Positions 1 to 64,000 of a stretch of 64,000 bases of DNA are shown piece after piece. The stretch is from Bacillus sp. CGMCC 1.16541 (GTDB taxonomy: Bacteria > Bacillota > Bacilli > Bacillales > Bacillaceae_H), in assembly GCF_003184905.1 (NCBI RefSeq), contig NZ_KZ821207.1:70894-134893 (forward strand), written 5' to 3'. Every line of letters begins with the position of its first letter. Position 1 is the first letter of the stretch. The position numbers and the translations under genes were made by a program. The notes beneath the pieces were generated by a model. It was not told the DNA's origin. It saw nothing but the letters and a program-made list of their open reading frames with translations, and did not search any database.

Positions 1-3
1 GAG

Positions 4-30
4 TATAATAAAGGTATAGTCATCAGATGA
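4..30 (+). promoter_or_regulatory. lutABC -10 box and LutR-type operator
   Basis: A perfect TATAAT lies at 4-9; its -35 element falls left of the window. Ten bases downstream is TCATCAGATGA (20-30), an exact match to the published LutR operator form TCATC-N-GATGA. The operator sits downstream of the -10 box, so bound LutR would block RNA polymerase clearance. Lactate-responsive control is inferred from the family; the regulator gene is not in the window. Confidence 0.7.
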
Positions 31-82
31 CCTGTTAATTAAGGTTAAACGAGAGAAATGAACCTTTTTGGAGGGGAAAGAC

Positions 83-799
83 ATGAAAGTTTCATTATTT
101 ACCACATGCTTAATTGATATGTTTCAATCAGATGTTGGAAAAGCAACGGTTGAAGTACTAGAACGACTTGGGTGTGAAATCGACTTTCCAAAAGCACAAG
201 TATGCTGTGGTCAGCCTGCTTACAATAGCGGGTATGTAAAAGAATCAAAGGAAGCAATGAAGAATATGATGAAAGCGTTTGAACACGCTGAATATATCGT
301 CTCACCATCAGGATCGTGTGTGTCGATGTTTAAAGAATATCCACATGTATTTAAAGATGATCCAGTCTGGGAACCAAAAGCGAAAGCACTCGCTAATAAA
401 ACTTATGAATTCACTCAATTTATCGTCGATGTTTTAAACGTCACTGATGTCGGAGCGAAGTTAAAAGGAAAAGCAACGTATCATACATCTTGTCATATGA
501 CGCGCTTACTCGGCGTAAAAGATGCACCGTTTACCCTTTTACAACAAGTTGAGGGATTACAGGTTGAACAGTTGCCAAACGCTCATAATTGCTGTGGATT
601 CGGAGGAACGTTCTCTGTGAAAATGGGGCAAATCTCTGAACAAATGGTTGATGAGAAAGTGAAGCACATTGAAGAAACAGAAGCAAACTATTTAATTGGA
701 GCCGACTGTGGCTGTTTGATGAACATTGGTGGACGTATTGATCGTAAAGGAAAACCAGTGCGTGTGATGCATATTGCAGAAGTATTAAATAGCCGATAA
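83..799 (+). CDS. lutA: LutA, lactate oxidation iron-sulfur protein A
   Basis: First gene of the lutABC operon, whose cytoplasmic iron-sulfur enzyme complex oxidises L-lactate to pyruvate. The 238-aa length equals that of the Bacillus subtilis protein. Two CCG cysteine motifs of the GlpC/HdrB type are visible, [10 protein letters not shown] near residue 40 and CCGFGGTFS near residue 172, with further single cysteines. The ATG at 83 is chosen because GAGGGG (71-76) precedes it at good spacing; a TTG at 68 lies upstream of that site. lutB starts 37 bases after the stop. Length, motifs and gene order all agree. Confidence 0.95.
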
Positions 800-836
800 T
801 CAACTTCATAGATGAATAGAAAAGGGGCTGAGAACA

Positions 837-2264
837 ATGGCAATGAAATTTGGATCGGATAATTTTAAAGAACGTGTCGACAACGGAGTCAACAATACAT
901 TCATGCGATTTGCGGTCGCTGGTGCACAAGAACGTCTACGCACACGCCGTTTAGATGCAGCAGAAGAGTTAGGTAACTGGGAAGATTGGCGTGCATTAGG
1001 GGAAGAAATTCGTCAGCATACACTTGATAACCTCGATTACTATTTAGAGCAACTAACTGAAAATGTGGCAAAGCGTGGCGGTCACGTCTTTTTCGCACAA
1101 ACTGCGGAAGAAGCAAACGAATATATCACAAATGTTGCAAAACAAAAACAAGCAAAGAAAATCGTTAAATCAAAATCAATGGTCACCGAAGAAATCAACA
1201 TGAATCAAAATCTTGAAGCTATTGGCTGTGAGGTGATTGAAACAGATCTAGGCGAGTACATTTTACAAGTAGACGACCATGATCCACCGTCTCATATCGT
1301 TGCCCCAGCACTTCATAAAAACAAAGAGCAAATTCGCGATGTGTTTAAACAAAAATTAGCGTATAAAAAGACGGAAAAACCTGAAGAGCTTGCGCTTCAT
1401 GCACGAGAAATGCTGCGACAAGAGTTTTTATCAGCAGATATCGGTATTACAGGCTGTAACTTCGCCATTGCAGAGTCAGGTTCCATTAGTCTGGTCACAA
1501 ATGAAGGAAACGCACGACTGACAACGGCGCTACCGAAAACACAAATTACCGTTATGGGAATGGAGCGCATTGTTCCAACATTTGAAGAATTTGAAGTGCT
1601 TGTGAGCTTGCTGACGCGAAGTGCAGTAGGTCAGCGTTTAACGAGTTATGTGACAGCGTTAACGGGACCGAAAGATGAAGGAGATGTAGATGGTCCAGAA
1701 GAGTTTCATCTCGTGATTGTTGACAATGGCCGATCCGATATTTTAGGAACAGAGTTTCAATCGATTTTACAATGTATTCGCTGTGCAGCGTGTGTAAACG
1801 TTTGCCCTGTTTATCGCCACGTTGGTGGTCATTCATATGGATCCATTTACGCAGGTCCAATTGGTGCCGTACTTTCACCGTTGCTTGGTGGCTATGATGA
1901 TTACAAAGAGCTACCTTATGCATCTACGCTTTGCGGAGCTTGTACAGAAGCATGTCCTGTGAAAATTCCACTTCATGAATTGTTGCACAAACACCGTCAG
2001 CAAATCGTTGAAAAAGAAGGACGAGCACCAATCTCAGAGAAATTAGCGATGAAAGCATTCGGTTTAGGAGCCGCTTCTTCTACACTGTATCAAATGGGTT
2101 CAAAAGTCGCACCGACTGCGATGAATCCTTTTACAGTGGGAGATAAAATCTCAAAAGGACCAGGACCATTAAAAGCTTGGACAGAAATTCGCGAATTCCC
2201 TGCACCAAACAAAGAGCGTTTCCGAGACTGGTTCGACAATCGTGAGAAGGGAGAGAAATCATAA
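837..2264 (+). CDS. lutB: LutB, lactate oxidation ferredoxin-like protein B
   Basis: Second subunit of the LutABC lactate oxidation complex, 475 aa against about 479 in B. subtilis. The C-terminal half carries two ferredoxin-type 4Fe-4S clusters: [12 protein letters not shown] near residue 311 and [11 protein letters not shown] near residue 365. The N-terminal part is the LUD domain shared with LutC. AAAGGGG precedes the ATG. The stop overlaps the lutC start by one base (TAATG), which indicates translational coupling. Nothing is broken or unusual. Confidence 0.96.
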
Positions 2265-2986
2265 TGAGCGTTGGAACAATTCACAATCGAGAGCGCTTTT
2301 TAACGAACATTTCAAAACGATTAGGACGTGAACGTCGCACAGAAGGAGTGACACGACCAGAGTGGAAACATCAACCACAGCACGATGTATATAAAGGGTA
2401 TTCACTAGATCAGTTAAAAGAGCAGTTACAAGATCAGTGTACACGCATTCATACAGATTATGTTGAAACAACAAGTGTTAACCTTGTTTCTACACTAAAA
2501 AAAGTCGTTGATGTATATGGTGGAGGTCCGATTGTCACGTGGGATGATCCACGCTTTGCTGAGTTTGGTTTATCTCATTTACTAGGTGAAGAATGGCCGA
2601 ATGAAAACGTCGAGGTGCACGTTTGGGATAAGGAAAAAGGGCAAGAAAACATTGTGAAATCTGAAAAAGCCAATGTTGGTATTACGTTCAGTGATATGAC
2701 GCTTGCTGAATCCGGCACGGTCGTTTTATTTAGTGGAAACGGAAAAGGTCGTTCAGTGAGCTTATTACCAGCCACATACATTGCGATTATTCCTAAGAGT
2801 ACACTTGTGCCGCGTATCACACAAGCTGCTACGCACATTCATGAAGAAATTCAAGCAGGTCATGAAGTAGCATCATGTGTTAACTTTATAACTGGCCCAA
2901 GTAACTCAGCTGATATTGAAATGAACCTGGTTGTAGGAGTTCATGGCCCCATTAAAGCAACGTATATCATTGTGGATGATAAGTAA
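2264..2986 (+). CDS. lutC: LutC, lactate utilization protein C
   Basis: Third gene of the operon; a LUD-domain protein of 240 aa, the same length as the B. subtilis protein. No cysteine cluster motif is present, as usual for LutC. It overlaps lutB by one base and is followed within 5 bases by a strong terminator, so it closes the operon. The sequence around residues 140-190 (TLAESGTVVLFSG, then LLPATYIAIIP) is typical of the LUD fold. Its catalytic contribution within the complex is not resolved by sequence. Confidence 0.95.
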   Translation: MSVGTIHNRERFLTNISKRLGRERRTEGVTRPEWKHQPQHDVYKGYSLDQLKEQLQDQCTRIHTDYVETTSVNLVSTLKKVVDVYGGGPIVTWDDPRFAEFGLSHLLGEEWPNENVEVHVWDKEKGQENIVKSEKANVGITFSDMTLAESGTVVLFSGNGKGRSVSLLPATYIAIIPKSTLVPRITQAATHIHEEIQAGHEVASCVNFITGPSNSADIEMNLVVGVHGPIKATYIIVDDK

Positions 2987-2990
2987 AAAA

Positions 2991-3035
2991 AGAGCCTTAC
3001 CCAGCAATTAACAAAGTTGGGTAAGGCTCTTTTTG
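2991..3035 (+). terminator. Rho-independent terminator of lutABC
   Basis: A 13-bp perfect stem (2991-3003 with 3018-3030) with a 14-base loop is followed by TTTTT. It lies directly after lutC. Confidence 0.9.
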
Positions 3036-3302
3036 TCGTTTCTTTTATAATGAGAGAAATCTATATGCCTATTTTTACATAAGCAACGCTTCTTAACTAG
3101 GTAAAAAATCATAATTATATCTTACTATTTTCGAAAAATAATATATAATATAGAAATGTAAGAAAAGTTTGTTATTTTAAGGTGGAGAATGATTCATTCT
3201 TTTACTCAAAGCAGCAAAGGTTGTGTAAACATCGTTTATGAGTAGATATTGCTTCATAAAAGGTGGAACATAAAGTAGATTTGGCATAGGGGGATTAGTA
3301 GG

Positions 3303-5042
3303 GTGAACAGAGAGAAAAAGAAACGCCTTGTGCGTCCAAAATGGATATTTTGGCATAATTTAAACCTTGGGAAAAAATATGGCATGGGGATGCTTATTAC
3401 CATTTCGCTCTTTTTTATTTCAATTGTCATAGCAGGAGCTGGGCTTAAATATGTTGAGCGTGATGTGAACGATGTCACATCAAGTAGTCAGCGGTCAGTA
3501 GACACGGTTGAAATGGCAAAAATCTTTCAACAACAAGGCTTTTTTATAAGTAACTATATTATCGATAAAAACCCAAAACACATTAGAACCGTAAAAGAGA
3601 AAGCAGCACGTTTTAAAGTACTAGAAACAAAGATTCAGCCGATTTTAACGACAAAAGAACAGAAAATCAGATTCAATGAAATTGTGAAAAAAGAACAAGA
3701 GCTAGTTGCGTTGTTTGAACAAGAAATTGTACCAGCCGTCACAGCTCATGATGAGCGTACATATAAAACAGCTAAATTTAGAGGCGATAAAATCATTGAA
3801 GATAATGTACAAACATTAGAGTCATTTAATACAGTGCTTAGTCAAGAACGGAAGGATATCGCAAGTCGAGCAACTTCTATCATTGAATCGACGTTTCTTT
3901 TATTAGTTGTGGCGTTAATTGTTTCAACAATCGTCGGAGTGGGGCTTTTATACATTGTCACTCGTACAGTAAACAAACATTTAAATCATCTGATTTCAAC
4001 AGCCAACGCGATTGCATCAGGAAACCTAGCTGTTGACATCCCTTCCTATCAAGGAAACGATGAAATTAAGCAGTTAAGTCAATCGGTTGATGCGATGCGT
4101 CAAAATCTACAAGGGATGATTCAAGAGATTTCATCGGTGTCTTACCAAGTAACCGAAAAAAGTGAAGAGTTGATGCAATCTTCTAATGAAGTGAAGGCAG
4201 CTAGTCAACAAATTGCATTCACAATGGACGAGCTTTCATTAGGTGCAAATGCACAAGCATCTACATCTTCTGGTATTGTCGTCATGATGGACTCTTATGT
4301 AGAAAAAATGAATGAAGCCAATAAAGAAAGTAAAGGAATTCGAACGGTTTCAGCAGATGTGTTAGACATGACGCAAACAGGTAATGAGCTCATGCACGAG
4401 TCAACAGAAAAAATGACGGTTATTCAGCACCTTGTTCATTCATCCGTTGAGCGCGTAAAAGGGTTAGATACAGAAGTTAAGCAAATCTCTCATCTAGTTA
4501 AAGTCATTAGTGATATTGCTGATCAAACAAATTTGTTAGCGTTAAACGCAGCTATTGAAGCGGCAAGAGCGGGTGAACACGGGAGAGGATTTGCTGTTGT
4601 AGCAGATGAGGTAAGAAAGTTAGCTGAACAAGTGTCTCGTTCGGTTCTAGATATTACCTCTATTGTACAAGGGATTCAGGCTGAGTCGCATGAAGTGGTT
4701 CAATCATTAGAAGAGGGATACGAACAAGTAGAAGCGGGAGCTGAAAAAGTCGCAAATACGCAAGTGACGTTTGCTCGTATTCATGAAGCAATTACGACGA
4801 TGAATCAAAATATTACGGGTATGACTGCAAACTTGCAAGATATTGCTACTTATACAACTCAAATGAATAGCTCAATTGAAGAAATTGCATCTGTTTCAGA
4901 AGAATCAGCTGCAGGGATTGAACAAACATCTGTCTCTGTTCAACAAACGAATGAAGCGATGACAGATATTTCAACCAATACAGCGTATCTTGCAGGGTTA
5001 TCTGATCAGTTACGTAAAATGATCTCTACATTTAAAGTGTAA
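3303..5042 (+). CDS. Methyl-accepting chemotaxis protein
   Basis: Membrane chemoreceptor of 579 aa. Domains in order: short basic N-terminus, TM1 about 30-50, an extracellular helical region of about 145 residues resembling a four-helix-bundle sensor, TM2 about 196-218, a HAMP linker, then a long cytoplasmic signalling coiled coil. The conserved hairpin tip is visible around residue 435 ([14 protein letters not shown]). The start is GTG, supported by AGGGGGA at 3288-3294. Monocistronic: it has its own terminator and no cotranscribed neighbour. Ligand unknown. It presumably signals to CheA/CheW encoded elsewhere; cheX nearby is consistent with a chemotaxis theme. Confidence 0.93.
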
Positions 5043-5048
5043 AATATT

Positions 5049-5101
5049 GATCTAGAAAATTCCCCATGACGGTAGGGCTGTCATGGGGAATTTTCTAGAT
5101 C
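5049..5101 (+). terminator. Long hairpin after the chemoreceptor gene
   Basis: A perfect 22-bp stem (5049-5070 with 5080-5101) with a 9-base loop starts seven bases after the stop codon. No T-run follows, because a second inverted repeat begins at the last stem base. It probably ends or protects the chemoreceptor transcript. Confidence 0.65.
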
Positions 5102-5145
5102 TAAGCGAATAGGGTCCCCCTTACGGGGTGACCCTATTCGCTTAG
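5101..5145. repeat. Second inverted repeat in the intergenic region
   Basis: A 16-bp arm beginning CTAAGCGAATAGGGT (5101-5116) pairs with 5130-5145. Inside it, CCCC pairs with GGGG around a TTAC loop, with one bulged T. It shares its first base with the end of the preceding 22-bp stem. The right arm plus downstream bases recur at 5353-5396. Confidence 0.8.
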
Positions 5146-5177
5146 GTGGATCTTTTGGGGTAGTTTCAGGATGTCTG

Positions 5178-5309
5178 GGTAGGCGTTTGAGAGGTGATTT
5201 ATTGGTTGTAGAGTTGGTCTAGGTAGGCGTTTGAGAGGTGGTTTATTGGTTGTAGAGTTGGTGTGGGTAGGCGTTTGAGAGGTGGTTTATTAGTTGTAGA
5301 GTTAGTATG
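5178..5309. repeat. Tandem 44-bp repeat, three copies
   Basis: Three head-to-tail units of exactly 44 bp begin at 5178, 5222 and 5266, each starting GGTAGGCGTTTGAGAGGTG. A degenerate fragment of a fourth unit follows to about 5322. Copies 1 and 2 differ at three positions; copy 3 has a few more. The unit is not a multiple of three and no reading frame spans it, so it is non-coding. Confidence 0.9.
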
Positions 5310-5352
5310 GATAGGTTTTTTAGTAGGAACTGAAGTATAAAATGACCTCTAC

Positions 5353-5396
5353 TTACGGGGTAGACCCTATTCGCTTAGGTGAACTTTTTGGGGGTA
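5353..5396. repeat. Partial copy of the 5121-5163 element
   Basis: TTACGGGGT, then GACCCTATTCGCTTAGGTG, then a run ending GGGGGTA repeats the loop, right arm and flank of the upstream inverted repeat. The left arm is missing, so this copy cannot form the same hairpin. The rest of the gap to 5650 shows no further clear feature. Confidence 0.75.
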
Positions 5397-5650
5397 ATCC
5401 TTTTTCGATTTTCGACTGATTTAGCAGGGGATTATCACAATTTGTAGAATAGTAGTCTAATAGATTGATGTAGAGAATGTATAATAACGCTCGGGGTGTT
5501 AGTTAGGATGCACTTTCTAACGCTTACGGTTGATGACATCAAAGGTTGCGAAAGTAACTGATGAAATAGATGGTGGTTGTTTAAGCTTTTAAGTAAGAGG
5601 TAGGGGAGCTTTTGCTTAAAAAATGGGGAGAAAGGGTTAGGGGGATGAGC

Positions 5651-7840
5651 ATGACAGAGCGAGAAGGTGTGATGTCATTGAAGAAAGAAATCGTCAATGA
5701 AAAGGAAGAGCTACAACAATTACGAATGATTTTTAACCGTGTGTTAGATGGCATCGTCGTGTTTAATACATCGTTTCAAGTTATCAATGTGAATGAAGCA
5801 GCGTGTCGATTGTTCGAAGTACAAGAAGAGGAATTATTAGCTTATCATGTTCGAGATTTTTTAATGATGCTTCCCTATACCATTATTGAAGGGTATTATG
5901 CATCGGTTACAGAGAATGGTTATTTTCATTATGAAGGAACGCTAACGCTTCCTAACGGAGTGACGAAGCAAGTTGAATTTACGTGTGAGAAGCATAGTTC
6001 TCCAGCTGGTATTCTCGTTTGTACGTTTCGAGATATTACATCACGTAAGACGCTAGAAAATGAACGGTTTATTAGTCAACAAATGTTTATGGACGTGTTC
6101 AATCAAGCGGTAGACGGCATCGTCGTTTTTGATCGTAACGGTTATTTTATTGACGCCAATCCAGCTTTTTGTAAACGCCTTTCGTATACAAAAGAGCAAT
6201 TGTTAGCCAAAACGTTAAATGAACTTGTTGAACCTGAATGTGACTATAAAATAAAAAAATTATGGCGCATTCTTCATCAAAACGGAACAGCTCGGGGAGA
6301 ACTACCGATTCGCTCACAAAATGGAGAGTTGAAGTACTTTGAGTTTACAACGACTTCCAATATTTATAGTGAATATTACATGTCGATTATGCGTGATGTG
6401 ACAGAAAAGCGATACATGGAACAGCAACTTTCAAAAAGTGAGCAAAAGTTTCGTGAAATCTTTGAAAATGCCATTGATCCTATTATTATTTGGAAAGATG
6501 ATGGATACATTGTGGATGCTAACGTTGCATCTGCACGCACATTTGAATTACCGCTAGAAGAGCTAATCAAACGACCGCTTTATTCGTTTCTAAATTGTGA
6601 GAGTCAAGCATTTGGTGACGTGTGTCAAGAGTTTGAAACGTTTGGTTCTATCCGAGCAGAGCTTCCTTTTTATATGCCGAATGGTGAAGTGAAAGACTTA
6701 GAGTTTACAGGAAAAAAAGATATTATCGATGGCTATAATTTAACCATCTTTCGAAACGTGAGTGAGCGCAAAAGAATGGAGCAAGAACTCAGAGAGAGTG
6801 AACAAAAATTCCGTAAAATCTTTAATGGTTCGTTAGATGGCATTGTTTTATGGAACGAAGATCGGAAAGTGATTGATGCTAATTCAGCAACGTGTAAAAT
6901 TGTTGAGATGACAAAGGAAGAAGTGTGTTCGAGTCATATCGATGACTTTATGACCAATGAAACATACGAATCGTTTGTTCATCATCACTATACGTTAGAA
7001 GCAGAAGGAGAAGCAGATGGAGAGATTTGTCTCTTTACAAGGGGAGGAAAAGAGCGCAACATTGAATTCTCCACAAAAAAAGACATTATTCCAGGCTTGT
7101 ATATGACAATTATCCGTGACATTACTGAGAAGAAAGAAATGCATGAACAAATTCGTAAATCTGATACGATGCAAGTGGTAGGCCAATTAGCAGCAGGGAT
7201 TGCACACGAAATCCGCAATCCAATGACCGCTTTAAAAGGGTTCATTCAACTTCTAGAAGGAAGTGTGAAGGAAGACTATTCACTTTACTTTGATATTATT
7301 AAATCAGAATTACAAAGGATTGAATCCATCATTACGGAATTTCTGGTCTTAGCCAAACCACAAGCGGTGAAGTTTGAAAAAAAATACATTCAGCAAATTG
7401 TAAAAGAAACGACCGAATTGTTGAATGCACAAGCAATGCTTGAGAATGTGCAATTTAATTTACAGGTAGATGAGAACGTGCCACCAATTTACTGTGAAGC
7501 TAATCAACTAAAACAAGTGTTTATTAATATGATTAAAAACGCCATTGAAGTGATGAAAAGCGGTGGTACGATTACGGTTCGTACGAAGTGTGTAGACGGA
7601 AAATCGGTCACAGTGTCGATTGAAGATGAAGGAGAAGGGATATCAGAGGATCGAGTGAAGAAGCTTGGAGAACCTTTTTACACGACGAAAGAAAAAGGAA
7701 CCGGCTTAGGATTAATGGTATCGTATAAAATTATTGAAGAGCATAAAGGGTGTATTCACGTTGAGAGTGAGTTAGGAAAAGGAACAATTTTTCACGTTAC
7801 ACTACCTATTCTAGATCCAAGAAGTGAGTTCAGTGAATGA
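5651..7840 (+). CDS. kinE: KinE-like multi-PAS sporulation sensor histidine kinase
   Basis: Soluble sensor kinase of 729 aa. A short N-terminal coiled coil is followed by four PAS domains of about 110-120 residues each, each ending in a RDIT/RDVTEK-type linker, then HisKA and ATP-binding domains. The H box is GIAHEIRNPM (His near residue 518), the N box KQVFINMIKNAIE, and the G boxes DEGEGI and GTGLGL are intact. No membrane segment is seen. B. subtilis KinE is 738 aa and lies just before mtnA, so position, size and PAS layout agree. ATG 5651 has TTAGGGGG six bases upstream; ATG 5645 or TTG 5612 in the same frame are alternatives. The Spo0F target is inferred. Confidence 0.8.
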   Translation: MTEREGVMSLKKEIVNEKEELQQLRMIFNRVLDGIVVFNTSFQVINVNEAACRLFEVQEEELLAYHVRDFLMMLPYTIIEGYYASVTENGYFHYEGTLTLPNGVTKQVEFTCEKHSSPAGILVCTFRDITSRKTLENERFISQQMFMDVFNQAVDGIVVFDRNGYFIDANPAFCKRLSYTKEQLLAKTLNELVEPECDYKIKKLWRILHQNGTARGELPIRSQNGELKYFEFTTTSNIYSEYYMSIMRDVTEKRYMEQQLSKSEQKFREIFENAIDPIIIWKDDGYIVDANVASARTFELPLEELIKRPLYSFLNCESQAFGDVCQEFETFGSIRAELPFYMPNGEVKDLEFTGKKDIIDGYNLTIFRNVSERKRMEQELRESEQKFRKIFNGSLDGIVLWNEDRKVIDANSATCKIVEMTKEEVCSSHIDDFMTNETYESFVHHHYTLEAEGEADGEICLFTRGGKERNIEFSTKKDIIPGLYMTIIRDITEKKEMHEQIRKSDTMQVVGQLAAGIAHEIRNPMTALKGFIQLLEGSVKEDYSLYFDIIKSELQRIESIITEFLVLAKPQAVKFEKKYIQQIVKETTELLNAQAMLENVQFNLQVDENVPPIYCEANQLKQVFINMIKNAIEVMKSGGTITVRTKCVDGKSVTVSIEDEGEGISEDRVKKLGEPFYTTKEKGTGLGLMVSYKIIEEHKGCIHVESELGKGTIFHVTLPILDPRSEFSE

Positions 7841-7848
7841 ATGTAAGA

Positions 7849-7900
7849 AAGGTTGGAAAGCTGAAGCGATTAATAGTCGCTATCGAGCTTCCAACCTTTT
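7849..7900 (+). terminator. Terminator after kinE
   Basis: AAGGTTGGA (7849-7857) pairs with TCCAACCTT near 7889-7899, with a bulge and an inner GCGA/TCGC stem, followed by TTTTCC. The right part of the structure overlaps the 3' end of a small gene on the other strand. Confidence 0.7.
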
Positions 7901-8052
7901 CCTTCTACAAATACAATATCAACGGACGTTGTTTCTTCCTCTTTTTCATCATTCGTTTCGGTCTCATTTATACTTAATAGCTGGAGATCTTGCCTACGTT
8001 GTTCATCGTTATACTTTTGTAAGGGAGTTTCCTCTTTTTCATTGTTATACAC
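7870..8052 (-). CDS. Small acidic protein of unknown function
   Basis: A 60-codon frame on the minus strand with a GTG start. A near-perfect AAAGGAGG lies nine bases upstream of the start. The product is rich in Glu, Asp, Gln and Asn with no hydrophobic segment, and I recognise no family. Its last codons lie in the hairpin that follows kinE. The ribosome binding site is the main support; the frame could be fortuitous. The rest of the 7841-8276 gap (8053-8276) shows nothing clear beyond a likely promoter region. Confidence 0.45.
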   Translation of the reverse strand: MYNNEKEETPLQKYNDEQRRQDLQLLSINETETNDEKEEETTSVDIVFVEGKGWKLDSDY

Positions 8053-8276
8053 AAATAAAAGCCTCCTTTAACCTACTGAAACAAAGTTGTTTCTCCAAGT
8101 CTACATCCGAAAAACGATTCGATATTGAAGCACTTTTATACGTAGCTATACAATATATGTCGAGAAATCAAAGAGTTACTTTACATTTTTGTAACAAAAT
8201 AGACTGAGTCGTTTTAAGGAGTATCATCTTTTATCAATATAAACGATTATGTACCATTTCATACAAGAATTATTCA

Positions 8277-8723
8277 CTAACTAGAAAGAGGTAAAAGAGC
8301 AACATGTAAGTAGCCGCTATCCTCGCATTTTATGGGCAGCGTAAAAGAAGAGTTGCGTTCAACCATCACATCTAAATGAAGAGTCGGAGGTGTGATGTCT
8401 ACATGCAACTTATAACTTGTTGCTTCCGTTGCAATACTACCTGCTACCATATTTCCTAACTCACAAGTGAAAGATGATAGCATCTCTTTTTGTAAATCCA
8501 TTCCAAACATAAGTTGTGCAATCTTTGAAAAGGTTTCTTCTTCTCCTTCAATAATTAAGGTCGCTTGGAGATCACCGATGAGTTGGATGCTCACTCTTTG
8601 ACTATTTTCAAATTCATCCACCAATGACGTGTTAGGTTCAATGGACATGGAAACAGGCATTGAAGTTTGGAAAGATAAAATTGCTTGTTTGAGTAACTGT
8701 GGAAGTGAATCTGAAATATTCAC
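8277..8723 (-). CDS. cheX: CheX-like chemotaxis phosphatase
   Basis: A 148-aa protein of the CheC/CheX/FliY family, whose members dephosphorylate CheY-P in the cytoplasm. The family active-site pattern E-x-x-N is visible as ELGNMVAGS near residue 87, and the alternating beta-strand pattern and length fit CheX. There is one E-x-x-N site rather than the two of CheC. The GTG start has AAAGAGGTG five bases upstream. It is monocistronic and convergent with kinE. Its role next to sporulation and salvage genes is not explained by context. The family call is good; the exact member is less sure. Confidence 0.8.
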   Translation of the reverse strand: MNISDSLPQLLKQAILSFQTSMPVSMSIEPNTSLVDEFENSQRVSIQLIGDLQATLIIEGEEETFSKIAQLMFGMDLQKEMLSSFTCELGNMVAGSIATEATSYKLHVDITPPTLHLDVMVERNSSFTLPIKCEDSGYLHVALLPLSS

Positions 8724-8825
8724 CGTTTCACCTCTTTAATTATTAGGTCTATTGGATTATTACTATCATACCATATTTTGTCGATTTATAACGGATGAAT
8801 TTGAAGAAATCGCTTAAAAATCGCG

Positions 8826-8880
8826 ATAAAAAAGCCTCATCTTTTCCAGTAGACGATGCACATGGAAAGGTGAGGCTTGA
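8826..8880 (-). terminator. Terminator of mtnK-mtnA
   Basis: A 16-17-bp stem (8832-8848 with 8863-8878) is followed on the minus strand by a run of seven T. It lies a few bases after the mtnA stop. Confidence 0.88.
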
Positions 8881-8884
8881 TGAC

Positions 8885-9934
8885 TTAAAATGGGAATAGA
8901 CGTGCAATGTTTTCTTGGTAATTCCCTTTTAAAATGCCTTTGTCCGTAATGATGGCTGTAATGAGTTCGCTTGGCGTCACATCAAATGCCGGGTTGAAAA
9001 CAGCAACACCCTGTGGTGCGATTTGTTGCCCGTTCAAGTGAGTCACTTCTTCTGGATTACGTTCTTCAATTGGAATCTCATCACCACTTGCAATTGAAGG
9101 GTCAAATGTAGAGAGGGGAGCAGCAACATAAAACGGAATGTTAAATGCTTTTGCCAACAGAGCTAAGCCATACGTACCAATTTTGTTTGCTGTATCTCCA
9201 TTTGCTGCAATTCGATCTGCGCCTACGATGATGGCATTGATTTGTTTCGTTTTAATCGTATGAGCGGCCATGCTATCTGTGATCAGTGTCACATCAACGC
9301 CTGATTGTTGAAGTTCCCAAGCTGTGAGACGAGAGCCTTGTAAAACAGGACGAGTTTCGCATGCGTAAACTTGAAGAGGAAGGTCTCGTTCACGAGATAA
9401 ATGAAACGGAGCAAGTGCTGTTCCGTAATAAGCAGTTGCAATTGACCCTGCGTTACAAATTGTCATAACTCGGTCGTTCTTTTGGAAAAGTGAGAGCGCG
9501 TTGTCGCCAATTTTATAACAAACCTCTTCATCTTCCACTTGGATGCGAATCGCTTCATGAACAAGCGTTGTTTTTGCTTCGTTAATGGATGTGACACCTG
9601 CTACGCTTTTAACCATTCGCTCAAGTGCCCAAAATAAGTTCACCGCTGTTGGACGAGAGCTCGCTAAGTAGTCTTTATCTTTTTCTAGCAGCTCATTAAA
9701 TGCAGCAATTGAATCGGCTTCGTATTGTTGTGCAGAAAGAGCTAAACCGAATGCTGCTGTAATGCCGATAGCAGGAGCGCCACGTACCTTTAACGTGACA
9801 ATCGCATCCCACACATCTTGAATGGTTTTTAATTGAACGTATTCAACTTTTCCTGGTAACAGCTGTTGGTCGAGTAATGTAATATGTGTATCTTCCCATT
9901 CGACTGAACGAGGAAGGGATAATGTATTTGTCAT
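8885..9934 (-). CDS. mtnA: Methylthioribose-1-phosphate isomerase
   Basis: Converts 5-methylthioribose-1-phosphate to 5-methylthioribulose-1-phosphate, the second step of methionine salvage. At 349 aa it is close to the B. subtilis enzyme (353). The catalytic cysteine lies in [11 protein letters not shown] near residue 160 and the aspartate in [18 protein letters not shown] near residue 240, as in the eIF2B-like isomerase family. It starts 28 bases after mtnK and shares the upstream SAM riboswitch. AAAGGATG precedes the ATG at good spacing. Confidence 0.96.
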
Positions 9935-9962
9935 GATGTATACATCCTTTCTCTTGCTTCGT

Positions 9963-11147
9963 TTACACGTTTTTTAAAATAACTTCTTTTAAATCGTTTG
10001 GTGAGAAGGTCTTTTGGTTCAGTAACAACTGGCGACCTAGCTTTAGTGCTTGACGTTTAGCAGCGAGGCGAGCTTCCTCATTCAAAATGCCATCAAGGTC
10101 TGCTACGTGTGCTAACCCAATCGTACGGCGAATGACTTCACATCCAGCAAAACCAACAGCATCTTGCCATATTTGTGTTAATACGTGTTGAACATAACCT
10201 TCTGTTTTCGAAAATGCTTCAACGCTATCTTTGTTCCATAATTTTGTAAATGTCGTTTCGAATACATCCCATGTTTTTTCAATATGATCATACAAGAAGT
10301 CTCGTTTTTCCACTGGAAGCGAAAGAGCATTTAACAATAAATTCGCTACGAACTGTCCAAGGTCAAAGCCAAGAGGTCCGTAAAACGCAAACTCAGGGTC
10401 AATGACTTTTGTTGTCGCATCATCAGCGAAAATACTTCCTGTATGCAAATCACCATGAATGAGAGCATCACTATTCGTTAAAAATACTTTCTTTAACTTT
10501 GCTACTTCTAGCTTGACGGCTTGATCTTGCCATAATGCTTCTACATCAGGACGCAAACTCTCTTCAAAATCATTCGTATCGTGATCAAAGAACGGATCTG
10601 TGAACACAAGATCTTCTGTAATGTTACATAAATCAGGGTTAATAAACTGTTTGACAAGCTCTTTCTTCTTTTCAGGCTCTATTGCAAAATCGGACGTGTA
10701 AAACAAAATATGTGCTAAAAACTCACCGACATGCTGAGAAAGAAGTGGGTATTGTTTGCCGTTAATTAAGCCAGTACGTGAAATTTGTAAGTGAGATAAA
10801 TCTTCCATGATGGTAACAGCTAATGTATCGTCTGAATAAAACACTTTCGGTACATATTGTGGAACGTATTTTGCGAACGTTTGCAATGCATCACTCTCAA
10901 TTTTCGCACGGTTTAATGATAGTGGCCAACTTTCACCTACCACTTTTGCATATGGTAATGCTTGTTTCACGATTAGTGATTTATTTGTTACCTCATTGAT
11001 GATGTGAAACACAAGATTTAGATTGCCATCTCCAATTTCACGACAAGTGAGAGCTTCCTCTTCGCCAAATAAGTTGAGTTTTTTGACAAGTTTAATTGCA
11101 GTGATTTCTGTTAATGGGTTATAAACTAATTCATTTGATAATGCCAT
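9963..11147 (-). CDS. mtnK: 5-methylthioribose kinase
   Basis: Phosphorylates 5-methylthioribose at C1 with ATP, the entry step of the salvage pathway; cytoplasmic. The product is 394 aa against 397 in B. subtilis. Aminoglycoside-phosphotransferase-like motifs are visible: the catalytic loop IHGDLHTGS near residue 230 and the metal-binding [14 protein letters not shown]. The ATG at 11147 has TGGAGG seven bases upstream; an in-frame start 11 codons earlier lacks such a site. It is preceded by an S-box leader, so transcription should rise when SAM is scarce. Confidence 0.95.
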
Positions 11148-11241
11148 TGTAATCCCTCCATAAATTATTAGTAAATTCATTGAAATACTAAGAAAAATGA
11201 TAAGGTTGCTTTACGGAGGCTTTTACATTTTAAAAACATAA

Positions 11242-11447
11242 AAGCCTCTTTCTGTTGTGAAAGAGGCTTGATCGCGTGCTCAAACCTCTTATCTGCCAGA
11301 AAGAATTCTTTCTGTTGGAATTAGCACCGTGCCTTCATGAACGAATAGTTCATAGCGCGTTGTTGCTGCGCTCCACCTTACGATGGTATTACGGTCGGTT
11401 GCTGGGCTTCATAGGGCCAAATCCCTCAGCCAACTCTTGATAAGAGT
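11242..11447 (-). ncRNA. SAM-I (S-box) riboswitch of mtnK-mtnA
   Basis: On the minus strand the leader opens with CTTATCAAGAG (near 11446) and contains the S-box core signatures GGCCCTATGAAGCCC, GGCAACC-like CAGCAACC and GGTGCTAATTCC, closing with AGATAAGAGG to form P1. A terminator follows (11242-11269, AAGCCTCTTTC pairing with its complement) 95 bases before mtnK. P3 and P4 are longer than in the other two copies. With SAM bound, the P1 stem favours the terminator. Confidence 0.95.
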
Positions 11448-11560
11448 AAACATATTTATTTAGTTGTTTCACTATTCGAAAGATTATGAGTAATGGTAAA
11501 AATCACTTGATGAGAATGTTAGCATGTCAAGCCAATATGTGTCAACAGACTTTTTTGAAA

Positions 11561-12346
11561 TTATTGATAAAATTCTGTACGTCGATCTAAAAAGACCGGA
11601 ATTTGATTGCGGACGTCGCGCACTTTTTTAGCATCAAGTGTACCGATAATCGTTTCCTCGTCTTGCCCAGCTTCTGCGATGATTTCTCCCCACGGATCAA
11701 TAATGAGGGAATGGCCAGCAAATGTATTGTTTGGATCAGACCCTGCACGGTTACATGCGACAACATAGCACTGATTCTCAATTGCTCGGCTAATAAGCAG
11801 CGCTTTCCAATGAGCAAGACGTGGAAGAGGCCATTCAGCTACAACAAACACTACTTCTGCACCAGCACTCGTATGAACTCGAATCCATTCAGGGAATCGG
11901 ATGTCATAACAAATAACACCACTGCATAAGGTATCTTCGAGAGTAAAAAGGTGTTTTGAATCACCTGGCTGTAAATACAAATGCTCATCCATTAGTTTGA
12001 AAAGATGCAGTTTGCTATATTCAGAGATGTATTCACCATTTTTATTAAATACATACATCGTATTGGTTACGCCTTTTTCAGTCTTCTTTGCGACAGATCC
12101 AGCCACGATGCTAACGTGATGACGCTTTGAAAAGGCAGACAAAAATGATTGTGTCTCATTTCCATTTTCATCGGCAATGTCATCTAGTCTTGTTAAATCA
12201 TAACCTGTGTTCCATAATTCGGGTAAGACTAGAACGTCCGGCTTGTGTACGAGTGCTTCTTTCATTTTTTCTTCAACATGTGCACGATTTTTTTTGGGTT
12301 CACCAAAGGTGATATCTATTTGAATACATGCGACTTTTAAGCTCAT
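11561..12346 (-). CDS. mtnU: Nitrilase-family omega-amidase of methionine salvage
   Basis: A 261-aa carbon-nitrogen hydrolase. In this pathway MtnU is thought to hydrolyse the 2-oxoglutaramate left after MtnE uses glutamine. The Glu-Lys-Cys triad is visible: LPELWNTG near residue 46, YSKLHLFK near residue 115 and GVICYDIRFPEW with its Cys near residue 150. The ATG at 12346 has AAAGAGGTG at nine bases; a GTG four codons earlier overlaps that site. Divergent from mtnE with 109 bases between starts, the same arrangement as in B. subtilis. Confidence 0.9.
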   Translation of the reverse strand: MSLKVACIQIDITFGEPKKNRAHVEEKMKEALVHKPDVLVLPELWNTGYDLTRLDDIADENGNETQSFLSAFSKRHHVSIVAGSVAKKTEKGVTNTMYVFNKNGEYISEYSKLHLFKLMDEHLYLQPGDSKHLFTLEDTLCSGVICYDIRFPEWIRVHTSAGAEVVFVVAEWPLPRLAHWKALLISRAIENQCYVVACNRAGSDPNNTFAGHSLIIDPWGEIIAEAGQDEETIIGTLDAKKVRDVRNQIPVFLDRRTEFYQ

Positions 12347-12455
12347 CTTTCTCGTCACCTCTTTACTAGTTTAAAAAAATGACTTTACAAGTCGAATATA
12401 ACCATATATTATTTGTGACTAGAATTTCAAGAAATTTTTGAGAAGGTGTACAATT

Positions 12456-13628
12456 ATGAATCATTTTGAGCAATCGGATTTATTAAAAAGCTTACCAAAG
12501 CAATTTTTTGCATCACTTGTTGCAAAAGTTGGAAACGTGATGAAACAAGGGCATGATGTGATTAACCTTGGTCAAGGAAATCCTGATCAACCAACGCCCG
12601 CACACATTGTAAAATCTCTTCAAGAAGCAAGTGAAAACCCAACTTATCATAAATATTCACCGTTTCGTGGTCAGTCATTCTTAAAAGAAGCGGTTGTCCA
12701 ATTTTACAAGCGAGAATACGGTGTTGAATTAGACGCTGAAAAAGAAGTCGCAATTTTATTTGGGGGGAAAGCTGGACTTGTTGAAATTCCACAGTGCATT
12801 TTAAATCCTGGTGATACTGTACTTGTCCCAGATCCAGGTTACCCAGACTATTGGTCAGGTGTGGAGTTAGCGCGAGTAAACATGGAAATGATGCCATTAA
12901 AAGCAGAGAATGCTTTTCTACCAGATTATGCAGCGATTCCTGAAAAGGTGAAAGAAAAAGCTAAATTGATGTTCTTAAACTACCCCAATAATCCAACGGG
13001 TGCAGTTGCAACAGAATCTTTCTTTGACGAAACGGTTCAGTTAGCTAACGAGCATGATATTTGTGTGGTGCATGACTTTGCTTATGGAGCAATTGGATTT
13101 AACGGCAAAAAACCAATTAGCTTCTTACAAACAAAAGGAGCAAAAGACGTTGGAATTGAAATTTATACACTATCAAAGACATATAACATGGCAGGGTGGC
13201 GCATCGGTTTTGCAGTAGGAAATGAAAGTGTCATTGAAGCACTGAATCTATTACAAGATCATTTGTATGTGAGCATCTTTAGTGCAGTTCAACATGCAGC
13301 AGCTACTGCACTGCTCGAATCACAACAGTGTGTCGATGAGTTAGTTGCACGCTATGAGTCGCGTCGAAATGTGCTCATTGATGGTTTAAGAGAAATTGGC
13401 TGGAATGTAACAGCACCAGAGGGTTCCTTCTTTGCGTGGCTCGAAGTTCCTAACGGATATACGTCCGAGCAATTTTCTGACCTTTTACTTGAAAAAGCAC
13501 ATGTGGTTGTTGCACCAGGAATTGGGTTTGGAAAGTACGGCGAAGGCTATGTGCGCGTAGGACTTCTAACAGATGAGGACCGGTTAAAAGAAGCGGTCGA
13601 ACGAATAAAAAAATTAAAATTATTTTAA
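12456..13628 (+). CDS. mtnE: Methionine-forming aminotransferase MtnE
   Basis: PLP-dependent class I aminotransferase of 390 aa that converts 2-oxo-4-methylthiobutyrate to methionine, the last step of salvage. The PLP lysine is in TLSKTYNMAGWRIGF near residue 240, and NYPNNPTGA and DFAYGAIGF supply the other cofactor contacts. The ATG at 12456 has GAGAAGGTG upstream; a TTG 18 bases earlier overlaps that site. No S-box precedes it, so unlike mtnK-mtnA and mtnW-D it may lack direct SAM control. It is divergent from mtnU. Confidence 0.92.
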   Translation: MNHFEQSDLLKSLPKQFFASLVAKVGNVMKQGHDVINLGQGNPDQPTPAHIVKSLQEASENPTYHKYSPFRGQSFLKEAVVQFYKREYGVELDAEKEVAILFGGKAGLVEIPQCILNPGDTVLVPDPGYPDYWSGVELARVNMEMMPLKAENAFLPDYAAIPEKVKEKAKLMFLNYPNNPTGAVATESFFDETVQLANEHDICVVHDFAYGAIGFNGKKPISFLQTKGAKDVGIEIYTLSKTYNMAGWRIGFAVGNESVIEALNLLQDHLYVSIFSAVQHAAATALLESQQCVDELVARYESRRNVLIDGLREIGWNVTAPEGSFFAWLEVPNGYTSEQFSDLLLEKAHVVVAPGIGFGKYGEGYVRVGLLTDEDRLKEAVERIKKLKLF

Positions 13629-13635
13629 AAATTTG

Positions 13636-13708
13636 TTGACAAAAAAAGACAAGTTATCATACTATGTAATAAGTTATCAATTGACACGAATAATCGTACA
13701 AGTAAATA
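13636..13708 (+). promoter_or_regulatory. Two candidate sigma-A promoters for mtnWXBD
   Basis: TTGACA (13636-13641) is followed after 18 bases by TACTAT (13660-13665). A second TTGACA (13681-13686) is followed after 16 bases by TAAATA (13703-13708). The second would start transcription right at the edge of the S-box, which makes it the tidier choice. No test of use is possible from sequence. Confidence 0.65.
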
Positions 13709-13715
13709 GACAATT

Positions 13716-13870
13716 TTCTTATCAAGAGCAGGTGGAGGGACTAGCCCGATGAAGCCCGGCAACCGACCTAACGAGTAATCGTTACGCACGGTGCTAATTC
13801 TTGCAGCGCAGAGCTGGGAGATAAGAAGAGCGGATTGAAGCCTCTTCTTATAGCGAAGGGGCTTTTTCTT
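13716..13870 (+). ncRNA. SAM-I (S-box) riboswitch of mtnWXBD
   Basis: A canonical S-box: CTTATCAAGAGCAGGTGGAG, GCCCGATGAAGCCCGGCAACC split over P2-P3, ACGGTGCTAATTC, then GGGAGATAAG closing P1. The expression platform is a terminator (AAGCCTCTTC with GAAGGGGCTT, 13838-13863) followed by TTTCTTTT. The mtnW start is 35 bases further on. This copy fits the consensus best of the three in the window. Confidence 0.97.
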
Positions 13871-13904
13871 TTATCCGTATTAATCAGCAAGGGAGTTAGA
13901 CAGA

Positions 13905-15149
13905 ATGAGTGAAGTAATTGCAAGTTATTTAATTCATGATAACAATAGTGACTTTCATAAAAAAGCAGAAGGCATTGCACTAGGCTTAACAGTAGGTTCA
14001 TGGACCAATTTACCGCTGCTTGAGCAGGAGCAATTAAAAAAACATAAAGGTCGCGTCGTATCGGTTTCACCGCTACAACCTTGTGACCGTGTGAATCAAT
14101 ATTTAAACAACGAAGTGAATCAAGCCATTATTAAAATTGCGTATCCGACAGCGAACTTTTCACTCGACTTACCAGCCATTTTAACAACGGTTTTCGGAAA
14201 ATTATCGCTAGATGGAAAAATTAAATTAATAGACTTAGAGTTTTCGAAAGAGTTACTTCAATCGTTTCCAGGACCGCGCTTTGGAATTGAAGGCATTCGT
14301 AAAAAGCTAGATGTTTTTAACCGTCCGCTTGTGATGAGTATCTTTAAAGGAGTCATCGGAAAAGACTTAGCGTACTTAACAGAACAGTTAAAACAGCAAG
14401 CATTAGGTGGAGTAGACCTCGTCAAAGATGATGAAATCTTATTTGAAAATGACTTAACACCATTTGAAAAGCGGATTACACATGGAAAGTCCATTTTAAA
14501 AGAGGTGTATGAAACAACTGGTCATCGTGCGCTTTATGCGGTGAATGTATCGGGGCGTACCTTCGACTTAAAAGACAAAGCAAAGCGAGCACAAGAGCTT
14601 GGAGCAGATGCACTTTTGTTCAATGTATTTGCTTACGGACTCGATGTTCTTCAAGCGCTTCGTGAAGATGATGAGATTGCCTTACCCATTATGGCTCACC
14701 CAGCTGTGAGTGGGGCGTTAACACCATCTGAGTTTTATGGTTTCTCAAATTCGCTGTTACTAGGGAAGTTACTTCGTATCGCAGGTGCAGACCTTTCACT
14801 GTTTCCATCACCATACGGAAGCGTGGCGCTACCATTTGAAGAAGCCATTAGCATTGCCAATGAACTTGTTGAACCTAACCATTATGTAAAAAAAGCATTC
14901 CCAGTGCCTTCAGCAGGCATTCATCCTGGTATGGTGCCACTTCTGATTAAAGACTTTGGCATTGATAGTGTCATTAACGCTGGTGGTGGAGTTCACGGTC
15001 ATCCAGACGGAGCTGCAGGTGGTGCAAAAGCATTCCGTGATGCAGTAGATGCTGTATTAGAAGGAAAAACGTTACAAGAAGGCGCACAATCTTCACCAGA
15101 GTTGCAAAAAGCATTAAATCTATGGGGCGAGCCAGAGGTGAAAGCATGA
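13905..15149 (+). CDS. mtnW: 2,3-diketo-5-methylthiopentyl-1-phosphate enolase
   Basis: RuBisCO-like protein of 414 aa, the same length as the B. subtilis enzyme. It enolises 2,3-diketo-5-methylthiopentyl-1-phosphate and does not fix carbon dioxide. The carbamylated-lysine metal site is [10 protein letters not shown] near residue 174, as in true RuBisCO, and the glycine-rich [16 protein letters not shown] near the C-terminus binds phosphate. GGGAG precedes the ATG by nine bases. It is first in a tight four-gene operon under an S-box, and mtnX overlaps its stop by four bases. Confidence 0.96.
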
Positions 15150-15808
15150 GTAACATCAAAATCTTTTGTGACTTCGATGGGACGATTACAAATAGCGATA
15201 ACATTATTGCGATTATGAAACAATTCGCTCCACCCGAGTGGGATGCGATAAAAGAAGATGTACTTGCACAGCGTGTATCCATCCAAGAAGGAGTGGGGAA
15301 GATGTTTTCCTTACTTCCTTCCGACTTAAAAGAAGAAATCATTTCATTTATTTTAAGTCATGCCAAAATCCGAGAAGGCTTTTCAGAATTTGTTCAATTT
15401 ACAAAAGATCACAACCTTCCTCTTTACATCGTAAGTGGAGGCATTGATTTCTTTGTTCATCCTCTTTTAGGAGATCAAGTAAAAAAAGAACACATCTATT
15501 GTAACGAATCGGATTTCAGTAAAGAGCGCATCGTCATTCAATGGCCACATACGTGTGATGACCAGTGTGACAATGATTGTGGATGCTGTAAGCCAACCCT
15601 TATTCGGACATTAGCTGAAAAAGAGGACTTCACCATTATGATTGGAGATTCCATTACGGATTTACAAGCAGCGAAGATGGTAGATGCTGTGATTGCGAGG
15701 GATTTCTTGATTGAAAAGTGTGAAGAACTAAACATTCCATATAAGCCGTTTGAAACATTTTATGACGTACGAAAGCATGTCGAGAAACTAGTGGAGGTGA
15801 CAACATGA
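15146..15808 (+). CDS. mtnX: 2-hydroxy-3-keto-5-methylthiopentenyl-1-phosphate phosphatase
   Basis: HAD-superfamily phosphatase of 220 aa that dephosphorylates the enol product of MtnW. Motif [10 protein letters not shown] is at residues 7-15 and motif [14 protein letters not shown] is near residue 165; a cysteine cluster ([12 protein letters not shown]) near residue 140 is usual for MtnX. The start overlaps the mtnW stop (ATGA) and has GAGGTG upstream; the frame stays open 24 bases earlier but without a comparable site. It overlaps mtnB by four bases. Separate MtnW and MtnX replace the fused enolase-phosphatase of enterobacteria. Confidence 0.95.
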
Positions 15809-16434
15809 GTATCGTGGTACAGCGTTGGAATGAGCTAGCGGAAGTGAAAGATGAACTAGCAGGACGAGATTGGTTCTTTGGCACGAGTGGGAATTTATCC
15901 ATTCGTGTTAGCCATGATCCAACTACGTTTCTAGTGACAGCTAGTGGCAAAGATAAACGCAAGCGTACGAGTGAAGACTTTTTACTCGTGGATGCGTATG
16001 GAAAACCTGCTGAAGAGACTTCTTTGCGACCTTCAGCAGAAACATTGCTTCATGTGAAAGTATATGGAAAAACGAATGCTGGTTGCAGTTTGCACGTGCA
16101 TACAATTGATAACAACATTATTTCCGAGTTGTATGGTGACAAAGGTGAAGTGAGATTTAAAGGACAAGAAATTATAAAAGCACTCGGAATTTGGGAAGAA
16201 GATGCGGAAGTGTCTGTCCCGATTATTCAGAATCATGCAGATATTCCGACTCTTTCTGAAGAATTTGATCAACATATCCAAGGCGATCAAGGTGCTGTTC
16301 TTATTCGTAATCATGGGATTACAGTATGGGGACGAAATGCATTTGAAGCGAAAAAAGTATTAGAAGCCTATGAATTTTTATTTAGCTATCATGTGAAGCT
16401 ATTAACCTTAAAAAATCAATTACAAGTTAACTAA
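15805..16434 (+). CDS. mtnB: Methylthioribulose-1-phosphate dehydratase
   Basis: Class II aldolase-fold zinc enzyme of 209 aa that dehydrates 5-methylthioribulose-1-phosphate, feeding MtnW. Zinc ligands are visible as LHVHTIDNN near residue 95 and NHGITVWG near residue 170. [12 protein letters not shown] carries the family signature. The start overlaps mtnX by four bases (ATGA) with GGAGGTG upstream. Thirteen bases separate it from mtnD. Confidence 0.95.
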
Positions 16435-16447
16435 GGAGGAATTTTTA

Positions 16448-16969
16448 ATGGCAACAATTCGTTTGCATCAAAACAATGAGCGTATTGAAAATCAACAAGA
16501 GGTAGCAGCATTTTTAACGACGAATGAGGTTATTTATGAAAACTGGGATATGAACAAATTACCTAAACATTTACGTGAAAAATTTGCTTTAACTGATGAA
16601 GAAAAACAAGAAATTTTAACAACATTTGCAGTTGAAATTAAAGACATTTCTGAGCGACGTGGCTATCAATCACAAGACGTCATCTCACTTTCAGAATCAA
16701 CACCAAACTTAGAGCAATTACTTCAAAACTTCCAACGTGAGCATCATCATACCGATGACGAAGTGCGCTTTATTGTAAGTGGTCATGGTATCTTTGTCAT
16801 TCAAGGTAAAGACGGTAACTTTTTTGATGTAGAGTTAGAGCCTGGTGATTTAATTTCTGTACCTGAAAATGTGCGTCATTATTTCACATTAATGGATGAT
16901 CGTAAAGTAGTAGCTGTGCGAATCTTTGTAACAACAGAAGGTTGGGTACCGATTTACGATGCACAGTAA
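16448..16969 (+). CDS. mtnD: Acireductone dioxygenase
   Basis: Cupin-fold metalloenzyme of 173 aa that cleaves the acireductone with oxygen to 2-oxo-4-methylthiobutyrate and formate (Fe form) or off-pathway products (Ni form). Metal ligands appear in REHHHTDDEVRFIVSG near residues 95-105 and in the later VRHYFT histidine. AAGGAGGA lies a few bases before the ATG. It closes the mtnWXBD operon and is followed by a terminator. Confidence 0.95.
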   Translation: MATIRLHQNNERIENQQEVAAFLTTNEVIYENWDMNKLPKHLREKFALTDEEKQEILTTFAVEIKDISERRGYQSQDVISLSESTPNLEQLLQNFQREHHHTDDEVRFIVSGHGIFVIQGKDGNFFDVELEPGDLISVPENVRHYFTLMDDRKVVAVRIFVTTEGWVPIYDAQ

Positions 16970-16999
16970 TCATTAACTATTAATATAGAAGAAAGTGAG

Positions 17000-17042
17000 A
17001 AAGCTCTGCTTTTATTCACCTATAAAAGTAGAGCTTTTTTTA
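17000..17042 (+). terminator. Terminator after mtnD
   Basis: AAAGCTCTGCTTTTAT pairs with ATAAAAGTAGAGCTTT (one mismatch) around a short loop, followed by a run of T. It ends the operon, yet the ABC transporter gene starts only 59 bases later without an obvious promoter, so some read-through is possible. Confidence 0.88.
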
Positions 17043-17100
17043 ACTCGATTTTTAAAGCTGATTAATGACATAGAAAAACTGAGAAAAGGATGAACAGAAG

Positions 17101-18168
17101 ATGAAACATTGGGTTCGACATGCGTTTGCGTGGTTATTGATTTTCACTCTTGTGTTTCCGTTAGTTGCATGTACGAGTGAACAACCAGCTGCACAACCAG
17201 CCACTTCAACGGAAAAAAAGGAACCAGCACAAAAAGAACAAACAGATGAAAAAGCAACGAAGAAATTTGAAGGAGATGCAAAGATTGCACTCATTGCTGA
17301 ATTTACAACGGGTACGCACGCTGCTCAATACATAAACGGAGTAAAGCAAGCAGCGGAAGATAGCGGTGTAGAGTTAACGATTTCAGATGCGAATAACGAT
17401 CAATCGAAAATGGCGTCTTACCTAGAGGCAGCGATTAACCAAAACGTTGATGGAATCATCATTAAACATGGTCGTACAGAAACGTTAGAACCAGGTGTAA
17501 AACGTGCGATTGAAAAAGGTATTCCGGTTGTTGCGTTTGACGTTGAGTTAAACGTTGAAGGTGTGACAACGATTGACCAAGATGATTACATGATGGCTCT
17601 TCAAGGCTTAAAGCAAATGGCTCAAGACATTAACGGAGAAGGAAATATCGTATATGTATTCGTAGGTGGATTTGCACCGATGGAAAAGCGTAATCGCGTC
17701 TATGAAATGATGCTTGAGCGCTATCCTGGTTTAAAAGAAGTGGCTCGTTTTGGGAATGCATCAAGCAATACATCATTAGATACGCAAACGAAAATGGAAG
17801 CTATTTTGCGACAATATCCAAATAAAGGTGATATTACGGCTGTTTGGGCACCTTGGGATGAGTTTGCTAAAGGTGTAACGCGTGCGATTAAAGAAGCAGG
17901 TCGTGACGAAATTAAAGTGTACGGAATTGATTTATCAGATGAAGATTTACAAATGATGCAAGAAGAAAACAGCCCGTGGAAAGCGTCATCAGCTGTTAAC
18001 CCAGCTTCTGTAGGTGCAAAACAAGTAGAGCTTGTGTTACAAAAGCTAGCAGGCGAACAAACACCTCGTTATTATTCATTTGATCCAGTTCTCGTCACGC
18101 AAGATGACTTACCACAATCTCCAATTAATATGGATCAGTTACATGAATATGTGGAGGAATGGGATTAA
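17101..18168 (+). CDS. Ribose-type ABC transporter substrate-binding lipoprotein
   Basis: Periplasmic-binding-protein-1 type lipoprotein of 355 aa. Lipid signal peptide with lipobox LVAC (Cys 24), then an acidic low-complexity linker to about residue 55, then two sugar-binding lobes (KIALIAEFTTGTHAAQY and NVDGIIIKHGRTE). It belongs with the RbsB/XylF group of CUT2 transporters. AAAAGGA precedes the ATG. It is 131 bases after mtnD and is followed by its own ATPase and permease. Given this location the substrate may be 5-methylthioribose, a ribose derivative; that is inference, since binding residues cannot be read from sequence. Confidence 0.88.
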   Translation: MKHWVRHAFAWLLIFTLVFPLVACTSEQPAAQPATSTEKKEPAQKEQTDEKATKKFEGDAKIALIAEFTTGTHAAQYINGVKQAAEDSGVELTISDANNDQSKMASYLEAAINQNVDGIIIKHGRTETLEPGVKRAIEKGIPVVAFDVELNVEGVTTIDQDDYMMALQGLKQMAQDINGEGNIVYVFVGGFAPMEKRNRVYEMMLERYPGLKEVARFGNASSNTSLDTQTKMEAILRQYPNKGDITAVWAPWDEFAKGVTRAIKEAGRDEIKVYGIDLSDEDLQMMQEENSPWKASSAVNPASVGAKQVELVLQKLAGEQTPRYYSFDPVLVTQDDLPQSPINMDQLHEYVEEWD

Positions 18169-18182
18169 TTGATAGCCATATG

Positions 18183-18225
18183 ATATGACATAGGATGCCG
18201 AGGCCTATGTCATATTCTGTTTTTA
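18183..18225 (+). terminator. Hairpin between binding-protein and ATPase genes
   Basis: A perfect 12-bp stem (18183-18194 with 18204-18215) is followed by TCTGTTTTT. Inside an ABC operon such an attenuator typically gives more binding protein than membrane parts. Confidence 0.7.
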
Positions 18226-18261
18226 AAGTAGTCAATAAGAATGGTAGAAAGAAGGGAGCAC

Positions 18262-19767
18262 ATGGTACACAGATTAAAGATGACCAACATTACAAAGGCG
18301 TTTGGTTCATTTCAAGCACTAAAAGATGTGCAGTTTTCAGTGACAAAAGGAGAAGTTCATGCCCTTTTAGGTGCGAATGGAGCGGGAAAAAGTACGCTTA
18401 TGAAAATTTTATCAGGAACGTATGAATCCTATGAAGGAACCATTGAAAAGAATGAACAAACAATCTCCATTCACTCGCCGAAAGATGCTAAGAATCATGG
18501 GTTGCAAATTGTGCATCAAGAAGTTGATATGGCACTTATTCCTTCTTTATCAGTCGCAGAAAACATTATGCTCGATGCGCAAGTAACAGAAAAAGGATCG
18601 TCACTGATAAAGTGGAAACGCATATACGAACAAGCAAAGGCTGCACTTCTTCGTCTTGGATCTAACATTGATGTAAAAAAAACGGTAGGCGAACTAACTT
18701 TGTCTGAAAAACAACAAGTGCTCCTTGCAAGAGCGATTGCACAAGATGTAGAATACCTCATTTTAGATGAACCAACCGCACCGTTAAGCGTAGAAGAAAC
18801 GAAGCGATTGTTTCATGTCATTCGTACATTAAAAGAGCAAGGTGTCGGTATTATTTACATTTCTCATCGTCTACAAGAAGTGTTTGATCTTGCCGATCGT
18901 GTTACTGTACTTCGCGACGGAGAACACATTATCACAACAACCATTCAAACAACGAGCATCGATGAAGTGATTTCTCATATGCTAGGTAAAACATTTTCAG
19001 GAGAGTTTCCGAAAGACACAGTGCCCATTGGTCCGGTAGTAATGGAAGTGGAGAATTTATCGTGGTCTACGAAGCTATCCAATCTTTCGTTTCACGTGAA
19101 TGAAGGGGAAATTGTCGGCATTGCAGGATTAGTAGGGGCTGGTAAAACGGAGTTGTGTCGTAGTTTATTTGGTCTTCAACAAGGTGTATCAGGCCGCATC
19201 CGCGTTCGAGGTCAATTATTAAAAACGAATAAAGAGCCTTACTATTATATTAATCATGGAATCTCACTCGTTCCCGAAGAGCGTAGAAAAGAAGGAATTC
19301 TTGTTGAAGAATCCATTACTGCTAATTTAACATTGCCGAGTTTAGCTCGTTTTACGAAGCTTTCCTTTTTATTAAAAGAGAAAGAAAAAGCGCAAGCAGT
19401 AAAAACCGTTCAAGAAGTAGGGGTAAAAGCATCTTCGATTAAACAAGCAGTCGGAACATTGAGTGGAGGAAATCAACAAAAAGTGGCGATTGGAAAATGG
19501 CTTGTAAAAGATGCGGATGTCTATCTGTTTGATGAGCCAACAAAGGGAGTAGACGTGGGGTCTAAGCGCGATATTTTTGAACTAGTCAATGGACTTGTCA
19601 AACAAGGAAAAGGCGTGGTATATGCAACGTGTGAGTTCAATGAATTAATTGGCATTGCAGACCGGATTTATGTGATGTACAACGGAGCGTTTGTCAAAGA
19701 ATTAACGCGTGCTGAAGCAACGCATGAACAGTTATTCTACTATGCTGCAGGAGGGACAGAAAAGTGA
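18262..19767 (+). CDS. Ribose-type ABC transporter ATPase, two fused domains
   Basis: A 501-aa protein with two tandem ATP-binding cassettes, as in RbsA/XylG. Domain 1 has Walker A GANGAGKST, signature TLSEKQQVLLARA and Walker B ILDEPTAPLS; domain 2 has GLVGAGKTE, LSGGNQQKVAIGKW and LFDEPTKGVD. The second Walker A is the divergent form usual in this family. The ATG at 18262 has GAAGGGAG upstream; the ATG at 18241 in the same frame lacks a site. The stop overlaps the permease start by four bases. Confidence 0.92.
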   Translation: MVHRLKMTNITKAFGSFQALKDVQFSVTKGEVHALLGANGAGKSTLMKILSGTYESYEGTIEKNEQTISIHSPKDAKNHGLQIVHQEVDMALIPSLSVAENIMLDAQVTEKGSSLIKWKRIYEQAKAALLRLGSNIDVKKTVGELTLSEKQQVLLARAIAQDVEYLILDEPTAPLSVEETKRLFHVIRTLKEQGVGIIYISHRLQEVFDLADRVTVLRDGEHIITTTIQTTSIDEVISHMLGKTFSGEFPKDTVPIGPVVMEVENLSWSTKLSNLSFHVNEGEIVGIAGLVGAGKTELCRSLFGLQQGVSGRIRVRGQLLKTNKEPYYYINHGISLVPEERRKEGILVEESITANLTLPSLARFTKLSFLLKEKEKAQAVKTVQEVGVKASSIKQAVGTLSGGNQQKVAIGKWLVKDADVYLFDEPTKGVDVGSKRDIFELVNGLVKQGKGVVYATCEFNELIGIADRIYVMYNGAFVKELTRAEATHEQLFYYAAGGTEK

Positions 19768-20792
19768 GTACGGAATTAAATGAAGTGAAAACAAAAAAAC
19801 AAACAAGTGAATCAACAAGTAGTGTGTTTGATTTTCTTTATCGATATGGAACGGTTTTAACGATTGTCGCCGTAATGGTCATTTTTTCTCTTTTATCACC
19901 AAACTTTTTAACAGCGGCAAATATTAGTGATATTTTGCGTTCCATCTCCATTGTGACCCTCATTGCCATTGGTGTCACGATTTCGTTAACAGTGAATGGA
20001 CTCGACTTATCAGTAGGTTCTACCGCAGGACTAGCGACCATTTTATCTGCATCGATGCTTGTGTTGCATCGACAAGAGCTTATGATTGCACTACTAGTCC
20101 CGATTTTAGCGGCTGTTCTAATTGGACTAATCAATGCTTTTTTAGTCGTGAAAGTAAAAATCCCTGATATTTTAGCGACGTTATCCATGATGTTCATCGT
20201 TCAAGGAATTTTATTAACCTATACAAAAGGTTCAGCTATTTATGCGAATATGCCATTAGGAGGAGGAGAACGTGCACCAGGTATTTTCATTCCTTCTTTT
20301 ATACACATTGGTCAAGGAGAGCTATTGGGTGTTCCTATGCCGGTTATCATTATGCTGCTCGCTGTTTTAGTCGTTCATCTTATCTTTACGTATACGAAGT
20401 TTGGGCGTTTCTTTTACGTAACAGGAGGAAACATCGAAGCGGCTCGTCTATCAGGTGTTCCGGTTAATCGCTATCGCATGTATGCGTATATGCTTTCTGG
20501 TTTATTTGCTGGTATTGGTGGAATTGTGTTAGCTGCACGTATTGGTGTTGGTGAAGTGAATGCCGGAGCACCATTTTTAATGGATGCTGTAGCTGCTGCA
20601 TATATTGGATTTTCTGTATTTGGAGCAGGAAAACCAAATGTGATCGGGACTTTATTTGGGTCCATTTTAATTGGGGTACTGTTAAATGGATTAACGATGC
20701 TAAACGTTCCTTATTATACACAAGATATTATTAAAGGTGCTGTATTAGCAGGTGCTCTAGCCCTCACATACTACCGTAAAAAGTTAACCTAA
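19764..20792 (+). CDS. Ribose-type ABC transporter permease
   Basis: Inner-membrane permease of 342 aa with about eight to ten hydrophobic segments, of the RbsC/BPD_transp_2 family. Typical features are GLDLSVGSTAGLATI near residue 75 and the coupling loop GGNIEAARLSGVPVNRYR near residue 220. GTG start overlapping the ATPase stop (GTGA) with GGAGGGA upstream. One permease gene implies a homodimeric channel. Third gene of the putative methylthioribose importer. Confidence 0.92.
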   Translation: MSTELNEVKTKKQTSESTSSVFDFLYRYGTVLTIVAVMVIFSLLSPNFLTAANISDILRSISIVTLIAIGVTISLTVNGLDLSVGSTAGLATILSASMLVLHRQELMIALLVPILAAVLIGLINAFLVVKVKIPDILATLSMMFIVQGILLTYTKGSAIYANMPLGGGERAPGIFIPSFIHIGQGELLGVPMPVIIMLLAVLVVHLIFTYTKFGRFFYVTGGNIEAARLSGVPVNRYRMYAYMLSGLFAGIGGIVLAARIGVGEVNAGAPFLMDAVAAAYIGFSVFGAGKPNVIGTLFGSILIGVLLNGLTMLNVPYYTQDIIKGAVLAGALALTYYRKKLT

Positions 20793-20818
20793 GCGTTCAT
20801 ATTGAGCGCTTTTTTTGT
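20791..20818 (+). terminator. Weak terminator after the ABC permease
   Basis: AAGCG pairs with CGCTT around an 11-base loop and is followed by a run of seven T. The stem is short, so read-through into the oxidoreductase gene 65 bases later is likely. Confidence 0.65.
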
Positions 20819-20882
20819 TTAGGAATGAGTCAAAAGAGGAAAGGGAAAGATAGACAAAACTGTGTGAAATAGGAGGATTAGA

Positions 20883-22214
20883 ATGGAGAAGGTAGTCATC
20901 ATCGGTGGAGTGGCAGCTGGCATGAGTGCTGCATCGCAATTAAGACGATTAAATAAAGAAGTAGACATTGTTGTATTTGAAAAGGGAAATTATGTGTCAT
21001 ACGGAGCTTGTGGGTTACCTTATTATATCTCGGGTGTTGTGGAGTCTGAAGAAGAGTTAATTGCTCGTACAAAAGAAGAATTTAAGGAGCAACGCATTGA
21101 TGTTCATACGTGCCATGAAGTCATTGAAGTGAACGAGGTAAAAAAAGAAGTGGTTGTGGTGAACCTTCAAACGTCAAAGAAACAGCGGGTTACGTATGAT
21201 AAATTGGTCATTGCAACAGGAACATCACCTGTTCGTCCTCCGTTCCTTAAAGATGAGATGGAAAATGTTTTTACATTAAAAGATATTGAAGACGGTGTTC
21301 GGATTCGACAGTTTATGTCTCAGCCACATATTCAAGATGTGACCATTATTGGTGGTGGTTATATTGGACTAGAGCTTGCTGAATCAATGTTAGAGCTTGG
21401 TAAACGCGTGCGTGTGATTGAGCTGAGTGAACAGATTTTGCCACCTTTTGACGCTGATATGGCAACAATTGTGCAAGAGGGATTACAAGACCGAATTGCG
21501 TTTCACTTAAATGAGGAAGTAAAAGAGTTAACAGGCCATCAGAATGTAACGGCTGTACAGACGAATAAAGGGTCCTATGAAACAGACGCCGTTATTGTAA
21601 ATGTAGGTGTTCAACCAAACACGGCTTTTTTAAATGAAACATCGATTAAAAAGAATGAAAAAGGAGTCATTGAAGTCACGAATCGGATGGAAACCTCGGT
21701 GAACGATATTTATGCAGCTGGCGATTGTGCGACTAGTTATCACCTCGTGTTAAATGAGCGTGTCCACATTTCGCTTGGAACGATTGCAAATAAGCAAGGA
21801 AGAGTGGTTGGCTATAATTTAGCAAGCGAGAAAAAAGAATTTCCTGGCGTCGTTGGAACAAGCGTCGTGAAGATTGCTGAATTTGAAGTAGCAAAAACAG
21901 GAATTAGTGAGAAGGAAGCAAAACAATACAAGTTTTCTTATAAAACGGTGACTGAACAAGCTAACAGTCATGCTTCTTATTATCCACATGTTGAAAAGAT
22001 GACGATTAAACTGGTTTATGACGAGAAGACAAATGTCCTATTAGGTGCTCAAATGATTGGGAAAAAAGGCGTAGCAAAGCGTATTGATGTATTTGCCACG
22101 GCGATTACGATGAAATTAACGGGTGAACAAGTGTCGATGCTTGATTTAAGTTACGCACCACCATTCGCATCTGTCTGGGATGCTGTGCAACGAGCTGCTC
22201 AAAAGGCGACATGA
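20883..22214 (+). CDS. CoA-disulfide reductase-like FAD/NAD(P) oxidoreductase
   Basis: A 443-aa flavoprotein of the CoA-disulfide reductase/NADH oxidase group. FAD site GGVAAGMSAA at 8-17; a single redox cysteine in YGACGLPYY at residue 43, the position used by CoADR; NAD(P) site IIGGGYIGLELAE near 155; FAD site DIYAAGDCA near 278; and the C-terminal SYAPPFASVWD that supplies the active-site tyrosine of the partner subunit. No rhodanese domain follows. AGGAGGA precedes the ATG. Its location after the transporter suggests a sulfur-related redox role, but the substrate (CoA disulfide, other disulfide or oxygen) cannot be fixed from sequence. Confidence 0.85.
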   Translation: MEKVVIIGGVAAGMSAASQLRRLNKEVDIVVFEKGNYVSYGACGLPYYISGVVESEEELIARTKEEFKEQRIDVHTCHEVIEVNEVKKEVVVVNLQTSKKQRVTYDKLVIATGTSPVRPPFLKDEMENVFTLKDIEDGVRIRQFMSQPHIQDVTIIGGGYIGLELAESMLELGKRVRVIELSEQILPPFDADMATIVQEGLQDRIAFHLNEEVKELTGHQNVTAVQTNKGSYETDAVIVNVGVQPNTAFLNETSIKKNEKGVIEVTNRMETSVNDIYAAGDCATSYHLVLNERVHISLGTIANKQGRVVGYNLASEKKEFPGVVGTSVVKIAEFEVAKTGISEKEAKQYKFSYKTVTEQANSHASYYPHVEKMTIKLVYDEKTNVLLGAQMIGKKGVAKRIDVFATAITMKLTGEQVSMLDLSYAPPFASVWDAVQRAAQKAT

Positions 22215-22250
22215 AAAAGTGAAAAACTTGTCAGATAAGTCAACAGATTT

Positions 22251-22257
22251 TGTCGAA
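22251..22257 (+). promoter_or_regulatory. Candidate Spo0A box upstream of the spo0E-like gene
   Basis: TGTCGAA in the context TTTTGTCGAATG matches the seven-base 0A box exactly. It is about 190 bases before the spo0E-like start. A seven-base match can occur by chance. Confidence 0.35.
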
Positions 22258-22441
22258 TGCAAAACAACCTATCGAATGGATAAATGTTGCTATATTAATA
22301 CTTTTTAAACATTTTGATTACAAAGTGTTAAAAAAATAATTAAAAAAATTGTCTATTATTGCGAGTCTATTTACATATTTAGTAGAATTTGTAATAATGC
22401 GTTAGGGGGATAATTTATTAGAGTTAAGGGAGGACTTAACG

Positions 22442-22681
22442 TTGCGAATCCAAAATCAACGTGAGGTAAATGTTGAAGCCTTACTTGTTGAGATTGTCTT
22501 AAAAAGACAACAAATGATGGAGATTGCAGAACAAACAGGTTTTACAAGCTGTGAAACAATTCGATGCAGTCAAGAATTAGATGGGCTCTTAAATATATAC
22601 CAAAAGCAATTACTAGAAGAGGAAAGAAAGCTGCCGTTGTTTTCATTCTTAGGAAATCATCTTGCTTTTCAAAAGTCATGA
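22442..22681 (+). CDS. spo0E: Spo0E-family aspartyl-phosphate phosphatase
   Basis: A 79-aa two-helix protein with the Spo0E signature SQELD (residues about 43-47) preceded by KRQQMMEIAEQTGFTS. Members dephosphorylate Spo0A-P and so delay sporulation. B. subtilis Spo0E is about 85 aa and lies between mtnD and kinD, the same relative place. TTG start with GGGAGG nine bases upstream. An inefficient start codon on a negative regulator fits low-level expression. It could be another Spo0E paralog, but synteny favours Spo0E. Confidence 0.82.
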   Translation: MRIQNQREVNVEALLVEIVLKRQQMMEIAEQTGFTSCETIRCSQELDGLLNIYQKQLLEEERKLPLFSFLGNHLAFQKS

Positions 22682-22765
22682 ACCAAGGTGGACAAGGAAT
22701 AGGTAAAAAACGATGAACATGGTTTATACATCTTTAAAACATAAACATAGTCTTTTTGTAGAAAA

Positions 22766-22816
22766 ATCCCTGCTTATTTAGCCACTGATTAGATTGGACT
22801 TTAGAAGCAGGGATCT
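22766..22816. terminator. Bidirectional terminator between spo0E and the ZIP gene
   Basis: ATCCCTGCTT (22766-22775) pairs with AAGCAGGGAT (22805-22814). On the plus strand it is followed by CTTATTTATT, and on the minus strand by TTTTTC. It can serve both convergent genes. Confidence 0.8.
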
Positions 22817-22848
22817 TATTTATTGGCTTGTGTTCAAACATTGGTTTG

Positions 22849-23580
22849 TTAAAAAATTTGAATGAGGAAAATCATAAATAACAATCCTAAAATGAAAGAA
22901 TACGTAGCAAACCGCTCGTTCCCATCTCCGTGACTTTCCGGGATAAGCTCTTTGTAGATGATGAACAACATAGAGCCCGCTGCAAAAGCAAGTCCGTAAG
23001 AAACAAGTGAGTCAATATAAGCTGTTAAGTAAAAGCCGATTAGCGCTGTAATAATTTCGACAGCCCCTGTTAATGTAGCGATCACAAATGCTTTTAGCTT
23101 ACTAATCTTTTGCTGCACTAAAAATAAGGCCACTAATAAACCTTCCGGCGCATTTTGCAAACCAATTGCAAGTGCAATTAAATTCCCCGTATTCTCTACA
23201 TCTGACGCATAACTTACTCCGACTGAAAGACCTTCTGGTAAATTATGAAGCGTGATAGCAGCCACAATTAAGAGCGCTTTTTCATCAAACTGTATGCCTG
23301 TTTTCGAATGCTGCAAATCGATGTGTGGAATGTTTTGTTCCATTAAGGTTAATGTCACAACACCAAGCATAAGACCAATGGCTAATGCGGGAAATCCCCC
23401 TGCTTGCAGTGCTTCTGGAATTAAGCTCATTGTGGCAGCAGCCGTCATAATCCCCGCTGTTAAAGCTAACAAAACATCTCTCCATCGATGCGTTAACATA
23501 TTGTTCAAAAACAAAATGGGCAAAGCGCCGACTCCTGTTGAGAGGGCTGAAAGAATACTTCCTAATAGTACATCCTTCAT
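22849..23580 (-). CDS. ZIP-family metal transporter
   Basis: A 243-aa membrane protein with eight predicted helices, of the ZIP/GufA/ZupT family that moves zinc or other divalent cations into the cytoplasm. The TM4 metal motif is ITLHNLPEGLSVGVS and TM5 has LQNAPEGL, the usual HNLPEG/N-PEG pair. The ATG at 23580 has AAAGGAGAT upstream. Single gene with no metal regulator site recognised. Substrate choice (Zn, Fe, Mn) cannot be read from sequence. Confidence 0.88.
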   Translation of the reverse strand: MKDVLLGSILSALSTGVGALPILFLNNMLTHRWRDVLLALTAGIMTAAATMSLIPEALQAGGFPALAIGLMLGVVTLTLMEQNIPHIDLQHSKTGIQFDEKALLIVAAITLHNLPEGLSVGVSYASDVENTGNLIALAIGLQNAPEGLLVALFLVQQKISKLKAFVIATLTGAVEIITALIGFYLTAYIDSLVSYGLAFAAGSMLFIIYKELIPESHGDGNERFATYSFILGLLFMIFLIQIF

Positions 23581-23898
23581 AGGTAATCTCCTTTTATGCG
23601 AATCAATAATCATCCATAATTCTTATTATAAATCCGTTTTGATTCATGAGAAAGAAAAAAGAAAAAGTAAGTTTATCTTTTTTATGATACAACATATCTA
23701 TGAAAAGGTGAAAATATGCATTGAAAAGCCGTTGAATATGATATGAAATGTCAAAAAGTCCGAAGTGAAAGGTGCAAAAAATGTCGCTTAACAACGAAAT
23801 GTTCGGTAATATAAGGATAATAATAGGTCTATGTTCTTTTTAGTGGGTCTAAAGATTCATTGAACAACTATTCTTTATTAACTAGGATGTGATGATAA

Positions 23899-26022
23899 GT
23901 GAATAAAGGAAAAATGAGGAATCGTATGTCCTGGTTTAAAAAACAGACTCAACAAGATTTAAATGTTTATCAACTACTATTTGAAGAGTATCCTCAACCT
24001 ATTATCTTAGTGAATGTAGATGGGCTTGTTGAGGCCACTAACACATTAGCTCGTTCTTTGTTTCATACAAACATCAATCAAGGTGTAAATCATCATGCTT
24101 TAGAATTTATTGAGCAACAAGAACACGATGGTTTTCAGTCATTTATAAAAGCAGTTCAGGTTCAAGGACAAGCTGTGTTTCACGGTTCCATTCAAACGAT
24201 GAAGGCAGAAACATTCGCAGCAACCATTGTAGGGAAATGGATGATAGATGGTACGATTTCTTTGACATTTCAACTTACACAACGAACAGATATAGAGTCT
24301 TTATTGTATGTCGATTTACTTACTCAGCTACCGAATCGCTACTTTGTTGAAGAACAGCTAAAGGGTGTATCAAGTGAAAAACGAGCTTTACTTATACTGA
24401 GTATTGAGTCTTTTCGTTTTATGAACGAGACGATGGAATACGATATTCATCAAGATTTAATCAAGCATATAGCAATAAAATTACAAAGTGCGATTGGAGA
24501 GAAAGCATTAGTCGCACGCATGAATGATGATGACTTTGCAATCTTATTGCCTTATTATGATCGCATCGAAGAGGTTTATGAGGTGGCGGAAAGCCTACTC
24601 TTACTTTTGCAAGAACCCATTTATATTCATACGTATGCTTATTATATGCCCACATGCATTGGAATTAGTCTATCAAGTGAGCAAACAAATCAAGTCTTAC
24701 TAATTGAACAAGCTCGTTTCGCGTTACACATGGCGCAGAAAAAAGGGCGAAATCATTATGAAGTATATAATCAATCAGTATCTGCAAGCTCTTATCGTTC
24801 CTTTTTATTACGTATGGATTTACAAAGAGCTTTGCAACAACGTGAGTTCTGTCTTGCTTATCAACCGATTGTCGCAGCGGAAAGTGAGGCGATAGTCGGT
24901 GCTGAAGTGTTATTAAGATGGAATCACCCAGATTTAGGCATTGTTTCTCCAGCTGAATTTATCCACTTGTTAGAAGAAGAAGGATTGATTCAAGAAGTGA
25001 CTTATTGGACACTTGAACAAGTTTGTCAACAATTAAAAACATGGGAATCACAAGCGATGACGGATTTGCGTGTGTCCATTAACTTTTCACCCGAACAATT
25101 CACAGATCCGCATTTATTAGATCGTGTACACAACATCATCACTCGCTATGAAGTGAATCCAAGTCAAATTCAAATTGAAATTGTTGAAAGTTCGTTCATT
25201 GAGAATGAATCAGCTATTTGTCATTACATTAATGAGTTAAGTAGACTAGGTTTTCTAATTGCAATTGATGATTTTGGTATTGGCTATTCTGCACTAAGTT
25301 ACTTGAAAAGATTTACAGTCAATACAATTAAAGTTGATAAAATTTTCGTTCGAGAAGCAATTCATAACAAAGTAGACTTTGAAATTATTAAAGGACTCAT
25401 TCAAATCGCTCGAAATTTAAACATTCAAGTGGTAGCAGAAGGAGTCGAAACCTATGAGCAACTATTAGTTCTACAATCGTTACAATGTCACTTCCTACAA
25501 GGCTTTTATTTTAGTAAACCTTTGTATGTGGATGAGTTTGAGCGCTATATGGAAAAAAACATTCATCATAGTGGGGAATATAACCAACGAGAATTTCATC
25601 GCGTATTATTTCCGTCACCGATAGAAGCATTTGTCACCATTCAAGAATATAAAAAGAAGCGAGTGTCTACTGGTAAAAGCCCGATTTTACTTGAAAACAT
25701 CAGTGGTGGTGGGATTGGCTTTTTATCCACTATCAAGTTTCCAGTACAAACGGATATGATTTTGGCGGTTACGATGACGTTGCTAGGTGAGAGCTTTACA
25801 CTTCTAGGCACGATTGTATGGGAGAAAGAAGTAACAAGAGGTATTAATCAGTATGGTGTTCGGTTTATTTCGAATCAATACGGTTCACCTGCCGTTTTAG
25901 GATTCATTCACCGATTAGAAGTTCAACTGAAAAAAGAGAGTGCATCTAGTCAACTATTTTATATTTATGATGAACCTAAAGATTACTTTGAAAAAGCAAT
26001 CTCAAAAGCAGTGTCTCACTAA
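23899..26022 (+). CDS. PAS-degenerate GGDEF-EAL-PilZ c-di-GMP protein
   Basis: A 707-aa cytoplasmic signalling protein. Domains: PAS-like (about 20-125), a GGDEF domain with a degenerate active site (RMNDDDFAIL near 210 in place of GGDEF), an EAL domain (about 305-545) and a C-terminal PilZ-like domain (about 565-690, LENISGGGIGFLS). The EAL catalytic set looks complete: EVLLRW near 335, the Asn of SINFSPEQF, IEIVESSF, AIDDFGIGYS, the Lys of IKVDKIFV and VAEGVET. It should therefore hydrolyse c-di-GMP, with GGDEF acting as a sensor. GTG start at 23899; an ATG at 23914 after AAAGG is an alternative. Confidence 0.88.
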   Translation: MNKGKMRNRMSWFKKQTQQDLNVYQLLFEEYPQPIILVNVDGLVEATNTLARSLFHTNINQGVNHHALEFIEQQEHDGFQSFIKAVQVQGQAVFHGSIQTMKAETFAATIVGKWMIDGTISLTFQLTQRTDIESLLYVDLLTQLPNRYFVEEQLKGVSSEKRALLILSIESFRFMNETMEYDIHQDLIKHIAIKLQSAIGEKALVARMNDDDFAILLPYYDRIEEVYEVAESLLLLLQEPIYIHTYAYYMPTCIGISLSSEQTNQVLLIEQARFALHMAQKKGRNHYEVYNQSVSASSYRSFLLRMDLQRALQQREFCLAYQPIVAAESEAIVGAEVLLRWNHPDLGIVSPAEFIHLLEEEGLIQEVTYWTLEQVCQQLKTWESQAMTDLRVSINFSPEQFTDPHLLDRVHNIITRYEVNPSQIQIEIVESSFIENESAICHYINELSRLGFLIAIDDFGIGYSALSYLKRFTVNTIKVDKIFVREAIHNKVDFEIIKGLIQIARNLNIQVVAEGVETYEQLLVLQSLQCHFLQGFYFSKPLYVDEFERYMEKNIHHSGEYNQREFHRVLFPSPIEAFVTIQEYKKKRVSTGKSPILLENISGGGIGFLSTIKFPVQTDMILAVTMTLLGESFTLLGTIVWEKEVTRGINQYGVRFISNQYGSPAVLGFIHRLEVQLKKESASSQLFYIYDEPKDYFEKAISKAVSH

Positions 26023-26024
26023 AA

Positions 26025-26067
26025 AACAGACTCAAGACTAAGACCTCTTAGCTTGAGTCTGTTTTGT
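26025..26067. terminator. Terminator between the EAL gene and the GalT-like gene
   Basis: A long stem, AACAGACTCAAG then CTAAGA, pairs with its complement (26025-26042 with 26045-26063, one bulge) and a two-base loop, followed by TTGTTG. It is flanked by A and T stretches and may act in both directions. Confidence 0.85.
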
Positions 26068-26136
26068 TGTTCAGTTATAAAGTAATGGTTTGCATGCTAA
26101 TTCATATTTCTACTGAAGTAAAAAATATAGAGCTGT

Positions 26137-26904
26137 TTACTCCTCGGTCAAATAAAGACGCTTTACCTCATCAGCAATGACATCGATCTTATTGGATACT
26201 TGTGGAATGCCGTATCCCATATATAAAGGTGAAGTGGCAAATCTTGGTAAAATCTTAGCGATAATTTGATCTTCAAAATAATAGAAAAATAAATTATAAC
26301 TCGTACAACTTCGATGAAAATGATTTAATACATAGTGTGTGGCGATTTGAACGTAATCGGCAAAGTGTTTTAATTGATCATGATTATTCATTAAGACGTT
26401 AAACTCGAAAAACCCTACTCTTGGCTTTGATGACAAGTTGAATGTCACTCCGCCTTTTTTGTCAATCGTGATGCCCTCAAACATGCTTCGCTCAACCGTT
26501 GAATTGCATTCAATATGTTTTAACCCAATAATTTGCATATGAGGATGCCTTAATGATCCGCCAGACATCGGTCCATGATTTTTATAAAAAATAACAGACG
26601 TATATTCCCCGCTATTGAGCATCTCAACCCAATGTTTAATTCCAAACGATAAGAGCTTGTACAAATGATTTTTCGGATAAAGAGAAAGTTCAGAAGAACA
26701 TTCATCCGTCTCAATAATAACAGTCTGATACGTATCTTGTAAGACGGGATATTTATTTTCTAGCCAAATAATCGATCCGTCTTTTGCTAGGATGTTTGTC
26801 AGAGAGTGAACATCACAAAAGGGACAGGGGTTTTGACGATTAATAATAGTTTCAGGCTTTTTTGAGCCAATAGACGAGTTAAAAATAAGATGAGAATTTT
26901 TCAT
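26137..26904 (-). CDS. GalT/HIT-like protein (DUF4931-type)
   Basis: A 255-aa cytoplasmic protein resembling galactose-1-phosphate uridylyltransferase-like HIT proteins. It has the zinc motif CPFC near residue 27 and the nucleotidyl-transfer motif GGSLRHPHMQI near residue 130. I place it in the DUF4931 group of Bacillus proteins from memory. The ATG at 26904 has AAAGGTGAC upstream; an ATG 13 codons earlier lacks a site. Substrate unknown. Single gene between two signalling genes. Confidence 0.75.
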   Translation of the reverse strand: MKNSHLIFNSSIGSKKPETIINRQNPCPFCDVHSLTNILAKDGSIIWLENKYPVLQDTYQTVIIETDECSSELSLYPKNHLYKLLSFGIKHWVEMLNSGEYTSVIFYKNHGPMSGGSLRHPHMQIIGLKHIECNSTVERSMFEGITIDKKGGVTFNLSSKPRVGFFEFNVLMNNHDQLKHFADYVQIATHYVLNHFHRSCTSYNLFFYYFEDQIIAKILPRFATSPLYMGYGIPQVSNKIDVIADEVKRLYLTEE

Positions 26905-26979
26905 GTCAGTCACCTTTGATGGAATAATTTTAAGTGATTTCATTATCTCAAAATTAATAGGAAAAGAAAAGAAATAGGG

Positions 26980-28492
26980 CTACTGAGAGTGATCTAGCGG
27001 AAGGGAAACTTCTACTTCTGTTCCAACATCTACTTGACTACTAAAATGAATTGTCCCTTTATACGCATCAATAATCCGCTTACATACAACAAGACCTAAT
27101 CCTGTTCCATCACGCTTCATGGTGAAAAAAGGTTGAAAGATTTTATCGAGTGCTTCAGGTGGTATGCCACTTCCAGTATCAGATACCTTCAACAAGCAAT
27201 CGTGATTACGCCTCGTTAAGGTAAGAGTAAGGATACCGCCTGGTTGCATAGAGTCCAATGCATTTTTCGTTAAATTTAAAAGCACTTGCTTGATTTGATT
27301 TTCGTCACAATAAATGGGTAACGGCTTTTCGTCTACATGCATTTTGAGTGTGATTCCATAAATCGTTGCTTCAGACTCAATGACTGGAACGACCTCTTGA
27401 ACAATTGCACGCAAATCGTTTGATTGACGGTTTTCAGCAGTTGGCTTACCCAGGATAAGAAACTCACTGACAATTTGATTAATACGATCAATTTCACTAT
27501 GAATAACAGAAAAATAAAACTGATCTTCTTCTTTTGTGTATTTTTCACTTAATAAACGAACAAGCCCTTTAATGCCTGTTAGGGGGTTGCGAATTTCGTG
27601 AGCTGTACTAGCCGCTAACGTCCCAATCAGTTCTAATTTTTGGCGTTCAGTTTGAATACGTTCTTTTTTTTGCTTGTCTTTTGATTAAAGCCAATTTTGC
27701 TAGTAAAAAGATGATATTTGTGACTACAAATGACAAAAGAAATGCATGTAAAAATAGATAAAAAATATCTTTACTTGGAATAGATGGAACCGAAACAGTT
27801 ACCGTCCAAGGTACGCGGTCTAATTGCGTACGAACAAACACGTCATTTGAATGAACTTTTTCGCTTGTTTGAAACACAAGCAATTGGTTGCGATCGTAAA
27901 CATCTATTTTCACATCCGGTGTTAGTTCAGCCATAATGGTCTCTATGTAATTAAGTCGCAAACTAGCAAGTAATACGCCTCTAATTTGTTGATCTCGATC
28001 TAAAATAGGCGTGGCAATGGTGACGATATATCTTCCGGTCAGTCTCCCGAAATATGCATCCGATATAGCTGTTTCTTTTGTAGAGAGAACACGCTTAAAG
28101 TAGTCACGATCATACACGTTAATGCGTTTTGGTAATTCGTGTGAACCAAACAACATCTCTCCGTTCATATCAATATAATATAAACCAGATAATCGAGAGT
28201 CTCTTTGGTGTGTGCGTCTTAATGTCCGTTCAATCTCTGCATAAGAAGACTTGTCTGGGTTTGCCATTAAGGCAATGGTTTCGATACTTGCTTTGGTTTC
28301 ACCTACAAACCGGTCTAAATGGCCTTTGTGAAAAAGAGCGGTTTCTTCTGCGTAATCCACGACATCTTTGTTTAATTGATAATACCGTAGTTGTACAAAT
28401 AATAGGCTAATCATAATAGAAGGAATAAGGACAATGATTAAATAAAGTTGAATCGTATGCCGTTTTGAATTTGTAAAAAAGGAAATAAACAT
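26980..28492 (-). pseudogene. kinD: KinD-like sensor histidine kinase, frameshifted at an A8 run
   Basis: The N-terminal frame (28492 to 27647) has TM1 about 14-33, a Cache-like extracellular domain and TM2 about 245-268. It then hits a stop just after eight consecutive A (27664-27671 region, minus strand). In the next frame the kinase continues without stops to 26980: H box STAHEIRNPLTGIKG, N box KQVLLNLTKNALDSM, G boxes DTGSGIP and GTGLGL. Removing one A gives a full protein of about 504 aa; B. subtilis KinD is 506 aa with the same layout and lies just before mhqR, as here. It may be a pseudogene, a slippage-expressed gene or a sequencing error. Confidence 0.82.
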
Positions 28493-28626
28493 GCGCAGTT
28501 AAACGCTCCTTGCTACATAATCTGCATTTATTATATCATAAACCCTTATATAGAAGGATTTATGATAAATATGAAAACACTTTAAGAGAGGAAATGTGAA
28601 TAAGCTTTGTCATATTTAGGAGAGAT

Positions 28627-28673
28627 TTGACAGAGGCTAGCTATTTTAGTAAAATTGTCTTGATATCGAGATA
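28627..28673 (+). promoter_or_regulatory. mhqR promoter with MhqR-type operator
   Basis: TTGACA (28627-28632), a 17-base spacer and TAAAAT (28650-28655) form a good sigma-A promoter. Directly after it, TGTCTTGATATCGAGATA (28656-28673) matches the MhqR palindrome TATCTCGAATTCGAGATA at 14 of 18 positions. The operator covers the expected transcription start, so it suggests autoregulation. Confidence 0.7.
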
Positions 28674-28688
28674 AAGGAAATGATGACG

Positions 28689-29156
28689 ATGAATCAAGAT
28701 GTTTCGAGGGAACAATTAGATCAATCATTAAAATTATTTATTGTATTATCACGAGCACATCGAGCAGTGAATGATCATGTGCATAAGTTAATTCAACAGC
28801 ATGGAATGAACCCAACAGAATTTGCAGTATTAGAATTGTTGTATCATAAAGGAAAGCAGCCTCTTCAACAAATAGGCGGTAAAATTTTATTAGCAAGCGG
28901 TAGTATCACCTATGTAATTGATAAGCTTGAGAAAAAAGAATATTTAACTCGTGTTGCATGTCCAAACGATCGACGTGTCACATATGCAGAAGTAACAGAA
29001 CAAGGGAAAAAAGTCATGGAGAGCATGTTCCCAAGTCACGAAAGACGCATTCATGATTTATTATCGGTTCTTGAAGACGAGGAAAAAGCAACGGCTATTG
29101 AATTGCTCAAGAAGCTAGGGCACCATGCAAGTGAATATGTTCCAAAAGGTGAATAA
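28689..29156 (+). CDS. mhqR: MarR-family repressor, MhqR-like
   Basis: A 155-aa winged-helix protein of the MarR family. In B. subtilis MhqR represses quinone and azo-compound detoxification genes and is the neighbour of kinD. NPTEFAVLELLYHKGKQPLQQIG and the recognition helix ASGSITYVIDKLEKK are visible, followed by the wing CPNDRRVTYAEVTEQG. AAAGGAAA precedes the third of three in-frame ATG codons (28680, 28683, 28689); spacing favours 28689. An MhqR-type operator in its own promoter supports the assignment. No cysteine stands out as a redox sensor except one in the wing. Confidence 0.82.
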   Translation: MNQDVSREQLDQSLKLFIVLSRAHRAVNDHVHKLIQQHGMNPTEFAVLELLYHKGKQPLQQIGGKILLASGSITYVIDKLEKKEYLTRVACPNDRRVTYAEVTEQGKKVMESMFPSHERRIHDLLSVLEDEEKATAIELLKKLGHHASEYVPKGE

Positions 29157-29198
29157 CAGTGTACGACACAACGCGTGTCGAATGCTGTTATTTTTTTT
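29152..29198 (+). terminator. Terminator of mhqR
   Basis: AATAACAG (29152-29159) pairs with CTGTTATT (29185-29192), with an inner CGACAC/GTGTCG stem, followed by eight T. Confidence 0.9.
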
Positions 29199-29289
29199 AA
29201 AAGAAATGAAGGAAATAAAGAGCCGAATGAAGAAAATATATAAAGTTAAGTAACTGATACTTTTTAATACATATATGAGGTGGTAGCAG

Positions 29290-30984
29290 ATGAAATTTCA
29301 AGACTTTGAATACAAACGACCAAACATAGAAGAAGTTGAAATAGCATTTCAACGAGCATTACAAGTGTTTAAAGAAGCTGAAACAGTAGAAGCGCAAAGT
29401 GAGGCAATTAATAAAATCAATCAAATTCGTGCAGATTTCGGGACGATGTCAACGATTTGTTCTGTTCGTCACTCGATTAATACAGAAGATGAATTCTACA
29501 AAGTAGAACAAGACTACATGGATGAAATCGAACCTGTTTTTGAAGGGTTTATTCATCAATACTACACAGCACTTGTGTCATCTCCATTTCGTAAACAATT
29601 AGAAGAAAAGTGGGGAAAACAGCTGTTTGATTTAGCGGAAGCACAATTGAAAACCTATTCACCAGAGATTGTAGAAGACTTACAATTAGAAAACAAACTT
29701 TCCTCTGATTACACAAAGTTAGTGGCATCAGCCAAAATTTTATTTGAAGGGGAAGAGCGTACACTTGCCCAGTTAGAGCCATTTATGCAATCAACAGATC
29801 GAGATATGCGTAAAAAAGCAGCAGAGGCACGCTTTCAATTCTTTGCTGAGAATGAAGAAGCATTCGATCAAATTTACGATGACCTTGTGAAAGTACGAAC
29901 AAAGATTGCAACGACACTAGGTTATCAAAACTTTGTGGAACTAGGCTATGCGCGTATGGCTCGTACCGATTATAACGCTGACATGGTGAAAAAATTTAGA
30001 AAACAAGTGCTTGATTTTATTGTGCCGCTTGCGAGTAAGCTAAAAGAAAGACAGCGAACGCGTATTGGCGTTGAATCATTAACGTATTATGACGACCCGT
30101 TTGAATTTAAAACAGGAAATGCAACCCCAAAAGGAAGTCCTGAATGGATCATTGAAAATGGTCAAAAAATGTATGAAGAACTTTCACCTGAAACAAACGA
30201 GTTTTTCCAATTCATGATTGATTATAACTTAATGGACCTTGTAGCGAAAAAGGGCAAAGCAAGTGGAGGATACTGTACATTTATTGAAAATCATCAATCT
30301 CCTTATATTTTCTCGAATTTTAATGGAACATCAGGTGATATTGATGTGTTAACACATGAAGCTGGTCACGCGTTTCAAGTGTATTGTAGCCGTCACTTTG
30401 ATGTACCGGAATACTCTTGGCCAACGTACGAAGCAGCAGAAATTCATTCCATGAGTATGGAATATTTCACATGGCCATGGATGGAGCTATTCTTTAAAGA
30501 AGATACAGAGAAATACAAGTTTTCTCATTTAAGCTCAGGACTATTATTTTTACCGTATGGTGTATCAGTTGATGAGTTTCAACATTTTGTATATGAAAAC
30601 CCAGATGCAACGCCTCGTGAGCGTAAAGAAGCTTGGCGTCAAATTGAGAAAAAATATACACCATGGAAAGAGTATGATGGCAATGAGTATCTTGAAAACG
30701 GAGGCTTTTGGCAACGTCAAAGTCACATTTACAATGTCCCATTCTATTATATTGATTATACTCTTGCGCAAATTTGTGCGTTCCAATTCTGGAAAAAAGA
30801 TCGTGAAAATCATGAAGAGGCATGGAATGATTACTTACACTTATGTAAGTTAGGTGGAAGTCAATCATTTGTAGGGCTTGTAAAAGAAGCTAATTTACTT
30901 TCACCGTTTGAGGACGGCTGTGTCGAGTCCGTAGTCGGAGAAATTGAACAGTATTTAAACTCTATTGATGATAAAAAATTGTAA
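29290..30984 (+). CDS. M3-family oligoendopeptidase (PepF-like)
   Basis: A 564-aa cytoplasmic zinc metallopeptidase of family M3. The catalytic motif HEAGH lies near residue 356 (LTHEAGHAFQVY), with the third zinc ligand in EAAEIHSMSMEYF about 25 residues later. It probably degrades short peptides. Length fits the shorter M3 oligoendopeptidase group rather than 600-aa PepF. GAGGTGG precedes the ATG. It has its own terminator-bearing 3' element. No signal peptide. Confidence 0.92.
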   Translation: MKFQDFEYKRPNIEEVEIAFQRALQVFKEAETVEAQSEAINKINQIRADFGTMSTICSVRHSINTEDEFYKVEQDYMDEIEPVFEGFIHQYYTALVSSPFRKQLEEKWGKQLFDLAEAQLKTYSPEIVEDLQLENKLSSDYTKLVASAKILFEGEERTLAQLEPFMQSTDRDMRKKAAEARFQFFAENEEAFDQIYDDLVKVRTKIATTLGYQNFVELGYARMARTDYNADMVKKFRKQVLDFIVPLASKLKERQRTRIGVESLTYYDDPFEFKTGNATPKGSPEWIIENGQKMYEELSPETNEFFQFMIDYNLMDLVAKKGKASGGYCTFIENHQSPYIFSNFNGTSGDIDVLTHEAGHAFQVYCSRHFDVPEYSWPTYEAAEIHSMSMEYFTWPWMELFFKEDTEKYKFSHLSSGLLFLPYGVSVDEFQHFVYENPDATPRERKEAWRQIEKKYTPWKEYDGNEYLENGGFWQRQSHIYNVPFYYIDYTLAQICAFQFWKKDRENHEEAWNDYLHLCKLGGSQSFVGLVKEANLLSPFEDGCVESVVGEIEQYLNSIDDKKL

Positions 30985-30999
30985 TAGCTGTAGACAACA

Positions 31000-31192
31000 A
31001 AAGACTGGAACATAAGCCTGCCTTTTAGTTAATGATAGATTCGAACGATCCTTGGGGTTTTTGATCGTTCGGATCTTTTTTTGTTGATTGGGAAAACAAT
31101 GTTAAAAGAATAGTGGAAAGCGAGTGTCTGAAGCGCAATGGAACGAACTTGTTCTTACAACTTAACAATCATAGAAACATCGTTGTTTGTCT
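31000..31192 (+). repeat. About 190-bp 3' repeat element, copy 1 (contains terminator)
   Basis: It begins 16 bases after the M3 peptidase stop. It contains AAAAGACTGGAACATAAG, a terminator hairpin (31038-31050 with 31063-31075, followed by seven T) and a distal block with GGAACGAACTTGTTCTTA. The whole stretch aligns with the minus strand of 38100-38291 after clpE, with conserved order and spacing. No reading frame is present. The remaining gap 31193-31589 is AT-rich with no recognisable feature. Confidence 0.8.
31038..31082 (+). terminator. Terminator of the M3 peptidase gene
   Basis: GATTCGAACGATC pairs with GATCGTTCGGATC (one G-T pair) around a 12-base loop, followed by seven T. Confidence 0.88.
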
Positions 31193-31589
31193 TTGAGACG
31201 GAATTATTTCGTTATGTCGCAACCTCTTGTTAAGGTGACGAGAAATTACCTTTGGAAGCATAAAATCTAAATGTATAAATATAGTTTTTGGAAAATATAT
31301 ATGCAAAAGAGGTTTTTAGAACTAAAAAAATATAGTTATTTTTTTGAAAAATAAAAATAAAATGGACAATGATAATAGAATTGTAAAGCTGTTCTAAATA
31401 AAATAGAAAAAGAAAACGATTAAAATTTTTAATCATCATCATTAACATTGATAAATCAAGGTTTTTAAGAACTTTGATTTTACAGGGTTACAGACTTTAA
31501 TCACTTAAAAATGGATACAGTAATTGACAATAGTTATGCAACAACAGCGTATTTTTAAAGGTATTGTATAACAAAAATGTAACACTTTA

Positions 31590-31619
31590 TTGACAATTAT
31601 GTTAACAATTATGTTAATA
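31590..31619 (+). promoter_or_regulatory. Promoter of the TAXI TRAP operon with a 12-bp direct repeat
   Basis: TTGACA (31590-31595) is followed after 18 bases by TTAATA (31614-31619). The spacer is built from two exact copies of ACAATTATGTTA (31593-31604 and 31605-31616), which also create a GTTAAC palindrome. The repeat could be an operator; the -10 match is only fair. Confidence 0.5.
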
Positions 31620-31664
31620 TTGTAATGTAGAAAAATAGTAATATAGGAAAGAGGGGGAATATTT

Positions 31665-32615
31665 ATGAAAAGAAAACGCTATCTTATGCCAGTTGCTCTT
31701 ATGGTCGGATTAATGATGATCTTAGCTGCTTGTGGCGGTGGTGGAACTAAACAACTTAGCCTTGTAACAGGTGGTACAGGTGGTACATACTACCCATTAG
31801 GTGGAGCAATGGCTCAAATCATTTCAGATAATACAGATGCAGAAGCAACAGCTCAATCTTCAGGTGCATCTGCGGAAAACATGGAAACATTGAGCACGGG
31901 TGATGCTGATATTGCATTTACGCAAACGGATATTGCTAGTTATGCAACAGAAGGAAAGTTAATGTTTGAAGGAAATAAAATTGATAACATCCAAGCAATC
32001 GGAACGCTATATCCTGAAACAGTGCAGATTGTAACATTGAAAAAGAATGGTATTGCATCTGTTGAAGATTTAAAAGGAAAAACAGTTTCTGTCGGAGCAC
32101 CCGGAAGTGGAACATATGCGAATGCAGAACAAATTTTAGAAATTCATGGTTTAACAATGGACGACATTACAGCACGTAACTTAGACTTTGCAGATTCAAC
32201 AGAAGGAATTCAAGATGGTAGTATCGATGCTGCGTTCGTTACAGCTGGTACACCAACTGGAGCTGTTGAAAGTTTATCTGCTACACAAGAAGTTGTCATT
32301 GTGCCACTTGCTGATGAAAAAGTAGCAGAGTTAATCGAAAAATACCCGTACTACATTGAAGATGCAGTACCAGCTGGCACTTACAAACTTCCAGCTGAAG
32401 TGAAGACAGTAGCGGTTCAAGCCATGCTTGCTGTATCAACAGACTTAGAAGAAGATTTAGTATATGAAATTACAAAATCTATCTTTGAGAACACAGACAA
32501 AATTACACATGCTAAAGGAAAATTAATTACAGCTGAATCAGCAGTTGAAGGTGCTGGAATTCCGTTCCATCCAGGTGCTGAGAAATATTTTAAAGAGCAA
32601 GGGTTATTAGATTAA
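31665..32615 (+). CDS. TAXI-type TRAP transporter solute-binding lipoprotein
   Basis: A 316-aa extracellular binding protein of the TAXI (TRAP-associated extracytoplasmic immunogenic) family. Signal peptide with lipobox LAAC (Cys 23), then the family hallmark TGGTGGTYYPLGGAMA near residues 36-51. Such proteins deliver organic acids (glutamate or other dicarboxylates in studied cases) to a sodium-driven permease. GAGGGGG precedes the ATG. First of three genes with the DUF1850 protein and fused TRAP permease; a hairpin after it probably keeps it in excess. Substrate unknown. Confidence 0.92.
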   Translation: MKRKRYLMPVALMVGLMMILAACGGGGTKQLSLVTGGTGGTYYPLGGAMAQIISDNTDAEATAQSSGASAENMETLSTGDADIAFTQTDIASYATEGKLMFEGNKIDNIQAIGTLYPETVQIVTLKKNGIASVEDLKGKTVSVGAPGSGTYANAEQILEIHGLTMDDITARNLDFADSTEGIQDGSIDAAFVTAGTPTGAVESLSATQEVVIVPLADEKVAELIEKYPYYIEDAVPAGTYKLPAEVKTVAVQAMLAVSTDLEEDLVYEITKSIFENTDKITHAKGKLITAESAVEGAGIPFHPGAEKYFKEQGLLD

Positions 32616-32631
32616 TTTTATAACGAACAGA

Positions 32632-32668
32632 AGATAGACCAGTTGATGTCAATTGGTCTATCTTTTCC
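32632..32668 (+). terminator. Attenuating hairpin after the TAXI binding-protein gene
   Basis: AGATAGACCA (32632-32641) pairs with TGGTCTATCT (32654-32663), followed by TTTTCC. The next gene starts 60 bases later, so it likely reduces rather than stops operon expression. Confidence 0.75.
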
Positions 32669-32724
32669 TTAATACACATGACTTCATTTTTGAGGAGTCA
32701 TCTTTCTTATGTAGGGGATTTATT

Positions 32725-33231
32725 ATGAAAAAAAGGTTGCTTTTCGTTCTGTTAGTGAGTATTAGTATTAGCTTATGCTTCGTTCCGTTTAAGGAAGCAC
32801 TTGTAATCGAACATGAAAATTCAGGTCGCTTAATCGGGTATGCTTGGATTGGGAAGAGTGATCGTTTTAAAATTCAATATACGCATTCCATTCATTTATC
32901 AGATGTGATTGAAACATATGAAATTACCAATAAAAACGACGTAAAACAAGTGGAATTACAATATGAAGATTTTGCGATCGGAATGCCGTCTGAAGGGGTA
33001 GAGGGTGCTACCTTTATTGAAAAAGATGGTCGCTATTATCTGAAAGATATGAACCTTGTTTTTCCGTTTATTGACTTGCGGATTGGACAAGTTGTCGCCA
33101 ATCATACATTGCTTTATCAAAATCGAAAGATACCATTCTCTTCATTTGTACAAGAAGGAAAATGGATCAGGATAGATTATAAATATGTCAACTTATGGGA
33201 CATTATTAAAGGAGTGAATATACTTGGATAA
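32725..33231 (+). CDS. DUF1850 protein of the TRAP operon
   Basis: A 168-aa protein with one N-terminal hydrophobic segment (about 5-23) and an extracytoplasmic domain. It fits DUF1850, a family found next to TAXI TRAP permeases: FKIQYTHSIHLSDVIETYEI near residue 50 is the characteristic block. The ATG at 32725 has TAGGGGAT upstream; the frame is open earlier without a site. It overlaps the permease gene by eight bases. Function unknown, presumably accessory to transport. Confidence 0.8.
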   Translation: MKKRLLFVLLVSISISLCFVPFKEALVIEHENSGRLIGYAWIGKSDRFKIQYTHSIHLSDVIETYEITNKNDVKQVELQYEDFAIGMPSEGVEGATFIEKDGRYYLKDMNLVFPFIDLRIGQVVANHTLLYQNRKIPFSSFVQEGKWIRIDYKYVNLWDIIKGVNILG

Positions 33232-35206
33232 AAAAGATAGACAACATGAAACGTTATCAGAAAAAGAGCAACAAGAGTTGCTAGCAAAGTATGATCCAGA
33301 AGCAAACACACGTAAGCTAACAGGTGTGCTAGGTTGGATTGCATATGGCGGATTGCTAGCTTTTTCATTGTATCAGCTCTATACAGCTGTCTTTGGGGTG
33401 TTTGCAGCTCAAGTTCAGCGTTCGATTCACCTAGGTTTTGCATTAGGACTTATCTTCTTACTGTTTCCGGCGTCTAAGAAGAATAAGAAAAAAGGAAAGT
33501 TACAAATTGCTTGGTATGATGGAATATTAGCACTATTAGGAGTTGTAGTTGGTTCGTATTGGCCACTAAAAATCAACGAACTCGTTAACAAAGTAGGTCG
33601 ATTAGATACATTAGATTTTATTATTGGTTTATTAGCGATTGTTCTTGTATTAGAGGCAACAAGACGTGTGGTTGGATTGCCGATTACCATTATTGCATCC
33701 GTTTTTTTACTATACGGGTTATTCGGACCGTACATGCCAGGGTTTTTAGTACACCGTGGCTTATCATTAGAGCGTTTAGTTCAAACGATGTTCTTTACAA
33801 CAGAAGGAATTTTAGGTACGCCTTTAGGGGTATCTTCTACGTTCATTTTCTTATTCCTTTTATTCGGAGCTTTCCTTGTGAAGACAGGGGTGGGTCAATA
33901 TTTTAATGATTTAGCGGTTGTCATTGCCGGTCGTCGTGTCGGTGGTCCTGCCAAAGTAGCGATTTTCTCAAGTGCCCTTCAAGGTACCATCAGTGGTAGT
34001 TCCGTTGCAAACGTTGTAACATCAGGATCATTTACGATTCCAATGATGAAGAAACTCGGTTATCGTAAAGAGTTCGCAGGTGCAGTAGAAGCAGCAGCTT
34101 CAACCGGTGGCCAACTAATGCCTCCTATTATGGGAGCAGCAGCCTTTTTGATGGTTGAGTTTATTGGAAACGGTATTACGTATTGGGATATTGCAAAAGC
34201 AGCGACAATTCCAGCTCTGTTATACTTTACAGGAATTTGGATTATGACCCACTTTGAAGCAAAGCGTATCGGATTAACAGGATTACCACCTGAAGAAATT
34301 CCAAACAAAAAAGAAGTATTAAAAAAGATTTATTTATTAATTCCAATTCTAGCAGTTGTTGTTCTATTGATGTCCGGCGTTACGGTGACACGAGCAGCTT
34401 TATTAGCCATCGTCATTACAATTGCCGTGAGTGCGATTCGTAAAGAAACACGTATTTCAGTTGCCGATTTCTTTGATGCGCTTGTTGATGGAGCGCGTAC
34501 TGCATTAGGTGTAGCAGCAGCAACAGCAGCAGCAGGGCTAATTGTTGGGATTGTAACGAAAACAGGTCTTGGATTAAAGTTAGCAAATGGATTAGTAGAG
34601 CTTGCGGGTGGCGTAGAAATCTTAACGTTATTCTTTACGATGATTGCAGCTCTTATTTTAGGAATGGGTTCACCTACAACTGCAAACTATGTTATTACGT
34701 CTACAATTGCAGCGCCAGCTATTATTTTACTAGGTGCACCAGACTTAGCAGCTCATTTATTCGTGTTTTATTTTGGAATCATTGCTGACATTACACCACC
34801 AGTTGCGCTAGCGGCGTTTGCTGCTTCAGGTGTATCAGGTGGAGAGCCAATTCGAACGGGTGTGCAGTCTGCGAAATTAGCCATCGCAGCTTTCATTATT
34901 CCGTATATTTTCGTCTTATCACCAGAAATGCTTATGATTGATACGACGCCAACGAGAACCATTTGGGTTGTGGCAACAGCGTTAGCAGGTATGATTGCAA
35001 TCGGTGCTGCAATGGTTGGATTCTGGTATCGTAAACTACATTGGGGAGAGCGTGTTCTTGCTCTAACAGCAGGATTAATGCTTATTATCCCAGAAGGGTT
35101 TACAGATATCGCTGGGTTTGGTCTATTCATCGTATTATTGGCTGTACAAATTATGACAAAGAATAAAGATCAAAACAAACAAAAGCCAACAACGGCACAA
35201 GCGTAA
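33224..35206 (+). CDS. TRAP transporter fused permease, TAXI type
   Basis: A 660-aa integral membrane protein in which the small 4-TM (DctQ-like) and large 12-TM (DctM-like) TRAP subunits are fused. Long hydrophobic stretches fill residues 30-650, with hallmark segments SGSSVANVVTSGSFTIPMMK near residue 265 and GMGSPTTANYVITS near residue 485. TTG start with AAAGGAGTG upstream, overlapping the DUF1850 gene. The charged N-terminus lies in the cytoplasm. Probably sodium-coupled uptake of an organic anion. Confidence 0.92.
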   Translation: MDKKDRQHETLSEKEQQELLAKYDPEANTRKLTGVLGWIAYGGLLAFSLYQLYTAVFGVFAAQVQRSIHLGFALGLIFLLFPASKKNKKKGKLQIAWYDGILALLGVVVGSYWPLKINELVNKVGRLDTLDFIIGLLAIVLVLEATRRVVGLPITIIASVFLLYGLFGPYMPGFLVHRGLSLERLVQTMFFTTEGILGTPLGVSSTFIFLFLLFGAFLVKTGVGQYFNDLAVVIAGRRVGGPAKVAIFSSALQGTISGSSVANVVTSGSFTIPMMKKLGYRKEFAGAVEAAASTGGQLMPPIMGAAAFLMVEFIGNGITYWDIAKAATIPALLYFTGIWIMTHFEAKRIGLTGLPPEEIPNKKEVLKKIYLLIPILAVVVLLMSGVTVTRAALLAIVITIAVSAIRKETRISVADFFDALVDGARTALGVAAATAAAGLIVGIVTKTGLGLKLANGLVELAGGVEILTLFFTMIAALILGMGSPTTANYVITSTIAAPAIILLGAPDLAAHLFVFYFGIIADITPPVALAAFAASGVSGGEPIRTGVQSAKLAIAAFIIPYIFVLSPEMLMIDTTPTRTIWVVATALAGMIAIGAAMVGFWYRKLHWGERVLALTAGLMLIIPEGFTDIAGFGLFIVLLAVQIMTKNKDQNKQKPTTAQA

Positions 35207-35208
35207 AA

Positions 35209-35235
35209 AGAAGGGATTCGTTCCCTTTTTTTTAT
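35209..35235 (+). terminator. Terminator of the TRAP operon
   Basis: AAGGGA-TTCG-TTCCCTT forms a short stem with a UUCG tetraloop, followed by a long T run. Confidence 0.85.
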
Positions 35236-35363
35236 TATTTATTTTTTCTTGAAAACCAAAAGTGTTTAGTCGATGGTGAAATTAGATAAACATGCTGGGG
35301 GAGTGGGCGTTGCTGTTGTAACTGATAAATCATCATGGCTTCAAAATCATTCATATACATCAT
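35235..35363 (-). CDS. Possible 42-aa protein of unknown function
   Basis: A minus-strand frame starting ATG ATG with AAAGGTGGC seven bases upstream. The peptide is rich in Met, Gln and Tyr, has no clear hydrophobic segment and ends in a basic tail. No family recognised. Its stop falls in the T run of the TRAP terminator. The ribosome binding site is the only support. Confidence 0.35.
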   Translation of the reverse strand: MMYMNDFEAMMIYQLQQQRPLPQHVYLISPSTKHFWFSRKNK

Positions 35364-35467
35364 TTTTGCCACCTTTCACGTTTGTTTTCTTACTTTTATT
35401 TTATTAAACTCAAACGTGAGAGGAATCAGAAAGAAGAAGGAAAGTTTTATCCTTATTTTGTCAAAGA

Positions 35468-35493
35468 ACCCATCAGCCTTTTGACTGATGGGT
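35468..35493 (-). terminator. Terminator of the six-TM histidine kinase gene
   Basis: ACCCATCAG and CTGATGGGT pair around an eight-base loop just after the kinase stop on the minus strand. The following T run is weak (TTCTTTG). Confidence 0.65.
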
Positions 35494-35499
35494 GTTTGT

Positions 35500-37086
35500 T
35501 TAAAGTGATAACACAGCAGATGGAATTAACGGGAGGCGAAGCTCAATCGTTGTTCCATGCTTTTCTTTACTTTCTATTGTCATCGATCCGTGGTGTTGTT
35601 TTAAAATATCTTTTGTAATTAACAAGCCAAGACCTGTACCATATTCTTTTGTCGTGAAAAAAGGTTTGTCGATATGCTTGATCATATGTGAAGGAATCCC
35701 TTCTCCTGAATCTTGTATTGTAATCACTAATTCATTTTCATAGTGCGTGACTGATATGGAAATAAGGCCACCGTTTGGCATGGCTTCAATCGCATTTTTT
35801 AATAAGTTAATAAAAACTTGTTTAAGTTGATTCGCATCACACATAAGTTGTGTGTCACGGATGTTCATGCGAACGTCAATCAATACGTTTTTTAACGCGC
35901 ATTCTGTTTCAAACAACAAAATGACATCGTTTAGGATACCTCGAAATAAATGAGGCTTCATGGAAACAGGTTGAGGCTTTGCAAGCATTAAAAATTCATT
36001 AACAATACCATCAATGCGCTTGATTTCAGACTTCATAATCGATGTATACATATGATGTTCGGGACTTTTCTCATCAATAAGTTGCACAAACCCTTGTAAA
36101 GACGTTAAAGGATTGCGGATTTCATGAGCCACTCCAGCGGCCATTTCTCCTGCTAGTGATAATTTATCCGTTCTTCTTAAAAATTCTTTTGTTTCTTTTT
36201 TCTCCGTTATATCACGAGCGATGGCAGAAAGAGCAATGACTGTCTGCTTTTGATCATAGATAGGAGAAAGAGTAATTTCAACATCAATGAAATGGCCATC
36301 TTTGTGTACATCTTGTGTTTCAAAGCTAATCATACTTTCGCCACTTCTTACACGCTCAAAGCGATCAAATGCACTCTTTTTTAGTGGTTCAGGGATAAAT
36401 GGCATCTCAAGGCCAACAATCTCTTCTTTCATCCATCCATACGTTCGTTCAAATGCAGGGTTTACAGAAATCACTTTCCCATCCACACTAAAAACAGATA
36501 TCGCGTCATTATTATACGTGAAAAAGGATTGAAGGTATTCTTGACTTGAATGTAGTTCTGTTTCTTGTTCGTTTATTTTCATCTTCGTGACAGTCCATAG
36601 ACTTTTCGTGAACTTTGTATAATACAACACGAAAAGCATAATAAAAACAGCAAATAAGAGAAAGTAAATAAGGTCCGCTTCGGTAATGTCTGCCTTCATT
36701 ATAGTAAAAGAACGTTCATATAAGTACCAAAGTAAAGAAAGAGACAGAACAGTTGATGTGAAAATAAGTCGGTAACTTTGGTAAATGACACTAATAATAA
36801 TTCCTAAAAATAGAAAAATGTAATTCACAATCTCTGGTTCAATGATGTTTAGATAAGCCATGTATAGATAATAGAAGAAAATAAACGTATACATGGTTAC
36901 TGAAGGATGTATATGAAAATAGATAAAAGCAGATAAGACAGTCATCATAAGTAAACCAACAAGAGGGGAGATAGGTGTTGGTTGTGAGTCAATGACTTTA
37001 TATGAAAGTGTATGGAAGAAATAAAAACACCAAAATGTTTTAAAGAGAAGGATATTATGTTGATGGTTAGAAGCATGTTTGTTCAT
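35500..37086 (-). CDS. Membrane PAS sensor histidine kinase (sporulation-kinase type)
   Basis: A 528-aa sensor kinase. About six hydrophobic segments fill residues 12-160, then a PAS domain (about 185-300), HisKA with H box GVAHEIRNPLTSLQGF near residue 323, and an ATP-binding domain with N box KQVFINLLKNAIEAM, DSGEGIP and GTGLGL. The kinase core is very close in style to KinE/KinA-type kinases that feed Spo0F, so a phosphorelay role is likely but inferred. No response regulator is adjacent. AGGAAAGGT precedes the ATG. Monocistronic. Confidence 0.88.
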   Translation of the reverse strand: MNKHASNHQHNILLFKTFWCFYFFHTLSYKVIDSQPTPISPLVGLLMMTVLSAFIYFHIHPSVTMYTFIFFYYLYMAYLNIIEPEIVNYIFLFLGIIISVIYQSYRLIFTSTVLSLSLLWYLYERSFTIMKADITEADLIYFLLFAVFIMLFVLYYTKFTKSLWTVTKMKINEQETELHSSQEYLQSFFTYNNDAISVFSVDGKVISVNPAFERTYGWMKEEIVGLEMPFIPEPLKKSAFDRFERVRSGESMISFETQDVHKDGHFIDVEITLSPIYDQKQTVIALSAIARDITEKKETKEFLRRTDKLSLAGEMAAGVAHEIRNPLTSLQGFVQLIDEKSPEHHMYTSIMKSEIKRIDGIVNEFLMLAKPQPVSMKPHLFRGILNDVILLFETECALKNVLIDVRMNIRDTQLMCDANQLKQVFINLLKNAIEAMPNGGLISISVTHYENELVITIQDSGEGIPSHMIKHIDKPFFTTKEYGTGLGLLITKDILKQHHGSMTIESKEKHGTTIELRLPLIPSAVLSL

Positions 37087-37162
37087 GTAAAGTACCTTTC
37101 CTATGTTTACCTAGTTTTCTAATTTTTATAGTATCATAAGGAAATAAAGATGAATAGATAAA

Positions 37163-37205
37163 AAAAGCGTGATACAGTGCTTTTTGGCTGTATCACGCTT
37201 TTTTA
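37163..37205. terminator. Terminator between two kinase loci
   Basis: AAAGCGTGATACAG and CTGTATCACGCTTT form a 14-bp stem with a 10-base loop. T runs on both sides allow action in both directions. Confidence 0.85.
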
Positions 37206-37604
37206 CTCATTGATTACGAAAGGAAGTGTAATCGAAATGGTTGTTCCTTCATTTCTTTCACTTGTAATGGCAAGTTTTCCTTTGTGTGCGGCGATAATTT
37301 TATTTGATACCATCAATCCTAGTCTCGTTCCTTGCTTCTTTGTTGTGAAAAATGGTTTTTGAATGTGAGCTAAAATTTCTTGGGGAATTCCACTTCCTGT
37401 ATCGGTTATCATAATAGAAATCGTCGAATCACCTAAAGTGGATTGAATGGATAACGCCCCACCTTTAGACATCGATTCTAGTGCATTTTTAAATAAATTA
37501 ATAAACACCTGTTTTAAAGGAAAGAAGGTAAAGTCGGTTTGATAAACTTCAGTAAAAAGTTGTTCTCCATCTTGATGGTAAAAATAAAACAGATTCCAAC
37601 TCTC
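37203..37604 (-). pseudogene. Remnant of a histidine kinase ATP-binding domain
   Basis: From a stop near 37605 the frame reads a kinase C-terminus: HQDGEQLF, KQVFINLFKNALESM (N box), DTGSGIP (G1) and KQGTRLGLMVSNKI (G2). In the G2 box GTGLGL has become GTRLGL. No HisKA or sensor region precedes it, and upstream bases in other frames look like decayed kinase sequence. It is a truncated copy related to the neighbouring kinase, probably non-functional. A GTG at 37508 could start a 101-aa fragment. Confidence 0.8.
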
Positions 37605-37799
37605 TCATTTCTCCTTGAAACCAACATTTGTAAAGGGAATAAAAAGGAAATATTACAGCGTGAAACAGCTGTAAAGATTTGGTGATAATCTTGTAAAAAT
37701 CAACACTTGTCTCACTAGATCTCATATAATCAGGACAGAGCCACACAACATGATGTACATAGTGGCTTACTTTTAAGATCTGAAGGGAGAACGTGAAAT

Positions 37800-37946
37800 A
37801 TGAACAAACGTCTAGCAGTCAAACTATTTGGTTCACTTTTAGCGGTTATGTTGGTTACGGCTTGTAGCGGTCAAACAGAGGATCAACAAGAAGAAACACC
37901 AGAAACTGAGCAACAAGAAGAAACGGAAGAAGAGACAACCGAATAA
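37800..37946 (+). CDS. Small acidic lipoprotein
   Basis: A 48-aa lipoprotein precursor: basic N-terminus, hydrophobic helix and lipobox VTAC (Cys 22), leaving a mature chain of only 27 residues that is almost entirely Glu, Gln and Thr. GAAGGGAG precedes the ATG and TATAAT lies at 37725-37730 upstream. No family recognised. It probably sits on the outer face of the membrane. The conserved signal features make it a likely real gene despite its size. Confidence 0.7.
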   Translation: MNKRLAVKLFGSLLAVMLVTACSGQTEDQQEETPETEQQEETEEETTE

Positions 37947-37949
37947 ATT

Positions 37950-38052
37950 AGGAGCCAAGACAAAAGGGGCAAGGAACACCCCTGTTTGGCTCAGCCCACA
38001 ACGGCCCTTGCCATAAAATCCAGTCATATCAATGGATACAGAGGTAAGGGCC
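37950..38052. other. Two-hairpin structured element, copy A
   Basis: Begins a few bases after the lipoprotein stop. Hairpin 1: AGCCAA then GGGG (37966-37969) pairs with CCCC (37979-37982) then TTGGCT. Hairpin 2: GGCCCTTGCC (38003-38012) pairs with GGTAAGGGCC (38043-38052) around an internal ATAAAATCCAGTCATATC loop with AATGGAT. Copy B at 50696-50800 has the same layout with paired base changes. Hairpin 2 resembles elements at 42222 and 52982. Function unknown. Confidence 0.6.
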
Positions 38053-38099
38053 GCTGTATCTAAATCCACTTTTTAAGCTTAATTCCTTCTTAAAGACGA

Positions 38100-38291
38100 A
38101 CGATGACTTTTCTATAATTGTTAGGTTATAAGAACAAGTTCGTTCCATTATCTCCCGCAGAAGTCGAGTGCCTACGCTTCATTCCACCATTTTCTAAAAC
38201 TGTTTTCCGATTCAACAAAAGATCCGAACTATCAATAGGATAACCTATGATAGTTCGGATCTAACTGACTAAAAGACTTATATCCCAGTTT
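38100..38291 (-). repeat. About 190-bp 3' repeat element, copy 2
   Basis: Read on the minus strand it starts nine bases after the clpE stop with AAACTGGGATATAAG, then a terminator-like hairpin (GATCCGAACTATC pairing with GATAGTTCGGATC), and a distal block with GGAACGAACTTGTTCTTA. It is collinear with copy 1 at 31000-31192. The hairpin arms differ between copies but keep pairing. This element and copy A fill the 353-base gap 37947-38299. Confidence 0.8.
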
Positions 38292-38299
38292 CTTTTTCC

Positions 38300-40432
38300 T
38301 TAATTAGATGAAGAAGGTCGAACGATAATCGTGTCTTCTTCGACATCTATATACAGAGTAGCTATTGTTGTTTCGTCTAGTAGTAAATCTGTGATTCGAT
38401 CTTCTACTTGTTCTTGAATAACGCGGCGTAAAGGTCGTGCTCCGAAAGCTGGATGATACCCTAACTCGGCCATCTTTTCTTTGGCTGCGTCTGATATTGT
38501 AAGTGTCACTTGTTGTTCAGACAGCGTTTCCTGTAAGTCAACAAGTAACAAGTCGACAATCTTGACAAGGTCTTGCTTATCAAGGTGATTGAATTCAATG
38601 ATGGCATCAAAACGGTTTAAAAATTCAGGTTTGAAGTAAGATGATAACGAATCAAGAATGGATGCTTGTTTTAATGCATCATTGTTTGCTTCGAATCCAA
38701 CCGTAATTTTCTTTTCACCCACTCCAGCATTACTTGTCATGATAATGACCGTATCTTTAAAGCTTACAGTACGACCTTGACTATCTGTTAAACGACCATC
38801 TTCTAAAATTTGTAAAAACATATGCTGAACATCAGGGTGTGCTTTTTCAATTTCATCTAATAAGATGATGGAGTATGGGTTGCGGCGCACTTTTTCAGTT
38901 AATTGACCTGCTTCTTCATGGCCAACATAACCTGGAGGTGAACCGATTAATTTTGATACAGCATGTTTTTCCATATACTCGCTCATATCAAGGCGCACCA
39001 TCGCGTCTTTAGAGCCAAATAATTCTTCCGCTAACGTTTTTGTTAGCTCTGTTTTACCTACACCTGTTGGACCTACAAATAAAAATGAACCAATTGGACG
39101 GTGTTTAGCTTTTAAGCCAGCACGAGAGCGACGAACCGCTTTTGCGACTTTTTGTACGGCTTCTTGTTGACCAATTACTTTCTCTTGTAGATGATCAGCA
39201 AGGTGTTTCATTTTTGTTGTTTCATTCGCTTGAAGTTTCCCAACAGGAATCCCTGTTTTCTTTTCAATAATACGTTCAATCTGTGAAACATCAACAGTTG
39301 CTTCGCGGTTTGAATCATCCGTTAATTGCTTCTCAAGCTTCATTTCTTCATCACGAAGTTTTGCTGCAACTTCGTACTTTTCTTCTTTTAACGCGTCTTC
39401 TTTTTGTACAGAGATTTCTTTTAAACGATTTTCTACATCGTCTTTATTTGTCACACCAGCTTGTAAATTCATTTTCGAACCAGCTTCGTCTAATAAGTCA
39501 ATGGCTTTATCAGGTAAGAAACGGTCCTGAATATAACGATGTGACAGTGTGACACAAGCTTTGATGGCTTCGTCCGTAAAGGTTACGTTGTGGAAAGCTT
39601 CGTATTTCGATTGAATCCCTTTTAAAATTTCAATCGCTTCATCCACGGTAGGTTCATGAACCATAACTGGCTGAAAGCGACGTTCTAGAGCTGCATCTTT
39701 TTCAATGGCACGATACTCTTTTAACGTCGTTGCACCTACAAGTTGTAACTCTCCACGCGCAAGTGCTGGTTTTAAAATGTTTCCAGCATCCATTGAGCCT
39801 TCTGCAGATCCTGCACCAACAAGTAAATGGATTTCATCAATAAACAAAATCACGTTTTTACGTTGTTGCAGTTCAGTAATCAAGTGCTTCATACGTTCTT
39901 CGAATTGACCACGAATTCCTGTGTTAGCAACAAGCGATGCAACATCTAATAAATACACATCTTTATTGACTAGCTTTGAAGGAACGTCACCTTCTGCAAT
40001 TTTTAATGCTAGCCCTTCTGCAATCGCTGTTTTACCAACTCCAGGCTCACCAATTAATACAGGGTTGTTTTTATTGCGACGATTTAAAATTTCAATGACG
40101 CGTTCAATTTCATCGTCACGTCCAATCACAGGATCAATCAACCCAGTTTTCGCAATCTGTGTTAAGTTTCGGCCAAACTCATCTAACAATCCACCTCCGC
40201 CTTTTGATGGAGAAGGGGCTGTTTGTTTGGCTCCTGTTGGTTGCTCGTTGGCCATTTGATGGAATAATTCATCCATATTCATAAATCCACCACCTAATCC
40301 AGATGGAATTTTATATTGATTAACGACTTCTTGGTAACATTTATGACATAAACGATAGTGTTTCTTTTCATTATTGACTTGCATATTTAAATGAATCGTT
40401 GCGTGATGTTGATGACAGTTTTGACAAATCAT
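38300..40432 (-). CDS. clpE: ClpE, AAA+ unfoldase of the Clp protease
   Basis: A 710-aa Hsp100 ATPase that feeds ClpP with misfolded proteins under heat and other stress. The N-terminal zinc finger (CQNCHQHH at 3-10, CHKCYQE at 29-35) distinguishes ClpE from ClpC. Two AAA+ modules follow: [13 protein letters not shown] near 118 with FIDEIHLL, and [13 protein letters not shown] near 458 with [11 protein letters not shown], separated by a UVR-type coiled coil. B. subtilis ClpE is 699 aa and lies in the same neighbourhood. Two CtsR boxes overlap its promoter. Confidence 0.96.
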
Positions 40433-40479
40433 TTTTTCTACCTCCTAAAATGATTGTAAAAATGGTCAAAGAAATGAGG

Positions 40480-40542
40480 TTTGACTTTGACTATCTTTGA
40501 CTATTGTAACTTCATTATACTTTGACCTTTTTTGACTTTCAA
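40480..40542 (-). promoter_or_regulatory. clpE promoter with two CtsR boxes
   Basis: On the minus strand TTGAAA (40537-40542), a 17-base spacer and TATAAT (40514-40519) form a sigma-A promoter. CtsR heptad repeats are exact: AGTCAAA-AAA-GGTCAAA (40521-40537) between the -35 and -10, and AGTCAAA-GAT-AGTCAAA (40486-40502) downstream, with an extra half-site at 40480-40486. CtsR would hold clpE silent until stress inactivates it. Confidence 0.92.
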
Positions 40543-40731
40543 CTATTTTGCTTCATCTTGTTTTTGGTTGTTTTTGTTAACGATCATGCTATAGAAAAAG
40601 AGATGATGTTTTACAAAAAGTGCAGATTTTCTGTTTTTTACTTTTTACCCTATATAATAAGGAAAAAACATATAAATTCACACGAAGAATGAGACGTTGA
40701 CCAATTGACAAACAATAGGGGAGAGCTTATA

Positions 40732-40795
40732 CTTCAACTAGGTTTCGCACTTAACTGCACAAAAGCGTAAAAGCGTTTAAGTGTGAAAGTAGAAG
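40732..40795 (+). other. Leader hairpin upstream of nhaC
   Basis: TTTCGCACTTAA (40743-40754) pairs with TTAAGTGTGAAA (40777-40788), and an outer CTTC (40732) pairs with GAAG (40792-40795). The right base of the stem touches the AGAGGAG ribosome binding site of nhaC, so folding could reduce translation. No known riboswitch class recognised. The rest of the 40543-40731 gap shows a TATAAT at 40653 but no clear -35 box. Confidence 0.55.
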
Positions 40796-40810
40796 AGGAG
40801 ATTAGAGATC

Positions 40811-42193
40811 ATGAGAAAACAGCTATCATTTTGGCAATCATTAAGTATTATCGTACTTATCTTAGCGTTTATTTTTGTTAGTTTATTTATTTTAAAAGTA
40901 GAACCTCATATTCCATTATTAATGAGTGTCGTTTTACTAAGTATTATCGGTGTTTTTCTAAAATACAAATGGTCAGAACTTGAAAACGGGATTTTAGAAG
41001 GAATTAAGTTAGGGATTAAACCAATTATCATTTTAGGTTTAATTGGCTTGCTCATTGCCATCTGGATGGCAAGCGGAACGATTCCGACCATTTTATCATA
41101 TGGATTTAGCTGGGTTTCACCTTCTTACTTCTTAATTAGTGCCTTACTTATTACTGTTATTGTATCTACCTTTACAGGAAGTACATTTACAACGGTCAGT
41201 ACAGTAGGTGTGGCGTTAATTGGAATTGGAACAGCGGTTGGTGTGCATCCAGGCTTAGCAGCAGGTGCGATTGTATCGGGTGCAGCATTTGGTGATAAAA
41301 TGTCGCCACTTTCTGATACAACGAATTTTGCGTCTGGAATTGTTGGAGTAAAGCTTTTTACACATATTCGTCATATGCTTTGGACGACGCTGCCGAGCTT
41401 ACTTATTACTGCGGTGATTTTCTTTGTCATTGGAATGCGTACGGACTATTCTGCTTTTCAATATGATGATATTGCAGCCGTACAAACGGTACTTAGTGAG
41501 CAGTTTACAATTAGCTTACTTACGCTTCTTTCACCATTACTTGTCCTTATTTTGTCTGTTAAACGATTTGATGTGATTCCAACCTTAATTGCGGGAATTT
41601 TAACAGGATTTGTGACAGCGCTTGTTCTTCAGCAACAATCATTGCCACAATTATTCACCATCTTACAACAAGGTTTAAAAGTTGAATCAGGGAATGAAAT
41701 TGTTGATACGATTGTGAATCGTGGTGGATTGCAATCCATGATGTGGTCAATTTCACTTGTCATGATTGCTCTTGCGTTAGGTGGATTGATGAGAGAAGTT
41801 GGCATTGTGAAATCACTTCTAGAAGGATTAGCTAATAAAATTCGTCGAAGTGGTGATGTTGTACTATCAACTGTATTATCTTCTATTGGTGTCAATGTCA
41901 TTACAGGAGAGCAGTATTTATCAATTTTATTACCAGGTCAAACATTTAAACCATTGTATGAAAAGTGGAACCTTGCATCAAAGAACTTATCACGTACGTT
42001 AGAAGATGCAGGAACACTTGTAAATCCGCTTATTCCATGGGGAGTTAGTGGTGCGTTTATTGCTCAAACATTAGGTGTTGATGTGGTGGATTACGCACCT
42101 TACGCTTTCTTCCTTTTACTATGTCCGATTGTTTCTGTTGTATTAGGATACACGGGAATAGGTATTGCAAAAGAGAATGGAAAAAGAAGCTAA
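40811..42193 (+). CDS. nhaC: NhaC-family sodium/proton antiporter
   Basis: A 460-aa membrane antiporter with about eleven to twelve helices that exports Na+ for H+ at alkaline pH. TFTGSTFTTVSTVGVALIGI near residue 120 and GAAFGDKMSPLSDTTNF near residue 158 are NhaC hallmarks. GAAGAGGAG precedes the ATG. Monocistronic, with a structured leader and terminator. NhaC-type proteins also include malate/lactate antiporters (MleN), so substrate is not certain. Confidence 0.88.
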   Translation: MRKQLSFWQSLSIIVLILAFIFVSLFILKVEPHIPLLMSVVLLSIIGVFLKYKWSELENGILEGIKLGIKPIIILGLIGLLIAIWMASGTIPTILSYGFSWVSPSYFLISALLITVIVSTFTGSTFTTVSTVGVALIGIGTAVGVHPGLAAGAIVSGAAFGDKMSPLSDTTNFASGIVGVKLFTHIRHMLWTTLPSLLITAVIFFVIGMRTDYSAFQYDDIAAVQTVLSEQFTISLLTLLSPLLVLILSVKRFDVIPTLIAGILTGFVTALVLQQQSLPQLFTILQQGLKVESGNEIVDTIVNRGGLQSMMWSISLVMIALALGGLMREVGIVKSLLEGLANKIRRSGDVVLSTVLSSIGVNVITGEQYLSILLPGQTFKPLYEKWNLASKNLSRTLEDAGTLVNPLIPWGVSGAFIAQTLGVDVVDYAPYAFFLLLCPIVSVVLGYTGIGIAKENGKRS

Positions 42194-42221
42194 GACAACG
42201 AAATGTAGTGTTAGCTAACTA

Positions 42222-42276
42222 AACCCTTTGCCGATAAAATCGATTGCGATAATTGATAAGTTGGCAAGGGGTTTTG
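42222..42276 (+). terminator. Terminator of nhaC (hairpin family copy D)
   Basis: AACCCTTTGCC (42222-42232) pairs with GGCAAGGGGTT (42263-42273) with an internal GATAAAATCGATTGCGAT loop and TTGAT, followed by TTGTG. The arrangement matches copies A, B and C of the bulged hairpin family. Confidence 0.75.
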
Positions 42277-42486
42277 TGCATAAAATTTTTCTTCGTTTTC
42301 TGTTCACAAAAACGTTAATAAATCAATCTTAAAATTCTCTAGTCAGGTAACTCAAATACCTTTACTATAAAGATAAAAGGTCGAACACGTGCTGTCATAT
42401 TTATCCTATCCATCCAACAATTCTAAGGGTAATTTGCCAAGCAAGGATTCATCCTAATGATATAGACAACCGAGGAGAGGTTCATA

Positions 42487-43389
42487 TTGAAAAGGTGGAG
42501 CATCGTTGTATTACTTGCAGTGATTGGATTGTCATTAACGCTCTTTTTAAACCATGCAGAGAGCCGTGATGATTTTAAAAGGAAAATGTATCTTATGTCT
42601 CCATATGCGAGTCAAGTTGATGTGTATGAGTTAACGTACCCAAGTGATGGACTACAAATCAAAGGCTTTTTATTACAACCAAAAGACATCAAAAATAAAC
42701 AATTGCCGCTGCTTGTCTACAACCGAGGTGGAAATCGAGATCACGGAGCGGTTAATAAAAGAACATTAGAATACTTGTCATCTTGGGCAGCAAAAGGCTA
42801 TGTAGTGGTCACCACACAATATCGTGGTAATGGTGGAAGCGAAGGAGTAGAAACGTATGGGGGCGATGATATTCACGACGTTATCAACTTAATTCACTGG
42901 GCTGAATCGTTGCCGTATGTAAATGAAAATAAAAAAGTAGCCATCGGTTATTCTCGTGGTGGCATGATGACATACTTACTGATGAAGAATGATATTCAAT
43001 TTGATGCTGTGGCCGTTGTGGCAGGTATTACGGATATGTTTCAATTTTATGAGCAAAGAGGAACCGAAATGAAGAGCGTTTTGCAACAGCTCGTTGGAGA
43101 CCCCGTTCGTGATTATGACAAGTATACGAGTCGTTCTGTTATTTACTGGAGCGAAAAAGTCAATTCACCGCTTTTGTTACTGCATGGTGACCGAGATAAA
43201 AAAGTCCATCACACTCAAGCTCAAAAATTAGTACAACACCTTGAAAAACAAGGGAAAGAATATAAATTTATTGTATACAAAGGTGCAGATCATCCAATTA
43301 AAGCTTACTTTGATGAATACAACAAAGAAATTGACCAATGGTTTACCACTCATCTCAATCAAACGATTGAAAAAGAGGGAGCTTCATAA
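42487..43389 (+). CDS. Membrane-anchored or exported S9-type alpha/beta hydrolase
   Basis: A 300-aa prolyl-oligopeptidase-like hydrolase. N-terminal hydrophobic segment (about 4-20), no lipobox, so secreted or membrane-anchored. Catalytic Ser in AIGYSRGGMMTYL near residue 160, Asp in LLLHGDRDKKVH near 237 and His in KGADHPIKA near 270. TTG start with GAGGAGAGG upstream; a TTG start suggests modest expression. Substrate (peptide or ester) unknown. Confidence 0.85.
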   Translation: MKRWSIVVLLAVIGLSLTLFLNHAESRDDFKRKMYLMSPYASQVDVYELTYPSDGLQIKGFLLQPKDIKNKQLPLLVYNRGGNRDHGAVNKRTLEYLSSWAAKGYVVVTTQYRGNGGSEGVETYGGDDIHDVINLIHWAESLPYVNENKKVAIGYSRGGMMTYLLMKNDIQFDAVAVVAGITDMFQFYEQRGTEMKSVLQQLVGDPVRDYDKYTSRSVIYWSEKVNSPLLLLHGDRDKKVHHTQAQKLVQHLEKQGKEYKFIVYKGADHPIKAYFDEYNKEIDQWFTTHLNQTIEKEGAS

Positions 43390-43400
43390 AATGGCAAAAG

Positions 43401-43428
43401 AGACCGTCATAAAAGGACGGTCCTTTTT
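43401..43428 (+). terminator. Terminator of the S9 hydrolase gene
   Basis: GACCGTC pairs with GACGGTC around a short A-rich loop, followed by TTTTT. It abuts the stop of the convergent CPBP gene. Confidence 0.82.
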
Positions 43429-44006
43429 CACTTGAGAGGAAAAAGATATAGAAGAAGAAGGTCAAACACCAAATGCGAAACGATGACAAATGGTAAGCTC
43501 TTTGTTTTTTCATATAAAGTCCCCCACACAATGCCACCAACAATCGCGGCAAGAAGAAGCAAAGGGTTAAGTGCATACACATGAACACTTGTATACAAAG
43601 CAGTCGCTATTAATATTCGAAGAGAGGGAGAAGAAAGAAATGCGAGCTTTTTGTAGAGGTATCCTCGCCAAACAATTTCTTCCCCGGGAATAATGAGTAG
43701 CAAAAGCGCAAGATGCTGCCACCATGTAGTAGGTGCAATCGACGCATAAAGAGCATCTACGTAAGGCTCAATCGAAAACGGTGTTAAAACGTATGAGCCA
43801 ATTAAAAACAGTAAATATAAGAAAACACCACTACTCATACTTAACATCCACATAGAAAAAGGCAATTGAGAGACGCGTATGTATGGTCTTGACAGTATAA
43901 TTAATAAGCCATAGACGATAGGGAACGTATACCAAAACGGAGTGACATCCCCAAAACTGAGATAAAAGCCAAGGTGTACAAGGCACACCAAACGAAAATA
44001 TTTCAC
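43428..44006 (-). CDS. CPBP-family intramembrane metalloprotease
   Basis: A 192-aa membrane protein with about six helices of the CPBP/Abi (Rce1-like) family. The motif EEIVWRG near residue 110 provides the glutamates and arginine; histidines in YTSVHVYA near 143 and VIVSHLVFD near 178 complete the metal site. Members process prenylated or bacteriocin-related peptides; no such peptide gene is evident nearby. GTG start with AAAGGTGGAA upstream. Confidence 0.88.
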   Translation of the reverse strand: MKYFRLVCLVHLGFYLSFGDVTPFWYTFPIVYGLLIILSRPYIRVSQLPFSMWMLSMSSGVFLYLLFLIGSYVLTPFSIEPYVDALYASIAPTTWWQHLALLLLIIPGEEIVWRGYLYKKLAFLSSPSLRILIATALYTSVHVYALNPLLLLAAIVGGIVWGTLYEKTKSLPFVIVSHLVFDLLLLYLFPLK

Positions 44007-44089
44007 AATCTTCCACCTTTCTTTTAAGCATAATTATAAGCAGAGATGCCACTCTAATAAAGGAAATGATTGATAGGAGGATAAACAAT

Positions 44090-44227
44090 ATGACACAATC
44101 AAAAAAACAACAAGAGCGTCAATGGCGCGTAAGAAAAGAATCGCAAAACCCGACTCATGGTAAAGTGAAATCATTTGAAGAACTGGCTGAAGAATTAACA
44201 CCAGCGACAGATCAACCGAAACAATAA
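44090..44227 (+). CDS. Small conserved-looking hydrophilic protein (DUF6254-like)
   Basis: A 45-aa charged protein with a strong AGGAGG nine bases before the ATG and a terminator directly after the stop. It begins with a Lys/Gln/Arg-rich stretch (KKQQERQWRVRKESQNP) and continues GKVKSFEELAEEL. From memory this resembles the small DUF6254 family of Bacillus, but I could not check. No membrane segment or cysteine. Confidence 0.7.
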   Translation: MTQSKKQQERQWRVRKESQNPTHGKVKSFEELAEELTPATDQPKQ

Positions 44228-44232
44228 AAAAG

Positions 44233-44278
44233 TAGGGTATGTCAAATGCACACCAGCGTGATTGTTTGACATACCCTA
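44233..44278. terminator. Bidirectional terminator
   Basis: A perfect 14-bp stem (44233-44246 with 44265-44278), with A residues before it and TCTGCTTATTTAT after it, between convergent genes. Confidence 0.85.
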
Positions 44279-44287
44279 TCTGCTTAT

Positions 44288-45007
44288 TTATGGATTTGTA
44301 GACCACATTCCAGCCGATTTAATGAAGATGCGTGGATGTAGTTTTAATTGTGCCACCATGAATTCTGCTAAATCTTCTGGTTGCATGACTTTTTCAGGGT
44401 TACCATCTGTTAAGTTTTGGTCAATTGCTAAGTCTGTTGCCACTGTACTTGGTGTTAGGGCAGAAACACGAATGTTATGTTTGCGAACTTCTAATGCAAG
44501 AGATTCCGTTAAGCCTAATACACCAAACTTTGAAGCACTATAAGCACTTGTAACCGGTGCTCCTTTTTGACCTGCGGTTGATGACACGTTGATAATGTCT
44601 CCACTGTTCTTTTCAATCATTTGTGGTAAAACAGCACGTGTCACATAGTACACACCCATTAAGTTTACATCAATGATTTTCTTCCAATCCTCAGGATCAA
44701 CTTCTAGGAATTTACCGAACTTTGCAATTCCTGCGTTGTTTACTAAAATATCGGTTGAACCAAGCTCTTCTTTTAACGAAGCAACTGCTGCTTCCACTTC
44801 TTGCATAGATGCTACATCTGCTGTTGCATAAGCTGCTTTTACACCAAGTGCTTCTACTTCTTTTACAACAGACTGTAAATCTGCTTCTGTGCGTGCGATG
44901 AGTCCGATATGTACGCCTTCTTTAGCAAGTGCAAGTGCTGTCGAACGACCAATACCCTTACCAGCTCCTGTGATAAGTGCAACTTTTCCTTTTAATGATT
45001 GTGTCAT
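44288..45007 (-). CDS. Short-chain dehydrogenase, 3-ketoacyl-ACP reductase-like
   Basis: A 239-aa SDR. Cofactor motif [10 protein letters not shown] at about 14-23, NNAGIAKFG near 90, catalytic Ser in INVSSTAGQ and SAYSASKFG with Tyr and Lys near 153-157. It looks like FabG paralogs of Bacillus that act outside the main fatty-acid operon. Arg in the second strand (LIARTEAD) suggests NADPH. ATG supported by AAAGGAG at 45013-45019. Single gene; substrate unknown. Confidence 0.85.
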
Positions 45008-45134
45008 ACATAAACTCCTTTCAAAAGTACATGATGAGTAATTATCTAATAAACCTGTAATGAAGTCAAAATGATTGCTTCACCTTATTTAGCATGCTAC
45101 TTCTTTTATTGTGCATTCAAGAGTACTTGCTCAT

Positions 45135-46460
45135 TTATAAACCTGTTCCTTTTGTGGATTTATGGCACACATGAGCAAGGTTTGCAATGAGTTCGTTCAT
45201 GTACCTTTTATCTAGGGTTAACAGTGTATCAACTTGGATGCCTTCCACTATATATTCACTAAACTCCCATACCATTTCTCGAATCTCGTTATCGTTACTC
45301 TCTGCAATGACAATCAGTGCTTTAATGATACTACGGTTAACGGATACATCTTCTTTTGCATAGTGACGAATTTGATAAAAGCTTAAGTATAAGTAATCAA
45401 AAAAACGAGGACGTTGCATAATGACTCTTACCTTGTTATTTTCATCGTAATAGTAAGGTCGCGGAAGTTTCTTTTTACCAAGACGAGCCAAGATATTTCC
45501 GATCTGTTCAATACAGTTAATGGCAGTATTCGGATCATTGACAGCAGGTGAAATAGCTCTTAAAGCAATCTCCGCTAATTTTCGCAACCCAAACTCAACG
45601 TCTCGATAAGGCGCTCGTTGCTCCCCAATTAACACAGCATCTTGAAGTGATTTTTCCACATCTTCTTTTTTTCCTCCCCATATTGAAAATAAAGGAGAGT
45701 ACTTATCTGTAAAATCTGGTTGTCGCTTATGTACTTTAATGACAATATCATGCTCAATGGCCACCCGTAAGAGCTGATCTGTATTAATGAACTCAATATA
45801 CCCTGATATGGAAGGGGTAATTTCAACGGGATGTTGTTCATTGCTTTCGTTTAGGTCTGATTGTTCGAATGGAGCATCAATTCGCTCTGTTCCGCGGTCA
45901 GGATAATTTCCATCAATAATCTTTGTAGTAGCAGAGGAAATGTTGAAGATTAAATTTCCTACTTGAATCCAAGAAGCGGTATGATGAACGAAAAAAACGA
46001 AGACAGCTAAGCAAAAAATTGTCACGATAATGGCAAAGGTAGGTGCTAAAAATAGCTGTTGGTCGTTATCTTTCTTTAGCAGTAGCAATAAAATAACGGA
46101 GTAAACAAACCCGCCAATAAAGCTACCAAGCACACGCCGGGTATTATGATCGGTAATAAAGTTCTGAACTGTTCTTGGTGAAAAGTTCGATAAGAAAGTA
46201 GTAAGGACAACCAAAATAGACGAAAAAGTAATGGTTGTAATTGTGAGTAACGAAGTTGAAATCGAGCTTAGTACGGTTTGAGCCAAGTCTTTATCTGATA
46301 AAATGACTTTCGGTATGTACTTCATCCACGGTTCTTGCTTTGTAATAAAGTAATCAAACTGCATCGTTAACAAGGCTAATAAAAAAGCAACGACTCCATA
46401 TAAAGTGGGTAAGTACCAAAAATTTGAGCGTAGTCGTTCAATCGTGTCGTTTAGTTTCAT
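45135..46460 (-). CDS. DUF2254 membrane protein
   Basis: A 441-aa protein with about four N-terminal hydrophobic segments (residues about 20-180) and a cytoplasmic C-terminal half. It matches the DUF2254 family: FSSILVVLTTFLSNFSPRTV near residue 80 and LRAISPAVNDPNTAINCI near residue 310. The role is unknown. The ATG at 46460 fits the family's usual beginning. In-frame ATGs at 46490 and earlier exist; the nearest ribosome-site match (TAGGAGAGG) is rather far from 46460, so the start is uncertain. Confidence 0.82.
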   Translation of the reverse strand: MKLNDTIERLRSNFWYLPTLYGVVAFLLALLTMQFDYFITKQEPWMKYIPKVILSDKDLAQTVLSSISTSLLTITTITFSSILVVLTTFLSNFSPRTVQNFITDHNTRRVLGSFIGGFVYSVILLLLLKKDNDQQLFLAPTFAIIVTIFCLAVFVFFVHHTASWIQVGNLIFNISSATTKIIDGNYPDRGTERIDAPFEQSDLNESNEQHPVEITPSISGYIEFINTDQLLRVAIEHDIVIKVHKRQPDFTDKYSPLFSIWGGKKEDVEKSLQDAVLIGEQRAPYRDVEFGLRKLAEIALRAISPAVNDPNTAINCIEQIGNILARLGKKKLPRPYYYDENNKVRVIMQRPRFFDYLYLSFYQIRHYAKEDVSVNRSIIKALIVIAESNDNEIREMVWEFSEYIVEGIQVDTLLTLDKRYMNELIANLAHVCHKSTKGTGL

Positions 46461-46608
46461 AAATACATGCCGTCCTCTCCTATCATTCATTTTCCTTATA
46501 ACCATTCTTTGCAAAACTAAAACCTTTTTGAGTATAGTCTTTGCAAAAGCAATGTGGTATAGTAAACAAAGACAATTAAACAAAGAAGTCCGTACAACTC
46601 ATTTGTGC

Positions 46609-46644
46609 GGGAGAGGTTCGCGAACTCCCTCTATAAAAAACTAT
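46609..46644 (+). ncRNA. PreQ1-I riboswitch of queCDEF
   Basis: GAGAGGTTCGCGAACTCCCT followed by CTATAAAAAACTA is a near-perfect class I preQ1 aptamer: P1 stem, then the A-rich tail forming the H-type pseudoknot. A terminator follows at 46670. It should repress queuosine precursor synthesis when preQ1 is abundant. Confidence 0.95.
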
Positions 46645-46669
46645 AACCATTAATAAATGAGTGAATAAT

Positions 46670-46705
46670 AGACACTGTCACTGTATACTGACACGGGTCT
46701 TTTTT
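46670..46705 (+). terminator. First terminator in the que leader
   Basis: AGAC and TGTCA arms (46670-46680) pair with TGACA and GGTCT (46689-46700) with small bulges, followed by six T. It lies 26 bases after the preQ1 aptamer. Confidence 0.78.
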
Positions 46706-46772
46706 AGTCTGTTTATGTATATACGCCTCTATGTGTGAAGGCTTATGTTTAATGGTGTTTAGTTGAAGGGAG

Positions 46773-46800
46773 ATTGCTTTTAAGAAAGCAGTCTTTTTTT
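46773..46800 (+). terminator. Second terminator in the que leader
   Basis: ATTGCTTT pairs with AAAGCAGT around TAAG, followed by seven T, about 100 bases after the aptamer and 75 before queC. Two terminators in one leader is unusual. Nothing else is recognised in the 46461-46874 gap. Confidence 0.75.
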
Positions 46801-46874
46801 CGTATATAGACACGTTATAGAGAATGGTTCACGAATGCTTTTCCTTCTACAGAGTAAAAAGGAGATGGCGTAAA

Positions 46875-47534
46875 GTGAAACAAGAAAAAGCAGTTGTTGT
46901 TTTTAGCGGAGGTCAAGATAGCACAACTTGTTTATTTTGGGCGTTAAAGAATTTTAAAGAAGTAGAAACTGTGACGTTTCAATATGGACAACGACACAGT
47001 AAAGAAATTGAAGTAGCAAAAGAGATTGCAGCGGAACTAGGCGTTAAGCATACCGTACTAGATATGTCGCTATTGAGTCAGTTAGCGCCGAATGCGTTAA
47101 CACGAAATGAAATTGACATTGAACATAACGAGGGTGATCTTCCGACAACATTTGTGGATGGACGTAATTTGTTGTTTCTGTCGTTTGCAGCGGTATTGGC
47201 TAAAAATGCAGGCGCTCGTCACCTGGTTACAGGGGTATGTGAAACAGACTTTTCTGGCTATCCAGATTGTCGAGATGTTTTTATTAAGTCTTTAAATGTC
47301 ACGTTGAATTTATCAATGGATTATCAATTTGTCATTCATACGCCATTAATGTGGATTGATAAAGCAGAAACGTGGGGATTAGCGGATGAGCTTGGAGCTC
47401 TTGATTTTGTTCGTGAGCGTACATTAACGTGCTACAACGGGATCATTGCAGATGGCTGTGGTGAATGTCCGGCATGTTTACTGCGTAAGCGAGGTTTAAA
47501 TGACTATCTACAACAAAAAGAAGAGGAGCGTTAA
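46875..47534 (+). CDS. queC: 7-cyano-7-deazaguanine synthase
   Basis: ATP-dependent enzyme that converts 7-carboxy-7-deazaguanine to preQ0, 219 aa as in B. subtilis. PP-loop motif [11 protein letters not shown] at 9-19; zinc-binding cysteines [13 protein letters not shown] near residue 195. GTG start at 46875 with AAAGGAGATGG upstream; the frame is open earlier without a site. First of four tightly spaced queuosine genes downstream of the preQ1 riboswitch. Three bases separate it from queD. Confidence 0.96.
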
Positions 47535-47537
47535 ATC

Positions 47538-47981
47538 ATGCTTCAGCAAATCTATCCACAAGTTTTTCATCATTATGAGTATGAATTGAATAAAGATATG
47601 CAGTTTGCAGCGGCACACTTTGTTCCCCATAAAGACGCAGGGAAATGCCAAAACATTCATGGTCATACGTATTTTGTGAACATAACAGTAGCAGGAGACG
47701 AATTGGATGAATCAGGATTTCTCGTTAATTTTGCCACGTTAAAAAAACTTGTATCAGGTCAATTTGATCACACGCTTTTAAATGATCATAAAGATCTTTT
47801 TAATGATCAACATTCGACTGATTTTCCGACAACGGAAGTCGTAGCGCGTAAAATTTATGAGCTCATTCAAGCTCATTTAAATCAATTAAAAAATAAGCCT
47901 GTGTGTGTTCAAGTATTTGTTCGTGAAACCCCTACAAGTTATGTTGTGTACCGACCAAAGCAGGTGAAGAACAATGGGTAA
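47538..47981 (+). CDS. queD: 6-carboxy-5,6,7,8-tetrahydropterin synthase
   Basis: A 147-aa member of the 6-pyruvoyl-tetrahydropterin synthase family that makes 6-carboxytetrahydropterin from dihydroneopterin triphosphate. Zinc histidines and the catalytic cysteine are in FAAAHFVPHK and GKCQNIHGHTYFV (residues about 28-55). GAGGAG precedes the ATG at 47538. It overlaps queE by eight bases, which points to coupled translation. Confidence 0.96.
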   Translation: MLQQIYPQVFHHYEYELNKDMQFAAAHFVPHKDAGKCQNIHGHTYFVNITVAGDELDESGFLVNFATLKKLVSGQFDHTLLNDHKDLFNDQHSTDFPTTEVVARKIYELIQAHLNQLKNKPVCVQVFVRETPTSYVVYRPKQVKNNG

Positions 47982-48705
47982 TACGATTCCAGTTCTCGAA
48001 ATTTTTGGGCCGACCATTCAAGGAGAAGGGATGGTTATTGGGCAAAAAACCATGTTTGTACGAACAGCAGGTTGTGATTATTCATGTAGTTGGTGTGATT
48101 CTGCATTTACATGGGACGGATCAGCAAAAGAAGACATTCGTCAATTAACAGCAGAACAAATTTGGACGGAGTTAACAGAGCTCGGTGGTGACGCATTCAA
48201 CCATGTGACCATTTCAGGAGGAAACCCAGCCCTTTTAAAATCACTCGCATCTCTTATTGATTTGTTAAAAAAGTACGATATCAAAGTAGCCATTGAAACA
48301 CAGGGAAGTAGATGGCAAGATTGGTTGCTAACTGTCGATGACTTAACGATTTCACCAAAGCCACCTAGTTCACAAATGACCACGAACTTTGATGTATTAG
48401 ACGCCATCATTGATACGCTCGTACAAAATGGTCGTCAGAAACATGCAAGCTTAAAAGTAGTGGTGTTTGATGATTGTGACTTTACTTATGCTGAACAAGT
48501 TCATAAGCGTTATCCAATGCTTCCTTTTTATGTACAAGTAGGAAATGATGATGCAACAACGACGGATGATTCAACGCTTATTCAACACCTGTTACAAAAA
48601 TATGAGTGGTTGATAGAGAAAGTAGTAGGGTCAAACAAGATGAATAATGCGCGCGTTTTACCTCAGCTTCATACGCTCGTATGGGGCAATAAACGTGGTG
48701 TGTAA
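47974..48705 (+). CDS. queE: 7-carboxy-7-deazaguanine synthase
   Basis: Radical-SAM enzyme of 243 aa that rearranges 6-carboxytetrahydropterin to 7-carboxy-7-deazaguanine. The cluster motif CDYSCSWCDSAF (near residues 31-42) is the CxxxCxxC type. FGPTIQGEGMVIGQKTMFVR precedes it, as usual. ATG overlapping the queD end with GGTGAAG upstream. Requires the SAM made by the same pool sensed by the S-boxes nearby. Confidence 0.95.
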   Translation: MGNTIPVLEIFGPTIQGEGMVIGQKTMFVRTAGCDYSCSWCDSAFTWDGSAKEDIRQLTAEQIWTELTELGGDAFNHVTISGGNPALLKSLASLIDLLKKYDIKVAIETQGSRWQDWLLTVDDLTISPKPPSSQMTTNFDVLDAIIDTLVQNGRQKHASLKVVVFDDCDFTYAEQVHKRYPMLPFYVQVGNDDATTTDDSTLIQHLLQKYEWLIEKVVGSNKMNNARVLPQLHTLVWGNKRGV

Positions 48706-48800
48706 ACCTTTTCAAAAAATTTACAAATAAAATAAGAAAACATGTATTCACAAAATGATAAAACGCTGTTAGAATGACAAGCGAGGAAAGAGAGGAAACA

Positions 48801-49301
48801 ATGATGTCAGGTCGTAAAAATGAAGAATTAGAGGGTGTTACGTTGCTTGGTAATCAAGGAACAAACTACTTATTTCAATACTCACCAGAAGTGATTGAAG
48901 TATTTGATAACAAACATCCAAACCGAGACTATTTTGTAAAGTTCAATTGTCCAGAATTCACAAGTTTATGTCCAAAAACGAATCAGCCAGATTTTGCGAC
49001 AATTTATATTAGTTATATTCCAGATGTGAAGATGGTTGAAAGTAAATCATTGAAATTGTATTTATTTAGCTTTCGTAATCATGGTGATTTTCATGAAGAT
49101 TGTATGAACATCATTATGAATGATTTAATTGAAGCAATGGATCCACGTTATATTGAAGTGTGGGGGAAATTCACGCCACGTGGCGGTATTTCGATTGACC
49201 CTTATGTAAACTATGGTCGTCCGGATACGAAGTATGAAAAGATGGCAGAGTACCGTATGATGAATCATGACTTATATCCAGAAACGATTGATAATCGATA
49301 A
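48801..49301 (+). CDS. queF: NADPH-dependent 7-cyano-7-deazaguanine reductase
   Basis: Reduces preQ0 to preQ1, 166 aa, nearly identical in layout to the B. subtilis enzyme. The catalytic cysteine is in [16 protein letters not shown] near residue 56; [21 protein letters not shown] is the family block. ATG 48801 (or 48804) with AGAGAGGA upstream; the frame extends earlier without a site. A 95-base gap to queE leaves room for a separate promoter, but cotranscription is likely. Its product is the ligand of the preQ1 riboswitch. Confidence 0.96.
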
Positions 49302-49323
49302 TAAAAAGTATCTATAAGATAAA

Positions 49324-49401
49324 CAAAGTGGCTGCCCCAAAGAGCGATACTTGAACGTTTCAATGAAGGAAGTTCAAGGAGAGGACGGGTCAGCCACTTT
49401 G
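49324..49401 (+). terminator. Long bulged hairpin after queF
   Basis: CAAAGTGGCTG (49324-49334) pairs with CAGCCACTTTG (49391-49401); inside, CTTGAAC (49350-49356) pairs with GTTCAAG (49372-49378). No T run follows, so it is a poor intrinsic terminator and may be a stabilising or regulatory structure between queF and the next gene. Confidence 0.55.
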
Positions 49402-49434
49402 ACTGCAATCATAATGAACAAAGAAGGTGAAAGA

Positions 49435-50136
49435 ATGTCGCAAAGATCAGCAGTAGTATTAGGAGCAAGTGGATTAGTAGGAAAAGAACTCTTGCAACTA
49501 TTACTTCAAAGTAAACTTTATCAACATGTGACAGTTCTCGTTCGAAATGAGCTTCCATTTCAGCATGAGAAATTGCGTCAAGTGGTAGTTGATTTTGGAC
49601 AATTAACGCAATATGAAGATGAGTTTGCCGTTGATGATGTGTATTGTTGTCTTGGAACAACAATGAAAAAAGCAAAAACAAAAGCAAAATTTATGAAAGT
49701 GGACTATGAATACCCATTATCAGCAGCGAAATGTGCTGAGAAAAAGAAAGCGAAAAACTTTCTAGCCATTACTGCGATTGGTGCAGACCTTCGTTCACCG
49801 TTTTTTTATAGTAAAGTAAAAGGACAAACAGAGGAAGATATTGCGAGTTTATATATTCGTTCAACACACTTCTTCCGTCCATCGTTATTGCTCGGAAAGC
49901 GAAACGAATTTCGTTTTGGTGAAAAAATAGGAGAATACTTCTTGAAAAGTTGTTCCTTTTTACTGATTGGTAAATATAGAAAGTATAAGCCAATTAAAGC
50001 GTGTAATGTTGCAAAATCGATGGTAGAAGCAGCTACACAAGATAAAGTAGGCGTTCACGTTCATGAAAGTAATGACATTTATACAGGTGAATGTTATTAC
50101 TCCTTTACGAATGGAAAACGTGTATTATCGAAATAA
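49435..50136 (+). CDS. NAD(P)-binding oxidoreductase, HTATIP2/YraR-like SDR
   Basis: A 233-aa atypical short-chain dehydrogenase. Cofactor motif VLGASGLVGKELLQ at about 8-21, then DDVYCCLGTT near 65 and the segment KVDYEYPLSAAKCAEKKKAK typical of this group. A Tyr and Lys in FFYSKVKGQTEE near 130 act as the catalytic pair. The ATG at 49435 has AAGAAGGTG upstream. Function unknown; the location behind queF may be incidental. Confidence 0.82.
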   Translation: MSQRSAVVLGASGLVGKELLQLLLQSKLYQHVTVLVRNELPFQHEKLRQVVVDFGQLTQYEDEFAVDDVYCCLGTTMKKAKTKAKFMKVDYEYPLSAAKCAEKKKAKNFLAITAIGADLRSPFFYSKVKGQTEEDIASLYIRSTHFFRPSLLLGKRNEFRFGEKIGEYFLKSCSFLLIGKYRKYKPIKACNVAKSMVEAATQDKVGVHVHESNDIYTGECYYSFTNGKRVLSK

Positions 50137-50190
50137 AAAGACGCTGAGACAATTAGGGGAAAGAACTTCCCTGTTGTCTCAGCGTCTTTT
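50137..50190. terminator. Bidirectional terminator
   Basis: AAAAGACGCTGAGACAA and TTGTCTCAGCGTCTTTT form a 17-bp perfect stem with inner GGGGAA/TTCCC pairing, flanked by A and T runs. It separates convergent genes. Confidence 0.9.
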
Positions 50191-50401
50191 AATTATTGTT
50201 GTTATCATCACCTGATGATTGATCACTCCAACTCGTATACGAGGTGCCATCATCCAATTCATCGTGATCATCATTGTCATCAACATAATCAACTATGTTT
50301 TTTTCCTTTTTACTTCCTAGTTTGTACTTGCGAAACAGTAATCCAAAAGCAAAAAATAAAACAGTTCCAAGACCAATTAAAAATAAAAGTGTATCAATCA
50401 T
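50189..50401 (-). CDS. Small membrane protein with acidic tail
   Basis: A 70-aa protein: one transmembrane helix (about 4-23), a basic patch FRKYKLGSKKEK, then a strongly acidic Asp/Asn-rich tail. By the positive-inside rule the tail is cytoplasmic. AAAGGAAG precedes the ATG and the stop overlaps a bidirectional terminator. No family recognised. Charge layout resembles small spore or envelope proteins, but that is only an impression. Confidence 0.7.
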   Translation of the reverse strand: MIDTLLFLIGLGTVLFFAFGLLFRKYKLGSKKEKNIVDYVDDNDDHDELDDGTSYTSWSDQSSGDDNNNN

Positions 50402-50558
50402 TCTAACGCTTCCTTTACCTATCTCTTTGTTTGTATTGTGACAGGTATAGAAAGTTTGTTCAAGAAAAAGTTACGGCTAAAAATCTTTCCTTAAGGAAAC
50501 TTTTTTAGCTTTGCTCATATAATGTACTAACTCTAGTAAAGAAGAAGGGTGAAAAAGG

Positions 50559-50663
50559 ATGAAACAACAAGGAAGTAAAAAAGCTCAAAATTATGCGTAT
50601 CTCATGTATAAGTTAGGACTGATTAACGAACAGCAAAAAAATGAAATTTGCAAGTCAAAATAA
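50559..50663 (+). CDS. Small basic 34-aa protein
   Basis: A short frame of 34 codons with GAAGGGTG upstream of the ATG and TATAAT at 50518-50523. The peptide is rich in Lys, Gln and Asn, with a single cysteine near the end and a short amphipathic middle (AYLMYKLGLI). No family recognised. The structured element B starts about 33 bases after its stop, the same pattern as the tiny lipoprotein and element A. Confidence 0.5.
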   Translation: MKQQGSKKAQNYAYLMYKLGLINEQQKNEICKSK

Positions 50664-50695
50664 AGAGTGAAGGTAGTGAATGAGATACACCGAAG

Positions 50696-50800
50696 CGATA
50701 AAACAAAAAAAGAGGAAAAGAGCGCCTCCGATGTTTTGATCTGCAACACCTCTTGCCCATAAAGTACAGCCATACCAATGGATAGACAGGTGAGAGGTGT
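50696..50800. other. Two-hairpin structured element, copy B
   Basis: Hairpin 1: GAGG pairs with CCTC inside an outer GATAAAACA/TGTTTTGATC stem. Hairpin 2: ACACCTCT (50746-50753) pairs with AGAGGTGT (50793-50800), with an internal CCCATAAAGTACAGCCATAC loop and AATGGATAG. Order, bulges and loop sequences match copy A, while the stems differ by paired changes. On the minus strand hairpin 1 is followed by seven T, so it could also terminate ykvS transcripts. Confidence 0.6.
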
Positions 50801-50891
50801 TACAGCTCAACATGTTTTTTCATCTTTAATTCAATCTCTTTTTAGTAATCGCTTTCAGAGATATGTGTAATGGAGAAATGATTACTAGGCT

Positions 50892-51077
50892 TTATAGGGT
50901 TTCTGCGATAATTTTATAATTCTTATGGTTTACCACAGTGCGTTGTTCAAGATCTAGTTCACGATAGTTACTCATGTATGTTAAATCTACAATCACAGAG
51001 TTTTCGTTTACTTTCTCAACAATACCTTTTAATCCTTGTTTAAATTCAATTATATTCCCTACTTGAGCAATGTTCAT
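50892..51077 (-). CDS. ykvS: YkvS, DUF2187 protein
   Basis: A 61-aa protein, the same length as B. subtilis YkvS, with a KOW/SH3-like beta pattern (GNIIEFKQGLKGIVEKVNEN, then SVIVDLTY). ATG at 51077 with AAAGGAGAG upstream; earlier in-frame starts lack a site. The family is widespread in Bacillaceae and of unknown function. Its position between queF and ykvT matches B. subtilis order. Confidence 0.88.
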   Translation of the reverse strand: MNIAQVGNIIEFKQGLKGIVEKVNENSVIVDLTYMSNYRELDLEQRTVVNHKNYKIIAETL

Positions 51078-51389
51078 GTCAATCTCTCCTTTATAATTAA
51101 ATAACGCTTCTATCCATACATAGACGATACGGTTACTAACAGAAATCATCTTAAAAATAGTAAATAAAATGGAAAAGATAACGCTTTCTTTTTAAGTACT
51201 AGTTTGAATGAAAAATGAAATGGAGTAAAGCGTTTTTTGACACCTATTCATTCCCTAATGATGTTTTCGACATTTATTTCTTAAAATCCTTCAAAAAAAT
51301 ACCAAATTATTCGAGTGTAATGGTCGACAAATAAATATGAATTCGATATATTACTCACATACAAATGATAAAAAGAGAAGGTGTATAAA

Positions 51390-52265
51390 ATGATGAATTC
51401 CACAGGTCTGGTGTTAGAAGGCGGAGGAATGAGAGGGATTTACACAGCAGGGGTACTTGACTATTTTATGGAACAAGACTTTTATTTTCCCTACGTTATT
51501 GGTGTATCTGCTGGAGCATGTCAAGCTTCTTCCTATTTATCACGGCAGCATGGGCGTAATCGAAAAGTGAACATTGATTTTATTAATGACCCACGCTATT
51601 TATCGTTTCGTAACTACCTTCGAAATCGAGAAATGTTTGGTATGGACTTTGTGTTCAATGAAATCCCAACTTCTCTTGTTCCATTTGACTTTGATACGTT
51701 TCGAAACCGAAAAGAGAAGTTTGTCATTGGTACAACTGATTGCATAACTGGAGAACCTGTTTATTATGATGATTATAAAGAGGACGTATTAACGATTATT
51801 CGAGCTTCAAGCTCTTTACCGTTTGTGGCACCGATTGTTGAATACGACGGACGTAAATTACTAGATGGAGGTATTAGTGACCCAATCCCTTTAAAAAAAT
51901 CAGAGCAAGATGGAAATACTCGAAACGTTGTAGTGTTAACTCGCAATCGAGAATATCGAAAGAAAAAATCATCAATGTTTTGGTTAGCAAAGCGCTCTTA
52001 TCGACAGTATAAGGGGCTGCTTCATGCGATGGAAAATCGTTACGCACGTTATAATGAAACGCTTGATTATATTGAAGAACAAGAGAAACAAGGAAACGTC
52101 TTTGTTATTCGACCACAATTACCTTTACAAGTAGGGAGAATGGAGAAAAATCCGTTAAAACTAGAAGCTCTGTATGAGCAAGGTTATAAAGAAGCACAAG
52201 CGCAACATGAAGCATTAACAAAGTGGTTACAACTAGAAGTAAGTGCGTCTTATTCAAAAACTTGA
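51390..52265 (+). CDS. Patatin-like phospholipase/esterase
   Basis: A 291-aa patatin-domain protein. Oxyanion hole LEGGGMRGIYTAGVLDYF at about 9-26, nucleophile in GVSAGACQ near 44, and catalytic Asp in LDGGISDPIP near 165. These form the Ser-Asp dyad of patatin lipid acyl hydrolases, close to bacterial YjjU-type proteins. GAGAAGGTG precedes ATG 51390 (or 51393). No signal peptide, so cytoplasmic. Two sequences resembling Spo0A boxes lie about 65-125 bases upstream. Confidence 0.9.
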   Translation: MMNSTGLVLEGGGMRGIYTAGVLDYFMEQDFYFPYVIGVSAGACQASSYLSRQHGRNRKVNIDFINDPRYLSFRNYLRNREMFGMDFVFNEIPTSLVPFDFDTFRNRKEKFVIGTTDCITGEPVYYDDYKEDVLTIIRASSSLPFVAPIVEYDGRKLLDGGISDPIPLKKSEQDGNTRNVVVLTRNREYRKKKSSMFWLAKRSYRQYKGLLHAMENRYARYNETLDYIEEQEKQGNVFVIRPQLPLQVGRMEKNPLKLEALYEQGYKEAQAQHEALTKWLQLEVSASYSKT

Positions 52266-52309
52266 TATAATGCAAATCAGGAAATGTCATCATATTTGAG
52301 GTGGTTAAG

Positions 52310-52504
52310 TTGGATCAACAACAATCAACACAATTAGTCAATCAACTAAAAGACGGAGAAATCAAAGAGTTTAGAGTTTCTAAAGACGATTTTTTAGAAT
52401 TTAGAAAAACACTTGTTCAGCGTGAAGATTTTAAACACTTTCGAGGAATCGCTCAGCGAGGTGGAGATGTGATTTATCGCTACTTAGAAACACCGCGTAG
52501 CTAA
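52310..52504 (+). CDS. Small conserved-looking protein of unknown function
   Basis: A 64-aa hydrophilic protein with a TTG start and GAGGTGG upstream, 44 bases after the patatin gene, so possibly cotranscribed. It contains [18 protein letters not shown] and a C-terminal [14 protein letters not shown]. No membrane segment, no cysteine. I sense similarity to short Bacillus proteins of unknown function but cannot name a family. Confidence 0.65.
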
Positions 52505-52568
52505 TCCTTGTTGAATGAGAAATAAAAGATGCGTTCTCGTGTAAAAAGTGATAGATTAAAAGTAATAA

Positions 52569-52590
52569 ATACTTGCAAGCTTGTAAGTAT
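52569..52590. promoter_or_regulatory. 22-bp near-palindrome before the 108-aa gene
   Basis: ATACTTGCAAG is followed directly by CTTGTAAGTAT; one base pair of eleven is mismatched. It ends six bases before the GAGGAGGG ribosome site at 52596. As DNA it could be an operator; as RNA it would need a loop that is not present, so a protein site is more likely. Confidence 0.5.
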
Positions 52591-52608
52591 GTTTAGAGGA
52601 GGGATTTG

Positions 52609-52935
52609 ATGGACGATTTTCGTAAAAGTACATCACCGTTTTACTTTGCAGATTATATTTGGAAAAATGAACGTGGTGAGACGACATACGGGATGTTATT
52701 AGTAAACCGCCCGGACACATTTGAAAGTCATGACCTCCATTCTTTATTAAAGGAAGCTTATACTGAGCAAAAGAAAGTAGAATTGACCACTGTTTATGAT
52801 AACAGAGAACAATTTCTCAAAGGGTATGTGCTTCATTTAGCAGATGAAGGTGATGTATTTACCTTTATGGATGATACAGGTGCAAAACTGGTTATTGATT
52901 TTTATGATGTAGTTGAAATAGAGATCTTTGATTAA
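52609..52935 (+). CDS. Hypothetical protein, possibly YolD/Sm-like beta fold
   Basis: A 108-aa acidic soluble protein. The C-terminal half has an alternating strand pattern (VELTTVYDNR, KGYVLHLADEGDVFTFMDDTG, KLVIDFYDVVEIEIF) like the small beta-barrel YolD-type domain; this is a structural impression, not a firm match. ATG at 52609 with GAGGAGGG upstream. It is preceded by a near-palindrome and followed by two hairpins, so it is probably transcribed alone. Confidence 0.7.
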   Translation: MDDFRKSTSPFYFADYIWKNERGETTYGMLLVNRPDTFESHDLHSLLKEAYTEQKKVELTTVYDNREQFLKGYVLHLADEGDVFTFMDDTGAKLVIDFYDVVEIEIFD

Positions 52936-52974
52936 GGTGTATCAATAGAGCAGAAAGCGCAAATGATACACCTT
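52934..52974 (+). terminator. Hairpin overlapping the stop of the 108-aa gene
   Basis: AAGGTGTATCA (52934-52944) and TGATACACCTT (52964-52974) form an 11-bp perfect stem that begins within the TAA stop codon. No T run follows; the next hairpin provides one. Confidence 0.7.
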
Positions 52975-52981
52975 GCAAAGC

Positions 52982-53036
52982 CCCCAGCTGACAAATCTAG
53001 CCCACATACAATGGCTAGAGAGCTGGGGTTTTGTTT
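52982..53036 (+). terminator. Terminator hairpin, family copy C
   Basis: CCCCAGCT (52982-52989) pairs with AGCTGGGG (53021-53028), and an inner TCTAGCC pairs with GGCTAGA around CACATACAAT; GACAAA bulges on the 5' side. TTTTGTTTT follows, so it is a working terminator. The bulge and the loop with CAATGG match copies A and B. Confidence 0.82.
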
Positions 53037-53254
53037 TAAGCATTTGATGAACAATGAGTGAAATGGAAAATAGATACATAAGTTACCTGTTAAATGGATG
53101 TAATATGACGGTGGTATGTCATTATGTCACACAAGGAGATAAGCTGTTACATTTTACATGAAATGAACATAAATGTTATCGTTTTTTTCAATGAAATGGT
53201 CCAAGTCCTATGTTAAAGTATGAGCATACGACTTTTCAGGAGGGATTTTACTCT

Positions 53255-53860
53255 ATGAAAAAAGGTAACATACGAAATTTAGTCGTCACATCGGCGGCGG
53301 CTTTTTCCTTTTTTAGTGTACATAATGAAGCGAAAGCAAGTACGGAACACAAAGTCGAAAAAGGGGAAACTCTTTGGGCACTTGGACAAACATACGGTGT
53401 ATCCATTGATCATATTAAAGAAGCAAATAGTCGACAATCAGATACCATTTACGCAGGTGAATCGTTAACCATTCCGAGCAGCGATGCGTATAGTTCTGAA
53501 GAAATTCATTTATTAGAGCGTGTCGTTGAAGCGGAAGCAAAAGGTGAGCCTTATGAAGGGAAGGTTGCTGTTGCAACCGTTGTGTTGAATCGAGTGGACT
53601 CATCAGAATTTCCAAATTCCATTACAGATGTCATCAACCAAAAAATTCCTAACGGTGCCTATGCTTTTACACCGGTTCAAAACGGTACAATTAATAATTC
53701 ACCTTCAGAAGAATCAAAACGAGCGGTTCAAGAAGTCATTTCAGCTCCGAATCGCTCAACCGAGTCTCTTTACTTTTACAATCCAGACATTGCAACAAGT
53801 GATTGGATTCGTACGAGAGAAGTAGTGGAAAAAGTTGGTAATCATGTATTTGCAAAATAA
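53255..53860 (+). CDS. ykvT: YkvT, LysM plus SleB/CwlJ-type cell wall hydrolase
   Basis: A 201-aa exported hydrolase (B. subtilis YkvT is 208). Signal-like hydrophobic N-terminus to about residue 28, a LysM domain (EHKVEKGETLWALGQTYGVS, about 31-75), then a Hydrolase_2 domain with ERVVEAEAKGEPYEGKVAVA, whose glutamates are the probable catalytic acids. Such enzymes degrade spore cortex or cell wall peptidoglycan. ATG at 53255 with AGGAGGG upstream. Gene position after ykvS agrees with B. subtilis. Confidence 0.9.
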   Translation: MKKGNIRNLVVTSAAAFSFFSVHNEAKASTEHKVEKGETLWALGQTYGVSIDHIKEANSRQSDTIYAGESLTIPSSDAYSSEEIHLLERVVEAEAKGEPYEGKVAVATVVLNRVDSSEFPNSITDVINQKIPNGAYAFTPVQNGTINNSPSEESKRAVQEVISAPNRSTESLYFYNPDIATSDWIRTREVVEKVGNHVFAK

Positions 53861-53872
53861 AAAAGTCGTGAA

Positions 53873-53920
53873 AAAACCGCTCGTTACATCTCGTGTAAAA
53901 AGATGTAACGAGCGGCTTTT
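53873..53920. terminator. Bidirectional terminator between ykvT and yueI
   Basis: CCGCTCGTTACATCT (53877-53891) pairs with AGATGTAACGAGCGG (53901-53915), preceded by six A and followed by six T. Confidence 0.92.
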
Positions 53921-54289
53921 TTAGTCTTCAATGAAAATGTCAATGTCTTCGCTACCTTGACTACCTGTTAGCACAAGACCGATGTCAGTATCAGCTTCTA
54001 AGTTTTGAACAATGGTAAACGGTACGTTATGAGCATTTGCTACTTGAATGTATTTAGATAAATGACTGTATGAAATCGTGCCGTTTAAGAAAAGCTGTCC
54101 GTCTTGTACGTTCTTTATTTTAGACACCACTTGTTCGTACGGTTGTGCTTTCATCACTTGTCCTTTTTTTAAAGCTATTTCAATACGCTCACGAAGAGTC
54201 GTTAAGTAGTAGCGGCGTTCATCAGGTTTTGTTTCCTTTGCTCCGTGTATTCCACGCTCTAAGTATTCATCAATGTTGTTTCTTTCCAT
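53921..54289 (-). CDS. yueI: YueI, DUF1694 protein
   Basis: A 122-aa cytoplasmic protein of the YueI (DUF1694) family. Characteristic blocks are IDEYLERGIHGAKETKPDER near the N-terminus and LFLNGTISYSHLSKYIQVAN in the centre. ATG at 54289 with AGGAGTGA upstream. Its stop abuts the bidirectional terminator shared with ykvT. Function unknown. Confidence 0.85.
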   Translation of the reverse strand: MERNNIDEYLERGIHGAKETKPDERRYYLTTLRERIEIALKKGQVMKAQPYEQVVSKIKNVQDGQLFLNGTISYSHLSKYIQVANAHNVPFTIVQNLEADTDIGLVLTGSQGSEDIDIFIED

Positions 54290-54387
54290 GCGTATCACTC
54301 CTATTGTCATCTCTTCAAACGTGTGACTGGCTTTCATCTACACCTTACTCGTTTTACCCGCTTTTCGCTAATAATATGCAAAATTAC

Positions 54388-54841
54388 TTAAGGAGAGTGG
54401 AGTGCATGTGTTTCAATGAACGTCTCTAACTGAATCATCGCTTCATACACTTGAGTGGCTGTAATGGAAAAAAACTGAGCGTAAATCGCTTCTCCTTCTT
54501 TTACAGAAGCATGAGCAATTTTATGGACGAGGTTTTTCGTCGTTTGGTGAGAGCCCAAGCGTTTTAAGAGAATAAGGTAGTTTAATCGTTTGAATTAAAA
54601 TGACATCAATGTTTGTTTCGTTTCCAACGGCTTTTGCTAAATCAAGCACTTTCCCGCCACCTACGCCAATGATTACATCTACTTGTAAAGATTGCGCATC
54701 ATCATGTAGTCGTCTCACCTCTTCAAAAGAGCATTCGCCTTTGTAACTACGATAATATGGTTGCACAGTACAAAATTCGGAAATAAAAGGTTGAGCTGCA
54801 TTCCATGCTTTTTCCCCGTGTATAAATAATGCTCGTCTCAT
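54388..54841 (-). pseudogene. Decayed iron-containing alcohol/glycerol dehydrogenase gene
   Basis: The frame from 54841 encodes the N-terminal NAD domain (MRRALFIHGEKAW, then DVIIGVGGGKVLDLAKAVG) to about residue 85. It then jumps to sequence typical of the C-terminus (LPYSLKTLGLSPNDEK) and stops at 54521. In the next frame NLVHKIAHASVKEGEAIY and an amphipathic tail continue to 54388. So about 200 central codons, including the metal ligands, are missing and a frameshift follows. Related intact genes are about 360-390 aa. Clearly non-functional. Confidence 0.82.
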
Positions 54842-54862
54842 TCCTTGCCTCTCAATAAAAGG

Positions 54863-54890
54863 AAAAGCAACGCCGCAACGTTGCTTTTTT
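54863..54890 (-). terminator. Terminator of metNPQ
   Basis: AAAAGCAACG (54863-54872) pairs with CGTTGCTTTT (54879-54888) around CCGCAA just after the metQ stop; on the minus strand TTTTCCTTTTA follows. Confidence 0.75.
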
Positions 54891-54898
54891 CCTCTTTG

Positions 54899-55720
54899 TT
54901 AATTCATCCACTCAGGTTTTCCGAAACCTTTGAACTCATTGTCAATCACTTTTTCAAACTCGTCAGATTCTACAACCGCTTTTAGGTCTTTTGTAAAAGT
55001 TGCATCAAGATCTTTTGTGTTAACAACAACACGATTTCGATAATCATCAGGCATTTCTTCTAATTGAAGTGCATCTAGTAAATCCATTTTGGCTGCAAGT
55101 GCGAAGTTACCTGGAACAGCTGATAAATCAACACTTTCAACGGCACGAGGAAGTTGAGCCGCTTCAATCGGTTTAAACGCAATCTTTTTTGGATTTTCTA
55201 CAACATCTTTTTCAGATACTGTTAATGGGTTTGCTTCTTCACTTAATGTAATAAGCTTTGCTTCTTCAAGCATCTTTAATGCACGTGCCATATTTGTTGG
55301 GTCGTTTGGAACGGCAATTGCTGTTCCTTCTTTGATTTCATCAAGCGACTTATATTTGTTTGAATAAATACCCATTGGTGCAGTAGGAACGACAACGACT
55401 TCTGATAAATCTAATTTATTTTCTGTTGCAAAAGACTCCATGTATACTTTGTGTTGAAATAAGTTCGCATCAATTGAGCCATTTCCTAATGATTTGTTTG
55501 GTTGGATATAATCACTAAACTCAACAACCTCAACTTTGTATCCTTTTTCTTCTAATCCAGGCTTAATTGCTTTTGTTACCATGTCACTGTAAGGGCCTGT
55601 TGTTGCGCCAATTTTAATTTCTTTCTTTTCACTAGATGAAGAACTTTCTTCGTTGTTTCCACAAGCTGCTAGAGCTGTAAGACTTAATAGTAGAATAAGT
55701 GCAAATAACCATTTTTTCAT
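54899..55720 (-). CDS. metQ: Methionine ABC transporter binding lipoprotein
   Basis: A 273-aa NlpA-family lipoprotein that captures methionine outside the membrane. Signal peptide with lipobox LAAC (Cys 20), a Glu/Ser linker, then IGATTGPYSDMVTKAIKPGL and EVVEFSDYIQPNKSLGNGSIDANLFQHK, which are strong MetQ-family blocks. Last gene of the S-box-controlled metNPQ operon, 62 bases after metP. AGGGAAAC precedes the ATG. Confidence 0.95.
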   Translation of the reverse strand: MKKWLFALILLLSLTALAACGNNEESSSSSEKKEIKIGATTGPYSDMVTKAIKPGLEEKGYKVEVVEFSDYIQPNKSLGNGSIDANLFQHKVYMESFATENKLDLSEVVVVPTAPMGIYSNKYKSLDEIKEGTAIAVPNDPTNMARALKMLEEAKLITLSEEANPLTVSEKDVVENPKKIAFKPIEAAQLPRAVESVDLSAVPGNFALAAKMDLLDALQLEEMPDDYRNRVVVNTKDLDATFTKDLKAVVESDEFEKVIDNEFKGFGKPEWMN

Positions 55721-55782
55721 GTTTGTTTCCCTCCGAATTTTAACAGTAAAAAGCGTTTTAGTGCTAAAGAGTTATGGTGTCA

Positions 55783-56448
55783 TTATCGTTTGTCCACGAC
55801 ACGAGCAAGTTTATCTCCTGCAAATTGAATGACTTGAACTAAACAGATTAATACAATAACGGTTGTAATCATGACGGTGTTGTCATAACGGTAATAGCCG
55901 AATCGAATGGCTAAATCTCCAACTCCACCACCACCAACAATCCCTGCCATCGCTGAATAACCAATTAAGCTGATCGTTGTAATGGTAACACCTTGGATAA
56001 TCCCAGGCTTTGCTTCTGGTAATAACACATCTTTTATAATCATCCACGGTGAAGCACCAACTGCAATGGATGCTTCGATTACTCCTTTATCAACTTCACG
56101 TAAAGACGTTTCAACAATACGTGCGAAGAAAGGGATAGCAGCGACTGATAAAGACACAGAGGCGGCTGTAGGCCCAATTGTGGTTCCTGTAATCACTTGT
56201 GTTAATGGAAGAAGTGCCACTAACAAAATAATGTAAGGAATGGAGCGAACGATGTTGACAAAAAAGCCTAACACTTCTTTTAACATACGATTCTCTAAAA
56301 ACAAATTTCGATCTGTTACAAAGAGGAGAACACCAATTGGTAAACCAATAATCAAAGAAATCACCAGTGAAATTCCCACCATATATAACGTTTCAATGAA
56401 TGCTTTATTTAAATCAGGTAACAGAGCAATGATGGCATCAAGAGACAT
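55783..56448 (-). CDS. metP: Methionine ABC transporter permease
   Basis: A 221-aa permease of the MetI family with five hydrophobic segments. The MetNIQ-type coupling loop is EASIAVGASPWMIIKDVLLPEAKPG near residue 130. It overlaps metN by 11 bases, so translation is coupled. The Bacillus name is metP and the enterobacterial name metI. No anomalies. Confidence 0.95.
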   Translation of the reverse strand: MSLDAIIALLPDLNKAFIETLYMVGISLVISLIIGLPIGVLLFVTDRNLFLENRMLKEVLGFFVNIVRSIPYIILLVALLPLTQVITGTTIGPTAASVSLSVAAIPFFARIVETSLREVDKGVIEASIAVGASPWMIIKDVLLPEAKPGIIQGVTITTISLIGYSAMAGIVGGGGVGDLAIRFGYYRYDNTVMITTVIVLICLVQVIQFAGDKLARVVDKR

Positions 56449-57451
56449 GAGAAATCACCTCCAAATCATGTGTTCGCTCATGTAAATAGTGAATTGCTTT
56501 TTCAATCTCATCAGGTTGTCCGATAAGTTCCATAATAAAAACGCCGAGAGGAACACTTTGGATATATTCAATCTTCCCGTGGAGGATGTTTCCTTTCACT
56601 TTAAAAGATTGAAGAGCGTCAGATACGACTGACTCACCGGCCACAGCGCCTTGAAATTGAATTTTAACCACTTTTCCTTTGGTCTCACTTAATAAATGCG
56701 CAGGGATCTCGAAGTCTAGGACACTTGAAATAAATTGTTTTGTTAAGTGGGCTTGCGGACGAGCGAAAATGTTGTATACAGGTCCTTCCTCCACAATTTT
56801 TCCATCTTGCATAACAGCTACACGGTGGCAAATGTCTTTTACGACTTCCATCTCATGTGTAATTAAAACAATGGTTAATCCAAGCTCGCGATTGATTTTT
56901 TTCAAGAGCTGTAAAATAGATTTTGTTGTAGTTGGATCTAAAGCAGAAGTTGCTTCGTCGCATAGTAGCACTTTTGGGTTGTTAGCTAATGCACGAGCAA
57001 TCCCCACGCGTTGCTTTTGACCACCACTAAGTTGAGAAGGGTACACATCTTTTTTATCCGATAATCCAACCATTTCAAGTAGCTCAATGACACGTTTATT
57101 AATTTCATCTTTTGATAGTTTGGCTGCCTTCAAAGCGAAAGCAATATTTTCAAAAACTGTTTTAGAACTTACAAGATAAAAATGTTGGAAAATCATGCCG
57201 ATCTTTTGTCTTGCTTCTCGTAATTTTTTTTCAGGTAATGTCGTTAAATCAATTCCGTCAATGATAATGTGACCGGATGTAGGCTTTTCTAGTAAATTTA
57301 AACAGCGTAATAACGAACTTTTACCAGCACCACTATAGCCAACAATGCCGAATATTTCGCCTTTTTCAATTGTGACAGATACATGATCGACTCCTGTCAC
57401 GGTTCCTTTTTTCGTTATGTATTCTTTGTGTAGGTTTTGAACCTCAATCAA
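56438..57451 (-). CDS. metN: Methionine ABC transporter ATPase
   Basis: A 337-aa ATPase of the methionine importer. Walker A GYSGAGKSS near residue 39, signature LSGGQKQRVGIARAL near 141 and Walker B LLCDEATSALDP near 162. A C-terminal NIL domain (about 255-335) senses methionine for trans-inhibition in homologs. TTG start at 57451 with AAAGGAG eight bases upstream; earlier in-frame codons overlap or precede that site. First gene after the third S-box. Confidence 0.95.
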   Translation of the reverse strand: MIEVQNLHKEYITKKGTVTGVDHVSVTIEKGEIFGIVGYSGAGKSSLLRCLNLLEKPTSGHIIIDGIDLTTLPEKKLREARQKIGMIFQHFYLVSSKTVFENIAFALKAAKLSKDEINKRVIELLEMVGLSDKKDVYPSQLSGGQKQRVGIARALANNPKVLLCDEATSALDPTTTKSILQLLKKINRELGLTIVLITHEMEVVKDICHRVAVMQDGKIVEEGPVYNIFARPQAHLTKQFISSVLDFEIPAHLLSETKGKVVKIQFQGAVAGESVVSDALQSFKVKGNILHGKIEYIQSVPLGVFIMELIGQPDEIEKAIHYLHERTHDLEVISHVS

Positions 57452-57502
57452 TTTCTTCACTCCTTTGAATCTAGGTGTCTGCATCATCGATGAAAAAAGA
57501 AA

Positions 57503-57643
57503 AGCCTCTTTCTAAAAGAGGCATCGCTTTATATAAACGACTTATCTTTCAGAATAAAATCATTCTGCAGGAAGTAGCACCGTTCCACTAGGGGAGGTTG
57601 CTGGACATCGTAGGGCCTGGTCCCTCTGTCACTCTTGATAAGT
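57503..57643 (-). ncRNA. SAM-I (S-box) riboswitch of metNPQ
   Basis: On the minus strand: ACTTATCAAGAGT, GAGGGACCAGGCCCTACGATG, CCAGCAACC, ACGGTGCTACTTCC and AAGATAAGT give the P1-P4 core. A terminator (GCCTCTTTC with its complement, 57503-57522) followed by TTTTCTTTT is the expression platform. The metN start is 52 bases further. Deviations from consensus (ACGATGTCC in place of ATGAAGCCC) suggest possible tuning. Confidence 0.93.
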
Positions 57644-57672
57644 ATCTTATTCATTTTTTTTGAGATAATTGA

Positions 57673-57701
57673 ATCATAATTCCTACTAAACAGATTGTCA
57701 A
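57673..57701 (-). promoter_or_regulatory. metNPQ promoter
   Basis: On the minus strand TTGACA (57696-57701) is followed after 17 bases by TATGAT (57673-57678). Transcription would start about 25 bases upstream of the S-box. Confidence 0.75.
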
Positions 57702-57836
57702 TAGATAACAGTAAGATTATTTTAAATAGTATAGAATATTCCTATTATTAATTTAAGTATTGAAGTTTGAATGAAAATAGGGTTTAATAGAAATAGATAC
57801 AAATTGTTACAACGATTATATTTTTTTAACGCTTAA

Positions 57837-57850
57837 TGTAAGCGATTTCA
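57837..57850 (+). promoter_or_regulatory. Candidate cre site (CcpA)
   Basis: TGTAAGCGATTTCA fits the cre consensus TGWAANCGNTNWCA at every position. It lies in a gene-free stretch between the metNPQ promoter (135 bases away) and the 3' end of the 3-hydroxybutyrate dehydrogenase gene, so no target is obvious. The rest of 57702-58011 shows no gene or structure I can support. Confidence 0.4.
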
Positions 57851-58011
57851 GTTTTCGTTACATATGCAACTACGTTTGGGGAGACGATAGTTGTTCTGTC
57901 ATTGATATGAGCGTGCATTGCTTTCTATAAAAGGGGATTATATAGAGGGAAATATTTCGGTCAAAAAGGGTAAAAATAGAAAAGAAAATAATCGTTGTAA
58001 CAAAAGGGGAA

Positions 58012-58046
58012 AAAGAAAGGCATGCCATCGTTGCATGCCTTTCTTT
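58012..58046 (-). terminator. Terminator of the gntP-bdhA pair
   Basis: AAAGAAAGGCATGC (58012-58025) pairs perfectly with GCATGCCTTTCTTT (58033-58046), with a seven-base loop and T run on the minus strand. It abuts the stop codon of bdhA. Confidence 0.9.
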
Positions 58047-58823
58047 TTATTGAGCTGTATATCCGCCATCCATGACAACGGCTTGTCCTGTTACACCTTT
58101 TGCTTTGTCACTTGCTAAAAACAGTGCATAATCCGCAATTTCATCTACAGATAACAGTCGTTGTTGAGGAACCAGTGGATAAATCACTTGTTCCAGTACT
58201 TTTTCTAGCGGGATTTTTCTTGTATTTGCAAGATCTTGTAGTTGGTTTCTCACAAGTGGTGTGTCTACATAGCCAGGGCACAGAGCGTTGACAGTAATGC
58301 CGTCAGCTGCACCTTCTAGAGCTGATACTTTCGTAAGACCAATGACTCCGTGTTTAGCACTATTATAAGCTGCTTTTCCGGCAAATCCAATGAGTCCATT
58401 GATAGAAGACATGTTGATAATACGGCCAAATCCATTTTTCTTCATTAGTGGAAATACATGCTTTGTTGCTAAGAATGGAGCAGTTAACATAATTTTAATT
58501 AATAGTTCAAACTTTTCGGTTGGAAACTCTTCAATTGGTGCAACATGTTGCATTCCGGCATTATTGATTAAAATGTCTAACGAACCAAAATGAGAGTGTG
58601 TTTCGTCTAGCGCAGCTTTTATGTCTTCTTCATTTGTTACATCACATTTAACGCCAATAACATCATAGCCTTTATCTTTTAGTTGTTGCGCTGCTTTTTG
58701 AACCCCTTCGTCATTAATATCAGATAGGGCTACTTTTGCACCATTTTCCGCAAATCGTTCTCCAACTTCAAATCCAATTCCTTGTGCAGCTCCTGTAATA
58801 AACACCACTTTATCTTTTACCAT
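58047..58823 (-). CDS. bdhA: 3-hydroxybutyrate dehydrogenase
   Basis: A 258-aa SDR that oxidises (R)-3-hydroxybutyrate to acetoacetate with NAD+. Cofactor motif TGAAQGIGFEV at about 11-21, NNAGMQHVAPIEEF near 88, Ser in INMSSINGLIG, and AAYNSAKHGVIGLTK with Tyr and Lys near 153-157. GQ-H and the C-terminal QRLLSVDEIA are typical of BdhA. ATG at 58823 with AAAGGAGGAG upstream. It follows a GntP permease by 32 bases, an arrangement that fits uptake and oxidation of hydroxybutyrate. Confidence 0.9.
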   Translation of the reverse strand: MVKDKVVFITGAAQGIGFEVGERFAENGAKVALSDINDEGVQKAAQQLKDKGYDVIGVKCDVTNEEDIKAALDETHSHFGSLDILINNAGMQHVAPIEEFPTEKFELLIKIMLTAPFLATKHVFPLMKKNGFGRIINMSSINGLIGFAGKAAYNSAKHGVIGLTKVSALEGAADGITVNALCPGYVDTPLVRNQLQDLANTRKIPLEKVLEQVIYPLVPQQRLLSVDEIADYALFLASDKAKGVTGQAVVMDGGYTAQ

Positions 58824-58855
58824 GTGAAACTCCTCCTTTATGAACAATGGATTGA

Positions 58856-60142
58856 TTACATAATACCTAAGCTAGCTAAAATAATGGCGACAACAACAGC
58901 AACTGTTGGGATTAAGAGTGCAACAACTGCAATGTCCTTGTACGAATCTTTATGAGTTAATCCTGTTACAGCAAATAGCGTTAATAAAGCACCGTTATGA
59001 GGCAAGATGGAAGCACCAGATGCAAGAGCCGCGATACGGTGAAAAGCAGCCGCATCCATTCCAGTTGATTGAGCCAACTGATAGTATTGATCGCCAAGTG
59101 CTTCAAGCGCAATTCCCATTCCTCCAGACGCAGATCCTGTAATCATCGCTAGTACCTGCACAGCAACTGCTTCTGAAATCAAGGGATTTCCTTTAATGCC
59201 AAGAAGCAAATCGGTTAATGTCTCAAAGCCAGGGGCAGCTGTAACAACAGAGCCAAACCCAACGGCTGCACTCGTGTTGATTAGTGCCATTACAGAGCCA
59301 GATGCGCCTCCGTTTACGGCTTTAATGAACGACTTGTATTTCTTAATGTTAAAAAGCATAATGGCCAGTGATCCAACAATTAAAGAGGGAATGATGTCCC
59401 ATTTAAACACATTTAGTGTAATGACAACAATCACCAGTGGTAAGAACGATAGAATCCAGTTTGGTAATTCTGATTCGTTTACTTCTTTTACTTCTTGTCC
59501 ACCTTTAGGTTCGTCGTATGTATCACCAGCTTTTGTTAATCGCCCTTCTCGCCACTTTAAATAAAAATACCCACCGACCGCCATGATTAATGCCGCGACA
59601 ATTCCCATAATGGGTGCAGCGATAGGCGACGTTTTAAAATAAGGAATTGGAATTAAGTTTTGAATTTGGGGAGTACCGGGTAAAGCAGTCATTGTGAACG
59701 TAAAAGCTCCTAAAGCAAATGTCCCAGGTAATAATTTTCGCGAAATATTTGCTTGGCGAAAGAGAGCAATCGCTAACGGATAAATAGCAAATACAACAAC
59801 GAACAAGCTTACACCACCATACGTTAAAACCGCAGCGGCGATTAAAACACCAAGAATCGCTCTTTTTTCACCTAAAATTTTTGTAATACGAAATGCAACA
59901 GATTGAGCTGCTCCTGTATCCTCCATTAGTTTTCCAAAAATAGCTCCCAATAAAAAGACAGGAAACCACTTTTTGGCGAAGTCAACAAAGCCTGTCATGT
60001 AAGTTTCTGTATAAGCAGGCAGTAAATCTAACCCGCTTAGTAACGCCACAACAGCTGAAACGAGAGGAGCAATCCAAATAATTGACCAACCTAAGTAAGC
60101 GAGAATCATTAATAAAACTAGGCCCACAATAATACTAAGCAT
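58856..60142 (-). CDS. GntP-family permease, probably for 3-hydroxybutyrate
   Basis: A 428-aa permease with about eleven to twelve hydrophobic segments of the GntP/citrate-proton superfamily. GGVSLFVVVFAIYPLAIALFR near residue 105 and GSASGGMGIALEALGDQYY near residue 345 are family blocks. Pairing with bdhA points to hydroxybutyrate rather than gluconate; that substrate is inferred. GGAGGACCTCT-type site precedes the ATG. First of the two-gene unit. No regulator site recognised upstream. Confidence 0.85.
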   Translation of the reverse strand: MLSIIVGLVLLMILAYLGWSIIWIAPLVSAVVALLSGLDLLPAYTETYMTGFVDFAKKWFPVFLLGAIFGKLMEDTGAAQSVAFRITKILGEKRAILGVLIAAAVLTYGGVSLFVVVFAIYPLAIALFRQANISRKLLPGTFALGAFTFTMTALPGTPQIQNLIPIPYFKTSPIAAPIMGIVAALIMAVGGYFYLKWREGRLTKAGDTYDEPKGGQEVKEVNESELPNWILSFLPLVIVVITLNVFKWDIIPSLIVGSLAIMLFNIKKYKSFIKAVNGGASGSVMALINTSAAVGFGSVVTAAPGFETLTDLLLGIKGNPLISEAVAVQVLAMITGSASGGMGIALEALGDQYYQLAQSTGMDAAAFHRIAALASGASILPHNGALLTLFAVTGLTHKDSYKDIAVVALLIPTVAVVVAIILASLGIM

Positions 60143-60251
60143 AGAGGTCCTCCTTGTAAGTAAGTAGTTAAAAAAGGAAGAAAAGACTTTCTATAGCTTG
60201 TGTTATTTTATGCAATATATGTATGAAGAAGAAAATTTAAATAAACGGAAA

Positions 60252-60273
60252 AGGAGCCCGAAAAGGAGGGCTC
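60252..60273 (-). terminator. Terminator of the small membrane protein gene
   Basis: GGAGCCC pairs with GGGCTCC around an eight-base loop; on the minus strand TTTTCC follows. It lies downstream of the 63-aa gene. Confidence 0.8.
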
Positions 60274-60323
60274 CTACAAAGAGTTGAAATTGTCCTATCA
60301 ATGCATCCTTTTTGAGAACTGTC

Positions 60324-60515
60324 TTACTTAATGTCTAACTCGTGTGCTTTTTGCTTTGCTTTTTCAATTTTCTTTTCACGTTCCATCACTTTGCCAATCG
60401 GATACGTTGTATGAGGGGTCATTTTTGTTTGGCGGCGTTTATTTAATCGATCGACTATAAAGTCAACAATGAGTAGAATCAATGCAAGCAAGATAATTAT
60501 CATCCAGCCATTCAT
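60324..60515 (-). CDS. Small single-pass membrane protein
   Basis: A 63-aa protein: very hydrophobic helix at about 4-22 (WMIIILLALILLIVDFIVD), then a basic cytoplasmic segment RLNKRRQTK and an amphipathic Lys/Glu-rich tail. The ATG at 60515 has GGGAGG seven bases upstream; an ATG six bases earlier is too close to that site. No family recognised. It has its own terminator. Confidence 0.75.
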   Translation of the reverse strand: MNGWMIIILLALILLIVDFIVDRLNKRRQTKMTPHTTYPIGKVMEREKKIEKAKQKAHELDIK

Positions 60516-60702
60516 GTACATTCCTCCCTAAAACTCGTTATAAAACTTTTCCCGTTTCGCTCTTTTTTTAAACCATCATAGGACAAACGTGGAGAAAATT
60601 TGAAAAGGAGTGGACAAATGCCCACTCCTTCAAGTTGGTTTGTGCATATGTAATAGTGTAGTAGGTTTCCCATAAGACTATGAGAAGAGGGAGGAACGAA
60701 AT

Positions 60703-60906
60703 ATGCAGCAATTTGATGCAAGACGTCCAATCGGTTGGGGAGGTCGTCCAGGTTGGGGATGGGGTCCCCGTCCAGGATTTGGCTTTGGTGGTCCATTTGT
60801 TGGAGGATTAGTAGGAGGGTTAGTTGGTAGTGCACTTGTCACACCAAATTATCCAGGCTATTACCCGTACTATCCATCACCATATCCATATTATCCTTAT
60901 TATTAA
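60703..60906 (+). CDS. Gly/Pro/Tyr-rich small protein, coat-like
   Basis: A 67-aa low-complexity protein. After nine ordinary residues it has a Gly-Trp-Arg-Pro segment (GWGGRPGWGWGPRPGFGFGG), a short glycine-zipper-like hydrophobic part (FVGGLVGGLVGSALV), and ends in repeated YYP/PYY units. This composition is common in Bacillus spore coat and surface proteins; no specific family is claimed. AGGGAGGA precedes the ATG and a terminator follows the stop, so it is a stand-alone gene. Confidence 0.8.
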   Translation: MQQFDARRPIGWGGRPGWGWGPRPGFGFGGPFVGGLVGGLVGSALVTPNYPGYYPYYPSPYPYYPYY

Positions 60907-60911
60907 TGAAC

Positions 60912-60937
60912 AGGAGCTAAAAAAGCTCCTTTTTTTA
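60912..60937 (+). terminator. Terminator of the Gly/Tyr-rich protein gene
   Basis: AGGAGCT pairs with AGCTCCT around AAAAA, followed by seven T. Confidence 0.88.
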
Positions 60938-61190
60938 TGTTCATTCATGCACGACTCACTCTCTATTATTGCAAAAACAGAGCTTTGTGTTCTGCCGAAA
61001 TGATTGATTAACAAGGATAAAAGTCACGTGATGCAAGAAAGACGATGTAGGTAATTTCTTTTAATGAACTATGAATTTTATGAAGGATTTTAGATGAAAA
61101 AGTCGAATTATTTAGTAGAGTTGGAAAATTCAACTTTCTTAAGGGGGTTTACGTCATCGGTTGTCTGACAACAAACAAAGGGGGAGAAAC

Positions 61191-62516
61191 ATGAAGTACA
61201 TAATTTCATTATCAAATCGAATTATGCAAAGGTATTTGCCAGATCCGTTTTTATTCGTTATTTTGTTAACGCTTACGGTATTTGGTTTTGCGCTCGTACT
61301 AACAGATAGTACACCAATGAATATCGTTCAATATTGGGGAGAAGGATTTTGGGGATTGCTTGCTTTTTCGATGCAAATGGTGCTCGTTCTTGTAACAGGG
61401 CATGTTCTTGCTAGTAGCCCGTTTTTTAAAAAGGGGCTTGGTCAACTGGCTTCCTTACCATCGACTCCTGGTCAAGCGATCATTTTAGTAACTATCGTGT
61501 CTTTATTAGCAAGTTTTATTAACTGGGGGTTCGGTCTTGTTATTGGGGCTTTATTTGCAAAAGAGCTCGCTCGAAAAGTAGATGGAGTGGATTATCGCTT
61601 ACTGATTGCGAGTGCTTATAGTGGTTTTGTGATTTGGCATGGTGGATTATCAGGTTCAGTCCCACTAACCATTGCAACGCCAGGACACTTTTCTGAAGGG
61701 TTAATTGGTGTTATTCCAACAGGTGAAACCATCTTTGCTACATATAATTTAATCATTATTGCAGCTCTTTTCATTACAATTCCATTAGTCAATCGACTGA
61801 TGATGCCTGCTAAAGATCAAACCATTACAGTGGATAAATCATTATTAGAAGATGGAGAAAGTCTGCAAGCAGCAAGCATTGAAGCATCTGCATCCACACC
61901 ATCTGAAAAGTTAGAGAATAGTCGAGTATTATCAATGCTCATTGGTATCGCAGGGGTGTCTTTTTTAGTTTATTATTTTACAAACAACGGATTTAAGCTG
62001 AATCTAGACATTGTCAATTTTTTATTCTTATTTTTAGGAATTCTCCTTCACGGCACACCTCGACGCTTTTTGGAAGCGGTCACAAATGCAGTGAAAGGAG
62101 CAAGCGGTATTATTATTCAGTTTCCATTCTATGCAGGTCTAATGGGTATTATGGTCTCATCTGGATTAGCAAACGTCATTTCAGAGGGATTTGTATCCAT
62201 CTCAAATAGTGTGACATTCCCAGTCTTTGTTTTTTGGAGTGCAGGAATTGTCAACTTCTTTGTTCCATCAGGAGGAGGGCAATGGGCTGTACAAGCACCG
62301 ATTGTGTTAGAAGCAGCTCAAAATCTTGGTGTGCCTGTATCAAAAGCAGCAATGGCAGTTGCTTGGGGAGATGCATGGACAAACTTAATTCAACCGTTCT
62401 GGGCATTACCTGCACTTGCCATAGCAGGCTTAAAAGCAAAAGATATCATGGGATACTGTGTCATTCTTCTTTTCGTAACAGGTATTATTATCTCACTAGG
62501 GTTTTTAATCGGATAA
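61191..62516 (+). CDS. AtoE-type short-chain fatty acid transporter
   Basis: A 441-aa membrane protein with about ten to twelve helices of the AtoE short-chain fatty acid transporter family. Blocks: RIMQRYLPDPFLFVILLT at the N-terminus, SFINWGFGLVIGALFAKELAR near 105, GGLSGSVPLTIATPGH near 150, and FFVPSGGGQWAVQAPIVLEA near 360. It likely takes up butyrate, acetoacetate or similar acids, which complements the 3-hydroxybutyrate genes on the other strand. ATG 61191 with AAAGGGGGAG upstream; earlier in-frame start lacks a site. Confidence 0.9.
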   Translation: MKYIISLSNRIMQRYLPDPFLFVILLTLTVFGFALVLTDSTPMNIVQYWGEGFWGLLAFSMQMVLVLVTGHVLASSPFFKKGLGQLASLPSTPGQAIILVTIVSLLASFINWGFGLVIGALFAKELARKVDGVDYRLLIASAYSGFVIWHGGLSGSVPLTIATPGHFSEGLIGVIPTGETIFATYNLIIIAALFITIPLVNRLMMPAKDQTITVDKSLLEDGESLQAASIEASASTPSEKLENSRVLSMLIGIAGVSFLVYYFTNNGFKLNLDIVNFLFLFLGILLHGTPRRFLEAVTNAVKGASGIIIQFPFYAGLMGIMVSSGLANVISEGFVSISNSVTFPVFVFWSAGIVNFFVPSGGGQWAVQAPIVLEAAQNLGVPVSKAAMAVAWGDAWTNLIQPFWALPALAIAGLKAKDIMGYCVILLFVTGIIISLGFLIG

Positions 62517-62523
62517 GAAAAAT

Positions 62524-62580
62524 AAAAGGCTTTCTCGGTAGTAAGGTGTCTCTTACGATGAGAAAGCCTTTTGTTTTTTT
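62524..62580 (+). terminator. Terminator of the AtoE-type gene
   Basis: AAAAGGCTTTCTC (62524-62536) pairs with GAGAAAGCCTTTT (62560-62572), with an inner GTAAG/CTTAC stem, followed by a T run. Confidence 0.9.
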
Positions 62581-62657
62581 TAGTTAGTGGATAATTATGG
62601 GTTAATAGCAGAAGAGGAAGTGGAAAAAATAAACGTAAGCAAAATAAAATGTTTTTC

Positions 62658-62685
62658 TTGAAACAATTTTTTATTTTGCTATAAT
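62658..62685 (+). promoter_or_regulatory. Promoter of the NCS2 permease gene
   Basis: TTGAAA (62658-62663), a 16-base spacer and a perfect TATAAT (62680-62685). The leader of about 40 bases contains GTGACTC/GAGATTCAC pairing (62694-62715) but no purine riboswitch core. Confidence 0.75.
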
Positions 62686-62731
62686 ATGGTCCGGTGACTC
62701 TATTTTGAGATTCACTGGGTGGGTGAGGGAT

Positions 62732-62758
62732 ATGTTGAAAAGAAGGAAGAAGTTTTGA
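62732..62758 (+). CDS. Possible 8-aa upstream ORF overlapping the permease start
   Basis: ATG at 62732 after GGGTGAGGG opens an eight-codon frame for MLKRRKKF, five of whose eight residues are Lys or Arg. Its TGA (62756-62758) overlaps the TTG start of the permease (62755-62757). Such an overlap can couple translation. The ribosome site is slightly close to the ATG. Confidence 0.4.
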   Translation: MLKRRKKF

Positions 62759-64000
62759 AAGCGTTATTTGAAAAAACATTTCATTTAAAGCAACATGACA
62801 CGACGATTAGTAAGGAAAGTGTAGCAGGAGTTGTTTCGTTTCTTTCAATTGTGTATATTATTGCGATTAACTCCGCGATTTTAGCGGATGCAGGTATTCC
62901 AATGGAAGCTGGTATTTTCGCTACGGTTGCAACATCTGTGATTGGGTGTTTGTTAATGGCTTTTTGGGCAAATGCACCGCTCATTTTGGTTCCTGGAATG
63001 GGAATTAATGCGTTATTTACGTATACGATGGTGCAATCAATGGGCTTATCATGGCAAGAAGGTTTGGCAGCAGTATTGCTCTCAGGAATTCTATTTGCCC
63101 TACTGGCATTTTCTCGCTTTGCCGGGAAGTTAGTAGAATCGATTCCTCATTCATTGAAAGAAGCAATTACTGTCGGAGTCGGTCTCTTTTTAACGTTTAT
63201 CGGTTTACAAAAAGGTGGCCTCGTTATTCCGAGTGAAACAACTTTTGTTGCATTAGGAAACTTAGCTAGTCCGTTTGTATTGAGTACACTCATTACATTG
63301 GTGATTACGGTTGTCTTATTTATTCGAAATGTACCCGGAAACTTCCTGATAAGTATGGTAGCAGGTACATTTATTGCTATGCTATTTGGTGTGTTGCCTT
63401 CGACAGACTCAACGGAACAAGCTGAAGGAATCACTCAATTCTTTGCAGGATTCAGTGCATTTTCATTCACAGCATTAGGAGAAGTGGCATTTTGGGCAGC
63501 TGTTTTTTCATTGACAATGGTTATTGTTTTTGAAAACATTGGCTTAATTCATGGGCAATTAGGTATGATGAACCAAAATGAAAAGTTTCCTCGGGCGTTT
63601 CAAGCAAATGCTGTATCAGCGATTACGTGTGGACTATTTGGAACGAGTCCAACTGTTTCATCTGTTGAAAGTGCAGCTGGTATTGCATCAGGTGGTCGTA
63701 CTGGATTAACATCACTTGTAACCGGCGCTTTATTTTTAAGTTCATTGCTTTTCATACCATTCATCAAAATGGTTCCAAACAGTGCAATAGCGCCTATTTT
63801 AATTATGATTGGTGGACTAATGATTCAAAACATTAAAAACATCAATTTACAAGACTTATCAGAAGGATTCCCTGCATTTTTAATTATTGCATTAATTCCG
63901 CTCACATACAGTATTGCGGACGGCATTGCATTTGGCTTTATTGCTTATCCAATTTTAAAGGTAGCATTAGGCAAAATGCGAGAGGTATCTGCATTTATGT
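62755..64000 (+). CDS. NCS2-family purine permease, 3' end beyond the window
   Basis: Partial gene: 415 codons without a stop reach the window edge. The product has about eleven to twelve helices and is an AzgA-type nucleobase permease (PbuG/PbuO group, adenine, guanine or hypoxanthine uptake). Blocks: SFLSIVYIIAINSAIL near 30, LILVPGMGINALFTYT near 78, ESIPHSLKEAITVGVGLFLT near 125 and LFGTSPTVSSVESAAGIASG near 295. TTG start with AGAAGGAAG upstream, preceded by an overlapping short ORF. Family members usually total 430-440 aa, so little is missing. Confidence 0.9.
   Translation, partial: MKALFEKTFHLKQHDTTISKESVAGVVSFLSIVYIIAINSAILADAGIPMEAGIFATVATSVIGCLLMAFWANAPLILVPGMGINALFTYTMVQSMGLSWQEGLAAVLLSGILFALLAFSRFAGKLVESIPHSLKEAITVGVGLFLTFIGLQKGGLVIPSETTFVALGNLASPFVLSTLITLVITVVLFIRNVPGNFLISMVAGTFIAMLFGVLPSTDSTEQAEGITQFFAGFSAFSFTALGEVAFWAAVFSLTMVIVFENIGLIHGQLGMMNQNEKFPRAFQANAVSAITCGLFGTSPTVSSVESAAGIASGGRTGLTSLVTGALFLSSLLFIPFIKMVPNSAIAPILIMIGGLMIQNIKNINLQDLSEGFPAFLIIALIPLTYSIADGIAFGFIAYPILKVALGKMREVSAFM

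Follow-up and report, generated by a model that had tools for sequence, protein, structure and literature searches.

We identified a family of short, structured repeats, initially noticed as four bulged hairpins in a 64,000-nucleotide stretch of the Bacillus sp. CGMCC 1.16541 genome (the window), whose members share a covarying structure, mostly stand 3' of genes and occupy few sites in common between sister species. We lean, with modest confidence, toward the reading that the two full copies in the window, A and B, belong to a non-autonomous element of the MITE type that replaces terminator hairpins in the manner of IS1272/IS1182. Plain terminators occupy several of the orthologous sites, and the ends of the element in a second genus resemble IS1182 repeats. 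The element presumably moves as DNA; an IS1182-type transposase may move it, and it may itself terminate transcription.

As we picture it, the element would be a unit of about 165 bp composed of two hairpins (H1 and H2) and a tail that ends in a rough inverted copy of the 5' arm of H1. It would insert at the stem-loop of intrinsic terminators, which would be replaced or partly deleted with no target duplication; insertion of this kind would explain why copies lie just 3' of genes and why what may be old A/T tracts border them. The element's own hairpins would then cap the 3' untranslated region (UTR) and might act as a terminator, on the minus strand via H1 and on the plus strand via H2 or the paired ends. 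Copies would decay in place, some of them persisting as H2-only hairpins, of which D may be an example.

Copies in the window

Covariance models were built from hand-chosen sequences, degenerate copies being excluded: R1 describes H2 (14 copies), R2 describes H1 (12 copies), and R3 (35 sequences) includes ten from the second genus. The features of the window are as follows.

37800..37946, plus strand: open reading frame (ORF) preceding element A, 48 aa, lipoprotein-like; the sister-species orthologue aligns and has the same stop
37951..37997, plus strand: hairpin H1 of element A, from folding and R2 (64.8 bits; A's H1 is part of R2)
37997..38062, plus strand: hairpin H2 of element A (R1 80.8 bits, R3 71.7 bits; A is in both models)
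38003-38012 with 38043-38052, plus strand: outer stem of A's H2; inner hairpin at 38018-38037
50559..50663, plus strand: ORF preceding element B, 34 aa; aligned in the sister species, same stop codon
50695..50742, plus strand: hairpin of element B at the H1 position, from folding; diverged in sequence, no R2 match listed
50742..50808, plus strand: hairpin H2 of element B (R1 68.4 bits, R3 59.1 bits; B is in both models)
42217..42282, plus strand: D, an H2-type copy without recognisable H1 (R1 35.3 bits, R3 46.4 bits; in neither model)
22755..22821, minus strand: additional H2-type copy (R3 43.0 bits, E 1.5e-8; in neither model)
52982..53036, plus strand: C, a bulged hairpin with a T run, membership not demonstrated (R3 17.3 bits, E 0.089)
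50140..50185, no strand assigned: H1-like palindrome, A run before and T run after (R2 39 bits, both strands)

A and B are full copies of the two-hairpin repeat, and D is a shorter relative. All four hairpins named in the initial annotation were found where it had placed them, and each outscored 200 of 200 shuffled sequences (z of -5.8 for A, -4.7 for B, -4.6 for C and -6.4 for D). The upstream hairpin that it had noticed in A and B is also present in both, and C and D carry a T run, whereas A and B have none immediately after the stem, which agrees with its count of two hairpins with T runs and two without. The layout that it held common to all four stands for A, B and D on their R3 scores, the E value of D being 2e-9 with a model built without it, and is not demonstrated for C; of the CATAYCAATGG-like loop ascribed to all, D lacks CAATGG (D has a short T run 3' of its stem). 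We regard C as marginal rather than as a demonstrated member because of its E value with R3 and because its R1 score with filters off (18.9 bits) has an E value of 5.9e-5 over a hand-chosen 201-base stretch only, which becomes about 0.02 when scaled to the window. The sister-species site aligned to C carries a different bulged hairpin. A plus-strand ORF does precede all four hairpins, although the distance given for it (10 to 45 bases) was only rough: from stop to hairpin, we measured 4, 31, 46 and 28 nt for A, B, C and D, respectively.

The copy at 22755-22821, which had been overlooked, sits 27 nt past the end of the minus-strand ORF 22849-23613. The palindrome at 50140-50185 is located behind ORF 49351-50136, and a weak R3 match was seen at 2982-3035 (27.6 bits). 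No named RNA class had been thought to fit these hairpins, and indeed Rfam gave no match at gathering score at A to D in a scan of the window, nor in four loci with copies; judged by E value, nothing credible was found in the 301 bases around A, and a distant blastn search with 801 bases around A returned no match in a plasmid collection. Elsewhere in the window, Rfam marks three SAM riboswitches and one PreQ1 riboswitch (11286-11446, 13716-13827, 57539-57644 and 46607-46650). Past element A (38060-38350), there are about 240 extra bases with another palindrome, followed by the tail-like sequence GACTTATATCCCAG; the aligned sister-species stretch lacks these bases, which are perhaps an insertion inside element A.

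Architecture and covariation

The plan of the element (H1, then H2, then the tail) has the same order in both genera, and H1 and H2 abut. Among 134 Metabacillus copies, motif recognition found H1 plus tail in 19, H1 only in 29, tail only in 9 and neither in 77, so that one or the other was seen in 57 (chance rates are about 2% for H1 and 0.04% for the tail). On these counts, complete composites are outnumbered, and many copies have diverged or been reduced. For the 52 nt that precede H2, the folding z fell below -2 in 38 of the 74 copies of one genome and 31 of the 59 of the other, against 4 and 5 downstream; an abutting upstream hairpin of nine pairs was found in 49 of 74 (31 expected), which is a poorer test than the z score.

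Compensatory change in the stems, another claim of the initial annotation, is borne out for the outer stem of H2. We aligned 35 chosen copies (19 from the CGMCC 1.16541 genome, 6 from Metabacillus iocasae and 10 from the second genus) with MAFFT and without structure; because sequence searches or R1 had supplied the copies, the sample is biased toward this structure. Across the two genera, 14 of the 15 outer pairs are changed on both sides, and 93.2% of the alignment cells pair; the covariation score of 0.558 compares with 0.227 for shuffled controls (0 of 500 reached it) and at most 0.174 for slid ones. The inner hairpin behaves differently: in the second genus, the outer stem is different and the inner hairpin near-identical, and four of the five inner pairs vary on one side only, the sequence being kept across both genera (the loop reads approximately GTMANAYCAA by eye). 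H1, examined on its own 12 copies, covaries weakly, with 5 double-change pairs versus 3.7 in shuffles.

The two ends of the element, considered as a single RNA stem, drew no support from a covariation test of their pairing (z of 1.1; 62 of 400). The flanks are hardly palindromic (z of 1.7, 19 of 400; with the arms, z of 2.5, 4 of 400). Both ends were recognized in 19 of the 134 Metabacillus copies, and the 6-nt flanks of these are 69% A on the left and 66% T on the right. Two further ideas, a kink-turn and a small ORF within H2, were weighed by eye only and dropped.

Copy number and distribution

A search of the CGMCC 1.16541 genome (3.97 Mb, 58 contigs) with A by blastn gave 26 matches, 22 of them besides A at an E value below 0.01. 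The expectation that the hairpins form a family with further copies proved correct, the covariance-model search giving dozens per genome in four genomes. In the CGMCC 1.16541 genome, R1 has at least 120 matches at E ≤ 10 and R2 at least 75 at E ≤ 1, many of the latter adjoining an R1 match; the 74 H2 sites considered below are the R1 matches of at least 31.5 bits, with opposite-strand duplicates removed. At an E value of 0.001, R1 has at least 84 matches in this genome and at least 97 in M. iocasae DSM 104297, a sister species of the same genus (Metabacillus), and none among the matches listed in the remaining eight of the ten Metabacillus genomes. A second genus of the same family is represented by two genomes (G012 and G013), in which R1 has at least 5 and at least 10 matches, and R3 at an E value of 1e-6 has at least 76 and at least 94. 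These genome counts (84, 97, 5 and 10 with R1, 76 and 94 with R3) contain both strands of some sites. For M. iocasae, 60 sites were used, at least 14 more listed sites of 34 bits or better being left out.

At the same E value, R3 has no match among those listed in G001, G010 and G014, and its single match in G003 was rejected, as it looks like an ordinary A/T-rich hairpin. When 299 genomes of the order were searched with R3 at 1e-7 and with stricter filters, there were matches in 3, all of the same genus as the CGMCC 1.16541 genome; no genome of the second genus is among those listed (undrawn or lost). A pattern scan of named genomes, a collection that possibly lacks the CGMCC 1.16541 genome, yielded eight stretches, three from M. 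iocasae and five from unrelated lineages; by eye, the surroundings of the latter five show no such hairpin, and they were set aside.

Placement and turnover between sister species

With ORFs of at least 60 aa as the gene context, the gene upstream shares the strand of the element at 62 of 74 CGMCC 1.16541 sites, 53 of 60 M. iocasae sites and 12 of the 13 second-genus sites examined. The 12 exceptions in the first genome include A and B, yet short same-strand ORFs precede both. Gaps between divergent genes hold only 2, 1 and 0 copies in the same three sets, and the median distance from stop to H2 (51, 48 and 58 nt, respectively) is about the length of H1. In gaps between codirectional genes, copies oriented with the genes outnumber those against them by 35 to 10 and by 29 to 5 in the two Metabacillus genomes. 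The plus-strand placement that had been taken for a feature of the four hairpins is incidental; copies follow genes of either strand.

Few sites are common to the sister species. Only 7 of the 60 M. iocasae sites coincide in place and orientation with one of the 74 in the CGMCC 1.16541 genome. Two more lie in the same gap as a copy in that genome but in the opposite orientation (G005 C9:10451 with G000 C17:80352, where the latter gap is convergent, and G005 C7:47306 with G000 C3:71425, where it is codirectional). One further M. iocasae site corresponds to a decayed H2 in the CGMCC 1.16541 genome, which indicates that the count of shared sites misses copies below the threshold. The H2 sequences of the seven shared pairs are 64 to 79% identical, and their flanking matches 77 to 93%; these copies have diverged, but hairpin and position are kept.

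We compared nine orthologous sites, namely, those of A, B and D and of six M. iocasae copies that fall in the CGMCC 1.16541 stretches examined. The sister species lacks the element at the sites of A, B and D. Five of the nine sites, those of A, of D and of three M. iocasae copies, are occupied instead by a plain hairpin with a T tract on the gene strand, which 0 or 1 of 100 shuffles reproduce. Opposite B and opposite one of the six M. iocasae copies, no plain terminator was seen in the other species, and at two of the six (C3:356100 and C3:339859), the CGMCC 1.16541 genome has a related H2-type hairpin. The stock scan for terminators had given no gene-strand site at six orthologous sites and one opposite-strand site at each of three. 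Because that scan counts the A/T tracts of palindromes into the stem, we devised a rule under which a stem must end at a G-C pair; the rule postdates the result of the stock scan, and 0 to 2 of 100 shuffles per site pass it. None of the compared sites gave a clean empty site with exact junctions.

One alternative to a mobile element is a structured RNA class of the 3' UTR, whose inner hairpin and loop would be bound by a protein or an RNA, making dozens of mRNAs one posttranscriptional group. We consider this possible but unlikely. The covarying outer stem, the lack of double change in most inner pairs across two genera, the persistence of hairpin and position in shared copies that have diverged, and the orientation of copies along the gene all speak for it. 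The several copies that have decayed or from which much of H2 is gone speak against it, as does the paucity of sites common to the sister species. High copy number, few shared sites, plain terminators at orthologous sites and IS-like ends (see below) lead us to prefer a mobile, terminator-replacing element to a stand-alone RNA class, and an RNA role for the inner hairpin would be compatible with such an element.

Termination

Copies occupy the places of terminators, which suggests a function at the 3' end. Neither the stock scan nor the stem-ending rule gave a gene-strand terminator at A or B, and the rule, which has a loop limit of 10 and so excludes bulged hairpins, gave none at C or D; the stock scan did place a minus-strand terminator in the H1 of A. 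In 95 of 134 copies, the end of the H2 stem is followed within 26 nt by a T-rich segment (6 of 8); this segment rarely adjoins the stem, its median offset being 11 to 15 nt in the four motif classes.

These observations also bear on a second alternative, which we judge unlikely: that the copies are ordinary intrinsic terminators with a common ancestor, which gene conversion, not transposition, has carried from one terminator to another. Right at the H2 stem, a T run is present in 18 of the 77 copies with neither H1 nor tail recognized, as a terminator would have it, and both the related H2-type hairpins opposite two M. iocasae copies and the H1-like sequence at 50140-50185, a simple palindrome flanked by A and T runs, fit the idea. 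However, such a T run is found in only 5 of the 48 copies with a recognized H1 (and in 0 of 9 with the tail only), matches are confined to 2 of 10 genomes of the genus, and the composite with its tail conserved in two genera exceeds the needs of a terminator.

The conserved inner hairpin is not explained by the MITE reading either, since a MITE needs only its ends. It would be explained if its sequence were kept because a trans-acting factor reads it; the element would then be a mobile 3'-UTR module that, by replacing terminators, gives dozens of mRNAs the same hairpin for a protein or an RNA to bind, so that transposition builds a posttranscriptional regulon. We consider this combination quite doubtful, but a hairpin whose sequence is preserved in two genera is in any case a concrete feature to test. 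Finally, replication through imperfect palindromes is liable to template switches that correct the palindrome, which might keep DNA stems perfect and so produce covariation without RNA selection; H1 and H2 are both long palindromes, but we find this very improbable as a full account, as it explains one observation only and leaves copy number, orientation and the conserved inner hairpin unaccounted for.

Relation to IS1182 and to other repeats

To return to the mobile, terminator-replacing element, its link to IS1182 comes mainly from the second genus. There, among 13 copies, 7 have a 5' end and 6 have a 3' end that matches IS1182 repeats at 13 or more of 18 positions; shuffled controls had means of 7 to 10 and maxima of 10 to 14 (300 shuffles), and for two of the six 3' ends (L148 and L151), a shuffle reached an equal score. 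Some copies match at one end only, and one (L143) at neither. In Metabacillus, the ends of the element resemble IS1182 repeats by eye only. G012 contains two IS1182-family copies with element-like end sequences, each end being itself a hairpin (by eye). One of these (L203, approximately 1330-3160) lies between the palindrome arms GAGGTTGAAG and CTTCAACCTC and is followed by H2-like sequence, again by eye; this IS appears to interrupt the H1 of a composite element.

TnSha1, a carrier of IS1272 (IS1182 family), is reported to occur only in hairpins, with partial deletion of the target and no duplication, and in both orientations at one target (PMC4923244); IS1272 has been proposed to replace the inverted repeat, older copies being found also in targets without one (PMC5678879). 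As in our proposal, the hairpins in which IS1272/TnSha1 insert include several confirmed terminators, no target duplication is described, and part or all of the target stem-loop is lost (PMC4923244, PMC5678879). Unlike the element described here, which has about 165 bp and no gene, IS1272/TnSha1 is autonomous, with a transposase; as these reports present it, it has no H2, and some of its targets are not inverted repeats. Placement, replaced terminators and the two inverted sites fit an IS1272-like mode. The distribution of transposases fits it poorly: IS1182 matches above the family cutoff are found in G012 and G013, but the 12 in the CGMCC 1.16541 genome all fall below it and are mostly fragments, M. 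iocasae has no match to IS1182 (E of 0.001) or DDE_Tnp_1_6 (E of 1e-10), and DDE_Tnp_1_6 also occurs in three genomes for which no copies are listed (G004, G007 and G015). The non-hairpin targets of IS1272, the IS1182 matches below the cutoff and the transposases of copy-free genomes lower our confidence in the MITE reading. If it is right, the element would be a natural case of a small mobile element swapping terminators genome-wide and a high-copy-number, nonautonomous counterpart to the hairpin-replacing mode of IS1272, and terminator turnover would become testable between sister species.

No description of this element or of an IS1182-type MITE was found among the titles and abstracts listed in searches of the open-license literature. 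The SPRITE, BOX and RUP repeats of pneumococcus are likewise small, high-copy-number, structured repeats with MITE features that are enriched between convergent genes; SPRITE, like the element, is terminator-like and lies near the 3' ends of genes, but it is described as one duplex followed by a U-rich tract (PMC3049150). These repeats are streptococcal, and the likeness is drawn from their description (PMC3049150). The bcr1-bcr18 repeats of the Bacillus cereus group are also dispersed and intergenic, some of them being MITE-like, and about half of the copies are transcribed, partly in UTRs; they belong to another genus, the parts of the report drawn on here do not mention terminator replacement, and the likeness is again by description only (PMC3446304). 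Bhal-1, Sta-1 and Efa-1, found by clustering, are intergenic stem-loop repeats of low-GC Gram-positive bacteria and are likened to the element on the same basis (PMC2267715). None of these known kinds accounts for an inner hairpin that is kept in sequence.

In two copies of the CGMCC 1.16541 genome (G000 C21:17398-17511, L090, and C3:148150-148263, L096), the apical loop of H2 contains a near-identical second palindrome (beginning GTGCACCCCAAATGTTAGAC), which we take to recall the ends of IS3/IS150.
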